Shown: positions 1 to 42,448 of the stretch, piece after piece | Layout of the letters: each line of letters begins with the position of its first letter | Numbering within the stretch: position 1 is the first letter of the stretch | Source of the DNA: Eubacteriales bacterium | GTDB lineage: Bacteria; Bacillota; Clostridia; Lachnospirales; Lachnospiraceae | Direction of reading: 5' to 3' | DNA length: 42,448 bases | NCBI GenBank assembly: GCA_030526295.1 | Contig: JAUNDA010000010.1 | Coordinates: 1-42,448 of the forward strand | Translations under genes and position numbers: made by a program | The notes under the pieces: generated by a model | Told to the model about the DNA's origin: nothing | Database searches by the model: none | Seen by the model: only the letters and a program-made list of their open reading frames with translations

Positions 1-27
1 ATGATTAGAAAGGAGTATGTTTTCCCT

Positions 28-1053
28 ATGAAATTTACCGAGAGCGAATTCGTAGAACTAAAGTCTGAGATGGTCAGTGATATTTGCAAAGAAATAATAG
101 CTTTTGCAAACACTAATGGCGGAGTCCTGTATATAGGCGTTGCGAATGACGGCGACAGCTTTGAAAGTATGCGTTCACTCGAACAGTCCCTGACATTTGA
201 TGCAGCCTCGGAACAGTTTACAAAAAGAAATATTCCTTTTGACTTATCAAAAATGCAAACTCTTGGCATGATTTCACCAGATGGGATTTATTCAAATGTT
301 GCCATGCTATTATCTGACCAGTGCACCAGCACAATTAAGGCCGCCACATTTTCAGGAACCGACAAAAGCGATTTTCAGGACAGAAGGGAATTTTCAGGTT
401 CACTTTTTAAGCAGATGGACGAACTATATGCTTATCTTGACCTGAGGAACAATACAACCGCTACATTTGATGGGTTATATCGTATTGATACTAGAGATTA
501 TCCGGAAGAAGCATTGCGCGAGGCACTGCTTAACTCCCTGGTACATAGAGACTATTCCTTCAGTGTAAGTACACTTGTTAGCGTATACGATGACAGAATC
601 GAATTTGTATCGGTAGGCGGACTGCTCAATGGCATTGAGCTGGATGATATCCTATTAGGGCTGTCGTTATGCAGGAATCCAAAGCTTGCGGCAGTATTTT
701 ACCGTCTTAAACTGATTGAGGCTTACGGTACTGGCTTACCAAAAATAATGGATGCCTACAGCAACTTCCCAATAAAGCCAAAAATCGAAGTTACCAATAA
801 CGCTTTTAAAATTACTTTGCCAAATCGTAATACAAAGAAAGACATTCCTTCAACTGAAAACTCCAAATCCGTTTATGAAAACAAAGTATTGGACTTTATC
901 AAGGAGCATGGAAAAGCAGTAAGAAGCGATATCGACACTCTTCTTAATGTCAGTCAGGCAACATCTAGCAGAATCATAAAACAGATGATTTCAGACGGTC
1001 TCATATATCAGATGGGAAGAGGCAAATCAACAAAATATATGTGTAAATCATAA
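28..1053 (+). CDS. AlbA_2/Schlafen-domain ATP-binding protein, internally deleted
   Basis: COG2865-type putative transcriptional regulator. The N-terminus is the first half of an AlbA_2 (Schlafen-like) domain (FVELK near the start, then IAFANTNGGVLYIGV). The middle matches the ATPase-like helicase-associated region (REALLNSLVHRDYSF, IEAYGTGLPKIM) and the last 60 residues form a winged helix (SQATSSRIIKQMISDGLI). ATG at 28 is preferred: MKFTESEFVELK is the usual family start and AAGGAG lies at 10-15, though an in-frame ATG at position 1 leaves an upstream start possible. From family knowledge, the GVANDG segment should be followed by roughly 70-85 more AlbA_2 residues before the ETDGDSFESMRSL region. 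Here GVANDG runs straight into DSFESM (about nt 139-174), so the domain looks deleted in frame. It may be non-functional. The family call is firm; the role is unknown. Confidence 0.8.
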   Translation: MKFTESEFVELKSEMVSDICKEIIAFANTNGGVLYIGVANDGDSFESMRSLEQSLTFDAASEQFTKRNIPFDLSKMQTLGMISPDGIYSNVAMLLSDQCTSTIKAATFSGTDKSDFQDRREFSGSLFKQMDELYAYLDLRNNTTATFDGLYRIDTRDYPEEALREALLNSLVHRDYSFSVSTLVSVYDDRIEFVSVGGLLNGIELDDILLGLSLCRNPKLAAVFYRLKLIEAYGTGLPKIMDAYSNFPIKPKIEVTNNAFKITLPNRNTKKDIPSTENSKSVYENKVLDFIKEHGKAVRSDIDTLLNVSQATSSRIIKQMISDGLIYQMGRGKSTKYMCKS

Positions 1054-1073
1054 CCACCAGCTTAGCTGGTGGT
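1053..1073. repeat. Subterminal hairpin, tnpA-distal end of the IS200-like element
   Basis: Near-perfect palindrome, ACCACCAGCT then T then AGCTGGTGGT, overlapping the last base of the upstream stop codon. Its stem resembles the hairpin at the opposite end of the element. In IS200/IS605 elements such hairpins are bound by TnpA. It could also act as a transcription brake, being followed by TTT. Confidence 0.7.
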
Positions 1074-1163
1074 TTCCTCTGCCCCTATAAGGGGCTTAAT
1101 GCCGGCCCGGGCCTCACAAGGCCCTCTGAATATGTGTCTTCTTCCACACCACATTCACTGACT

Positions 1164-1185
1164 AAGCCCCTGCGAGGGGCTTTTT
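1164..1185 (+). terminator. GC-rich hairpin with T tract
   Basis: AAGCCCCT, GCG, AGGGGCTT form an 8-bp perfect stem followed by TTTTTC on the plus strand, a convincing intrinsic terminator for readthrough from the upstream gene toward the transposon. Two more GC-rich hairpins precede it inside the element (1081-1095 GCCCC/GGGGC and 1109-1124 GGGCC/GGCCC). This cluster probably also shields tnpA from antisense transcription. Confidence 0.6.
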
Positions 1186-1186
1186 C

Positions 1187-1657
1187 TTATTTGTCTTTGT
1201 TTACCGGCTCACCCGTAAACGGGTCTACGTACTCTTTGAGACTCAGTTGGTCATACGCCTGGTCGTCCTGTATCTGATTCCGGATGTATTCCTCGAACTT
1301 CTTGGCATTCTTCCCGACTGAGTCAACATAGTATCCCCTGCACCAGAATTTTCTGTTTCCGTATTTATACTTGAGATTCGCATGTCTGTCGAAAATCATC
1401 AGACTGCTCTTTCCCTTCAAATATCCCATAAATTCTGATACGCTGATATTCGGTGGTATTCCCACGAACATATGTATATGGTCTGGCATACACTCTGTGG
1501 CGATTATTTCCACCCCTTTTCTCTTGCATAACGTGCTGAGGATGTTTGCTACATCGGCCTTTATTTTTCCATATACGATTTGACGTCTGTATTTTGGTGC
1601 AAATACGATATGGTACTTACATTCCCATGTTGTATGTGATAATGTATTCTTATCCAT
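1187..1657 (-). CDS. tnpA: IS200/IS605 family transposase TnpA (Y1 HUH)
   Basis: 156-residue single-strand DNA transposase of normal family length. The HUH motif is CMPDHIHMFVGIP, giving His60 and His62 as metal ligands. The catalytic tyrosine is most likely Tyr124 in EEYIRNQ, with Gln128 four residues later, the Y-x3-Q spacing known for IS608 TnpA. The N-terminal CKYHIVFAPKYRR block is typical of the family. It cuts and rejoins the element as single-stranded DNA during replication. The sequence shows no frameshift, so it may be active. The ribosome site AAGGAGG precedes ATG at 1657 with normal spacing. Confidence 0.95.
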   Translation of the reverse strand: MDKNTLSHTTWECKYHIVFAPKYRRQIVYGKIKADVANILSTLCKRKGVEIIATECMPDHIHMFVGIPPNISVSEFMGYLKGKSSLMIFDRHANLKYKYGNRKFWCRGYYVDSVGKNAKKFEEYIRNQIQDDQAYDQLSLKEYVDPFTGEPVNKDK

Positions 1658-1755
1658 CTGGATACCTCCTTTTCTATATGTAGTGCGGTTTCGGACCCGT
1701 ACTTATTATAGATTCGGAGGTTTCTTTTTATCTAGGGCTAAAGCCGATCTGGAAT

Positions 1756-1774
1756 CCACTTGCAGAGCAAGTGG
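1756..1774. repeat. Subterminal hairpin, tnpA-proximal end of the IS200-like element
   Basis: CCACTTGC, AGA, GCAAGTGG: an 8-bp perfect stem with a 3-nt loop upstream of tnpA. It resembles the hairpin at the other end, so the pair probably marks the left and right ends used by TnpA. Confidence 0.65.
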
Positions 1775-1792
1775 TTTATTGGATTAGTATCC

Positions 1793-1840
1793 AAAAAAAC
1801 TGCCTCAAACACCTTAAAAACAAGGCTATTTTGGCAGTTT
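1793..1840 (-). terminator. Intrinsic terminator of the phosphate operon
   Basis: On the minus strand, downstream of the histidine kinase stop, AAACTGCC pairs with GGCAGTTT and is followed by a run of seven T residues. An inner CCTT/AAGG stem can extend it. It closes the cotransporter-regulator-kinase unit and separates it from the IS element. Confidence 0.75.
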
Positions 1841-1858
1841 GCTTTGTATTTTTTTTGA

Positions 1859-3181
1859 TTAAAAGGTTACTACAACCGTGGTTCCGACTCCGGGAGCACT
1901 GTCCAGGGTAATTTTTGCGTCATGAAGCTCTACGATATGCTTTACGATTGCAAGGCCAAGACCTGTTCCACCCGTTGCCTTTGAACGCGATTTGTCGACG
2001 CGGTAGAAGCGTTCGAAGATACGCTGCTGCTCCGAGGCAGGTATTCCGATACCGTTATCCTTTACTATGAGTACCTGGTTTCCATTGCTCTTTACCCTGA
2101 CCTCGACGCTTCCTCCGGGGTTATTGTACCTTATGGCATTCTGAACGAGGTTTTCAGTAAGCTCCTTTATCATGTCACGGTTTGCATGAATCATGCATGG
2201 CGAGCCCTCAAAGGTGAGCTCGATATTCTTGCTTCTCGCATTAATACTAAGTGCCTCCATGCATTCAGAAACAGTCTCATAAAGATCGATATCCTCGAAG
2301 GCTGTTTTCTTACCTGTTCTGTCAAGCTCAGAAAGATTAATGATGTCATCAATAAGTGACAGCAGTCTCTGGGCATTCTTTCTGATTTCCCCAAGGAAGT
2401 GCTTCTGCTGCTTTTCATCGGCAATGCCACCCTCGAGAAGCTCTGCATAGCCTGAAATCGCGGTAAGCGGGGTTTTCAGTTCATGTGACACATTTGCTGT
2501 AAAATCCTGCCTGGCCCTTGCCGCGGAAAGAACCTCTGCATGCTGCTCACGGAGCATATCAGAAAACGGTTCAAGCTCCTTATAGGGAGAACTGAAATCA
2601 TCATCCTCAAGCTTTTTTGCCATCGTCTCAATTGGCTTAATAAGCTGATAGGTGAGCATCTGCGAAATGATGATGCAGACTATGATGATGCCTAGAATTA
2701 TGAGAAGAATCATCGGGGCTGCAGATGCGAAAACAGCCCAGATATTCTGGGCATTCGTTGCAACACGAAGCACCGTTCCGTTATCGAGAAGCACCGCATA
2801 ATAGAAGGTACTTTTATTGAACGTGTCGGAATTTCTGACAGCTTCACCGCTTCCGCTTTCAAGGGCCTCAATAATCTCAGGTCTGTCCATATGGTTCTTA
2901 AGGTCCCTTGCATCGGCATCGTTATCATAAAGAACCGTTCCGTCGCTTCCTATCCAGGTAACACGCAGCTCACTGATATCAGTAGAAAGGTCAATGCTTT
3001 CAGGCCTTATGCTTTCAGACTCAAAGTAATGGGTATCCCTCAAAAGCTTTGCGCTTATTCTAAGGTCCGACCTTACCTGCTTCTGGAAAAGTCCGTAATT
3101 AATTAAAGTTATTCCGATGACTGTTGCTATTATCGCAAGGACGGCAATTGCAGTCATTCGGATGTTTATCTTGCTTTTCAT
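1859..3181 (-). CDS. PhoR-type sensor histidine kinase
   Basis: 440-residue membrane histidine kinase. A first transmembrane helix (about residues 9-28), an extracytoplasmic segment of about 120 residues and a second helix (about 153-175) precede a linker and the catalytic core. The H-box FTANVSHELKTPLTA gives His233. The N-box (LVQNAIRYN), G1 (DNGIGIP), F-box (IFERFYRVDKSRS) and G2 (GGTGLGLAIVKH) are all intact. Its start overlaps the response regulator stop by 4 nt, so the two are translationally coupled. It should autophosphorylate His233 and pass phosphate to Asp52 of the regulator. The PhoR identification rests on similarity and on the Na+/Pi cotransporter directly upstream in the same operon. 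Confidence 0.93.
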   Translation of the reverse strand: MKSKINIRMTAIAVLAIIATVIGITLINYGLFQKQVRSDLRISAKLLRDTHYFESESIRPESIDLSTDISELRVTWIGSDGTVLYDNDADARDLKNHMDRPEIIEALESGSGEAVRNSDTFNKSTFYYAVLLDNGTVLRVATNAQNIWAVFASAAPMILLIILGIIIVCIIISQMLTYQLIKPIETMAKKLEDDDFSSPYKELEPFSDMLREQHAEVLSAARARQDFTANVSHELKTPLTAISGYAELLEGGIADEKQQKHFLGEIRKNAQRLLSLIDDIINLSELDRTGKKTAFEDIDLYETVSECMEALSINARSKNIELTFEGSPCMIHANRDMIKELTENLVQNAIRYNNPGGSVEVRVKSNGNQVLIVKDNGIGIPASEQQRIFERFYRVDKSRSKATGGTGLGLAIVKHIVELHDAKITLDSAPGVGTTVVVTF

Positions 3182-3846
3182 TCGATTATATAACCCACAT
3201 TTCTGACGGTCCTGATTCTCTGGCCGTAATCACCGAGCTTTTGTCTTAATGTCTTGATGTGCATGTCGAGTGTCCTCGACTCACCCTCATAATCGGTTCC
3301 CCAGACCTTTTCCATAAGTGTTTCACGAGTGAGCACGATACCCTTGTTGAGCACGAGTGCCGAAAGAAGCTCATATTCCTTAAAGGTCAGTTCCTTAACC
3401 TCTCCGTTTACTGATACCTCTCTCTTTTCGTTATTGATGGTAAGCTCGTCAAGGTTAAGCTCCTTCGCCTCTCCTGTAGAGGTTCTTCTAAGGAGTGCCT
3501 TTACCCTCGAGATAAGCTCCATTACTGAAAACGGCTTTTTAATATAGTCATCGGCACCGTCCTCGATACCCCTTACAAGGTCAAGTTCTGTTGTCTTTGC
3601 CGTAACCATTATTACCGGAATTGTCCTTGTGAGCGGATTCTTCCTAAGCTTTCTTACTATTTCGTTTCCGTTTTCATCGGGGAGCATTATATCCACAAGG
3701 CAGAGATCCGGAATCACCGATTCAAGTCCCTTGTAGAAGTCCTTCGCACATGCAAAGCCCACAGCCTTGTGGCCTGCATTCATGAGTGCAAAGCTTTCAA
3801 TCTCCCTAATGTTTTCATCATCTTCGATTATATAAATAAGTGCCAT
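3178..3846 (-). CDS. OmpR/PhoB-family response regulator
   Basis: 222-residue regulator with a receiver domain (about 1-115) and a winged-helix DNA-binding domain (about 128-222). The acidic pocket is EDD at 8-10, the phospho-acceptor is Asp52 (LVDIMLPDENG), and the switch residues are Thr82 and Lys103 (VTAKTT, IKKPF). ATG at 3846 is chosen because it begins the receiver fold (MALIYIIEDDE) and has GGAG about 8 nt upstream; an in-frame ATG at 3933 would add 29 unrelated residues and overlap the cotransporter. It follows the cotransporter by 61 nt. It is probably the PhoP/PhoB partner of the adjacent kinase and may act on the TTTACA repeats upstream of the cotransporter. Confidence 0.93.
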   Translation of the reverse strand: MALIYIIEDDENIREIESFALMNAGHKAVGFACAKDFYKGLESVIPDLCLVDIMLPDENGNEIVRKLRKNPLTRTIPVIMVTAKTTELDLVRGIEDGADDYIKKPFSVMELISRVKALLRRTSTGEAKELNLDELTINNEKREVSVNGEVKELTFKEYELLSALVLNKGIVLTRETLMEKVWGTDYEGESRTLDMHIKTLRQKLGDYGQRIRTVRNVGYIIE

Positions 3847-3907
3847 TCTTTTTTCTCCATTATTCCTTAAGGCGAAAAATACGGATGTGTCCGATACATA
3901 GCTTCCC

Positions 3908-5695
3908 TTACATTGTAGCATGTCCCGGTCCAACAGGATACTTCTTTATGAGATTTTCGTATTCTGTATTAAACTCATCCCTTTCGGAATCAGACATATC
4001 CCTGTAATACTCATGCATGTTGAGCTTGTTCTCATTGATTGTGAGCATTTCAAGTGCAATGTTTGAGCAGTGGTCTGCAACCCTTTCAAGCTCAATCAGG
4101 ATATCCTCCAGGATAAAGCCCATCTCTATTGAACACTTTCCGGCCTTAAGTCTTGTGATATGGTTTTCCTTTATTCTTGAAATAAGTGCGTCAATAACCT
4201 GCTCCAGCGGCTCAACATGAAGTGCTGCCTCATTATCCTTCTTCCAGAAGCTCTTAAGTGTCAGGTAGCAGATGTCATTGACAGCCTCACACACTGCGCT
4301 AATCTCCTTCTTTGCATCCTCTGAGAAGGACAGGTTCTTGTCATGAAGCTCCTTTGCCGCATTTGAAATACCAAGTGCGTGGTCTGAAATTCTCTCCATG
4401 TCGCTTAAGCTGTGAAGGATAACCGACATCGAACGGCTGTCCTCCTTGGAGATATTCCTTCCTGAAAGCTTTACAAGGTATGAACCGAGTACATCCTCAT
4501 ATCTGTCAACAAGTGATTCAAGCTTTACAACCTGCTCCGTCTTTCCTTCATCGTAATTCATGAGGTCTGAAAGTGCCACATTGATTGACTCCTCTGTGAC
4601 ATGTGCCATCTCAACAACCCTCTTTCTGCAGATTTCCATTGCGAATGCAGGCTTCTCGAGGAATCTTTCGTCGATTGCCGGCTCGTCCTTGGAAAGCTCC
4701 TTATCGTTAACCTTATCCCTGATAGTCATCTCTGAAAGCTTAACGAGAAGTCCCGTGAACGGATAGAAAACGATTACTCCGAGTACATTGAAGAGTGTAT
4801 GGATAATGGCGATTCCCGCTGCGTTTGCACTGAGTCCCAGGAACGCAAAATCCACAAAGGTATTAATAGCATAGAAAATTCCCATAAAGAGAATAGTTCC
4901 AAGAAGGTTAAAGTAAAGGTGAATCATTGCGGCACGCTTTGCATTCTTTGTTGCACCGATTGATGAAATGATCGATGTGATACATGTACCGATGTTCTGT
5001 CCCATGATAATCGGAAGTGCCGATGAATAGCATACAGCTCCAGTTGAGCAAAGTGCCTGCAAAATACCTACAGATGCAGATGATGACTGGATTACTGCCG
5101 TGATGACAGCACCTGCAATCATTCCAAGCACCGGATTACTGAAGGATGTCATAATTCCCGCAAACGACGGATTGTTCTTAAGACCCGAAACGGCAGAACT
5201 CATTGTCTCCATACCGAACATCAAAATTGCAAATCCGATGAGAATGCTTCCGATATCCTTTTTCTTCGAACCACCCTTATCGCTCATCATGAGAATTGTT
5301 CCGATAAGTGCCATTACAGGTGAGAAGGATGATGGCTTTAAGAGCTTAACCCAGACTGTGCTTCCCTCAATTCCAGCAAGTGACAGAATCCACGAGGTGA
5401 TTGTCGTTCCGACATTCGCACCCATGATGATTCCGACTGCCTGTGAAAGCTTCATAATGCCCGAGTTTACAAAACCGACTACCATAACCGTTGTAGCCGA
5501 TGATGACTGGATTACCGCCGTAACTCCAGCACCAAGCAGTACTGCAAAAATCTTCTTGGAGGTTAACTTCTCGAGTACGCTCTCAAGCTTTCCACCCTCC
5601 ATTCTGGCAAGGCCATTACCCATCGTGCTCATTCCGTAGAGGAAGAGTGACAGGCCGCCTATCATACTTAATATATTGAAAATATCCACTGACAT
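3908..5695 (-). CDS. Na+/phosphate cotransporter with PhoU-like C-terminal domain
   Basis: 595-residue member of the NptA/PNaS family (COG1283). Two inverted repeats of the transport fold carry the signature VIQSSSATT (near residue 61) and VIQSSSASV (near residue 200), each followed by hydrophobic helices. The last 230 residues are a soluble helical PhoU-like domain with coiled-coil character. It should import inorganic phosphate with sodium across the cytoplasmic membrane. ATG at 5695 has AAAAGGGGG just upstream. It is first in the operon with the two-component pair, which argues for control by phosphate limitation. Confidence 0.93.
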   Translation of the reverse strand: MSVDIFNILSMIGGLSLFLYGMSTMGNGLARMEGGKLESVLEKLTSKKIFAVLLGAGVTAVIQSSSATTVMVVGFVNSGIMKLSQAVGIIMGANVGTTITSWILSLAGIEGSTVWVKLLKPSSFSPVMALIGTILMMSDKGGSKKKDIGSILIGFAILMFGMETMSSAVSGLKNNPSFAGIMTSFSNPVLGMIAGAVITAVIQSSSASVGILQALCSTGAVCYSSALPIIMGQNIGTCITSIISSIGATKNAKRAAMIHLYFNLLGTILFMGIFYAINTFVDFAFLGLSANAAGIAIIHTLFNVLGVIVFYPFTGLLVKLSEMTIRDKVNDKELSKDEPAIDERFLEKPAFAMEICRKRVVEMAHVTEESINVALSDLMNYDEGKTEQVVKLESLVDRYEDVLGSYLVKLSGRNISKEDSRSMSVILHSLSDMERISDHALGISNAAKELHDKNLSFSEDAKKEISAVCEAVNDICYLTLKSFWKKDNEAALHVEPLEQVIDALISRIKENHITRLKAGKCSIEMGFILEDILIELERVADHCSNIALEMLTINENKLNMHEYYRDMSDSERDEFNTEYENLIKKYPVGPGHATM

Positions 5696-5738
5696 ACCCC
5701 CTTTTCATTTTCAAACTCACGGTGTAACCCTACCCCGC

Positions 5739-5811
5739 TGCATACACATATTAAAGGAGGTTTGTAAAATCGAAAGTCAGCTTAATGTAAAATCAATGTA
5801 AAAATTTTACA
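5739..5811 (-). promoter_or_regulatory. Putative Pho-box repeats and promoter of the cotransporter operon
   Basis: On the minus strand two TTTACA hexamers are separated by exactly 5 nt (plus-strand TGTAAA at 5786-5791 and 5797-5802). The second belongs to a palindrome TGTAAAA-A-TTTTACA (5797-5811). Eleven-base spacing of TTnACA repeats is the known pattern of PhoP/PhoB binding in Gram-positive bacteria. A further TTTACA at 5763-5768 with TATGCA at 5739-5744 (18-nt spacer) could be the -35/-10 pair. The box is seen; binding is inferred. Confidence 0.5.
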
Positions 5812-5883
5812 TTTGTGCACTGTTGCGATATTTTTACAAAACTTATTATTTAACTGTTTCATCCCATCTAAGGCTCGTATCCC

Positions 5884-5924
5884 TCAAAAACGAAAGGAAG
5901 CACACCGACATGCGATATGCTTCC
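5884..5924 (-). terminator. Intrinsic terminator after the GlpB-like gene
   Basis: GGAAGC (5896-5901) pairs with GCTTCC (5919-5924) and, on the minus strand, is followed by TTTCGTTTTTG. It lies about 55 nt beyond the stop of the oxidoreductase and before the cotransporter promoter region. Confidence 0.65.
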
Positions 5925-5979
5925 AATTGCTTATTTTTATTCTGTTTGGGTAATTATTCTGCCATTTGGCAGGCATTAA

Positions 5980-7344
5980 TTATAGTCCGTTTGATGTAAT
6001 GATTACATCTGCACCAAGACCGAGGAAATCCTTTACAACGACCTCATTAAGCTCGTACTCCTCCTTTTCGAGCCTGATTTCCCTAAGCTTCATTGCAGCC
6101 TCAAGAAGCTTTTCCTTTGGAATCGGGGCACTTGTCTTTACCGGGATGTATTTTCCGCTTGGAAGACGCATGATCGATGTAAGGTTACGCTTTGGTGCAA
6201 TCATCTCCTGCTTTGCATATGTTACTCCTCGTGGACACTTATTGCCTGTAACATTGCCATCCTTATCATAGTGAAGTGCACATCCGTTTGGACAGAGAAC
6301 ACATGTAACACTTCCCTCCTCCGGGAAGCCCTTCTTCATCTTGTTGTGCTTTTCATCAGGCATCGGCATAAGAGCCTCACCACGAATAAACAGTGCAGCA
6401 TTCCTTCCCGCTGCGCTACCCTGCTCAGATACAAAATCAGCAAGGTCCATTACGCTTCTTGCATTTCCACAGGCAAAGATTCCTGGAACGCTAGACTGTA
6501 AATAATCGTCTGTGAGTATACCGTTACTTCTCTGGTTAAGCTCAACACCTGCCATCTTTGCAATCTCATTCTCGGGGATAAGTCCTACTGAAAGAATAAG
6601 TGTATCACAGTCAATGTGCTTTTCAGAGCCAGGAATTATTCTGCCGTTTTCATCAACCTGTGCGGCATCAATGCCCGTAAGTCTTTCCTTTCCGTATATC
6701 CTTGAAACTGTTGTATTTACATAGAGCGGAATGCCAAAGTCATAGAGGCACTGGCTTACATTTCTCTCAAGTCCGCATGGTGACGGCTGGATTTCGAGTA
6801 CACACTCAACCTTTGCTCCCTCGAAGGTAAGACGTCTTGCCATGATGAGACCTACGTCACCAGAACCAAGGATTACTATCTTCCTACCGACCATTATGCG
6901 GTCAACGTTTATGAGCCTCTGCGCTGTACCTGCCGTGAGTACGCCTGCCGGACGAGAGCCGGGTATTGCAATTGCTCCCCTTGTACGCTCCCTGCAGCCT
7001 GTTGCGATTACAACAGCTCCTGCCTTAAAGGTTTCAAGACCGTTTCTAGTAACAGCTGTAATTTCCTTATCACCTGTCATCCCTGTAACCATGGCACCAG
7101 TCATGATTTCGATGCCTGCTTCGAGTGCTTCCTTATAATCATATGCAGCATACTCAGGGCCTGTAAGTGTACGGTGATAATGCGTCAGTCCAAAGCCGTC
7201 ATGAATGCACTGGTTAAGGATTCCGCCTGTTTTTGTATCCCTTTCAAGAACGAGTACGCTCTCGGCACCGTTCTTTTTTGCACTTATTGCCGCCGCAATT
7301 CCGCCTGGGCCCGCGCCTATTACAATTACGTCCTTATTCTTCAT
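5980..7344 (-). CDS. GlpB-like FAD oxidoreductase fused to DUF1667
   Basis: Pyridine-nucleotide-disulfide-type FAD oxidoreductase (residues about 1-330) followed by a DUF1667 domain (about 345-454). The FAD fingerprint VIGAGPGGIAAA is at the N-terminus, a second nucleotide site is VILGSGDVGLIMARR near 160, and ATGCRER is present. The tail carries CVLCPNGC and a later CP (about Cys348, 351, 355, 370), a likely Fe-S site. In many Firmicutes this oxidoreductase and DUF1667 are separate genes behind a GlpA-like dehydrogenase; here they are one chain. ATG at 7344 is taken as start, with GAAGGG upstream; GTG at 7353 is an alternative. It overlaps the upstream GlpA-type gene. A role in passing electrons from glycerol 3-phosphate or a 2-hydroxyacid is inferred. 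Confidence 0.87.
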   Translation of the reverse strand: MKNKDVIVIGAGPGGIAAAISAKKNGAESVLVLERDTKTGGILNQCIHDGFGLTHYHRTLTGPEYAAYDYKEALEAGIEIMTGAMVTGMTGDKEITAVTRNGLETFKAGAVVIATGCRERTRGAIAIPGSRPAGVLTAGTAQRLINVDRIMVGRKIVILGSGDVGLIMARRLTFEGAKVECVLEIQPSPCGLERNVSQCLYDFGIPLYVNTTVSRIYGKERLTGIDAAQVDENGRIIPGSEKHIDCDTLILSVGLIPENEIAKMAGVELNQRSNGILTDDYLQSSVPGIFACGNARSVMDLADFVSEQGSAAGRNAALFIRGEALMPMPDEKHNKMKKGFPEEGSVTCVLCPNGCALHYDKDGNVTGNKCPRGVTYAKQEMIAPKRNLTSIMRLPSGKYIPVKTSAPIPKEKLLEAAMKLREIRLEKEEYELNEVVVKDFLGLGADVIITSNGL

Positions 7345-8800
7345 CCTGAGCACCGCCCTTCACAAACATATATGATCCCTCGCCACGATAACGGACATCC
7401 TCCGGCTCGATTCCATACTCATCCCTCAGTATCTCAACGATTCTTCCAAGACAGTATCCGCCCTGGCATCTTCCTGTCATGCACCACGCCCTGTACTTAA
7501 GACCTGCAAGCGTATGAACACCGAGTGGATTCTCAATGGCATCCTTTATCTCCTGCTTTGTAATTGTCTGGCAGCGGCATACAACCTCGCCGTAATCAGG
7601 ATTTTCCTTAATGAGCTCTGCCTGCTTTTCAGGGGTCTGCTCCTTAAACTTGAGAGCAGCCTTATGTGTGCCGTCAAAGCCTTCATTTTCAGTAAGCGGA
7701 AGGATTCCTCCCACAATACCGCAAACCATTCTTGCAATCGGTACAGATGCCGTAAGTCCCGGAGATTCAATTCCAATAAGGTCGATGAATCCAGGAAGTG
7801 CTTCCTCCTCCTTTATAATGAAGTCGTGGTAACCACCCTCTGTTGGCGGTGCCTGCTTCGGACGAATTCCGGCAAAGCCTCCAATAATGTCACTTCTCTT
7901 AAGTGCAGGAAGAAGATCATGTGCCTCCTTCCAGAGCTTATCGAGTATAGGTGCCGTTACTGAATAATCGCTTCCATCGTCAAGATACTCTGCACTTGGC
8001 CCAATGATTACATTGCCGTGGATTGTAGGTGTAAGATGAACTCCGAGTCCTCCGATTCCAGGCTTTGGTGCAGGATATACGGGTACCTTAAGATACTCGT
8101 CCGCAATTGTATCGAGAATAAAATATTCTCCACGGCATGGATAAATCTCATAATCATCGATGCCTGCCATCTTTGCAACCTTAGCCGAGCCAAGGCCTGC
8201 ACTGTTAATGACAACCTTCGCATTAAACTCTTCCCCGCCTGCGGTAACCGTAAAGCCACCCTCGGTTTTATCAATGGCCGTAACCTCATGTGAAAGGAAA
8301 ACCTCCACACCGTTTTTAACGGCATTTTCTGCAAGTGCGATTGTATAAAGGAACGGATCGAATATCGCTGTCTCAGGTGAAATCATTGCGCTTATTCCGC
8401 CAACACCAGGAAGAATCTCATGAAGCTCCTCTGCAGAAACCATTCTGAGTCCCTTACATCCGTTTGCCTCACCCTTTTTAATGAGTCCCTCAAGAATCCT
8501 TTCATCCTCTTCATCAAAGGCCACAAGGAATTTTCCGGTCTTCTTATATGGTACGTCAAGCTCCCTGCAAAGCTCCTCAAAGCCCTGGTTTCCCTCAACG
8601 CAGAGCTTAGCCATAAGACTTCCCGTACGGTTATTGAAGCCCGCATGAACAACAGCGGAATTTCGTCCGCTTGTCTCGCCTGCTACATCAGGGTCCTTTT
8701 CAATAAGAGCCGTCTTAAGTTTATATCGTGAAAGCTCCCTTGCGATGGCACAGCCAACTGCACCACCTCCGACAATCACAACATCATAAGTTTTATTCAT
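7334..8800 (-). CDS. GlpA-type FAD-dependent dehydrogenase with BFD-like [2Fe-2S] domain
   Basis: 488-residue DAO-family protein, annotated in relatives as glycerol-3-phosphate dehydrogenase or L-2-hydroxyglutarate oxidase-like. The Rossmann fingerprint VVIVGGGAVGCAIARELSRY and GRNSAVVHAGF define the FAD domain. The C-terminal 90 residues contain CRCQT and later C-x4-C-x4-C in WCMTGRCQGGYC, the four-cysteine pattern of BFD-like ferredoxin domains. ATG at 8800 has AAGGGAGA 7-8 nt upstream and starts right at the fold; the in-frame ATG at 8827 has no such support. It overlaps the downstream oxidoreductase, so the two probably form a complex. Substrate is not proven by sequence. Confidence 0.88.
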   Translation of the reverse strand: MNKTYDVVIVGGGAVGCAIARELSRYKLKTALIEKDPDVAGETSGRNSAVVHAGFNNRTGSLMAKLCVEGNQGFEELCRELDVPYKKTGKFLVAFDEEDERILEGLIKKGEANGCKGLRMVSAEELHEILPGVGGISAMISPETAIFDPFLYTIALAENAVKNGVEVFLSHEVTAIDKTEGGFTVTAGGEEFNAKVVINSAGLGSAKVAKMAGIDDYEIYPCRGEYFILDTIADEYLKVPVYPAPKPGIGGLGVHLTPTIHGNVIIGPSAEYLDDGSDYSVTAPILDKLWKEAHDLLPALKRSDIIGGFAGIRPKQAPPTEGGYHDFIIKEEEALPGFIDLIGIESPGLTASVPIARMVCGIVGGILPLTENEGFDGTHKAALKFKEQTPEKQAELIKENPDYGEVVCRCQTITKQEIKDAIENPLGVHTLAGLKYRAWCMTGRCQGGYCLGRIVEILRDEYGIEPEDVRYRGEGSYMFVKGGAQDEE

Positions 8801-8870
8801 TTCACTGTCTCCCTTCACAGCTATCATCTGCTATGATTCATTATGAATTTCGTATATTTATCCTACTATT

Positions 8871-8906
8871 CAAAAATCCGGTGTGCAATATTCATTACAA
8901 CCGGAT
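8871..8906 (-). terminator. Intrinsic terminator after deoC
   Basis: ATCCGGT (8876-8882) pairs with ACCGGAT (8900-8906), followed on the minus strand by TTTTTG. It is about 90 nt beyond deoC and would separate udp-deoC from the GlpA-type gene. A weaker GGCAA/TTGCC hairpin lies nearer deoC at 8972-8989. Confidence 0.6.
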
Positions 8907-8996
8907 AATTCGCATTTTGACACCTTCAATATTCAATATTTACCATCAATTCTCATTTTTGGAACAATTATGGCAACAAATGCTTTGCCAAAAAGC

Positions 8997-9647
8997 TTAC
9001 GAATTCTTCATTATCTTGATAAGACGGCTTGTTCCAAGTCTCATTGCACCAAGCTCCACGAATTTTTCGGCATCGTCAAAGGATGAGATTCCGCCTGCGG
9101 CCTTAACCTTCACTCCCTCACCCACATGCTTTTTCATAAGCTCAACATCCTCAAAGGTTGCGCCGCCCTTTGAAAAGCCTGTTGATGTCTTGATATAATC
9201 GGCGCCTGCTGCTGTTACGATTTCGCACATCTTTATCTTTTCATCATCTGTAAGAAGACAGGTTTCAATGATTACCTTGAGAAGCTTTCCATGGCATGCG
9301 TTTTTTACAGCCTTAATCTCTGCCTCAATTTCATCATATCTTTTATCCTTTAGGTCACCGACATTAATTACCATGTCAATCTCTGAAGCACCGTTTTTTA
9401 CTGCGTCCTCAGTTTCAAAAACCTTAACAGCCGTTGTGCTGTAGCCATTCGGAAAGCCTATTACCGTGCAGATAGGAAGCTTTCCGTTTACATACTCAGC
9501 TGCCCTCTTTACATATGAAGCCGGTATGCATGCCGAGGCTGTTTCATATTTGATTGCATCATCAAGAATTGTCTGTATCTGTGCCCATGTTGAATCCACA
9601 CCGAGAAGAGTGTGGTCAACCTTACTTAAAATTTCCTTCTTATCCAT
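8997..9647 (-). CDS. deoC: Deoxyribose-phosphate aldolase
   Basis: 216-residue class I aldolase of normal length. It splits 2-deoxyribose 5-phosphate to glyceraldehyde 3-phosphate and acetaldehyde. The Schiff-base lysine is Lys153 in [10 protein letters not shown]; Asp91 (EIDMVINVG) and Lys182 (VKAAGGI) complete the catalytic set. Its ATG is directly adjacent to the stop of udp, so the pair is one transcription unit for deoxynucleoside salvage. The acetaldehyde product could be reduced by the iron alcohol dehydrogenase in this window, although that gene is in another unit. Confidence 0.96.
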
Positions 9648-10430
9648 TTATTTCTTTTCCTTATCTTCCTTAATTAATACCCTTAATGTCTCAACACCGC
9701 ATCTTATTGCAGACTCAGTGTCATGAACAATCGGATTATCGAGGTTCAGTGCATTTCTTTCCTGGTTTCCTACAACGAGGAAGCACGAGCCGCAGCGAAC
9801 CCCCAGATGGCTTGCGACAACAAAGAGAGCAGCCGACTCCATCTCTGAGCACTTGACTCCGAGTCTCTTCCAGGCCTCCCACTTATTTAAAAGCTCATAG
9901 CTTACAGGCATCCTCTCAGGCTCATGCTGTCCGTAGAACGCATCCTTACACTGTGAAATTCCCGTATGGTATGAAACCCCGAGTGTTTTGCATGCCTTTA
10001 CAAGCGCATTTATCACATCAAGGTCAGCAACTGCCGGAAACTCAATCGGTGCATATTCACGGCTTGTGCCCTCCATCCTGATGGCACCGGTTGCGACAAC
10101 TATGTCTCCTCCCTTTACATCGAGGTCAATTCCGCCACAGGTTCCAACCCTTATGAAGGTATCGGCACCGCAAAGCACAAGCTCCTCCATTGCTATCGAG
10201 GCTGATGGTCCACCGATTCCTGTTGATGTTACACTCACCATTTCCCCGTCAAGGTATCCTGTATATGTAACAAACTCCCTGCTGTCAGCCACAAGCCTTG
10301 CATCATCAAAATGCCTTGCTATTTTTTCACATCTTTTCGGGTCACCAGGCAGTATGACATATCTGCCAACATCTCCCGGTCTTATCTGAAGGTGGTACTG
10401 AAGTCCGACTTCTCCTGAATAATTCTGCAT
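9648..10430 (-). CDS. udp: Uridine phosphorylase (nucleoside phosphorylase family)
   Basis: 260-residue PNP/UDP phosphorylase, which splits uridine or deoxyuridine with phosphate to uracil and (deoxy)ribose 1-phosphate. Signatures: [15 protein letters not shown] (phosphate loop), [22 protein letters not shown] and [11 protein letters not shown], the last typical of the ribose-binding site in uridine phosphorylases. ATG at 10430 has a strong CAGGAGG 5 nt upstream and its own promoter. Paired with deoC. Confidence 0.93.
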
Positions 10431-10463
10431 ATAGCCTCCTGCTGTTTAATCGCATATATTTAG

Positions 10464-10493
10464 ATTATACACCAAAACATGCATATTTCCCAA
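10464..10493 (-). promoter_or_regulatory. Promoter of udp-deoC
   Basis: On the minus strand TATAAT (plus 10464-10469) is preceded by TTGGGA (10488-10493) with an 18-nt spacer. It lies 34 nt upstream of the udp start codon. Confidence 0.55.
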
Positions 10494-10515
10494 TGTAAAC
10501 TAATTATATAAGCAC

Positions 10516-10544
10516 AAAAAAGGAAGCCGCTAGGCTCCCCTTCC
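10516..10544 (-). terminator. Intrinsic terminator after nfnB
   Basis: On the minus strand GGAAG-GGG-AGCC, TAGC, GGCT-TCC folds into a hairpin followed by TTTTTT. It is about 40 nt downstream of nfnB. Confidence 0.75.
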
Positions 10545-10582
10545 TGTATTTTTAAGTTAATTCATTAAGAGATTAATTTATC

Positions 10583-12061
10583 TTAGTTTGAAGCAGTACC
10601 TGTCTTCTGCTCCTCTGCAGCTGCGAATGTGTAAACATTCTCCTTGTTTGCATTCTCCGGGCAAAGTGCCTCGTCGATAGCCTTTGCTGCAACCTTACCA
10701 GCTCCCATTGCTGAGATAACTGTAGCTGCACCTGTTACTGCATCTCCGCCTGCATATACGTTGTCACGTGATGTAAGGCCGTCCTCGTTAACGATGATTC
10801 CGCCTCTCTTATTAACCTCAAGTCCCTTTGTTGTTGACTTGATAAGCGGGTTCGGGCTTGTACCGATTGACATTACAACTGTGTCAACGTCGAGTGTGAA
10901 CTCACTGCCCTCAACTGCTACAGGGCGTCTTCTTCCTGATGCATCAGGCTCACCAAGCTCCATCTTTACGCAGCTGATGCCTGTTACGAAGCCGTTCTTC
11001 GGGTCTCTTGGATCCTCAGGATTGTTATATCCGAGAATCTCTGTCGGATTGCAGAGAAGTCTGAACTCGATGCCCTCTTCCTCAGCATGCTCAACCTCTT
11101 CTCTACGTGCGGGAAGTTCCTCCATTGATCTGCGGTATACGATGTAAACCTTGTCAGCACCAAGACGAAGTGCTGTTCTTGCAGCGTCCATTGCAACGTT
11201 TCCGCCGCCGACAACTGCTACCTTTCCACCCTTCATGATAGGTGTCTTAGGATCGGCGTTATAGGCCTTCATAAGGTTGCTTCTTGTAAGGAACTCGTTA
11301 GCTGAGTAAACACCCTTGTATGACTCACCAGGAATATTCATGAAGTTCGGAAGACCTGCGCCTGAACCGATGAATACTGCCTCAAAGCCCATATCGAAAA
11401 GCTCGTCGATTGTAAGTGTCTTACCGATGATAACGTCTGTCTCAACCTCTACACCGAGCTTCTTTAATGTCTCAACTTCCTTTGCAACGATTGCCTTTGG
11501 AAGACGGAACTCAGGGATACCATATACGAGTACACCGCCTGCTGTGTGGAGTGCCTCAAATACTGTTACCTTGTAGCCCTTCTTTGCAAGGTCTCCTGCA
11601 CATGTAAGGCCTGAAGGGCCTGAACCTACAACTGCTACCATGTGGCCGTTGTTCTCAACAGGTGTAACCTCTGCTGTGTCATTTGCATTGTGCCAGTCAG
11701 CAACAAATCTCTCAAGTCTTCCGATTCCAACCGGCTCAAACTTGATGCCAAGTGTACACTTTGACTCACACTGTGACTCCTGCGGACAAACTCTTCCGCA
11801 AACTGCAGGTAATGATGAAGACTCTGAAATTACCTGGTAAGCACCCTCAAAGTTGTGCTCTTTAATCTTATTGATGAAATCAGGAATTCTGATATTTACA
11901 GGACATCCTGCTACACAAGGCTGGTTCTTGCAGTTAAGGCAGCGGTCTGCCTCGGCAAGTGCGATTTCCTCTGTGTAGCCGAGTGCTACTTCCTTAAAAT
12001 TGTGTGCTCTTACCTTAGCGTCCTGAGTTGGTATGTCGTTTTTCTTTGGAATGATTGCCAT
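10583..12061 (-). CDS. nfnB: NfnB, large subunit of NADH-dependent ferredoxin:NADP+ oxidoreductase
   Basis: 492 residues related to the glutamate synthase small subunit. Two [4Fe-4S] cysteine sets are visible: Cys41, 44, 49, 53 (CLNCKNQPCVAGCP) and Cys88, 92, 98, 102. FAD and NADPH folds follow (VVGSGPSGLTCAGDLA; VVGGGNVAMDAARTALR; ending GDAVTGAATVISAMGAG). Genes of this type are often labelled gltA. The direct neighbour NfnA and the absence of a GltB large subunit favour NfnAB, which bifurcates electrons between NADPH and NADH plus ferredoxin. The start is clear (GAGGGG upstream of ATG). It follows nfnA by 13 nt. Confidence 0.9.
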   Translation of the reverse strand: MAIIPKKNDIPTQDAKVRAHNFKEVALGYTEEIALAEADRCLNCKNQPCVAGCPVNIRIPDFINKIKEHNFEGAYQVISESSSLPAVCGRVCPQESQCESKCTLGIKFEPVGIGRLERFVADWHNANDTAEVTPVENNGHMVAVVGSGPSGLTCAGDLAKKGYKVTVFEALHTAGGVLVYGIPEFRLPKAIVAKEVETLKKLGVEVETDVIIGKTLTIDELFDMGFEAVFIGSGAGLPNFMNIPGESYKGVYSANEFLTRSNLMKAYNADPKTPIMKGGKVAVVGGGNVAMDAARTALRLGADKVYIVYRRSMEELPARREEVEHAEEEGIEFRLLCNPTEILGYNNPEDPRDPKNGFVTGISCVKMELGEPDASGRRRPVAVEGSEFTLDVDTVVMSIGTSPNPLIKSTTKGLEVNKRGGIIVNEDGLTSRDNVYAGGDAVTGAATVISAMGAGKVAAKAIDEALCPENANKENVYTFAAAEEQKTGTASN

Positions 12062-12074
12062 TTTTTTACCCCTC

Positions 12075-12923
12075 TTATGCCTGTCTTAAAAGATTACATG
12101 TCTCCTCGTGAGCTCTGCGCTCATACTCGAAGTACATTCTGCTTCTTGAAATTGCCTCGTCGAAATCGATCTCGTAACCGTTGAAGTCTGGTCCGTCTAC
12201 ACATGCGAACTTTGTGATGCGCTCACCATCTCTTACGAGAGTGATTCTGCAGCCACCGCACATTCCTGTTCCGTCGATCATGATCGGGTTCATTGAAACT
12301 GTTACCGGTACGCCGTATGGCTTTGCTGCAAGTGTTACGAACTTCATCATTACAAGCGGTCCGATTGTGATGATCATGTCGAACTTCTCGCCTGCATCAA
12401 GCATCTCCTTGAGCGGTACTGTTACATTTCCTTCCCTTGCATATGAACCGTCATCTGTCATAACCACAAGTCTGTCTGAGCAAGCCTTGAACTCATCCTC
12501 AAGGATAAGAAGGTCCTTGTTTCTGAATCCGATGATGCTTGTAACCTCAGCACCGAGACGATGGAATTCCTCAGCTACAGGCATTGCAATTGCGCAGCCT
12601 ACGCCACCACCAACGATACAAACCTTCTTGATACCGTCTGTATGTGTCGGAACTCCGAGAGGTCCTGCAAAGTTCTCAATGTAATCGCCCTCATTCTTGC
12701 TGTTTAAGAGCTCTGTTGTGGCACCAACTACCTGGAAGATGATCTTTACTGTTCCTCTTTCCTTGTCTGTGCCTGCTACTGTAAGCGGAATACGCTCACC
12801 CTCGCTATCTACGCGAAGAATAATAAACTGGCCCGGCTTTGCCTTATTGGCAACAAGCGGAGCTTCAATCTCCATCTGTGTAACAGTGGGATTAAGTACT
12901 TTTTTTGTAACAATCTTATTCAT
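12075..12923 (-). CDS. nfnA: NfnA, small subunit of ferredoxin:NADP+ oxidoreductase
   Basis: 282-residue ferredoxin-NADP reductase-like protein. FAD-binding part: KPGQFIILRV and RIPLTVAG. NAD-binding part: KKVCIVGGGVGCAIAMPV. The C-terminal [2Fe-2S] ligands Cys222, Cys225 and Cys241 are visible in GTGMCGGCRI and FACVDGPDF. With NfnB it makes the soluble cytoplasmic NfnAB complex that balances NAD(H), NADP(H) and ferredoxin. Reduced ferredoxin is relevant to the VOR-type oxidoreductase elsewhere in the window. GAGAGGG precedes ATG at 12923. A strong hairpin ends only 17 nt upstream of the start. Confidence 0.92.
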   Translation of the reverse strand: MNKIVTKKVLNPTVTQMEIEAPLVANKAKPGQFIILRVDSEGERIPLTVAGTDKERGTVKIIFQVVGATTELLNSKNEGDYIENFAGPLGVPTHTDGIKKVCIVGGGVGCAIAMPVAEEFHRLGAEVTSIIGFRNKDLLILEDEFKACSDRLVVMTDDGSYAREGNVTVPLKEMLDAGEKFDMIITIGPLVMMKFVTLAAKPYGVPVTVSMNPIMIDGTGMCGGCRITLVRDGERITKFACVDGPDFNGYEIDFDEAISRSRMYFEYERRAHEETCNLLRQA

Positions 12924-12940
12924 ATATCCCTCTCAATAAT

Positions 12941-12962
12941 GGCGGTCCCGTTTAGGACCGCC
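12941..12962 (-). terminator. Strong intercistronic hairpin between adh and nfnA
   Basis: GGCGGTCC and GGACCGCC form a perfect 8-bp GC-rich stem with a 6-nt loop. On the minus strand it is followed by ATTATTG, a poor U tract, and ends 17 nt before the nfnA start. It may be a partial terminator that lowers nfnAB relative to the alcohol dehydrogenase, or an mRNA end protector. Confidence 0.5.
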
Positions 12963-13006
12963 TGATTTTGTCTGAATCGCCTAAACCCTTTAATAATCCT
13001 CTGGGA

Positions 13007-14230
13007 TTAGAAATCTACCTCTGTGTCGTAGTAGCAGCACTTAAGAAGCTTTTCCATCTCCTCTACAGAAGGCTGACGTGGGTTAGAACCTGTACATGCG
13101 TCGCCGATTGCATTTACAGCGATGTCGTGAAGTCTCTCAAGGAATACCTCCTCTGGTACGAAGCCCTTCTCTGTCGGATAGCTGTCAGCACCGTACTGGC
13201 TGATGCAGTGTGGGATGTTGAGGTCATCGTTCATCTTGCGAAGGTAAGCGATAAGAGCTGCAACCTTCTCATCATCTGTAGCATCCTTAGCTGCGATTCC
13301 CATGTAGTCAACAAGAACGCCGTAACGCTTCTTAGCTGTCTCATCCTTAGCGTTGAATGCAACAACCTTTGGAAGGTACATAGCGTTTGCTGCACCGTGG
13401 ATGATGTGTGCTCCGAAGTCTGCGAATGCAGCACCTGTCTTGTGAGCCATTGAGTGAACGATTCCAAGAAGAGCATTTGAGAATGCCATTCCTGCGAGAC
13501 ACTGTGCATTGTGCATTCTGTCACGAGCTTCCATGTCTCCGTTGTATGACTTAACGAGGTCATTCATAATCATCTCTACTGCATGAACTGCAAGCGGATC
13601 TGAGTAATCGCTGTTAGCTGTTGAAACATAAGCCTCAACTGCGTGTGTGATAGCGTCCATACCTGTGTGTGCAACCAGCTTCTGTGGCATTGTCTCTGCA
13701 AGCTCAGGATCAACGATTGCAACGTCCGGTGTGATCTCGAAGTCAGCGATCGGATACTTGATTCCCTTAGCATAGTCTGTGATGATTGAGAATGCTGTTA
13801 CCTCTGTTGCTGTACCTGATGTTGATGATACTGCACAGAAGTGTGCCTTCTTTCTAAGCTCCGGAATTCCGAAGATCTTGCACATATCCTCGAATGTGCA
13901 CTCTGGATACTCATACTTGATCCACATAGCCTTAGCTGCATCGATTGGTGAACCACCGCCGATTGCAACGATCCAGTCTGGCTGGAACTTAAGCATTGCA
14001 TCTGCACCACGCATAACTGTCTCAACAGAAGGATCCGGCTCGATACCGTCGAAAATCTCAACCTCCATGCCTGCTTCCTTAAGATAAGCCTCAGCCTTGT
14101 CAAGGAATCCAAAACGCTTCATTGATCCGCCACCTACGCAGATCATAGCCTTTGTGCCTTTGAAAGACTTAAGAGCCTCAAGTGAACCTTTGCCGTGATA
14201 AATGTCACGAGGGAGTGTAAAACGTGCCAT
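13007..14230 (-). CDS. Iron-containing alcohol dehydrogenase
   Basis: 407-residue group III alcohol dehydrogenase. The nucleotide site is AIGGGSPIDAAKA (about 89-101). Metal ligands are probably Asp192 and His196 (GMDAITHAVEAY), His259 (GIVHSMAHK) and His278 (IIHGAANA). NAD(P)H-linked reduction of an aldehyde to an alcohol in the cytoplasm is expected; substrate cannot be read from the sequence. It has its own ribosome site (CAGGAGG) and a regulatory region with a Rex-like operator. It is followed by nfnAB with only a hairpin between, so partial cotranscription is likely. Confidence 0.92.
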   Translation of the reverse strand: MARFTLPRDIYHGKGSLEALKSFKGTKAMICVGGGSMKRFGFLDKAEAYLKEAGMEVEIFDGIEPDPSVETVMRGADAMLKFQPDWIVAIGGGSPIDAAKAMWIKYEYPECTFEDMCKIFGIPELRKKAHFCAVSSTSGTATEVTAFSIITDYAKGIKYPIADFEITPDVAIVDPELAETMPQKLVAHTGMDAITHAVEAYVSTANSDYSDPLAVHAVEMIMNDLVKSYNGDMEARDRMHNAQCLAGMAFSNALLGIVHSMAHKTGAAFADFGAHIIHGAANAMYLPKVVAFNAKDETAKKRYGVLVDYMGIAAKDATDDEKVAALIAYLRKMNDDLNIPHCISQYGADSYPTEKGFVPEEVFLERLHDIAVNAIGDACTGSNPRQPSVEEMEKLLKCCYYDTEVDF

Positions 14231-14268
14231 ATTTTAAAATCCTCCTGAAAATAATTTTTGTGTCGTTT

Positions 14269-14320
14269 CTTTATGGTTATTATTTTAACAATCCTTCGGA
14301 TTTTTGCCATAACCATAAAG
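14269..14320 (-). promoter_or_regulatory. Operator region of the alcohol dehydrogenase gene, Rex-like box and inverted repeat
   Basis: CTTTATGGTTAT (14269-14280) is repeated inverted at 14309-14320. Overlapping the first arm, TGGTTATTATTTTAACAA (14274-14291) matches the known Clostridia Rex operator TTGTTAANNNNTTAACAA at 12 of 14 defined positions. Rex represses NADH-consuming fermentation genes, including alcohol dehydrogenases, so the match fits its position about 45 nt before the start codon. The inner ATCCTTCGGAT can fold. Binding is inferred. Confidence 0.5.
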
Positions 14321-14337
14321 TGAATACTGATATATCA
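14307..14337. repeat. 31-bp imperfect direct repeat, copy 1
   Basis: Starts CCATAACCATAAAG and ends ATATATCA. It matches the block at 14546-14576 at 29 of 31 positions. It includes one arm of the inverted repeat upstream of the alcohol dehydrogenase gene. Confidence 0.7.
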
Positions 14338-14436
14338 ATATATATAATAGTGGCTCAAAATAAGGGTTTTAACCCATTCCTGCAGTCTCGTTAACGGACT
14401 CAGACAGGAGCAAGTTAATTCCTGGTTTTTGACAAG

Positions 14437-14470
14437 AAAAAAGCTGCCTCCCGAGAGAAGAGAAGCAGCT
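14437..14470 (-). terminator. Intrinsic terminator after the LysR gene
   Basis: On the minus strand AGCTGC-TTCTC and GGGAG-GCAGCT pair around a small loop and are followed by TTTTTT. The 376-nt gap between the LysR and alcohol dehydrogenase genes holds this terminator, two copies of a 31-bp repeat, a small AAGTTA/TAACTT palindrome at 14480-14494 and the operator region. Confidence 0.75.
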
Positions 14471-14545
14471 GTGTCTTTTAAGTTAAACTAACTTATCTGA
14501 CTGATGAACTTGCATCTATCATTTTATCAGTTCTTATATATAATT

Positions 14546-14576
14546 CCATAACCATAAAGGGAATACTGTTATATCA
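14546..14576. repeat. 31-bp imperfect direct repeat, copy 2
   Basis: Second copy of the CCATAACCATAAAG block, about 30 nt after the LysR stop codon and before its terminator. Two mismatches from copy 1. It could be a second binding site for whatever binds the first copy, or a remnant of a local duplication. Confidence 0.65.
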
Positions 14577-14606
14577 CCTATGATAATACAAGGTTTTCAT
14601 TTCACC

Positions 14607-15530
14607 TTAATATGCAGTCCTTCTTTTTGAATTGCAAAGCTCTGTGATAAATTCCCTGTCAAGGTCTGTTAACGAATAATCCTTTTTCTTTATGAGAACA
14701 TCCCTGTAAAGCTCGTTGTTCTCTCCTATTTTTCTCTGAACGAGGTCATACCTTGAAAGAAGCTCTGCCGGAACAGGTGAAACCCACATAAAGGTATCCG
14801 GATTATCCGAAAGAATGTCAAACTGTCCGCCACGCTCAAATAGATATATATGACCCTTTACATCGTAGGGGAGCTTCTGCTTTCTTACAAGTTCAACGGG
14901 AACTGATGGAACATACGGATCTCCGTGAATTATCTCGGTATAGTCCTTAAGGTCTGAAAGCTGTAAATCGGTTTTCTTAGCCAGTTCGCTCTTTGAGCTC
15001 ATAATCATCGCATACCTGAATTCGGCAACGAGCTCATATGAAAGACCCTTCTCCTCAAAGGTATTCTTGAAATACTTGTCATATTCTGCTGCATAGCGCA
15101 CGATTCCAAGCTTGTAATCATTCTCGAGGATATTCCTAATAGCCTGTGAGGAATTTGATTCCATGTAATAAACCTCTGACGGCTCCTTACTCAGGCTCTT
15201 TGAAAACTCCTTAAAGGCATATGAAATATAGCTTGATCTAGGAACCGTAATCGAAAAGCGCTTTTTACGGTCAAGCTCTCCCTTATAGAGTCTTTCAATG
15301 TCATCTATCTGGTCAAGCACCTTTCTGGCCCTTGCGATAAATTCCTCTCCATCCGGAGTAAGGCGCATTCCCCTTGTTGTTCTCTCAAAGATGGAAATGC
15401 CTATATCCGATTCAAGCTCCTTAATGCATCTGCTTAAATTCGGCTGTGCAACAAACATTTTTTCGGCCGCCTTGTTTATTGAGCCTGTCTGTGCAACCTC
15501 CACTGCATATTTTACATGTAATACATTCAT
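14607..15530 (-). CDS. LysR-family transcriptional regulator
   Basis: 307 residues, usual length. The N-terminal helix-turn-helix spans about 1-60 (GSINKAAEKMFVAQPNLSRC, then IKELESDIGISIFERT), followed by a periplasmic-binding-protein-like effector domain. AAGGG precedes ATG at 15530. It lies on the same strand as and between the hydrolase and the alcohol dehydrogenase; LysR proteins often act on a neighbour, so the repeats in the downstream gap are candidate sites. The effector is unknown. Confidence 0.92.
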   Translation of the reverse strand: MNVLHVKYAVEVAQTGSINKAAEKMFVAQPNLSRCIKELESDIGISIFERTTRGMRLTPDGEEFIARARKVLDQIDDIERLYKGELDRKKRFSITVPRSSYISYAFKEFSKSLSKEPSEVYYMESNSSQAIRNILENDYKLGIVRYAAEYDKYFKNTFEEKGLSYELVAEFRYAMIMSSKSELAKKTDLQLSDLKDYTEIIHGDPYVPSVPVELVRKQKLPYDVKGHIYLFERGGQFDILSDNPDTFMWVSPVPAELLSRYDLVQRKIGENNELYRDVLIKKKDYSLTDLDREFITELCNSKRRTAY

Positions 15531-15549
15531 ATACCCTTACCTGATTCCT

Positions 15550-16356
15550 TTAATCCGGTCTTTTAAGAAAACCGGCAATAACCTCTTTAATGTCTGGTGC
15601 CTCATCATACACCGCATGGCTGTAGCAGTCATACATGTGAAGGTCACATTTAAGTATCTCTGCCATCTGATAGGAGCCCTCCGGACCTATAACAGCATCG
15701 TTTGCATCTCCAATTACAAGCACTGGACATTTTATTTTATTTAGCTCACCTGAAATGTCAAAGTCTGACACCGGTTCCAGTAGTCTTAAAAACCGCTCGC
15801 AGTCCCTGGCACTTCCAACCATTTCGAGTGCAGGAAGCATTTCCTTGACGCTTTCAAGAAAAGCCGGTGAGTAAACATACTTAAAGAAGCTTCTGTTAAG
15901 TGCGACGATGTCCTTTTCCTGAGCATACATTCGCCACTCATTCGAGGCCTTCTCGAGTTTTTCTGTTATCCTGCATGAGCTTGAGCACAGTATAAGCTTT
16001 TTCACAAAGTCAGGATGACTTAAGGCAAGAAGCTCTCCTATCATTCCACCCTGTGAAACGCCGTAAACAAATGCGGACTCAATTCCGATTAGCTGTGAGC
16101 ATCTAAATACATCCTCTGCCATATCCTCATGACTGTAGTTCTCTGGAATATCCTTTTTTCTTTCAAAAAGACAGATTCTGTAATCCCTTGAAAGGGCGCT
16201 ATAGGCGTTTGCGACTGCCTCACCCTGTCCCTCAAGTCCCGTAACAGTGAGCCCTGAGATAATTATGAGGTTTTCATTTCCGTTTCCAAAGCGGATGACA
16301 TTCATATATGTCCCGTCAATATCGATTTTTATCTCTTCTGCCTTTATGTTTTCCAA
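15550..16356 (-). CDS. Alpha/beta hydrolase
   Basis: 268-residue alpha/beta-fold hydrolase. The nucleophile elbow is VYGVSQGGM (Ser), the acid is probably the Asp in VLVIGDANDAV, and the histidine is in CYSHAVYDEAPD near the C-terminus. No signal peptide, so cytoplasmic. A TTG start at 16356 is chosen: CAGGAGGA sits 7 nt upstream and homology-like sequence begins there. An upstream in-frame ATG at 16479 would add 41 residues across a TATAAT box (near 16391-16396) and has no ribosome site. Substrate unknown. It sits between the LysR gene (19 nt downstream) and the ABC export cassette. Confidence 0.82.
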   Translation of the reverse strand: MENIKAEEIKIDIDGTYMNVIRFGNGNENLIIISGLTVTGLEGQGEAVANAYSALSRDYRICLFERKKDIPENYSHEDMAEDVFRCSQLIGIESAFVYGVSQGGMIGELLALSHPDFVKKLILCSSSCRITEKLEKASNEWRMYAQEKDIVALNRSFFKYVYSPAFLESVKEMLPALEMVGSARDCERFLRLLEPVSDFDISGELNKIKCPVLVIGDANDAVIGPEGSYQMAEILKCDLHMYDCYSHAVYDEAPDIKEVIAGFLKRPD

Positions 16357-16516
16357 AACTGAATCCTCCTGAAACCCACAATAGAAAATTATATCACATT
16401 TCGCAAAAAATGGCATAAAAAAAGTGGCAAAATCATTGTATGATAAGCCACTTATAAACTGTTCACGCATTTGAAGCACCTGAATTCCCGCCCGATTCTT
16501 AAATAGGTCAAAATGC

Positions 16517-17278
16517 CTATTTTAGGTCCTTTTTCATTTTTGATGTAAATACCCTTACCGCGAGTACATAAAAAATTATTGCAAAGGCATAGGTCCATAA
16601 AAGATGTACTCCCGCACCCTGAAGTCCATCTCCAAAGGGAAGTCTTGAAAGCTTAACCCCGTGGTAGAACGGGAGCATTTCTGCTACTTTTTTGATGGTT
16701 CCTCCAATACCGTCAACATCCATCCATATTCCTCCAATCATTCCGACTGCCGAAATAATGATTGAGCACATTCCGGGTGCTGCCTTCTCGCTTACTGCAC
16801 TTCCAAAGAGTATTCCTGTACCGACAAACATGAGCATGGACGGCACAAGTAAAAACATTGAAAGAAGTATGGACGGCAGAGAAAACGAAACGCCACGCAT
16901 TAATGCAACCAGATATGAAGCCGTAAAGCATATGAGCATCTGCGCAATTCCGAGCACGCATACGGGAACAGTATAACCCACCATATACTCATATGGCTTC
17001 ATCGGTGATGCATAAAGCCTTAAAAGAAGTGCCGTTGTCCTGTCCTTTGATACCTGAATAGACGTAAAAAGCATTACAAAGGTAAGTCCGAAGTATGCGA
17101 TTCCCGGCGCCAGGTTCTCAATATGAAATACCGTCATATTGGCCTGTGCGGGGATTGAACTGTCTATGATACTCATGATAATAAGCATTATCACTGGAAA
17201 TCCTATACAGAAAATATAGCTTAAGGGATCACGCATGATTTCCTTACCAACGCGTCCCGCAAATGTTAATCCCTTCAT
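16517..17278 (-). CDS. ABC-2 type transporter permease
   Basis: 253-residue membrane protein with about six hydrophobic helices (first at about 20-38, then 58-75, 103-126, 135-157, 168-186 and 228-245), typical of ABC-2 export permeases. Start overlaps the ATPase stop. The stop codon lies in a small AAATAGG/CCTATTT hairpin (16501-16522) without a T tract. It would export an unknown substrate with the adjacent ATPase. Confidence 0.9.
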   Translation of the reverse strand: MKGLTFAGRVGKEIMRDPLSYIFCIGFPVIMLIIMSIIDSSIPAQANMTVFHIENLAPGIAYFGLTFVMLFTSIQVSKDRTTALLLRLYASPMKPYEYMVGYTVPVCVLGIAQMLICFTASYLVALMRGVSFSLPSILLSMFLLVPSMLMFVGTGILFGSAVSEKAAPGMCSIIISAVGMIGGIWMDVDGIGGTIKKVAEMLPFYHGVKLSRLPFGDGLQGAGVHLLWTYAFAIIFYVLAVRVFTSKMKKDLK

Positions 17279-18003
17279 TAAAGTGCCTCCACTACAGAAA
17301 CAAATATATCCTCAAGCCTGTCCTTACCTGTCCTTTCACGTAGCTCAGTAAGTGTACCCTCGGTAACAAGCCTTCCCTTTACCATGATTCCTATCCTGTC
17401 TGAAAGAGCCTCTGCCTCCTCCATGTAGTGGGTTGTGAGGACAATTGTTGTTTTTCCCTTTAGTCCCTCAATGACACGCCAGAGCTCACGCCTTGCGAGT
17501 ACATCAAGTCCGAGTGTCGGTTCGTCAAGATAGAGGATTTTCGGTTCTGTGATAAGCGCCATGGCAATACTTACCTTTCTCTGCCAACCGCCTGAGAGCG
17601 TCTTTGCCCTTTTGTCCCAGACCTCATGAAGTTCAAAGCCATCCTTAATCTCCTCTGCTCTTTTTAATCCCTCTTCCCTGCTTAATCCATAGATTCCAGC
17701 AATAAACAAAAGATTTTCCTTAACCGTAAGACCGGGTGCCACCGAGGTTTCCTGTGGCGAAAGGTTTCCTATTTCCTTAACCCTGTCTAGTTCATTCCTA
17801 ATGCTGTGTCCGAGAACCCTTGCATCACCCGAGGTAGGCTCCGTAAGACCTGTAAGCATGCGGATTGTTGTTGTTTTTCCTGCACCGTTTACCCCGAGAA
17901 AGGCAAATATCTCACCCTCGTTTATGTTCAATGTGAGATTATCGACAGCCACATGGCTGCCAAATTCCTTTCTGAGATTACTTATTTCAATGCCGTATCC
18001 CAT
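17278..18003 (-). CDS. ABC transporter ATP-binding protein
   Basis: 241-residue ATPase. Walker A is GVNGAGKTTT (about 38-47), signature LSGGWQRKVS, Walker B ILYLDEPTLGLD, and the H-loop is in VLTTHYMEEAE. It is close to the DrrA/NatA type that pairs with ABC-2 permeases. It overlaps both neighbours by a few bases, so the cassette is translationally coupled. Confidence 0.95.
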   Translation of the reverse strand: MGYGIEISNLRKEFGSHVAVDNLTLNINEGEIFAFLGVNGAGKTTTIRMLTGLTEPTSGDARVLGHSIRNELDRVKEIGNLSPQETSVAPGLTVKENLLFIAGIYGLSREEGLKRAEEIKDGFELHEVWDKRAKTLSGGWQRKVSIAMALITEPKILYLDEPTLGLDVLARRELWRVIEGLKGKTTIVLTTHYMEEAEALSDRIGIMVKGRLVTEGTLTELRERTGKDRLEDIFVSVVEAL

Positions 18004-18455
18004 TATCCGTTCCTTCTTTCCCTCAATCTGGCATTAATGTCATTTATTTCCGCCCTGCAGTGGCGAAGCTGTAAAAAGAAACAGAAACCATATGTAACAA
18101 CTATACTGATAATTGTTGAAACCATGCTGGCCGTATATTTGTGAAAACCCCATACATAGCATGCAACAGGAACCCAGGCTGAGAGCATTATGCAAAGAAA
18201 AAGAATGCTCTGTAAAACAAGTCCTATCCTTTTCGTTTCAAACACAACCGTTCCACCCGATGTAATGCCACTCATGATTCCGATAAGAATAAGCTCGGTC
18301 ATATATGCCTTAAGTTCATTGTCAAAGTGAGCCACAAACTCAGGAAGCATAAGTGTTCCGCCGTTTAAATACATTACAAGGAGATGAATAATCATCGTTA
18401 TGGCTATCGAATAGCAGAAACCGTTTAAGAATCTCTGTAAAACCTTTTTTATCAT
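18003..18455 (-). CDS. DUF3021 membrane protein
   Basis: About 150 residues with four predicted transmembrane helices and a basic N-terminus (MIKKVLQRFLNG). DUF3021 proteins are regularly encoded next to a LytTR regulator and are thought to hold it in check at the membrane. ATG at 18455 has GGAGG 6 nt upstream; GTG at 18458 is an alternative. It lies between the LytTR gene (12 nt) and the ABC ATPase gene (overlap). Confidence 0.88.
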   Translation of the reverse strand: MIKKVLQRFLNGFCYSIAITMIIHLLVMYLNGGTLMLPEFVAHFDNELKAYMTELILIGIMSGITSGGTVVFETKRIGLVLQSILFLCIMLSAWVPVACYVWGFHKYTASMVSTIISIVVTYGFCFFLQLRHCRAEINDINARLRERRNG

Positions 18456-18467
18456 CACTAACCTCCG

Positions 18468-18905
18468 TTATCCGAGTACTTCCCTGATTTTTGAAACATA
18501 ACGTCTTGATACGAATGCTTCATCACCATTTTCCATGAAGATCCTGATAGTGCCGGCATAACCCATGTCGAGCTTTTCTATCATTGATACATTTACGATT
18601 TCGGAATTTGATATCCTGACAAATTCCTTTTCGGGGAGCTCGCTGTCAAGTGTATAGAGCCTCTCCCTTACCTCATATGTATCGTCGGCCGTTCTCAGAT
18701 ATACCTTTTTGCTTTCCGAGAAAATTCTCACCACATGACGAAGCCCAACAGACTTCATCTCATGGTTTTTATAGGCAGTGATTTTCCTGTCAAAAAGCTT
18801 TTCAACGGATTCCTTTATCCTTATTGTTTCCTCTGACCTTTTGTCACAGCATATATGGATTTCCGGTTCCCTGTATGATTTCTGAATGTCAAATAAAATT
18901 TTCAT
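18468..18905 (-). CDS. LytTR-family DNA-binding regulator
   Basis: 145 residues. A short N-terminal part (about 1-45) precedes a LytTR domain (about 50-145; KVYLRTADDTYEVRERLYTL, VRISNSEIVNV, FVSRRYVSKIREVL). No receiver domain, so control is probably through the neighbouring DUF3021 protein. First gene of the LytTR-DUF3021-ABC unit. GGAGAGAG precedes ATG at 18905. Direct repeats upstream of its promoter suggest autoregulation. Confidence 0.92.
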   Translation of the reverse strand: MKILFDIQKSYREPEIHICCDKRSEETIRIKESVEKLFDRKITAYKNHEMKSVGLRHVVRIFSESKKVYLRTADDTYEVRERLYTLDSELPEKEFVRISNSEIVNVSMIEKLDMGYAGTIRIFMENGDEAFVSRRYVSKIREVLG

Positions 18906-18922
18906 GTTCTCTCTCCGGATTG

Positions 18923-18978
18923 ATTATAAGGTGATTATAATAAAGTTTCCGACAGATGCAATATTTTGGCGACAGATG
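18923..18978 (-). promoter_or_regulatory. Promoter and LytTR-type direct repeats
   Basis: On the minus strand TTGCAT (plus 18956-18961) and TATAAT (18934-18939) are spaced by 16 nt. The 9-mer CATCTGTCG occurs twice, at 18950-18958 and 18970-18978, with a 20-bp period, one copy overlapping the -35. Two direct repeats about two helical turns apart are the known layout of LytTR-domain targets. Confidence 0.6.
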
Positions 18979-19062
18979 GCAGTTTTCAGGGGATAGGTGG
19001 TAATAATGCGGAATGAAAGTGCCTCAATTTCCCATTGCAAACAGCTGCCTGATACTAAAGAC

Positions 19063-19111
19063 GTTGACAAATCAACATCTTTGTGTAAAATATATTTGTT
19101 GATATTTCAAC
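19063..19111 (+). promoter_or_regulatory. MarR promoter with two palindromic operators
   Basis: TTGACA (19064-19069), 16-nt spacer, TAAAAT (19086-19091). The palindrome GTTGACAAATCAAC (19063-19076) covers the -35 and GTTGATATTTCAAC (19098-19111) lies just past the -10, 35 bp apart and both followed by ATCTTT. This is the arrangement of a self-repressing MarR gene. Confidence 0.7.
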
Positions 19112-19138
19112 ATCTTTTTTCTTTTTCATGGGGGAATA

Positions 19139-19612
19139 ATGGTAATATCAAGATTTGAAAAGTTTATTCGTTACATCAATGAGATAGACCTTTACTGGCA
19201 CCGTATCGCATCGATGGAAATGAAGGAATACGGCTTTAAGGGAAGCAGTGCCATTTATTTCACACAGCTTCTCAATAATTCAGGTTCAGTTACATCAGCT
19301 GAGCTTGCAGCCATCTGCGGACGTGACAAGGCCGATGTTTCAAGGGAGCTTGCAGCACTCGAAAAAGCGGGTCTCATAACACGTGGCGATGGCAGCACAA
19401 GGAATTACCGTGCTCCCATTTTCCTTACGGAAAAAGGCACAAAGCTCGCACATGAGATTTTCGAAAAGGCTGACTATGCAGTTGAGGCTGTTGGAAAAAG
19501 CTTAAGTGACGAGGAACGTAAATTCTTCTATTCATCACTTGAAAAGATATCTGTCGGAATAAGGACGCTCAGCGAAACAGGTATTACAAAAAAAGGAAAA
19601 GAAAAAGCATAA
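19139..19612 (+). CDS. MarR-family transcriptional regulator
   Basis: 157-residue winged-helix regulator. The DNA-binding part spans about 45-110 (SVTSAELAAICGRDKADVSR, ELAALEKAGLITR). GGGGGAATA precedes ATG at 19139. It begins a plus-strand unit with degV 19 nt downstream. The two palindromes in its promoter suggest autorepression. The GTTGA-N4-TCAAC half-sites loosely resemble those of FabT-like lipid regulators; this is only suggestive. The ligand is unknown. Confidence 0.9.
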   Translation: MVISRFEKFIRYINEIDLYWHRIASMEMKEYGFKGSSAIYFTQLLNNSGSVTSAELAAICGRDKADVSRELAALEKAGLITRGDGSTRNYRAPIFLTEKGTKLAHEIFEKADYAVEAVGKSLSDEERKFFYSSLEKISVGIRTLSETGITKKGKEKA

Positions 19613-19631
19613 ACAAAAAAGGAGTTTAAAT

Positions 19632-20480
19632 ATGGCAATTCATATAGTAACTGATTCGGCAGCGGATTTTCATCCGTCAGAGGCGGCGGCACTTGGAATC
19701 TCACTTGTACCTCTTACAGTAACCTTTGACGGAAAGGAATATAAGGATGCAGTTGAATTAAGCCACAAGGAGTTTTTTGAAAAGCTTATTGAGACAGATG
19801 CGCTTCCAACAACCTCACAGGCAACACCTCATCAGTTTGAGACTGTTTATAGTGAGCTTACCGCAAACGGTGACAGCGTTGTCGTTGTGACAATATCATC
19901 AAAGCTCAGTGGCACATATCAGAGTGCATGCATCGCGGCACAGGATTATGAGGGAAAGGTATTCGTTGTTGATAGCTTAAGTGCCACAGTCGGAGAGAGA
20001 ATCCTTATTCAGACAGCACTTGACTATGTAAAGAGCGGAATGTGTGCTGAGGAAATCGCAGCACGTCTCACTGAAGACAGGGAAAAGGTATGCGTTATGG
20101 CGCTTCTTGACACACTCGAGTATTTAAAGAAGGGCGGACGTATCTCCTCTGCAGTAGCCTTTGCAGGAGGAATATTGTCTATCAAGCCTGTAATCAGAGT
20201 TGAAGAGGGAGCCGTTGTGCTTGCAGGAAAGGCAAGGGGTTCAAAGAACGGAAACAACCTTCTTCGCAAGCTCATTGAGGAGGTTGGCGGAATCGACTTT
20301 TCACGCCACCTGTGTATTGTCTATAGCGGCCTTAATGATGACATGCTTCAGAAGTACATCGAAGACAGTGAGGACCTCTGGAATGGTCAGATCGACAACC
20401 TTCCGATTGCAACAATCGGTGCAGTTATCGGAACACACATCGGTCCTGGAGCAGTAGGCATTGCCTTCTTCAGAAAATAA
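19632..20480 (+). CDS. DegV-family fatty-acid-binding protein
   Basis: 282 residues. Typical DegV start (IHIVTDSAADFHPSEA), TTSQATPHQFETVY, VVVTISSKLSGTYQSA and the conserved C-terminal GAVIGTHIGPGAVGIAF. Family members (FakB) bind a fatty acid and present it to the kinase FakA. AAAAGGAG precedes the ATG. It is the second gene of the MarR unit, so MarR may respond to lipid status. FakA is not in the window. Confidence 0.94.
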   Translation: MAIHIVTDSAADFHPSEAAALGISLVPLTVTFDGKEYKDAVELSHKEFFEKLIETDALPTTSQATPHQFETVYSELTANGDSVVVVTISSKLSGTYQSACIAAQDYEGKVFVVDSLSATVGERILIQTALDYVKSGMCAEEIAARLTEDREKVCVMALLDTLEYLKKGGRISSAVAFAGGILSIKPVIRVEEGAVVLAGKARGSKNGNNLLRKLIEEVGGIDFSRHLCIVYSGLNDDMLQKYIEDSEDLWNGQIDNLPIATIGAVIGTHIGPGAVGIAFFRK

Positions 20481-20531
20481 AAATAATACAATAATAAAAT
20501 AAAAAATAAAAATTTAATAACCTTCCTTTTA

Positions 20532-20570
20532 AGAAGACGGATACGGGTCTCAAGCCCATATCCGTCTTCT
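20532..20570. terminator. Bidirectional terminator between degV and the ligase operon
   Basis: AGAAGACGGATACGGG pairs with CCCATATCCGTCTTCT (one mismatch) across a 7-nt loop, flanked by T-rich sequence on both strands. It ends both the degV unit and the long minus-strand operon. Confidence 0.85.
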
Positions 20571-20580
20571 GCTTTTAAAG

Positions 20581-23064
20581 TTACTTATTCATTTGTTCGA
20601 TGAGCTTAACGGCATCCTCACGCATCTTGTACTTGAGAATCTTGCCCGCTGCATTCATCGGGAAGTGGTCTGTAAATACGATGTATTTTGGAACCTTGTG
20701 TCTTGCAATATGCTCAACACAGTACTTACGCATTGTTTCCTCATCACAGGTCTCACCCTTCTTGAGGATAATGCATGCCATGGCCTCCTCGCCGTATTTC
20801 TTATCAGGAACACCGATAACCTGTACATCCTGTACTGTAGGGTGTGTATAGATGAATTCCTCGATTTCCTTCGGATAAATATTCTCACCACCACGGATGA
20901 TCATATCCTTAAGACGGCCGGTAATGTAATAGTTGCCCTGCTCGTCCTTCATCGCAAGGTCTCCGGAATGAAGCCATCCCTCTGCATCAACTGTAGCCTT
21001 TGTCTCGGCAGGCATCTTGTAGTAGCCCTTCATTGTGTTGTAGCCCTTTGAGCAGAACTCACCGTTCATGCCTGCAGGTAACTCCTCACCTGTCTCAGGG
21101 TCAACAATCTTACAGCTGATGTGCGGGAATGCATATCCAACGGTTTCAGTACGTGTCTTTTCGTCATCCGTCCATGCTGACATTGTACTTCCCGGAGAAG
21201 ACTCTGTCTGTCCGTATACGCTGACAATACCGTACATGTTCATTTCGTCAGGTCTTGCCGCACGCTTCATAAGCTCAGGCGGGCAGCCTGCACCTGCCAT
21301 GATTCCCGTACGCATGTGCGAGAAGTCGGTCTTTCTATAATCGGGATGATTAAACATCGCGATAAACATAGTCGGAACTCCGTTAAAGGCTGTAATCTTT
21401 TCCTGGTTGATACATGCAAGTGAAGCCTTTGCGCTGAAGTATGGCATCGGGCACATGGTAGCACCGTGTGTCATTGATGATGTCATTGAAAGAACCATTC
21501 CGAAGCAGTGGAACATCGGCACCTGAATCATCATGCGGTCTGCTGTTGAAAGACCCATGCGGTCACCGATACACTTTCCGTTGTTTACAACATTGTAATG
21601 TGTAAGCATTACACCCTTCGGGAAGCCTGTTGTACCTGATGTATACTGCATGTTGCAGACATCACCCGGCCTTACGTTTGCAGCCATACGGCGGATTTCC
21701 TCAACGGGAACCATCGATGAACGCTGCATTGCCTCAGGGAATGTAAGACATCCCTTGTGGTTAAAGCCTACCGTAATGACATTACGAAGGAACGGAAGGC
21801 GCTTTGAATGAAGCGGCTGTCCCGGAACAGTATTCTCAAGCTCAGGACAGATTTCCGAAATAATGTCTGAATAGTTCGAATCAAGCGCACTCTCGATCAT
21901 TACGAGTGTATGTGTGTCAGACTGTCTGAGAAGATACTCTGCCTCGTTAATCTTATACGCTGTATTTACAGTAACAAGAACTGCACCGATCTTTGTGGTA
22001 GCCCAGAATGTAATGAACCACTCAGGAACGTTTGTTGCCCAGATTGCAACCTTGCTTCCTGCCTTAACTCCCATTGAAACGAGTGCCCTTGCGAAATTGT
22101 CGACATCGTCCCTGAACTGTGAGTAGGTTCTTGTATAATCAAGTGTCGTATACTTAAAGCAGTACTGGTCCGGGAATTCCTCTACAAGTCTGTCGAGAAC
22201 CTGCGGGAAGGTGAGGTTAATAAGCTCGTCCTTCTTCCAGATGTACTCTCCAGTACCATCGTGGTTAAGGTAAAGTACCTTCTTCTTTCCCCTGGTATCC
22301 TCGAAGCTATGCATGTAGTTGATGAAATGCGGGAAGATAATCTCATACTCCTCTTGGAAGTTAACCCAGCCTGCATGCCACTCAAGTGACACAAAGCCGT
22401 CAAAGTCAACAGAGTAAAGAGCATCAATCATCTCACCTATCGGAAGGCTTCCCTCACCGATAAGCTCATGTCCCTCGGCGTCAAGCGAATCCCTCAGGTG
22501 TACATGCTTTACATATGCACCAAGATTCTTGATTGTTACCGCCGGTGTCTCACCATTCATGCGGAACGGATAATGCATGTTCCACATTACTGCAATCTGA
22601 TCGCTTGCAAAGCTGTCGAGAAGGTCACGAAGACGTGCAGTATCGGAATAGATACCAACAGTCTTGATAAGAAGAATAACGGAATTTGAAGAAAGGATTT
22701 CCTCACTTCTTCCGATGAATTCCTTAACAGCCTCCTCATTTTCAGTCATCGCTGTTACTGCAACATATGGCACCCTGAGGTCATGTGCTGTTTTTACAAG
22801 CTTCTTAAATACCTCGTCTGAAAGCTCATTGGAAGAGATATCGTATGATGTATCAAGACATGATACGGAAACCTTCTTTTCAGCAAATTCCCTTGCTGTT
22901 GCGGCAATGGAATAACGGTTGAGAGCCCCACCCGGCTGGAATGCAGCCTCATCATTCTGAACATTGAAAAGCTCAACGCCGTCAAATCCCATCTCCGATG
23001 CGATATTCATGCATTCCCTTATTGAAAGAGCGGGCCATGCACGTGTTGAGAAGGACAGCTTCAT
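20581..23064 (-). CDS. Degenerate TIM-barrel isomerase domain fused to acyl-CoA ligase
   Basis: 827 residues, two domains. Residues about 1-255 are a xylose-isomerase-like/sugar-phosphate-isomerase TIM barrel. Two usual metal ligands look replaced: the Glu of the LLIET motif is Lys134 (LLIKTVG) and the Asp of WDxHHP is Asn162 (WNMHYP). His189 (KHVHLRDS) and Glu228 (SLEWHAG) remain. Residues about 265-827 are an ANL-family fatty-acyl-CoA synthetase with YTSGTTGFPKG (474-484), YGQTESSPG, GWLHSGDL, GRLKDMIIRGGENIYP and the C-terminal catalytic lysine Lys808 (AAGKILK). The ligase should make an acyl-CoA from a carboxylic acid, ATP and CoA. Last gene of the operon; it overlaps the LeuA-like gene by 4 nt. 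Substrate is inferred (branched short acids), not seen. Confidence 0.9.
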   Translation of the reverse strand: MKLSFSTRAWPALSIRECMNIASEMGFDGVELFNVQNDEAAFQPGGALNRYSIAATAREFAEKKVSVSCLDTSYDISSNELSDEVFKKLVKTAHDLRVPYVAVTAMTENEEAVKEFIGRSEEILSSNSVILLIKTVGIYSDTARLRDLLDSFASDQIAVMWNMHYPFRMNGETPAVTIKNLGAYVKHVHLRDSLDAEGHELIGEGSLPIGEMIDALYSVDFDGFVSLEWHAGWVNFQEEYEIIFPHFINYMHSFEDTRGKKKVLYLNHDGTGEYIWKKDELINLTFPQVLDRLVEEFPDQYCFKYTTLDYTRTYSQFRDDVDNFARALVSMGVKAGSKVAIWATNVPEWFITFWATTKIGAVLVTVNTAYKINEAEYLLRQSDTHTLVMIESALDSNYSDIISEICPELENTVPGQPLHSKRLPFLRNVITVGFNHKGCLTFPEAMQRSSMVPVEEIRRMAANVRPGDVCNMQYTSGTTGFPKGVMLTHYNVVNNGKCIGDRMGLSTADRMMIQVPMFHCFGMVLSMTSSMTHGATMCPMPYFSAKASLACINQEKITAFNGVPTMFIAMFNHPDYRKTDFSHMRTGIMAGAGCPPELMKRAARPDEMNMYGIVSVYGQTESSPGSTMSAWTDDEKTRTETVGYAFPHISCKIVDPETGEELPAGMNGEFCSKGYNTMKGYYKMPAETKATVDAEGWLHSGDLAMKDEQGNYYITGRLKDMIIRGGENIYPKEIEEFIYTHPTVQDVQVIGVPDKKYGEEAMACIILKKGETCDEETMRKYCVEHIARHKVPKYIVFTDHFPMNAAGKILKYKMREDAVKLIEQMNK

Positions 23065-24479
23065 GAGAGAGCCTCCTCATAAACAATCTTGTTAAGTGCG
23101 TTCATGTATGCAAGGATTGCAGAACCAACAACGTCTGTTGAGATGCCCTTACCTGAGTAAAGCTTTCCCTTTGAGCGAAGTCTTACGATTGTCTGACCCA
23201 TTGCCTCGCGGCCCTCTGTAATAGCCTGAATCTGGAAATCATCAAGCTCATAGTGGCAGCCTGTTACCTTTTCAATTGCAAGGTATGATGCGTCTACAGG
23301 TCCGTCTCCAAGTGAAAGGCCGTCCATGACTGTTCCGTCCTTTTCAATCTTAATGTGTGCAAGTGCCTCGCGCTCACCAGAGATTGAAATCATGTAATCA
23401 GAAAGCTTATAGGTCTCAGGAACCTGCATTGCCTCTGCTGCGACAATTGACTCAAGCTCCTTTAATCCAACTGTTTCCTTCTTTGCGGCAATCTTCTTGA
23501 AGGCATCATAAACCTTGATAACGTCCTCGCTTGAAAGCTCATAGCCAAGCTTCTCGCATGCCTTCTTAAGTGATTCCATGCTGTCATCAGCACTTAATAC
23601 GTCTGTATCAGAATACTCGCGAACGCCAGATTCAAACGGGCTGCCGCTACTCTTTTCCGTGCTCAGAATATTGTTAATCTGATCCATAACACGGTTAAGC
23701 TCTGCGTTTCTTATGCTTGAGCATGCATCAAGTGCATCACCTCTCTGGCTGAGCACCTTTGCAAGGTTACGAAGTGAAGGTGCGTTTACACTTCCTGCAC
23801 CTGCCTTAACCTCATTTGCACCGTTCTTAATTGCTGCAACTGCACATGCATCGGCCATTGAAAGCTCATTTGTGCATGAAACGGCAAATGCCACATCCTT
23901 TAATCCGGGAACCTCCTCGAAAAGTCCCTTTACGAAGTCACCAAACTCCTCAGGAAGCATAACTCCTGCATTGTCTGTTACTGTTACAGTTTTTGCACCA
24001 GCCTCAATTGCAGCCTGCATGATTGAGCTTAAGAATTCCCTGTCGGCACGTGTAGCATCAAGTGCCGCAAATTCAACCTCTACATTCTGTCCCTTAAGGT
24101 AGCTGACAGCCTCCTTAACCTCATCAAAGATTACCTGCGGTTTCTTGTGGTAGATATACTCCATCTGAACAACACTTACAGGCACCTCAACCTGAAGGCG
24201 TACCTTTCTTGCTGACTTTACGGCATTAAGAACCATATCCTGGTTCTCCCTTGAGAGCTTAACCGGAACAGCAAGTGTTGAACCATTTACTGCCGTGCAG
24301 ATAGACTTAATGCGAAGTGCGTCCGCCTGGTCATTCTCAATGCCCTCGATTTCGATTACATCTGCTCCAAGACGGTCAAGAAGCTTTGCCACTTCAATTT
24401 TCTCACGAAAAGACAGGGATACGTTTCCTGCCTTTTCGCTGTTTTTCATTGTTACATCACTGAAAATAATTTTTCTCAT
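23061..24479 (-). CDS. LeuA-like protein with catalytic residues lost
   Basis: 472 residues, homologous over their length to 2-isopropylmalate/homocitrate synthase: TIM barrel about 1-275, linker, and a LeuA-type allosteric domain about 360-472 (GDGPVDASYLAIEKV, ITEGREAMGQ, ALNKI). The family DTTLRDGEQ motif reads DVTMKNSEK (8-16), so the catalytic Arg-Asp pair is Lys12-Asn13. The metal-binding HxH of HCHND reads SCTNE (201-205), giving Ser and Thr instead of both histidines. The usual ExDATRSD is LDATRAD. Condensing activity is therefore very unlikely, while the leucine-binding-type domain is well kept. A regulatory or scaffold role in the operon is inferred. ATG at 24479 follows the VOR gamma gene by 15 nt; it overlaps the ligase fusion downstream. 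Confidence 0.85.
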   Translation of the reverse strand: MRKIIFSDVTMKNSEKAGNVSLSFREKIEVAKLLDRLGADVIEIEGIENDQADALRIKSICTAVNGSTLAVPVKLSRENQDMVLNAVKSARKVRLQVEVPVSVVQMEYIYHKKPQVIFDEVKEAVSYLKGQNVEVEFAALDATRADREFLSSIMQAAIEAGAKTVTVTDNAGVMLPEEFGDFVKGLFEEVPGLKDVAFAVSCTNELSMADACAVAAIKNGANEVKAGAGSVNAPSLRNLAKVLSQRGDALDACSSIRNAELNRVMDQINNILSTEKSSGSPFESGVREYSDTDVLSADDSMESLKKACEKLGYELSSEDVIKVYDAFKKIAAKKETVGLKELESIVAAEAMQVPETYKLSDYMISISGEREALAHIKIEKDGTVMDGLSLGDGPVDASYLAIEKVTGCHYELDDFQIQAITEGREAMGQTIVRLRSKGKLYSGKGISTDVVGSAILAYMNALNKIVYEEALS

Positions 24480-24494
24480 ATATTCACTACTCCA

Positions 24495-25028
24495 TCAATA
24501 CTCATATCCTGTTTTTACAGCGAGCTGGTTTAATTCAATCATCGCTGCCTTCTTTGCCGGTATAAGCTTTGATAGGACTGTTGGAACGTTCTCATAATTG
24601 ATTACGCCTGTCTCCTTTAACATCTTTCCGACAAGAATGATGTTTGAAAGTGATGCGATGTTGAGGCCTCTTGCAAGCTCTGTTGCAGGAACCGGAATAA
24701 ACTCAACGTCGTCACGATCACATGGTGAATCAATAAGTGTGCTGTCATAAATAACCTTTGCACCAGGTACACACTCAGGTACATATTTGTCAAATGACGG
24801 CTTGTTCATTGCAATAAGGATATCGGGATGGCTTACGATAGGAGTTCCTACCGGGCTGTCAGAGATGATAACGCTGCAGTTTGCAGTACCGCCACGCATC
24901 TCCGGTCCATATGACGGGAGCCAGCTTAATTCCCTTCCCTCAAGCATTGCGGAATAAGCAAGAAACTTACCTGCGAAAAGAGCACCCTGTCCGCCGAAGC
25001 CCGCAATCAGAATATTTGCTGTTTTCAT
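24495..25028 (-). CDS. 2-oxoacid:ferredoxin oxidoreductase, gamma subunit
   Basis: 177 residues, the POR_N/gamma-type subunit ([20 protein letters not shown] at the start; [19 protein letters not shown]). It completes the four-subunit enzyme with the beta subunit (4-nt overlap), alpha subunit and ferredoxin. Such enzymes interconvert 2-oxoacids and acyl-CoA plus CO2 using ferredoxin. Confidence 0.93.
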
Positions 25029-25780
25029 GCTTTCTCCTCCTCTGCTGTTCTGTCCTTATATACGCCAAGCGGATAGTAAGGAATCATAGCCTCGTCAATC
25101 CACTCAAGAGCCTTGTCAGGTGTCATGCCCCAGTTTGTCGGACATGCTGAGATAACCTCTACAAATGAGAAGCCCTTCTTGTTGATCTGGTTCTCAAATG
25201 CCTTTTTGATGGCCTTGCCTGCCTTTCTTACGTTTGCAGGATTGTTAACTGCAACTCTCTCGATGTAGCATGGGCCCTCAAGTGTAGCAAGAAGCTCACT
25301 TACCCTTACAGGCCATCCGCAGTGAGATGTGTCTCTTCCATATGGAGAGGTCTGTGTAACCTGTCCCGGAAGTGATGTCGGAGCCATCTGTCCGCCTGTC
25401 ATGCCGTAAATGGCATTGTTTACGAAGATAATTGTGATATTTTCATTTCTTGCTGCTGAATGAACTGTCTCAGCCATACCGATTGAAGCAAGGTCTCCGT
25501 CACCCTGGTATGAGAAAACAACCTTTGAAGGGTTGGCTCTCTTTATTCCAGTTGCAACTGCCGGAGCTCTACCGTGAGCAGCCTCAATCATGTCAACATC
25601 AAAATAGTTATAAGCAAATACTGCACAGCCTACAGGTGCAACACCGATTGTCTCTCCCTGGATACCAAGTGAGTCAATTGCCTCTGCAACAAGTCTGTGA
25701 ATGATACCATGTGTGCATCCGGGACAGTAATGAAGCGGTGCATCGAGAAGTGACTTTGGTTTTTCAAATACAACTGCCAT
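25025..25780 (-). CDS. 2-oxoacid:ferredoxin oxidoreductase, beta (TPP-binding) subunit
   Basis: 251 residues. The thiamine pyrophosphate site is [12 protein letters not shown] followed by [18 protein letters not shown] near residue 20 and the [13 protein letters not shown] region are typical of KorB/VorA-type subunits. It holds the TPP where the 2-oxoacid is cleaved or formed. Overlaps the alpha and gamma genes by 1-4 nt. Confidence 0.94.
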
Positions 25781-26850
25781 TATCTGTTACCTCCGTTCTG
25801 TTCATTAGCTGCCTCAATTGCTGCAAGAACCTCCTCAGGTGAAGGAATCATTCCGCCAGCCCTCGAGCATAAGCTTACAGGTCTTCTGCACTCTGTTGAA
25901 AGCTTTACATCCTCAATCATCTGACCCATTGAAAGCTCAACTGAGATGAATGCCTTGCACTTATCGGCTGCCTTATTAAGTGCCTCCTTCGGGAATGGCC
26001 AGAGGGTAATCGGTCTGATCATTCCTACCTTGATGCCCTTTTCCCTTGCTGCTCTTACTGCGTTTCTTGAGACCCTTGATGCGATACCGAATGCAACTAC
26101 GCAAATCTCAGCATCCTCCATCATGAATTCCTCGCATCTTGCCTCGTTTGCCTCTACTACTGCATAACGCTCATATCTTGAAACGTTCCACTGCTCAAGC
26201 TCTTCAGGAGCCAGTGAAAGCGATGTGATTACATTATGATGATCCCTGTTACCCTTACCTGTAAGAGCATATGGCTTTTCATACTGTGTTGGCTCTGTCT
26301 CAGGCATTGCAACAGGCTCCATCATCTGACCGATTGTACCATCTGCAAGAATCATTGCAGGAATGCGGTACTTGTCAGAAAGATCGAATGCAAGACCTGT
26401 CATGTCTGCCATTTCCTGAACTGTTGCAGGAGCGAGAACGATAAGGTGGTAGTCACCATGTCCGCCGCCACGTGTAGCCTGGAAATAGTCTGACTGTGAT
26501 GGCTGGATTCCACCAAGTCCAGGGCCGCCTCTCTGTACATTTACGATAACTGCCGGAAGATCACTTCCTGCAAGGTATGAGATGCCCTCTCCCTTTAATG
26601 AGATTCCCGGTGAGGATGATGATGTCATACATCTCTTTCCTGCTGCCGAGCATCCGTAAATCATATTGATTGCGGCAATTTCACTTTCTGCCTGAAGGAA
26701 GCAGCCACCGATCTTCGGCATGCGCTTAGCCATATAGGCAGCAATTTCTGTCTGCGGGGTAATCGGGTAGCCGAAATAATGTCTGCATCCGGCCTTGATA
26801 GCCGCTTCCGCGATTGCCTCATTACCTTTCATTAAAACCTTCTCAGCCAT
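25780..26850 (-). CDS. vorB: 3-methyl-2-oxobutanoate:ferredoxin oxidoreductase subunit alpha (VorB type)
   Basis: 356 residues. [57 protein letters not shown] and [19 protein letters not shown] follow the VorB pattern of the branched-chain 2-oxoacid enzyme. In the oxidative direction it turns branched 2-oxoacids into branched acyl-CoA, and in the reductive direction it fixes CO2 onto acyl-CoA. The branched-chain aminotransferase in the same operon supports this substrate class; a 2-oxoglutarate specificity cannot be excluded by sequence alone. GAGAGG precedes ATG at 26850. Confidence 0.9.
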
Positions 26851-26853
26851 ATC

Positions 26854-27057
26854 TTACCTCTCTACCGTAATAATGCAGTCAGGGCACATGAGTGCGCAGG
26901 ATGCACATCCAACACATGCCTCCATATCATTTACCGTTGCCGCACTGTAGCCCTTCTTGTTAAGGGTGTCGGATAAAACGATGATGTGCTTTGGGCAGGC
27001 TGATACACAAAGTCCGCAGCCCTTGCACATATCGGTATTAAAACTTACTTTAGCCAT
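26854..27057 (-). CDS. 2 x [4Fe-4S] ferredoxin, delta subunit
   Basis: 67 residues with two complete ferredoxin motifs: Cys11, 14, 17, 21 and Cys48, 51, 54, 58. It is the delta subunit that links the oxidoreductase to free ferredoxin. It overlaps the P-loop ATPase gene by 8 nt and sits 3 nt before the alpha gene. Confidence 0.95.
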   Translation of the reverse strand: MAKVSFNTDMCKGCGLCVSACPKHIIVLSDTLNKKGYSAATVNDMEACVGCASCALMCPDCIITVER

Positions 27058-27733
27058 TTTTATTTACCTCTGCAAAATACTTAAACTGAAGCCTTAGTCC
27101 GAAGATGTTTTCCTCCGGAACGAGTTCCTTCACCTTATCCGCAAGCCTCTCCTCCACGGTGGTCATAACACAGGGAAGTCCGCTTAATTTTTCAAGCTCG
27201 CGAACCTTTTTCACACTGTCCGCTATATCCTGCGCCTCTGTTTCCTCACCAAGGTTCGAATTATTGATTATTGCAGTAAACTGAAGGTGGTCTGCTGCCT
27301 CTATTTCCTTCATTACCTCAAGTGCCGCTTTTGCGTCACGCGTTAAGGGTCTGAAGAAATTGACAACAAAGAACTTCTCGTAATTGTCCTCCTCCTTTAG
27401 ATACGGGATAAGACGTCCGAGTGCCAAAGCACCCCTGTCGTCTCCCCCGATATCAATACAGGAATAGCAGGATTTGTCCTCCACGCTCCTGTAGATTTCA
27501 GCAGGAAGTGCCGGAAGGTCGACATTTGAATTGGCATAGGCAGATGAAATGAATTCGATGCCAGCCCTTTCAAAATCCTCTTTGCTGTCCTTTGTTCTGA
27601 AGTACGGATTTACAATGTCGAGGTCCGCAACAATCACCCTTTTGCCCTCATCACGAAGACGGAAGGCATAATTTACTGCAATATTCGTTTTTCCGCTGCC
27701 GTAGTGGCCTGCGAATAATGCGATTCTTTTCAT
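27050..27733 (-). CDS. P-loop ATPase of the ParA/CobQ-like class
   Basis: 227 residues. Walker A-like AGHYGSGKTN (about 8-17), a switch segment VIVADLDIVNPYFRTKD, and VVNFFRPLTRDAKAA. It lacks domains that would name a substrate. Placed between the aminotransferase (ATGA overlap) and the ferredoxin subunit, it may help assemble or activate the oxidoreductase, for example its Fe-S clusters; that is inference from position only. Confidence 0.82.
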   Translation of the reverse strand: MKRIALFAGHYGSGKTNIAVNYAFRLRDEGKRVIVADLDIVNPYFRTKDSKEDFERAGIEFISSAYANSNVDLPALPAEIYRSVEDKSCYSCIDIGGDDRGALALGRLIPYLKEEDNYEKFFVVNFFRPLTRDAKAALEVMKEIEAADHLQFTAIINNSNLGEETEAQDIADSVKKVRELEKLSGLPCVMTTVEERLADKVKELVPEENIFGLRLQFKYFAEVNKNG

Positions 27734-28833
27734 CAGTCTACCTTAATACCTGTCTCGAATACCCATCCGCCCATGAAGTCTTCTACCTTACCGGTCTGCA
27801 TGCCGTAAAGGTTGTCATAGAGCTTCTGTGCAAGAGGTCCTACCTCGCCGTTTGCAACAACGTAGTCTGTACCCTTTACGCAAAGGCATCCGATTGGTGA
27901 AATAACAGCTGCTGTTCCACTTGCGAAGATTTCCTCAAGGCTTCCGTCCTTTGATGCCTCCATAACCTCATCGATTGAAAGCTTTCTCTCTGATACCGGA
28001 ACGCCCCACTTTGTGAGCATCTGGATTACTGAATTTCTTGTGATTCCCGGAAGGATTGTGCCGCTTGTAAGAGGAGCTGTGATTACCTCACCGTTAATCT
28101 TGAAGAATGCATTTGATGTACCGATTTCCTCAACATACTTATGCTCAGCTGCATCAAGCCATAAAACGTCCTTACAGTTCCACTTGATGGCTTCCTTTGA
28201 AGCTCTCATTCCGCCGCCGTAGTTTCCGCCGCACTTAGCGAAGCCAGTGCCGCCCTTTGCTGCACGGATGTACTCATCCTGAACATAGATACGTGTTGTG
28301 TGAAGTCCTGTGTCATTTGCTGCATAGTATGAACCTGTCGGGCTTAAGATAATCATGAAGCGGTAATGCTTTGCAGGAAGAACTGAGAATGAAACCTCAT
28401 CACCGAAGATGAATGGACGGATGTAAAGTGCTGTATTTGGAGCCTTTGGAACCCAGTCTGCATCAACACTGATAAGTGCCTTAACAGCCTCAACGAGAAG
28501 TCCGTCTGGAAGCTCCGGAATGCACATACGCTCATTTGTTCTCTTCATTCTTGCCTCGTTCATGTCAGGACGGAAAAGAAGGATTTCTCCATCAGCCCTG
28601 CGGTATGCCTTCATACCCTCGAACATCATCTGGGCATAGTGAAGAACACATGAAGCAGGCTCGATCATGATTGGTGCATGTGGAACGATTCTTCCGTCAT
28701 GCCAGCCCTGGCCCTCATCATAGTCCATAACGAACATATGGTCTGTGAAATAACGTGCAAAGCCCATTGTACTTTCGTCTGCAGGTCTTTCCTTCGGGTT
28801 TGTTGTTCTTGTTACAGGAAATTCGTACTTCAT
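27733..28833 (-). CDS. ilvE: Branched-chain amino acid aminotransferase
   Basis: 366-residue class IV PLP enzyme of the longer (eukaryote-like/BCAT) subtype. The PLP lysine is Lys200 in GTGFAKCGGNYGG. Other marks: MMFEGMKAYRR, LYIRPFIFG, GTSNAFFKI and TLPGI-like TILPGITRNS. It interconverts Val, Ile and Leu with their 2-oxoacids using glutamate. GGAGAG precedes ATG at 28833. Its position directly before the oxidoreductase genes links the 2-oxoacid pool to the amino acids. Confidence 0.95.
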   Translation of the reverse strand: MKYEFPVTRTTNPKERPADESTMGFARYFTDHMFVMDYDEGQGWHDGRIVPHAPIMIEPASCVLHYAQMMFEGMKAYRRADGEILLFRPDMNEARMKRTNERMCIPELPDGLLVEAVKALISVDADWVPKAPNTALYIRPFIFGDEVSFSVLPAKHYRFMIILSPTGSYYAANDTGLHTTRIYVQDEYIRAAKGGTGFAKCGGNYGGGMRASKEAIKWNCKDVLWLDAAEHKYVEEIGTSNAFFKINGEVITAPLTSGTILPGITRNSVIQMLTKWGVPVSERKLSIDEVMEASKDGSLEEIFASGTAAVISPIGCLCVKGTDYVVANGEVGPLAQKLYDNLYGMQTGKVEDFMGGWVFETGIKVD

Positions 28834-28872
28834 AATTTTTCTCTCCTATATATAAAAAATGTTGTTACTGAT

Positions 28873-29655
28873 TTATATGTACATCTCGGGGCGTCTGTCC
28901 CTGAATACATTTATCGATTCACGTATACCCTTGATTATTGACATGTCACAGTCGGCGCTTATGCTTTCCTCATGCTCTCCGGCGCAGATAAGCTCCCTGC
29001 CCCACGGATCGAATATCACCGAACCGCCGCCGTAAACAGTCTCTCCTGCGCTGCCACATGAGTTGCAGCCCACGGTAAACATCTGGTTTTCAATGGCCCT
29101 TGCCTTTAATAATGTATGGTAATGTTCCATTCTTACCTTTGGCCACTGAGCCACGTTAAAGAGGACATCCACTCCCTCCACGGTCATTGAGCGTGTAAGC
29201 TCCGGGAAACGTACATCATAGCAGATGATGAGTGCACATTTTACACCATCAAGTGTAAACATGCATTTTCTGTCGCCCTTCTGATAGCTTTCATGCTCTC
29301 CCATAGGACTGAAAAGATGCGTCTTGTCATAAGACGCAATTTCCTTTCCCTCACGGTTGAAAACGTGGGCAGTGTTATAAATGTCACTGCCCCTTTTTTC
29401 TGTCACGCTTCCCGCGATTATATTTACCTTTAACTCCTTTGCGAGTCTTCCAGCCATCTCACAGACACGTTCACCGTTTTCATCCGCAAGCGATGCAATG
29501 TCACCATGCGGATAAAAACCCGTGTTCCATGTTTCCGGAAGAACAATTACATCCGGTCCTTCTGAAGCCGCTTTTCTGATAAGGCATTCAGCCTTTTCAA
29601 AATTCTCATCCGGCTTTTCGAAGATCATATCCATCTGTATACATGTAATCTTCAT
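28873..29655 (-). CDS. Carbon-nitrogen hydrolase (nitrilase superfamily, omega-amidase-like)
   Basis: 260 residues with the full catalytic triad: Glu41 (VLPETWNTG), Lys111 (YDKTHLFSP) and Cys145 (IICYDVRFPEL). Length and motifs are closest to Nit2/YafV-type omega-amidases, which hydrolyse alpha-keto-amides left by glutamine transaminases. That would fit beside an aminotransferase, but the amide substrate cannot be read from sequence. GGAG precedes ATG at 29655; 12 nt after the upstream ligase gene and 39 nt before ilvE. Confidence 0.88.
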   Translation of the reverse strand: MKITCIQMDMIFEKPDENFEKAECLIRKAASEGPDVIVLPETWNTGFYPHGDIASLADENGERVCEMAGRLAKELKVNIIAGSVTEKRGSDIYNTAHVFNREGKEIASYDKTHLFSPMGEHESYQKGDRKCMFTLDGVKCALIICYDVRFPELTRSMTVEGVDVLFNVAQWPKVRMEHYHTLLKARAIENQMFTVGCNSCGSAGETVYGGGSVIFDPWGRELICAGEHEESISADCDMSIIKGIRESINVFRDRRPEMYI

Positions 29656-29667
29656 TTAATTCTCCAA

Positions 29668-31941
29668 TCAGAGCTTGTTTCTCTGAATCTTTCCGCTTAT
29701 TGACTTTGGAAGTGAATCGCGGAATACAACTATTCTCGGATACTTGTAAGGAGCCGTATGTGTCTTTACATAGTTCTGGATTTCCTTCTTGAGCTCCTCT
29801 GTCGGCTCTGTACCCTTTGTGAGAACGATGCTTGCCTTTACAACCTGACCTCTTACCTCGTCCGGTGCAGCACTTACGCCACACTCAAGAACGTATGGAA
29901 GCTCCATGATAACTGACTCGATCTCGAACGGTCCGATACGGTATCCTGAAGACTTGATAACGTCATCTGCACGTCCGACATACCATAAGAAGCCGTCCTC
30001 ATCCTGGTAAGCGACATCGCCTGTATGGTAGAAGCCATCGTGCCAAACCTCTGCTGTCTTCTCCTCGTCGTCGTAGTAGCCCTGGAAAAGTCCCGGAGGT
30101 ACTGTCTCTGATGTCTTGACACAGATCTCACCTGACTCACCGATCTCGGCCTCTTCTCCATCGGCCTTAAGAACGTGGATGTCGTAAAGAGGCGTTGCCT
30201 TACCCATTGAACCGATCTTATGTGGCTCACCGAGAAGGTTACCGATCATGAGTGTGCCCTCAGTCTGGCCGAAGCCTTCCTTGATACGAAGTCCCGTAGC
30301 CTTTTCAAACTGGCGGTAAACCTCAGGGTTAAGTGCCTCACCTGCTGTTGTCATATGAACAACCGATGAAAGGTCATATTTGGAGATGTCCTCCTTAACC
30401 ATCATTCTGAGCATTGTTGGCGGTGCACAGAAGGATGTGATGTGATACTTTGCAAAGAGCGGAAGGATATCCGATGCAGAGAATCTTTCAAAGTCATAAA
30501 CGAATACTGCTGCCTCACAGAGCCACTGGCCGTAGAGCTTGCCCCAGAGTGATTTGCCCCAGCCTGTGTCTGAGATTGTGAAGTGAAGTCCGTCGTCGAG
30601 AACTCCGTGCCAGTACTTTGCTGTCATGTAGTGGCCGAGTGCATACAGGTAGCTGTGCTTTACAAGCTTCGGATAACCTGTTGTTCCCGATGAGAAGAAT
30701 GCGATCATTGTGTCATTTCCGCATGGTGTCTCATCTGAACGGTAGAAGTGTGCACTGTACATCGGGAATTCCTCATCGAAGCAGTGCCATCCGTCCCTTC
30801 TCTCTCCGCCTACGCTTATCTTGAGTGTAAGACTCGGACATGTCTTCTGTGCGAGGTCAACCTGGTGTGTTGCATCTCCATAGCCTGTGCAGACGATTGC
30901 CTTAACTCCGGCCTTCTGGAAACGGTACTCATAGTCATGTGCAATCAGCTGGTCTGTAGCCGGGATTGCGATAGCACCGATCTTGTGGCATGCAAGGATT
31001 GAATACCAGAACTCGTACTGTCTTCTTAAGACGAGCATAACCTTGTCGCCCTTCTTGATTCCAAGTGCCTGGAAATAGTTTGCTGTCTGGTTTGAAGCAC
31101 GCTTGATATCCCTGAATGTAAAGCGTCTCTCAGCCTTCTCAGCTGTAAGATGAACCATAGCGAGCTTATCAGGGCTCTTTCTTGCGATTTCATCCACGAT
31201 ATCGAATGCGAAGTTGAACTTGTCGAGGTTCTTGAAGTTAAGCTTCTTAAGAACTCCGTTCTCATCCTCGTCACAGGTTACATACTTATCTGAAACATAT
31301 GCCTTCTTAACCTGCTTTGCCTTCGGGATGAGTGTCTCACGGATAAGATCCTCCTTCTGGTCCTCACCCGGAAGAACGACTGCGATAAAGTGACAGTCCT
31401 CTCCGTCAACGGCGATCATACCGTGTGGTGTTGAAGAGTTGTAGAAGATGCTGTCGCCTGGCTCAAGGCATTCCCAGTTGTCACCAACCTGTACCTTAAG
31501 CTTACCGCTTATTACATAGTCAAACTCCTGTCCTGAGTGTGTTGTTGTATGGATTGGCTTGTCCTGAAGCTTCTCATCATACTCATAATGTACATAGTAG
31601 GGCTCAGCAAGCTTCTTTCTGAACATCGGAGCCATGTTGATAATCTCGATGCCGTCTTCCTTTGCTGTTTCCTGACCCTGTCCCTTACGTGTAACGGTAT
31701 AGGACTTAAGCATTGCCGAACGACCTTCAAGAAGATCAGAAATACCGATATCAAAAGTCTGTGCGCATTTATGAATGAATGTAAATGGGAAATCGAGCTG
31801 TCCCTTCTCATACTTTAAGTACTGTTCCTGGGAAACCTCGGTCTTCTCTGCCATCTCGGCGATGCTGTAGCCACATATTGCTCGCATCTCCCTTATACGC
31901 TGACCGACTTCTAATAGCTTGTCTTCTCCTTTGTTTGCCAT
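29668..31941 (-). CDS. HTH-cupin-acyl-CoA ligase fusion
   Basis: 757 residues, three domains. Residues 11-70 are an XRE-type helix-turn-helix (GQRIREMRAICGYSIAEMA). Residues about 118-192 are a cupin with candidate ligands His131/His135, Glu139 and His173 (TPHGMIAV). Residues about 240-757 are an ANL ligase of the medium-chain/benzoate-like type with SSGTTGYPK (417-425), GFGQTEGT, YHTGDVAY, GRADDVIKSSGYRIGP and the end KSISGKIQRNKL. It should activate a carboxylic acid to acyl-CoA and may also bind DNA, a trigger-enzyme arrangement. ATG at 31941 has AGGAGG 6 nt upstream; the in-frame ATG at 31959 lacks this. First structural gene of the ten-gene operon, 71 nt past an attenuator-like terminator. 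Confidence 0.9.
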   Translation of the reverse strand: MANKGEDKLLEVGQRIREMRAICGYSIAEMAEKTEVSQEQYLKYEKGQLDFPFTFIHKCAQTFDIGISDLLEGRSAMLKSYTVTRKGQGQETAKEDGIEIINMAPMFRKKLAEPYYVHYEYDEKLQDKPIHTTTHSGQEFDYVISGKLKVQVGDNWECLEPGDSIFYNSSTPHGMIAVDGEDCHFIAVVLPGEDQKEDLIRETLIPKAKQVKKAYVSDKYVTCDEDENGVLKKLNFKNLDKFNFAFDIVDEIARKSPDKLAMVHLTAEKAERRFTFRDIKRASNQTANYFQALGIKKGDKVMLVLRRQYEFWYSILACHKIGAIAIPATDQLIAHDYEYRFQKAGVKAIVCTGYGDATHQVDLAQKTCPSLTLKISVGGERRDGWHCFDEEFPMYSAHFYRSDETPCGNDTMIAFFSSGTTGYPKLVKHSYLYALGHYMTAKYWHGVLDDGLHFTISDTGWGKSLWGKLYGQWLCEAAVFVYDFERFSASDILPLFAKYHITSFCAPPTMLRMMVKEDISKYDLSSVVHMTTAGEALNPEVYRQFEKATGLRIKEGFGQTEGTLMIGNLLGEPHKIGSMGKATPLYDIHVLKADGEEAEIGESGEICVKTSETVPPGLFQGYYDDEEKTAEVWHDGFYHTGDVAYQDEDGFLWYVGRADDVIKSSGYRIGPFEIESVIMELPYVLECGVSAAPDEVRGQVVKASIVLTKGTEPTEELKKEIQNYVKTHTAPYKYPRIVVFRDSLPKSISGKIQRNKL

Positions 31942-31998
31942 GATAACCTCCTGCCTCACTATTATTTCTTAAGTAACCTTTTGTTATGAATCGTTAAT

Positions 31999-32040
31999 GT
32001 CCTTAAGCATTAAAAAGGACCGCAGCACCTGCCGCAGCCC
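31999..32040 (-). terminator. Attenuator: intrinsic terminator with overlapping alternative hairpin
   Basis: In the minus-strand RNA GGGCUGCGGC (plus 32031-32040), loop AGGU, GCUGCGGUCC (32017-32026) form a 10-bp stem with three G-U pairs, followed by UUUUU (32012-32016). A competing stem, GUCCUU (32015-32020) with AAGGAC (31999-32004), uses the same 3' arm, so the two cannot form together. It lies between a leader peptide gene and the first operon gene. Confidence 0.7.
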
Positions 32041-32072
32041 TCGAATAAACACCTTTTTTCACCCACCGTGTT

Positions 32073-32171
32073 TCAGCATACGACAAATGCACTGTTCTCG
32101 TTCTTAATAATTAGTCCGATAACAGCGATAATAGCTGAAATAATAATGTTAACGATGTTGAAATTAAACAT
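32073..32171 (-). CDS. Ile/Val-rich leader peptide
   Basis: 32 codons plus TGA, with GGAG 6 nt before the ATG. It encodes nine Ile, four Val and one Leu, including Ile-Ile-Ile at codons 9-11 (ATT ATT ATT), two more Ile pairs (14-15 and 21-22) and Val-Val at 30-31 just before the stop. It starts about 23-30 nt after the promoter and ends 33 nt before the terminator stem. This is the layout of an ilv-type attenuation leader: ribosome stalling on Ile/Val codons would favour readthrough. The peptide is also hydrophobic enough to be a small membrane peptide, so a type I toxin-like product is the main alternative. Confidence 0.65.
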   Translation of the reverse strand: MFNFNIVNIIISAIIAVIGLIIKNENSAFVVC

Positions 32172-32200
32172 TGTTTGCTCCAAAAGTTTGTTATGTGACA

Positions 32201-32229
32201 GTTTTAACACCCGAAAATGCAAATGTCAA
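32201..32229 (-). promoter_or_regulatory. Promoter of the branched-chain acid operon
   Basis: On the minus strand TTGACA (plus 32224-32229), 17-nt spacer, TAAAAC (32201-32206) preceded by TGT, an extended -10. Transcription would start about 20 nt before the leader peptide ATG. The 356-nt gap upstream of the ligase gene thus holds promoter, leader peptide and attenuator, plus a GGTTAT/ATAACC hairpin at 32287-32305 near the pepT end. Confidence 0.7.
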
Positions 32230-32315
32230 TTTATACACGAAAATTTGTACAATTTTTGGCTTAATTTTTCTATATATGCACTTTTTGGTTATCCCTTCCA
32301 TAACCTATAGGAATA

Positions 32316-33542
32316 TTATACATCTGTAAACTTCCCACAGATATGCAAAAGCAGCTCCGTCACCTGGTCCATGCTCTCTGCGCAGATGAACTCATTCACG
32401 CCATGGCATGCATGCCCACCGGTTCCGAGATTAGGACACGGAATACCCATGAATGACAATGCAGAGCCATCCGTACCGCCTCTTACAGGAAGCTCCATAA
32501 GCTTAATGCCAAGCTCCCTGTGTGCCTCCCTCACCATTTCGAGCTTATCTTCATGGTCCGGTATAAGCACCTCCGCCATATTTCTGTAGGTGTGGCTTAT
32601 CTCGACGGTTACAGTTCCCTCTCCGTATTTTTCATTAAGATACCCTGCTGCCTTCTTCACCATCTCACCGCGCATGTTTAGCTTCGACGGGTCATGATCC
32701 CTAAGTATATATTTAAGTTCAGCCTTCTCTACCGAGCCCTTCATTTCCGTAAGATGATAGAAGCCGTAACGGCTAAATGTAGCTGCCGGCACCTCACGAG
32801 TTGGCAAAAGCGCATTAAATTCCATTGCAATAAGTGAGGCATTCTTCATTATGCCGTAGGCATATCCCGGATGAACGCTGACTCCATTAATGGTAACACG
32901 TGCCGCGTCCGCGTTGAAGGTCTCAAAATTAAATTCCCCGCACGGCCCACCGTCAACGGTGAAGGCAAACGACGCACCGACCTTTTCCGTGTTGATTTTC
33001 GCCATACCCATTCCGATTTCTTCATCAGGTGAAAAAATCACCCTTATTTCAGGATGTGGAATTGAAGGTTCATTAATCAGTCTTTCCGCCATGCACATGA
33101 TTTCAGCTACACCCGCCTTGTCATCTGCACCAAGAAGCGTCGTACCGTCTGTAACGACAAGTGTCTTTCCCACATATTTCTTAAGTTCAGGGAAGAGTTC
33201 CACGCGTGTTACAGTGTTTTCATTAAGCCTTATGTCCCCGCCGTCATAGTTCTCTATTACTCTTGGTCTCACATTTGTTCCCGATGCATCAGGCGCCGTA
33301 TCCACATGTGCAAGGAATGCAAGCACCGGCTTATCCTCATTTCCCTTTGAAGCCGGAACCGTGGCATAAAGATAGCCGTTTTCGTCAAGCTCCACGTTTC
33401 TGGCTCCGATTGCAATAAGCTCTTCACGAAGCTCCTTTAATAAATCCCACTGCTTCTTAGTTGACGGAAATGTATCCGAATCCTCCATCGACTGTGTGTC
33501 ATAGGTAACATATTTAAGTAATCTCTCATAAGGTCTTAGCAT
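32316..33542 (-). CDS. pepT: Peptidase T (tripeptidase, M20 family)
   Basis: 408 residues, normal length. Zinc ligands are His79 (AHVDTAPD, with Asp81), Asp140/141 (LLGADDKAG), Glu174-175 (SPDEEIGMG), Asp197 (TVDGGP) and a late histidine (GTGGHACHG). It removes the N-terminal residue from tripeptides in the cytoplasm. GAGGAG precedes ATG at 33542. It has no obvious T-rich terminator and lies 87 nt upstream of the operon promoter. Peptide use supplies amino acids, consistent with the neighbouring pathway. Confidence 0.95.
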   Translation of the reverse strand: MLRPYERLLKYVTYDTQSMEDSDTFPSTKKQWDLLKELREELIAIGARNVELDENGYLYATVPASKGNEDKPVLAFLAHVDTAPDASGTNVRPRVIENYDGGDIRLNENTVTRVELFPELKKYVGKTLVVTDGTTLLGADDKAGVAEIMCMAERLINEPSIPHPEIRVIFSPDEEIGMGMAKINTEKVGASFAFTVDGGPCGEFNFETFNADAARVTINGVSVHPGYAYGIMKNASLIAMEFNALLPTREVPAATFSRYGFYHLTEMKGSVEKAELKYILRDHDPSKLNMRGEMVKKAAGYLNEKYGEGTVTVEISHTYRNMAEVLIPDHEDKLEMVREAHRELGIKLMELPVRGGTDGSALSFMGIPCPNLGTGGHACHGVNEFICAESMDQVTELLLHICGKFTDV

Positions 33543-33640
33543 TTCTGTTACTCCTCTTATTATTTATCAGTCTTTTATTTTAGGCTCCCCACAGCCTTAA
33601 AAGCCATTGATGCTGTTTTAGGGTAAATAGCCCTTAGGCT

Positions 33641-34354
33641 TTAGTCCTTCCATGGCCTTTTGTCTGCGTGCCAGCCCTGTCTTTCCCAGTATCCGTGGTC
33701 AGGCTCCGACGGTGCGAAGGCCTTATGCATCATTCTAAGTATATAGAACCATTTCTTAGCCCTTAGGTTCATACGCTTTTTGCCATAGCCATTAAAAAGC
33801 TTTTCTGAAAGGATATCTGTTTTCTTTTCGATTTTCTTTTGTATTCCTTCAGGAATCTCGGACGGCTTTGTTGCCTGCACTCCTATTCCGAGGCGGTATA
33901 CCTTACCTACGCCCCACATCTCCAGGCTGTCCGCCATGTCCTTGCAGGTTGAGCCCATTCCACCGCCTGCAGCAGTACTGATTGCAACCGCCTGCTTATT
34001 AGTCATTTCAGGTCTTGGGCGGTGTACAATCCACCATGTTCCAAAATGGTCGAGGAAGCTCATCATCTGTCCAGTTGCATGGTAGACATATACGGGGCTT
34101 TCCATGATTATTACATCGGCCCAGAGCATGGCATCTGAAAGAGGCCTTAGTTTTTCAAAATGCGGACACCTGCTAAGATCATGCGTAAAGCATGTCATGC
34201 AGCCCCTGCACGGCTCATTAAAATCCCTTGGAAGAAAGAACTCCTTAAGTTCGCTTTCCTCCTTTACCTTACTCATTAATTTACCGGCAACCTGCCTTGC
34301 CACCATGCAGGTGCTTCCCTCATGGCCCTGTCCGTGGATAATAACTATCTTCAT
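33641..34354 (-). CDS. NADPH-dependent FMN reductase/flavodoxin-fold protein
   Basis: About 237 residues. An FMN-binding start (KIVIIHGQGHEGSTC), a CRGCMTCF cysteine pair near residue 50 as in iron-sulfur flavoproteins, and ADVIIMESPVYVYHATGQM. The C-terminal 50 residues are basic (KKRMNLRAKKW) with no domain recognised. ATG at 34354 starts the fold; a TTG at 34372 is possible. It sits directly after the amidase gene, so the two are likely cotranscribed. Substrate unknown. Confidence 0.83.
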   Translation of the reverse strand: MKIVIIHGQGHEGSTCMVARQVAGKLMSKVKEESELKEFFLPRDFNEPCRGCMTCFTHDLSRCPHFEKLRPLSDAMLWADVIIMESPVYVYHATGQMMSFLDHFGTWWIVHRPRPEMTNKQAVAISTAAGGGMGSTCKDMADSLEMWGVGKVYRLGIGVQATKPSEIPEGIQKKIEKKTDILSEKLFNGYGKKRMNLRAKKWFYILRMMHKAFAPSEPDHGYWERQGWHADKRPWKD

Positions 34355-34374
34355 ACTTAACCAAAACTCCAAAT

Positions 34375-35721
34375 TTACATCTTCTCGATAAGACTTCCAA
34401 GTGAAAGCAGCATTGCATCACTACCTGTCTTTCCCATAAGCATCACGCCAACAGGAAGTCCTTCCGAAAATCCCGCATTAACAGAAACCGCCGGACAGCC
34501 CAGCACGTTTGCCGCCCTTGTATGCCTTACAAGCATTGTTGCCCCGTCCTCCATCATGCCACAGATTTCAACCTCTTTAGTAAATAAAGGATATGCTGTA
34601 ACGGGTGTTGTGGGCATAATTAACGCATCCTTATCAGACATTAATTCCTCCCATCTTAGGATTGCTTCACGTCTTTTTTCCATTGCAGCAATGTACTCTG
34701 TTGCGCTGTATGTAAATCCCTTTTCTATGCGTTCCCTGATATACGGTGTATAAGCATCAGGCTTTTCCTTAAGCCTCTCTCTGTGAAGATATGCAATCTC
34801 AGGGAAGGTAATAGCAGATGAAAATGCTGCTATCTCGTCAAACCATGAGATGTCGGCATAATCAATTACAGCACCTGCTGCACTGATTTTTCCGATCACC
34901 TCGTCAAATACTTTCTTAACGCCTTCAATAATGCTGTTGTCAAAAAAGCCCCTTGGGATTACAAAGCGTTTTCCCTTTAACGTATTTTCATTATCAAGTG
35001 TCTTAACAAAATGCCTGTCGCCGCCCGAGATAATGTCCATCATTATAGCCATATCCCCAGCTGTCTTTGCCATGGGACCTGAAACACCAAGGTTAAGGCT
35101 TCCCCTTAGCTGTCCGTCCTCCTTAATCACTCCGTTACTTGTCTTAAATCCCGCGATACCGCAAAGTGAAGCCGGTATCCTGATTGAGCCGCCGGCATCC
35201 GTGCCAAGCGCCATCGGAACCATCCCGGCTGCAACTGCCGCTGCGCTTCCGCTGCTGCTGCCACCTGTGATAAGTTCCGTATTATAGGGATTTCTTGCAG
35301 GTCCAAAAAACGACCTGTCTCCCGTAGGCCCGCAGCCCCATTCCTGGGTATTCGTCTTACCCATAAATATGGCACCTGCTTCCTTAAGCCTTCGTACTGA
35401 AGTCGTATCAAAGTCAGGAACAAAGTCCCTCATCTGCTCAGAGCCAGCAGTGCATGTAACTCCCTTAACAAACATCAGGTCCTTTACCGCAAACGGTATG
35501 CCGTGTACCCTGCTTTTTCTTCCGTGCTTTCTTATATACTCTCCCTCAATTGCGGCCTGTCTCCTCGCCTCCTCCGGACAGAAGGTAATATAGGCATTAA
35601 CTGACGGGTTAAACGTTTCCGTAGCTTCAATACAAGCCTCAACAAGCTCCTCGGGAGTCGTTTCCCCGTTATCAAGCATCTGGGAGATTTCTTTTACTGT
35701 TAGTTCTTTTATGTTTATCAT
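34375..35721 (-). CDS. Amidase (amidase signature family)
   Basis: 448 residues. The Ser-cisSer-Lys triad is visible: Lys80 (GIPFAVKDL), the Ser155-157 cluster (GGSSSGSAAAVAAG) and Ser179 (GTDAGGSIRIP). It hydrolyses an amide to acid and ammonia. It resembles GatA, but no gatB or gatC is near and the C-terminus is short, so a stand-alone amidase is more likely. A GGAACTGC/GCAGTCC hairpin lies 13 nt upstream of the ATG. The flavodoxin-fold gene follows. Confidence 0.88.
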   Translation of the reverse strand: MINIKELTVKEISQMLDNGETTPEELVEACIEATETFNPSVNAYITFCPEEARRQAAIEGEYIRKHGRKSRVHGIPFAVKDLMFVKGVTCTAGSEQMRDFVPDFDTTSVRRLKEAGAIFMGKTNTQEWGCGPTGDRSFFGPARNPYNTELITGGSSSGSAAAVAAGMVPMALGTDAGGSIRIPASLCGIAGFKTSNGVIKEDGQLRGSLNLGVSGPMAKTAGDMAIMMDIISGGDRHFVKTLDNENTLKGKRFVIPRGFFDNSIIEGVKKVFDEVIGKISAAGAVIDYADISWFDEIAAFSSAITFPEIAYLHRERLKEKPDAYTPYIRERIEKGFTYSATEYIAAMEKRREAILRWEELMSDKDALIMPTTPVTAYPLFTKEVEICGMMEDGATMLVRHTRAANVLGCPAVSVNAGFSEGLPVGVMLMGKTGSDAMLLSLGSLIEKM

Positions 35722-35792
35722 AACTTTTACTCAGGAACTGCTTTTGCAGTCCATCACTTTTTGATTGTCACCCTTGAACTTCTATATGAAAA

Positions 35793-36824
35793 TCATTTAT
35801 TTCTATTTGCCGCTGTCAGCATACGGTCTCTTATCCAAATGTATACAAGGCAAAGCACAAAGGTAATCGCACTTATAACAAAATGGCTTGACCAGTAATA
35901 TGAGCCCATAAGAACCCTCTGTGCCCAGGTCTTTATCGGGTTCATAAAGATCCAATGTACAGTAAAGAATTCCATCGACATTTTTCCAACCCATGCAACC
36001 CTATCATTAAAGGCATTACTCTTATATAAATCCTTAAAGGACATGATGAAAAGAATAAGTGCAATGGAATAAAAGAGGTTTAGCGGATTGTTATAGCTTA
36101 TCGCCACATTCGTACTGTCTGTAAGGAAATTCAGGTAAAATGCGCTGACTGTAAATGCCGCAAAGACAAGAGCGACAAGAACCGCTGAGATTATCCTCAT
36201 TCTCCTGCAGTTAAGCCTTGATACATCTACATTTGCCTTAAAATAGATTCCCAGATAATAGTAGGCGATAAAGCATGTAAAGAGAATCATCTCATTGTTT
36301 GGAATGCTATTATTGACTATCCAGTACCTGAGATGAAGAATGTCATTAATAAGTGTTATGAGCACACATATAATGAGCATCAGCTTCTTATTCTTCGCCG
36401 CAGTGAGCATAGGTGTGAGCAGCATGAGCTGGATCATTGCCGCAAGGAAATAAAGCTGAATTCCGTTAGTACCGAGAATAAATGACAGGAGTGTGACATC
36501 CTGCTTGTAGATGAAGAGATTGACCAGGGAATATATACCCGACCAGACAAAGAACGGAATGATGATTCTTAATCCCCTCTTTTTGTAATATTCACCTGCC
36601 GATTCAATCTTTACTGGTGTAAAGTATCCGGAAATGAAAAAGAACACCGGAATGGCAGCCGCAAAGACACACTTAAAGAACAGCCAGATTGAATAATTGA
36701 GAGAATCCGGGGCAATATAATAGCCCCAGTCTATGTAATTCCATCCGCCAATCGTGTGTGCATAAAAGACCGTAAATATGCCAAGACCTTTTAAAAAATC
36801 CCAATAATCATCTCGTTTGTTCAC
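35793..36824 (-). CDS. Acyltransferase family 3 membrane protein
   Basis: 343 residues with about ten transmembrane helices. N-terminal RDDYWDFLKGLGIFTVFYAH is the family start, whose usual catalytic histidine is the His of FYAHTIGG. FFISGYF and the late VHWIFMNP region also fit. Such proteins O-acylate surface sugars or other exported molecules. The start is GTG at 36824 with AAAGGA 8 nt upstream. It has its own promoter and no functional neighbour that names its substrate. Confidence 0.88.
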   Translation of the reverse strand: MNKRDDYWDFLKGLGIFTVFYAHTIGGWNYIDWGYYIAPDSLNYSIWLFFKCVFAAAIPVFFFISGYFTPVKIESAGEYYKKRGLRIIIPFFVWSGIYSLVNLFIYKQDVTLLSFILGTNGIQLYFLAAMIQLMLLTPMLTAAKNKKLMLIICVLITLINDILHLRYWIVNNSIPNNEMILFTCFIAYYYLGIYFKANVDVSRLNCRRMRIISAVLVALVFAAFTVSAFYLNFLTDSTNVAISYNNPLNLFYSIALILFIMSFKDLYKSNAFNDRVAWVGKMSMEFFTVHWIFMNPIKTWAQRVLMGSYYWSSHFVISAITFVLCLVYIWIRDRMLTAANRNK

Positions 36825-36913
36825 TTTGGTTTCCTTTCAAAAAGACCCAAATCCCGGTGATGTAATTATGCAGGCTATCGGATTTGTAACATTAGTTTCA
36901 GAAATATGCATTA

Positions 36914-36919
36914 ATTATA
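36914..36919 (-). promoter_or_regulatory. Extended -10 of the acyltransferase gene
   Basis: On the minus strand TGG-TATAAT, an extended -10 with no good -35, about 90 nt upstream of the GTG start. Confidence 0.4.
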
Positions 36920-36923
36920 CCAT

Positions 36924-36976
36924 AAAAAAAGCATGCAATATATATGATATTTTTATATCACAACACATTTGCATGC
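36924..36976 (-). terminator. Terminator after the HTH-membrane protein gene
   Basis: TTGCATGC (36969-36976) pairs with GCATGCAA (36931-36938), with an inner TGATAT/ATATCA stem (36945-36960); on the minus strand it is followed by seven T residues. A two-part AT-rich hairpin with a strong T tract. Confidence 0.7.
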
Positions 36977-37019
36977 ATTTATATATATTTATTTCGTTCG
37001 TATTCGAATATTTTTTGGA

Positions 37020-37763
37020 TTATTCATATTTTTTACCACAGTAGTAAACAGGAATAATCATTGAAAATACCACCGCAAATATTACCGGCAGGAAAATAAG
37101 ACCATTTAGAGGGAACTTATCGATTATCCATGTAAGCACAGGATATAAAAGCATCACGGCAGCACACCATATCCTTACTGCCTTAAGGATGTGCGGCCAG
37201 TTTGTGTTATTGAAATGAATTCCAGGAAAATTCATATTCATGAACCCGTCCGAGTAACACGATATCTTATGTTCATCGTAATAGGTTGGTATTTTTTCCT
37301 TTGCGGCTATCCAATAATATATTCCAAAAAATACCGTAATTCCCTCCACAGTCCAGTAGTGAAGCGATGCCTTTTCCATGTCAACTCCTGTCATAAATAA
37401 AAGCACCGTCTCAAGCACCACCGCTACCATTAACAGCACAAATACCATAATCCTCGAGTTTCTGAGCTTCTTCTCAAGTTCACAGCGCTGTTCATTTCCA
37501 ATGTCCATGGCCTGCTTAACCACTTCACCATAATCCTTTTCGGCTTCCATTTCGTTTCTCCTTCCTAGTACAAGTTCAGAAATCGAAACACCGAGAATAC
37601 CACTAAGGGGTTCAAGCATCGTGATGTCAGGGTAACTTAAGCCTCTCTCCCACTTGCTAACAGCTTTATCGGAAATAAGCAGCTTATCCGCGAGTTCCTT
37701 TTGTGTTAAGTTTTTTTCCTTTCGCATACTGCTTATAAAAGCACCAAATTCTTCCCTGTCCAT
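37020..37763 (-). CDS. XRE-family regulator with C-terminal membrane domain
   Basis: 247 residues. N-terminal helix-turn-helix about 7-62 (MRKEKNLTQKELADKLLISD, KAVSKWERGLSYPDI), then a basic linker and four hydrophobic helices (about 103-124, 137-150, 198-212 and 221-241). Membrane-anchored XRE proteins of this layout are common in Firmicutes; their signals are mostly unknown. GGAGG precedes ATG at 37763. Palindromes over its promoter suggest autoregulation, and it is divergent from proB. Confidence 0.88.
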   Translation of the reverse strand: MDREEFGAFISSMRKEKNLTQKELADKLLISDKAVSKWERGLSYPDITMLEPLSGILGVSISELVLGRRNEMEAEKDYGEVVKQAMDIGNEQRCELEKKLRNSRIMVFVLLMVAVVLETVLLFMTGVDMEKASLHYWTVEGITVFFGIYYWIAAKEKIPTYYDEHKISCYSDGFMNMNFPGIHFNNTNWPHILKAVRIWCAAVMLLYPVLTWIIDKFPLNGLIFLPVIFAVVFSMIIPVYYCGKKYE

Positions 37764-37786
37764 ATTTCCTCCGTGTTTCTGTCTCC

Positions 37787-37889
37787 ATTATGCTTAAGGG
37801 TACAGAAATATCAACCGACCGTTGGTTTACCTGAGTTTTTCCCGTAAAAAGAGCATTTCATCCCCTTGAACAAAAATCAACCAACGGTT
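37787..37889 (-). promoter_or_regulatory. Promoter of the XRE gene with two palindromes
   Basis: Minus-strand TTGATA (plus 37809-37814), 16-nt spacer, CATAAT (37787-37792). AACCGACCGTTGGTT (37813-37827) overlaps the -35 and AACCAACGGTT (37879-37889) lies upstream; both sit in a TCAACC...GGTTTA context. Likely operators for the XRE protein, possibly also touching proB expression. Confidence 0.5.
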
Positions 37890-37927
37890 TACATGGTAAT
37901 GATTACACCGATAACCCCAAATGTCAA

Positions 37928-37956
37928 TTGACAAAGAACTTAAAAAGTGTTAGCGT
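37928..37956 (+). promoter_or_regulatory. Promoter of proBAC
   Basis: TTGACA (37928-37933), 17-nt spacer, TAGCGT (37951-37956) with TGT before it (extended -10). It is 52 nt upstream of the proB start codon. No T-box or other proline leader was recognised. Confidence 0.5.
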
Positions 37957-38007
37957 AGCCTAAAAATCAAAGTATTATGTTACTCAGCTTAAGGAAAGGG
38001 TACCATT

Positions 38008-38772
38008 ATGAGAGTCGTAATTAAAATTGGAACATCAACACTTGCACATCCTACAGGACAGTTAAACATTCGTCGCGTTGAAAGTCTTTGCAAAACAATG
38101 AGTGACATCATGAATGCGGGCCATGAGGTAATCCTTGTATCCTCCGGTGCCATCGGAATGGGTGTAGGAAAGCTGGGACTTAGGGAAAAGCCAAAGGATA
38201 TCCCAGGAAAGCAGGCTGCCGCAGCTGTAGGACAGTGTGAGCTTATGTATATCTACGACAAGCTTTTCAGCGAATACCACCACACTGTGGCACAGCTTCT
38301 CATAACTGCAGATAATCTCACCAATGAGACACGCCATACCAATTTCACAAACACGCTTACAAGGCTTCTCGAGCTCGGAGTTCTCCCTGTCATAAATGAA
38401 AATGACACAGTGGCAACCGAGGAAATTGTTATCGGCGACAATGACACTCTTGCAGCAAGGGTAGCTGAAAGCATAGATGCAGAGCTTCTTATCCTTCTTT
38501 CGGATATCGACGGGCTCTATACTGCAGATCCTCATTCAAACCCGGACGCAGTTCTCATTCCGGTTGTAAACTGTGTGGATGACGACATAAAGAAGCTTGC
38601 AGGCGTAAGCAGCACAACGCAGGGAACAGGCGGCATGGTAACAAAGCTAAGAGCCGCAGAAATTTGCTTAAACTGTGGCTGCGAAATGGTAATTGCCAAT
38701 GGCAATAACCCCGAATCACTCTATGAAATTGTTGACGGACAGGATGTAGGCACAAGATTTGTGAGGAAATAA
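38008..38772 (+). CDS. proB: Glutamate 5-kinase
   Basis: 254-residue amino acid kinase, first step of proline synthesis: glutamate plus ATP to glutamyl 5-phosphate. [44 protein letters not shown] and [12 protein letters not shown] are all present. The C-terminal PUA domain of the longer E. coli-type enzyme is absent, a known short form. AAGGAAAGGG precedes the ATG. Followed by proA after 2 nt. Confidence 0.96.
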
Positions 38773-38774
38773 AA

Positions 38775-40001
38775 ATGATAAACATGCTTAAGGCTGCTAA
38801 GGCCGCTAAGTCGCAGGTCTCAGGGCTTAGTGAAGATAAGAAAAACGAGGCACTTAACGCCATGGCGGAAAGCCTCATTGATAATACTTCGGAAATACTA
38901 AAGGCAAATGAGGGAGACCTCGAGGCTGCAAAGGGTAAAATCTCCGATGTAATGCTCGACAGGTTAAGACTTACACCCGAGCGTATTGAGGGTATGGCAA
39001 AGGGAATTAAAGACGTGGCAAAACTTCCTGATCCCGTAGGCCTTTTACTTGACAGCCATACGAGGGAGGATGGTCTTAAGATTGATAAGGTCAGTGTCCC
39101 GATGGGTGTCATAGCAATCATCTATGAAAGCAGGCCAAATGTAACAAGCGACGCCGCCGCACTCGCACTTAAAAGTGGAAACGTGTGCATTTTAAGAGGC
39201 GGAAAGGAAGCCTTTAACAGTGCAAATGCGATAGTAAATGCTCTTAAAGAGGGACTTAATAAGGTTGGAATCACTGAGGATGCTGTTAATCTCGTTCAGG
39301 ATATATCGAGGGACAGCGCAACTGCCCTTATGACGGCGAACGGATATGTGGACCTCCTCATCCCAAGAGGCGGTGCAGGACTCATTAACGCATGCGTACG
39401 CAATGCAACAGTTCCATGCATAGCAACCGGAACCGGCATATGCCATGTGTATGTTGAAAAAACAGCAGACCAGGAAATGGCATTAAACATTATCGAAAAT
39501 GCCAAGACAAGCCGTCCAAGCGTATGTAACGCCGAGGAGGTACTGCTTGTAGATAAGGCAATTGCAGCTGAGTTCCTTCCAAAGTTAAAGGAGAGAATCG
39601 GTGACAGGGTTGAACTTAGGCTCGATAGTGAGGCTTCCAAATACATTGGCGGTAAGCCTGCAGGAGAAAATGATTTCGATACAGAATTCCTCGATTACAT
39701 CCTTGCAGTAAAATGCGTTGAGGATGTAAAGGAAGCATTTGAGCATATTTCGGCACATTCAACAGGACACAGCGAGGCTATCGTCACCACCGACAGGAAA
39801 GCTGAGGAATATTTCACCGGAAACATTGACAGTGCGGCTATCTATGTAAATGCATCAACAAGATTTACTGACGGCGGTGAGTTCGGTCTTGGCTGTGAGA
39901 TGGGCATTTCCACACAAAAGCTTCACGCAAGAGGCCCTATGGGACTTAAGGAGCTTACAACCTACAGATATATCATTCACGGAAACGGACACATAAGATA
40001 A
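38775..40001 (+). CDS. proA: Glutamate-5-semialdehyde dehydrogenase
   Basis: 408 residues. Reduces glutamyl 5-phosphate with NADPH to glutamate 5-semialdehyde. Marks: [30 protein letters not shown]-like [19 protein letters not shown] and the catalytic cysteine in [14 protein letters not shown]. Stop overlaps the proC start region (TAATGA), so translation is coupled. Confidence 0.97.
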
Positions 40002-40786
40002 TGAAATACGGATTTTTAGGATGCGGAAACATGGGCGGTGCAATTGCAAAAGCCATGAGCCTCAGGACAAAGGACATATATGTAACAGACCGTTCAGGAA
40101 AAGCAAAGGGCTTTGCAGAGGAGCTTGGAATCTCATACACGGACACAGCTTCCATCATGGAAAGCTGTAACGCAGTTTTCCTTGCCGTAAAGCCACAGAT
40201 GATGAAGGATGTGCTTACCCCTGTTAAGGAACTGCTTGCAGAGTATAAGCCTCTTCTTATCACAATGGCTGCGGGACTTGAGATAAAAAAGATCGAGGAA
40301 TTTGTCGGAGAAAAACTTCCTGTTATCAGAATTATGCCAAACACACCGACATCGGTTGGAAAGGGCGTAATTCCATACTGTAAAAACGAGCTTGTGACTG
40401 AAGAAATGTTAAACACATGGTTTCAGGATATGCGCCCATGCGGACTGCTTGATGAACTACCCGAGAAATTAATGGACGGGGCTAGTGCACTTTCAGGAAG
40501 CGGGCCTGCATACTGCTACATTATGCTTGAAGCCCTGGCCGACGGAGGCGTTGCCTGCGGACTGCCAAGGGATAAGGCACTTCAGTATGCGGCAATGACC
40601 ATGTCAGGTGCTGCGGAGATCTACCTTAACACCCATAAGCATCCGGGCGAGCTTAAGGATGCCGTATGCTCACCAGGCGGAAGCACAATCGAGGGCGTTA
40701 ACGTCCTTGAGGAAAAGGGCTTCAGGGGTGCCGTAATGGACTGCGTACTTGCAGCCTACAGAAAAAACAAAGAGCTTGGAAAATAA
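40001..40786 (+). CDS. proC: Pyrroline-5-carboxylate reductase
   Basis: 261 residues. Last step of proline synthesis. Rossmann start YGFLGCGNMGGAIAKAM, RIMPNTPTSVGKG, and the family signature ALSGSGPAYCYIMLEALADG, then SPGGSTIEGV. proB, proA and proC together give the whole route from glutamate in one operon. Confidence 0.97.
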   Translation: MKYGFLGCGNMGGAIAKAMSLRTKDIYVTDRSGKAKGFAEELGISYTDTASIMESCNAVFLAVKPQMMKDVLTPVKELLAEYKPLLITMAAGLEIKKIEEFVGEKLPVIRIMPNTPTSVGKGVIPYCKNELVTEEMLNTWFQDMRPCGLLDELPEKLMDGASALSGSGPAYCYIMLEALADGGVACGLPRDKALQYAAMTMSGAAEIYLNTHKHPGELKDAVCSPGGSTIEGVNVLEEKGFRGAVMDCVLAAYRKNKELGK

Positions 40787-40834
40787 AAAAACCGTGTATG
40801 CCGACAGTTTACCTGCCAGTATACACGTTTTTTT
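40785..40834. terminator. Bidirectional terminator between proC and dpaL
   Basis: CGTGTAT (40793-40799) pairs with ATACACG (40821-40827), followed by TTTTTTT on the plus strand and preceded by AAAAAAA, so it serves both convergent units. Confidence 0.8.
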
Positions 40835-40850
40835 CGCCTTATTTATCTGA

Positions 40851-42035
40851 TTATTCTGCGAGTTTTAGAATTCTTTCATAGTTTTTGGAATCGGTCGCAC
40901 CTTCTGTGGATATACAGACAACAACCGATTCTTCATCAAGCTGAAGGTCTTTTCTCACATCCTCCAAATCAGGATTTGTCATAAGCTCAATTACAAGTCC
41001 CGTTGTAACGGCTCCGCTCTCACCGGAAATGATTCTTTCATCATCCCCCACAGGCCTTCCGAGCCTCTGCATTCCCTTTACCGTAACATCCTCTTCCACT
41101 GAGAAGAAGGCATAAGCGAAGTTATTTAGCTGCTTCCAGCCAAGCTCACACGGCTCTCCGCATGCCAGTCCAGCCATCATTGTATCCATTGTATCGGTAT
41201 AGAAATGAAGCCTTCCGTCATCTGCCTTTGCAGTCTTATAGATACAGTCTGCCTTAAGCGGCTCTACTATTACTATCTTCGGACAGTTTTCCCTGTAAAA
41301 GTCTGCGAGGAAGCCGGTAATAGCTCCAGCCATTGAGCCTACTCCTGCCTGAAGGAATACATGTGTGGGAATAACACCATTTAACTGCTCGGTAATCTCA
41401 AGTGCAAATGTTGTATATCCCTGCATTATCGTTTTCGGAATGTCCTCATAGTTTTCAAATGAGGTATCCTGAACAAGTACCCATCCGTTTTTACGGGCAT
41501 TTTCCGTTGCAAGGCGCACTGCATCGTCATAGGATAAATCCGTTATGGAAGCATCTGCCCCAAGAGCCAGAATGTTATTAAGCCTTTCCAAAGCAGTTCC
41601 CTTTGGCATATATACAACACACTTATGGCCAAGCTCCCTTGACGCCCATGCAACGCCTCGTCCGTGGTTTCCGTCAGTTGTCGTGATAAATGTAAGTTCT
41701 GGAAGAATTCCCTCCTCCTTTGCTTTCTTTAAATAGTCTAACGCATAAGGCTTCTCACAGTCTGGATTAATCAGCTTTGACAAATACATCGCAAGTGCGA
41801 AGCTTCCACCGAGCACCTTGAAGGCATTTTCTGTAAAGCGTTTGCTTTCATCCTTAACATAAAGCTTCGAAATGCCGAGAGTTTCTGCCAGATGTTCAAG
41901 ACATACAAGCGGTGTCGGCTTATAGCCAGGGATAGTGCCGTGAAACCCCTTTACTACCTTTGCCTTCTTAACACCATAATCTGCCGCCAAACCATAGTTC
42001 TTTATTTCACAATTATTTCTTACTACGTATTCCAT
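40851..42035 (-). CDS. dpaL: Diaminopropionate ammonia-lyase
   Basis: 394-residue fold-type II PLP enzyme. PLP lysine is Lys73 (TENAFKVLGGSF), TTTDGNHGRGVAW binds substrate/phosphate, and FLQAGVGSMAGAI and GESGAV fit the family. It splits 2,3-diaminopropionate to pyruvate and two ammonia; D-serine or related amino acids are lesser substrates. The ribosome site is weak (a small AGCCTTTAGGCT hairpin lies before the ATG). Its upstream neighbour is the small double-glycine peptide gene, 23 nt away. Confidence 0.9.
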   Translation of the reverse strand: MEYVVRNNCEIKNYGLAADYGVKKAKVVKGFHGTIPGYKPTPLVCLEHLAETLGISKLYVKDESKRFTENAFKVLGGSFALAMYLSKLINPDCEKPYALDYLKKAKEEGILPELTFITTTDGNHGRGVAWASRELGHKCVVYMPKGTALERLNNILALGADASITDLSYDDAVRLATENARKNGWVLVQDTSFENYEDIPKTIMQGYTTFALEITEQLNGVIPTHVFLQAGVGSMAGAITGFLADFYRENCPKIVIVEPLKADCIYKTAKADDGRLHFYTDTMDTMMAGLACGEPCELGWKQLNNFAYAFFSVEEDVTVKGMQRLGRPVGDDERIISGESGAVTTGLVIELMTNPDLEDVRKDLQLDEESVVVCISTEGATDSKNYERILKLAE

Positions 42036-42058
42036 ATTTACAAACAGCCTAAAGGCTA

Positions 42059-42265
42059 TTATTCATTATTACCATTAAGGTATTCGAACACCTCAAACAT
42101 TTCAGCATCTGTCATTGAACCAATGTTTAATGATTCGTTCTTTACGCGGCTGGGAATACCACCCTGAACAAAAGTAGGTCTTCCGATTCCGCCGTTTACC
42201 GCAGCAAGATCAGAATCATTAAGTTCAGTAGCTTCTTTGTTCGGTAATTTCTTATTATCTTCCAT
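42059..42265 (-). CDS. Small peptide with double-glycine bacteriocin-type leader
   Basis: 68 residues, not named by me beyond class. AAAGGAG lies 7 nt before the ATG, so it is a real gene. Residues 14-26 read ELNDSDLAAVNGG, the typical leader end cleaved by C39-peptidase ABC exporters. A cut after GG would release a 42-residue product beginning IGRPTFVQGG and ending in an acidic helix-like stretch with no cysteine. No exporter, modifying enzyme or immunity gene is visible in the window. It could be a bacteriocin, a signal peptide or a RiPP precursor. A TTGACT...TAGCTA pair about 60-80 nt upstream is a weak promoter candidate. Confidence 0.7.
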   Translation of the reverse strand: MEDNKKLPNKEATELNDSDLAAVNGGIGRPTFVQGGIPSRVKNESLNIGSMTDAEMFEVFEYLNGNNE

Positions 42266-42350
42266 TTTGCTCTCCTTTCACAAAAGAATCAAAAATCATC
42301 TACCGTCATTTGCATGACACTAGCTAACTTATGTCAAAGCTGTAGTCAAA

Positions 42351-42448
42351 TTATTTCCTGCTTAGAAGTGCTACCGTCTCCACGGTTGTTTCAGTTTCCA
42401 AGGGAAGTTCTTTCACTTCCTCGCCATCAACAGGCACAGGGAAATTGA
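42351..42448 (-). CDS. 3' end of an unidentified gene, cut by the window edge
   Basis: An open frame enters from the right edge and ends at TAA (42351-42353), 31 residues ending TVETVALLSRK. VETVxLLSR ends are common in RlmD/TrmA-type class I RNA methyltransferases, so that is a guess; the fragment is too short to decide. It is on the same strand as the small peptide gene, 85 nt away. Confidence 0.35.
   Translation of the reverse strand, partial: NFPVPVDGEEVKELPLETETTVETVALLSRK

Follow-up and report, generated by a model that had tools for sequence, protein, structure and literature searches.

A catalytically dead homologue of LeuA forms a recurrent family rather than a one-off, and in every one of 84 orthologue rows the next gene encodes a xylose-isomerase-like barrel fused to an AMP-forming acyl-CoA ligase. 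This context gives good support to a repurposed LeuA that senses leucine and has the ligase as its partner. More specifically, we propose, with a probability of about 60%, that the protein is a leucine-responsive regulatory subunit of the neighboring ligase in a route that leads from isovalerate to leucine. The window, that is, the whole stretch of DNA analyzed here, comprises 42,448 nucleotides from a Eubacteriales bacterium of the Lachnospiraceae.

RESULTS

An intact LeuA homologue that lacks the catalytic residues

The dead LeuA of the window (23061..24479, minus strand) is a 472-aa protein with an intact frame on the minus strand only; read on the plus strand, the same interval contains stops throughout. 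Pfam places an HMGL-like domain at residues 4-226 (117.9 bits) and a LeuA_dimer allosteric domain at residues 340-465 (PF08502, 100.6 bits; 23085..23462, minus strand), and the protein reaches 264.2 bits against the type I LeuA model TIGR00973, below the NCBIfam equivalog cut-off of 598.7. As the initial annotation had pointed out, the DTTLRDGEQ motif reads DVTMKNSEK (residues 8-16; 24432..24458, minus strand) and the HCHND metal motif reads SCTNE (residues 201-205; 23865..23879, minus strand). Searching the entire chain revealed neither an HxH nor an RD, its only histidines being residues 111, 375 and 409, which excludes an intact Arg-Asp pair or HxH elsewhere in the protein. Comparison with an anti-phage library gave no match.

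We aligned the 84 orthologue rows to 13 sequences of ordinary LeuA, using a score cut of 390 bits and leaving out one locus with a split reading frame (L072) and one fragment (L006). The rows include the window itself (L001), one contig present in two collections (L002 and L031) and two identical copies on one contig (L070 and L071), so that 82 sequences are distinct; many of the genomes are, judging by their titles, MAGs and incomplete. Positions 12, 13, 96, 140, 170, 201 and 203 were chosen with the active-site residues of Mycobacterium tuberculosis LeuA as a guide, and each column was then assessed in the alignment itself. R12, D13, H201 and H203 are each present in 13/13 ordinary LeuA proteins. 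Among the orthologues, D13, H201 and H203 are each found in 0/84, and R12 persists in 9/84, with lysine at this position in 70 and R12 together with D13 in none. Deletions have removed 14 columns conserved in ordinary LeuA, comprising the GxGERAGN loop and a portion of the region after the barrel, and the family proteins are 459-474 aa long versus 506-529 aa for type I LeuA. The original claim that every ligand had been lost holds for the Arg-Asp pair and the HxH motif; it does not extend to the whole pocket, since D8, E43, D141, R144 and D169, and likewise T166, are each kept in 84/84. Polar replacements in the pocket are also recurrent (Q13 in 64/84, Q96 in 77/84 and Q105 in 78/84), while the residues at 201 and 203 vary freely.

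The regulatory domain was found in 82/82 aligned family members and is the best-kept part of the protein, in agreement with its initial description as well preserved. Among nondeleted columns that at least 12 of the 13 ordinary LeuA sequences share, the same majority residue is kept in 18/24 columns of LeuA_dimer, 30/75 of the barrel and 7/31 of the linker. The orthologues form one clade beside clostridial type I LeuA and evolve under purifying selection, with a dN/dS of 0.031 to 0.109 in eight close pairs.

The constant neighbor is an acyl-CoA ligase

In the window, the barrel-ligase fusion (20581..23064, minus strand; barrel at 22255-23064) shares 4 nt with the dead LeuA gene, and across the family the two genes overlap by 4 nt in 59 and by 1 nt in 12 of the 84 rows. 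Three genomes carry the fusion and have no dead LeuA that we could find anywhere (G063, G093 and G137, the last with the fusion seen only as pieces at contig edges). Since the fusion accompanies the dead LeuA in 84/84 rows, the dead LeuA depends on the ligase. Comparing the fused barrel with solved structures returned nothing useful (best E value, 0.0037).

The dead LeuA of the window is preceded, 15 bp upstream, by the gamma subunit of a 2-oxoacid:ferredoxin oxidoreductase (VOR; 24495..25028), followed further upstream by the beta (TPP) subunit (25025..25780) and the alpha subunit (25780..26850; VorB family, 549.9 bits, cut-off 399), all on the minus strand. The same arrangement, with VOR immediately upstream on the same strand, recurs in L002/L031, L053 and L105, and L005 and L056 differ from it by one intervening gene; in the remaining maps VOR is divergent, lies downstream or does not appear within the flank retrieved, and a PFOR adjoins the fusion in L035 and L085. 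The oxidoreductase or the ligase had initially been suggested as the partner of a repurposed leucine sensor. Synteny leads us to reject VOR as a constant partner, as few loci have it immediately upstream in the same orientation, and the adjacency in 84/84 rows identifies the ligase as that partner.

Upstream of the VOR genes, the minus strand of the window encodes a ParA/MinD-like P-loop protein that is recurrent in these clusters (27050..27733), the branched-chain aminotransferase IlvE (27733..28833; NF009897, 437.7 bits, cut-off 307), a carbon-nitrogen hydrolase (28873..29655) and HTH-cupin domains fused to an MbcS-like acyl-CoA ligase (29668..31959). The operon is preceded by a putative 32-aa leader peptide with, as counted by eye, nine Ile, four Val and one Leu (32073..32171, minus strand), after which comes a terminator-like hairpin with a T-run (32012..32043, minus strand). 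Elsewhere, the dead LeuA and fusion genes lie upstream of leuD, a true leuA and leuB (L098, Hugonella) or between the genes for acetolactate synthase, ilvC, ilvD and ilvE and a PFOR (L085, Parasporobacterium).

Leucine T-boxes precede most copies

A T-box motif was detected upstream of the dead LeuA in 69/84 rows versus 1/319 other called ORFs, a control set of greedy calls of which some are surely spurious. To calibrate the specifier register, we used T-boxes that precede ileS, valS (three), asnS, pheS and thrS. With the T-box of L090 left out of scoring, the specifier is leucine in 68/68 scored leaders (CUG in 32, CUC in 29 and CUU in 7), so that its third base varies only synonymously. One of these readings, CUG in L068, relies on the distance rule only, as the covariance alignment inserts one base next to the specifier and would give UCU instead. 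For the leader of L119, the reading used is that of the covariance alignment. Five T-boxes (L037, L041, L060, L068 and L085) score above the Rfam gathering cut-off. The fusion of G063, which has no dead LeuA, is itself preceded, about 430 nt upstream, by a T-box reading GAA-CUC-G in the covariance alignment, indicating that the leucine address goes with the ligase.

The motif is absent next to the dead LeuA in 15/84 rows, and a sensitive scan of three of these (L051, L089 and L101) found no T-box there. None was found in the window's own operon either, the leader of which is Ile-rich, not Leu-rich. In two genomes (L133 and L136) we found a Leu-rich leader peptide, with hairpins after both that were read by eye. 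Among control ORFs, 10/804 have an Ile/Leu/Val run of at least 10 in 14, four of these being branched-chain amino acid operons (L085, L088, L090 and L137). The leader of L133 scores 9, a value reached by 25/804 controls; the L136 leader, at 242-332 nt upstream, extends beyond the 300 nt covered by the control.

The HTH-cupin ligases of the same clusters (n = 73, with one gene, without a T-box, counted twice as L031 and L137) carry other addresses: where a specifier was assigned (n = 41), it is Ile in 32, Val in 9 and Leu in 0, with six read by eye and the rest by the distance rule, with covariance alignment as a check for L051 and L089 only. We found no leader peptide ahead of the second HTH-cupin ligase encoded in the window's genome (L170).

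The ordinary leucine route in carrier genomes

Searching the window's genome yielded no IlvC, no LeuD and no LeuA_dimer protein other than the dead LeuA, which gives its only PF08502 match. More generally, another LeuA_dimer protein is present in 11/56 carrier rows versus a LeuA_dimer protein in 114/139 noncarriers, a comparison (by Fisher test) in which the carriers are six genus genomes plus 50 of 80 loci, one genome is counted twice (as G016 and G145) and relatedness is ignored. Among the 50 carriers, 21 have IlvC and 10 have another LeuA_dimer protein, and the isovalerate route is thus not always the sole one. We therefore rejected the idea that carriers in general have lost IlvC and used only the LeuA_dimer association; PF00920, considered for IlvD, was dropped because it seemed to catch other dehydratases too.

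DISCUSSION

A dead LeuA as a proposed leucine-sensing subunit

In the scheme that we favor, the barrel-ligase fusion would convert isovalerate to isovaleryl-CoA, which VOR or a PFOR-like enzyme would carboxylate to 2-oxoisocaproate at the expense of reduced ferredoxin; transamination by IlvE would then yield leucine. Leucine shortage would be sensed on the RNA, through the leucine T-box or, in two genomes, the Leu-rich leader peptide, and leucine excess on the protein, with leucine binding to the LeuA_dimer domain and the dead LeuA shutting the ligase down. In this scheme, we infer the substrate of the ligase, which way carbon flows, that leucine is bound, that the two proteins form a complex, and the sign of regulation. 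With about even confidence, we further suggest that as the isopropylmalate route was lost its allosteric brake moved, the old first enzyme becoming the leucine-sensing subunit of the new one, an isovalerate-CoA ligase.

The strict pairing and overlapping genes, together with selection that also acts on the barrel, could be expected if the dead LeuA only assembled or stabilized the fusion, barrel to barrel, with leucine playing no part. We consider this unlikely, since it is LeuA_dimer rather than the barrel that is best kept and a leucine T-box precedes most copies. An enzyme of changed chemistry, whose altered pocket would host a metal-independent reaction with isovaleryl-CoA or 2-oxoisocaproate as possible substrates, would account for the recurrent glutamines and the six invariant residues. 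However, conservation of ten catalytic positions did not differ significantly from that of random barrel positions (0.77 versus 0.68; P = 0.13), so the idea that the old catalytic positions are conserved above the barrel average was rejected; the free variation at 201 and 203 and the partly deleted post-barrel region also make such an enzyme rather improbable.

A regulator or scaffold of VOR, as the gene order of the window and the few similar loci might suggest, is still less probable, given the invariable adjacency of the fusion, the varied placement of VOR elsewhere and the PFOR found beside the fusion in two loci. IlvE and VOR are reversible and are also used in amino acid fermentation, and the cluster might thus degrade leucine, which the dead LeuA would sense as a substrate. 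This we judge highly improbable. Uncharged tRNA-Leu turns expression up through a leucine T-box, which is the opposite of what a catabolic operon would need; AMP-forming ligases usually work in the direction of acyl-CoA formation; and the genes have leu genes as neighbors in L098 and ilv genes as neighbors in L085. Finally, loss of the active site might by itself betray a decaying pseudogene, a reading refuted by the 82 distinct full-length sequences, their single clade and their low dN/dS.

If the regulatory-subunit reading is true, ligases addressed by leucine, isoleucine and valine T-boxes in the same clusters would feed a shared oxidoreductase: three ligases would activate isovalerate, 2-methylbutyrate and isobutyrate, and carboxylation by VOR/PFOR would lead to the branched-chain amino acids. 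It would provide genes and a double control logic, on RNA and on protein, for a pathway known biochemically since the 1960s. The branched-chain fatty acid route thereby gains testable gene assignments, with ligases addressed by tRNA-specific switches, and in these gut bacteria the feedback enzyme of a lost pathway appears to be retained as a sensor for its replacement.

Relation to known systems

Exact-word matching in titles and abstracts of the open-licence literature found no description of a LeuA pseudoenzyme or of such T-box ligases. Type I LeuA (TIGR00973) shares the HMGL-like barrel and LeuA_dimer domain and adjoins the dead LeuA clade, but the latter has no Arg-Asp, no HxH and no GxGERAGN loop and a shortened post-barrel region. 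The best NCBIfam match of a sister HTH-cupin ligase is the MbcS acyl-CoA synthetase (NF047394), at 426.6 bits; this is below the cut-off of 850, and the sister differs in carrying HTH and cupin domains as fusion partners.

Branched-chain volatile fatty acids can serve rumen bacteria as precursors of leucine, isoleucine and valine (PMC7356843), through carboxylation of isovalerate, 2-methylbutyrate and isobutyrate, respectively (Allison 1962, 1966, cited in PMC7356843). The isovalerate pathway outlined there follows the same carbon route as the one proposed for the dead LeuA clusters; the passages on it in that article name no genes, T-boxes or regulator, for which we propose candidates here. 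As an analogue of the regulatory arrangement we propose HisZ, which regulates HisG as the regulatory subunit of short-form ATP phosphoribosyltransferase. As described in PMC9734150, HisZ is itself noncatalytic, harbors the pocket for the end product and regulates a catalytic protein distinct from it. The dead LeuA is likewise a relative of an enzyme that lacks the catalytic residues and is encoded with a separate catalytic partner; HisZ is a different protein in a different pathway, and for the dead LeuA the complex and the effector would be those predicted above.

The dead LeuA family

The dead LeuA gene of the window is complete (23061-24479, minus strand, 472 codons) and its product combines an HMGL-like barrel at residues 4-226 with a LeuA_dimer domain at residues 340-465. 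Among curated families, the protein scores best against 2-isopropylmalate synthases, but always far below cut-off (TIGR00973, 264.2 bits versus a cut-off of 598.7), and the closest solved chains by sequence are IPMS and its relatives (3ewb, 3eeg, 3rmj, 6e1j). Both degenerate active-site motifs reported in the initial annotation, DVTMKNSEK and SCTNE, read exactly as given there.

Scanning 84,980 species genomes with a pattern yielded 119 relatives, the best 80 of which make up our locus set; besides the window's genome, 5 of 145 related genomes contained orthologues at 50-56% identity, one in fragments only. Going by their record titles, the carriers are Clostridia from guts and rumens, a few others, and Eggerthellaceae (loci L098 and L102). 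We aligned 84 full-length dead LeuA rows with 13 ordinary LeuA sequences, choosing columns by what we take to be the active-site residues of LeuA. The metal Asp and both His of HxH were present in all 13 ordinary sequences, and each of these three residues was absent from all 84 rows. Fourteen columns, comprising part of a barrel loop and part of the post-barrel region, were deleted in dead LeuA, which kept 18 of 24 remaining conserved columns in LeuA_dimer, 30 of 75 in the barrel and 7 of 31 in the linker. The 84 rows grouped as one clade, which has a long stem and sits next to clostridial type I LeuA, in a quick tree of 102 rows that carries a long-branch warning; a LeuA_dimer-only tree (20 of the 84 dead LeuA, 13 LeuA and 9 other sequences that include one spurious frame) agreed with moderate support. 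Between dead LeuA genes, dN/dS was 0.031 to 0.109 (eight close pairs). Given the lost active site, the single clade and the low dN/dS, we conclude that dead LeuA is, as judged from these sequences, a pseudoenzyme under selection. In one genome the gene is broken into two frames (L072, 7953-9407), and identical copies lie close to both ends of one 265-kb contig (L070 and L071), perhaps an assembly duplication.

The ligase fusion and the leucine leaders

In all 84 rows, the gene after dead LeuA encodes a xylose-isomerase-like barrel fused to an AMP-forming ligase (window 20581-23064, minus strand). The two genes overlap by 4 nt in 59 rows and by 1 nt in 12 and are otherwise separated by 1-11 nt. 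In the locus maps, identity to the window proteins was mostly 71-87% for the ligase domain, 34-52% for the barrel and 43-55% for dead LeuA. Within the window's genus (25 genomes), the long fusion and dead LeuA are found in precisely the same 6 genomes. A fusion is also present in three more distant genomes, G063, G093 and G137 (in the last in pieces, at contig edges), and no dead LeuA was found in those three genomes. Because the fusion invariably follows dead LeuA, yet is found alone in these genomes, we conclude that dead LeuA needs the ligase, whereas the ligase does not need dead LeuA. The fused barrel (window 22255-23064) may be non-catalytic too. Asp occupies its position 162 in 67 of 69 aligned rows, but the window has Asn there.

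Rfam T-box leaders were located directly 5' of dead LeuA in five of seven loci searched besides the window (L037, L041, L060, L068 and L085). Of the 84 rows, 69 have an antiterminator motif 75-284 nt before the gene (with one mismatch in two of them), compared with 1 of 319 other called ORFs of the same loci. The specifier register was calibrated on T-boxes before ileS, valS (three), asnS, pheS and thrS, all named by HMM matches on partial frames. The specifier was CUN in 68 of 68 scored leaders (CUG 32, CUC 29, CUU 7), with bases 1 and 2 invariant and base 3 changing solely among leucine codons; that of L068 is ambiguous, the covariance alignment with an extra base giving UCU and the distance rule CUG. 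Genomes G001 and G024 are without the T-box motif and have a Leu-rich leader peptide (VSLLLGGLLLG) before dead LeuA, followed by a hairpin recognized by eye; this leader was less striking against control ORFs than the T-boxes. In G063, a T-box with specifier CUC (L119, 801-1067) lies ∼430 nt 5' of the fusion. Since this fusion has no dead LeuA beside it and still has a leucine T-box, the leucine address seems to belong to the ligase.

Sister ligases and cluster neighbors

The same clusters contain VOR, in some loci IlvE, and HTH-cupin ligases, often two. The single one in the window (29668-31959) has MbcS as its best match; a second, at 56% identity, lies on another contig of the genome. In this protein and its relatives (L031-L108), an HTH and a cupin domain are fused ahead of the acyl-CoA ligase, which looks like a transcription factor and an enzyme in one. 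A T-box motif precedes 41 of the 73 HTH-cupin ligases examined, with specifiers for isoleucine (32), valine (9) and leucine (0). In front of the window's ligase are a putative Ile-rich leader peptide (32073-32171, minus strand) and a terminator hairpin, together a putative attenuator ahead of the whole window operon; L137 has a different Ile-rich leader before its corresponding ligase. A ParA/MinD-like P-loop protein (window 27050-27733) recurs between the ligase and VOR genes. In L085 (Parasporobacterium), the acetolactate synthase gene, ilvC, ilvD and ilvE are followed by the dead LeuA-fusion pair and then PFOR, and in L098 (Hugonella) the pair lies upstream of leuD, true leuA and leuB. Leader peptides rich in branched-chain amino acids (SLIVLLLVSAILVLR and a divergent relative) lie upstream of the acetolactate synthase gene, ahead of the ilv operon, in L085 and L090.

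The isopropylmalate route in carriers

In the window's genome (94.4% complete), a second LeuA_dimer protein, IlvC and the LeuD/aconitase C-terminal domain were not found by searches that were each positive in 14 of 14 control genomes. Among 50 further carriers, another LeuA_dimer protein was not found in 40 and IlvC was not found in 29, whereas LeuA_dimer was found in 114 of 139 related non-carriers. Within the genus, 1 of 6 carriers had another LeuA_dimer protein, and 16 of 19 non-carriers had LeuA_dimer (Fisher P = 0.0055), a contrast weakened by gaps in metagenome-assembled genomes and by relatedness. That carriers mostly lack another LeuA_dimer protein and non-carriers mostly have one suggests that most of the carriers searched have replaced the isopropylmalate route.

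Proposed role and known systems

Leucine formation from isovalerate by carboxylation, with parallel isoleucine and valine routes, has long been known in the rumen (PMC7356843, citing Allison). The clusters, with leucine, isoleucine and valine T-box ligases and a ferredoxin-dependent oxidoreductase, fit this route, the ligase substrates being deduced from the T-box addresses. In the canonical route, leucine inhibits LeuA by feedback through the C-terminal regulatory domain (PMC11057210). Since dead LeuA keeps LeuA_dimer beside what would be the new first enzyme, the domain on its dead barrel is best read as a retained leucine brake, with binding, complex and direction of control all putative. 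In the titles and abstracts of open-licence literature, we found no earlier description of a LeuA pseudoenzyme or of such T-box ligases. The model for such a role is HisZ, which has no catalysis of its own, bears a histidine pocket and controls HisG (PMC9734150): dead LeuA would similarly be a catalysis-free protein whose end-product pocket controls a separate enzyme.
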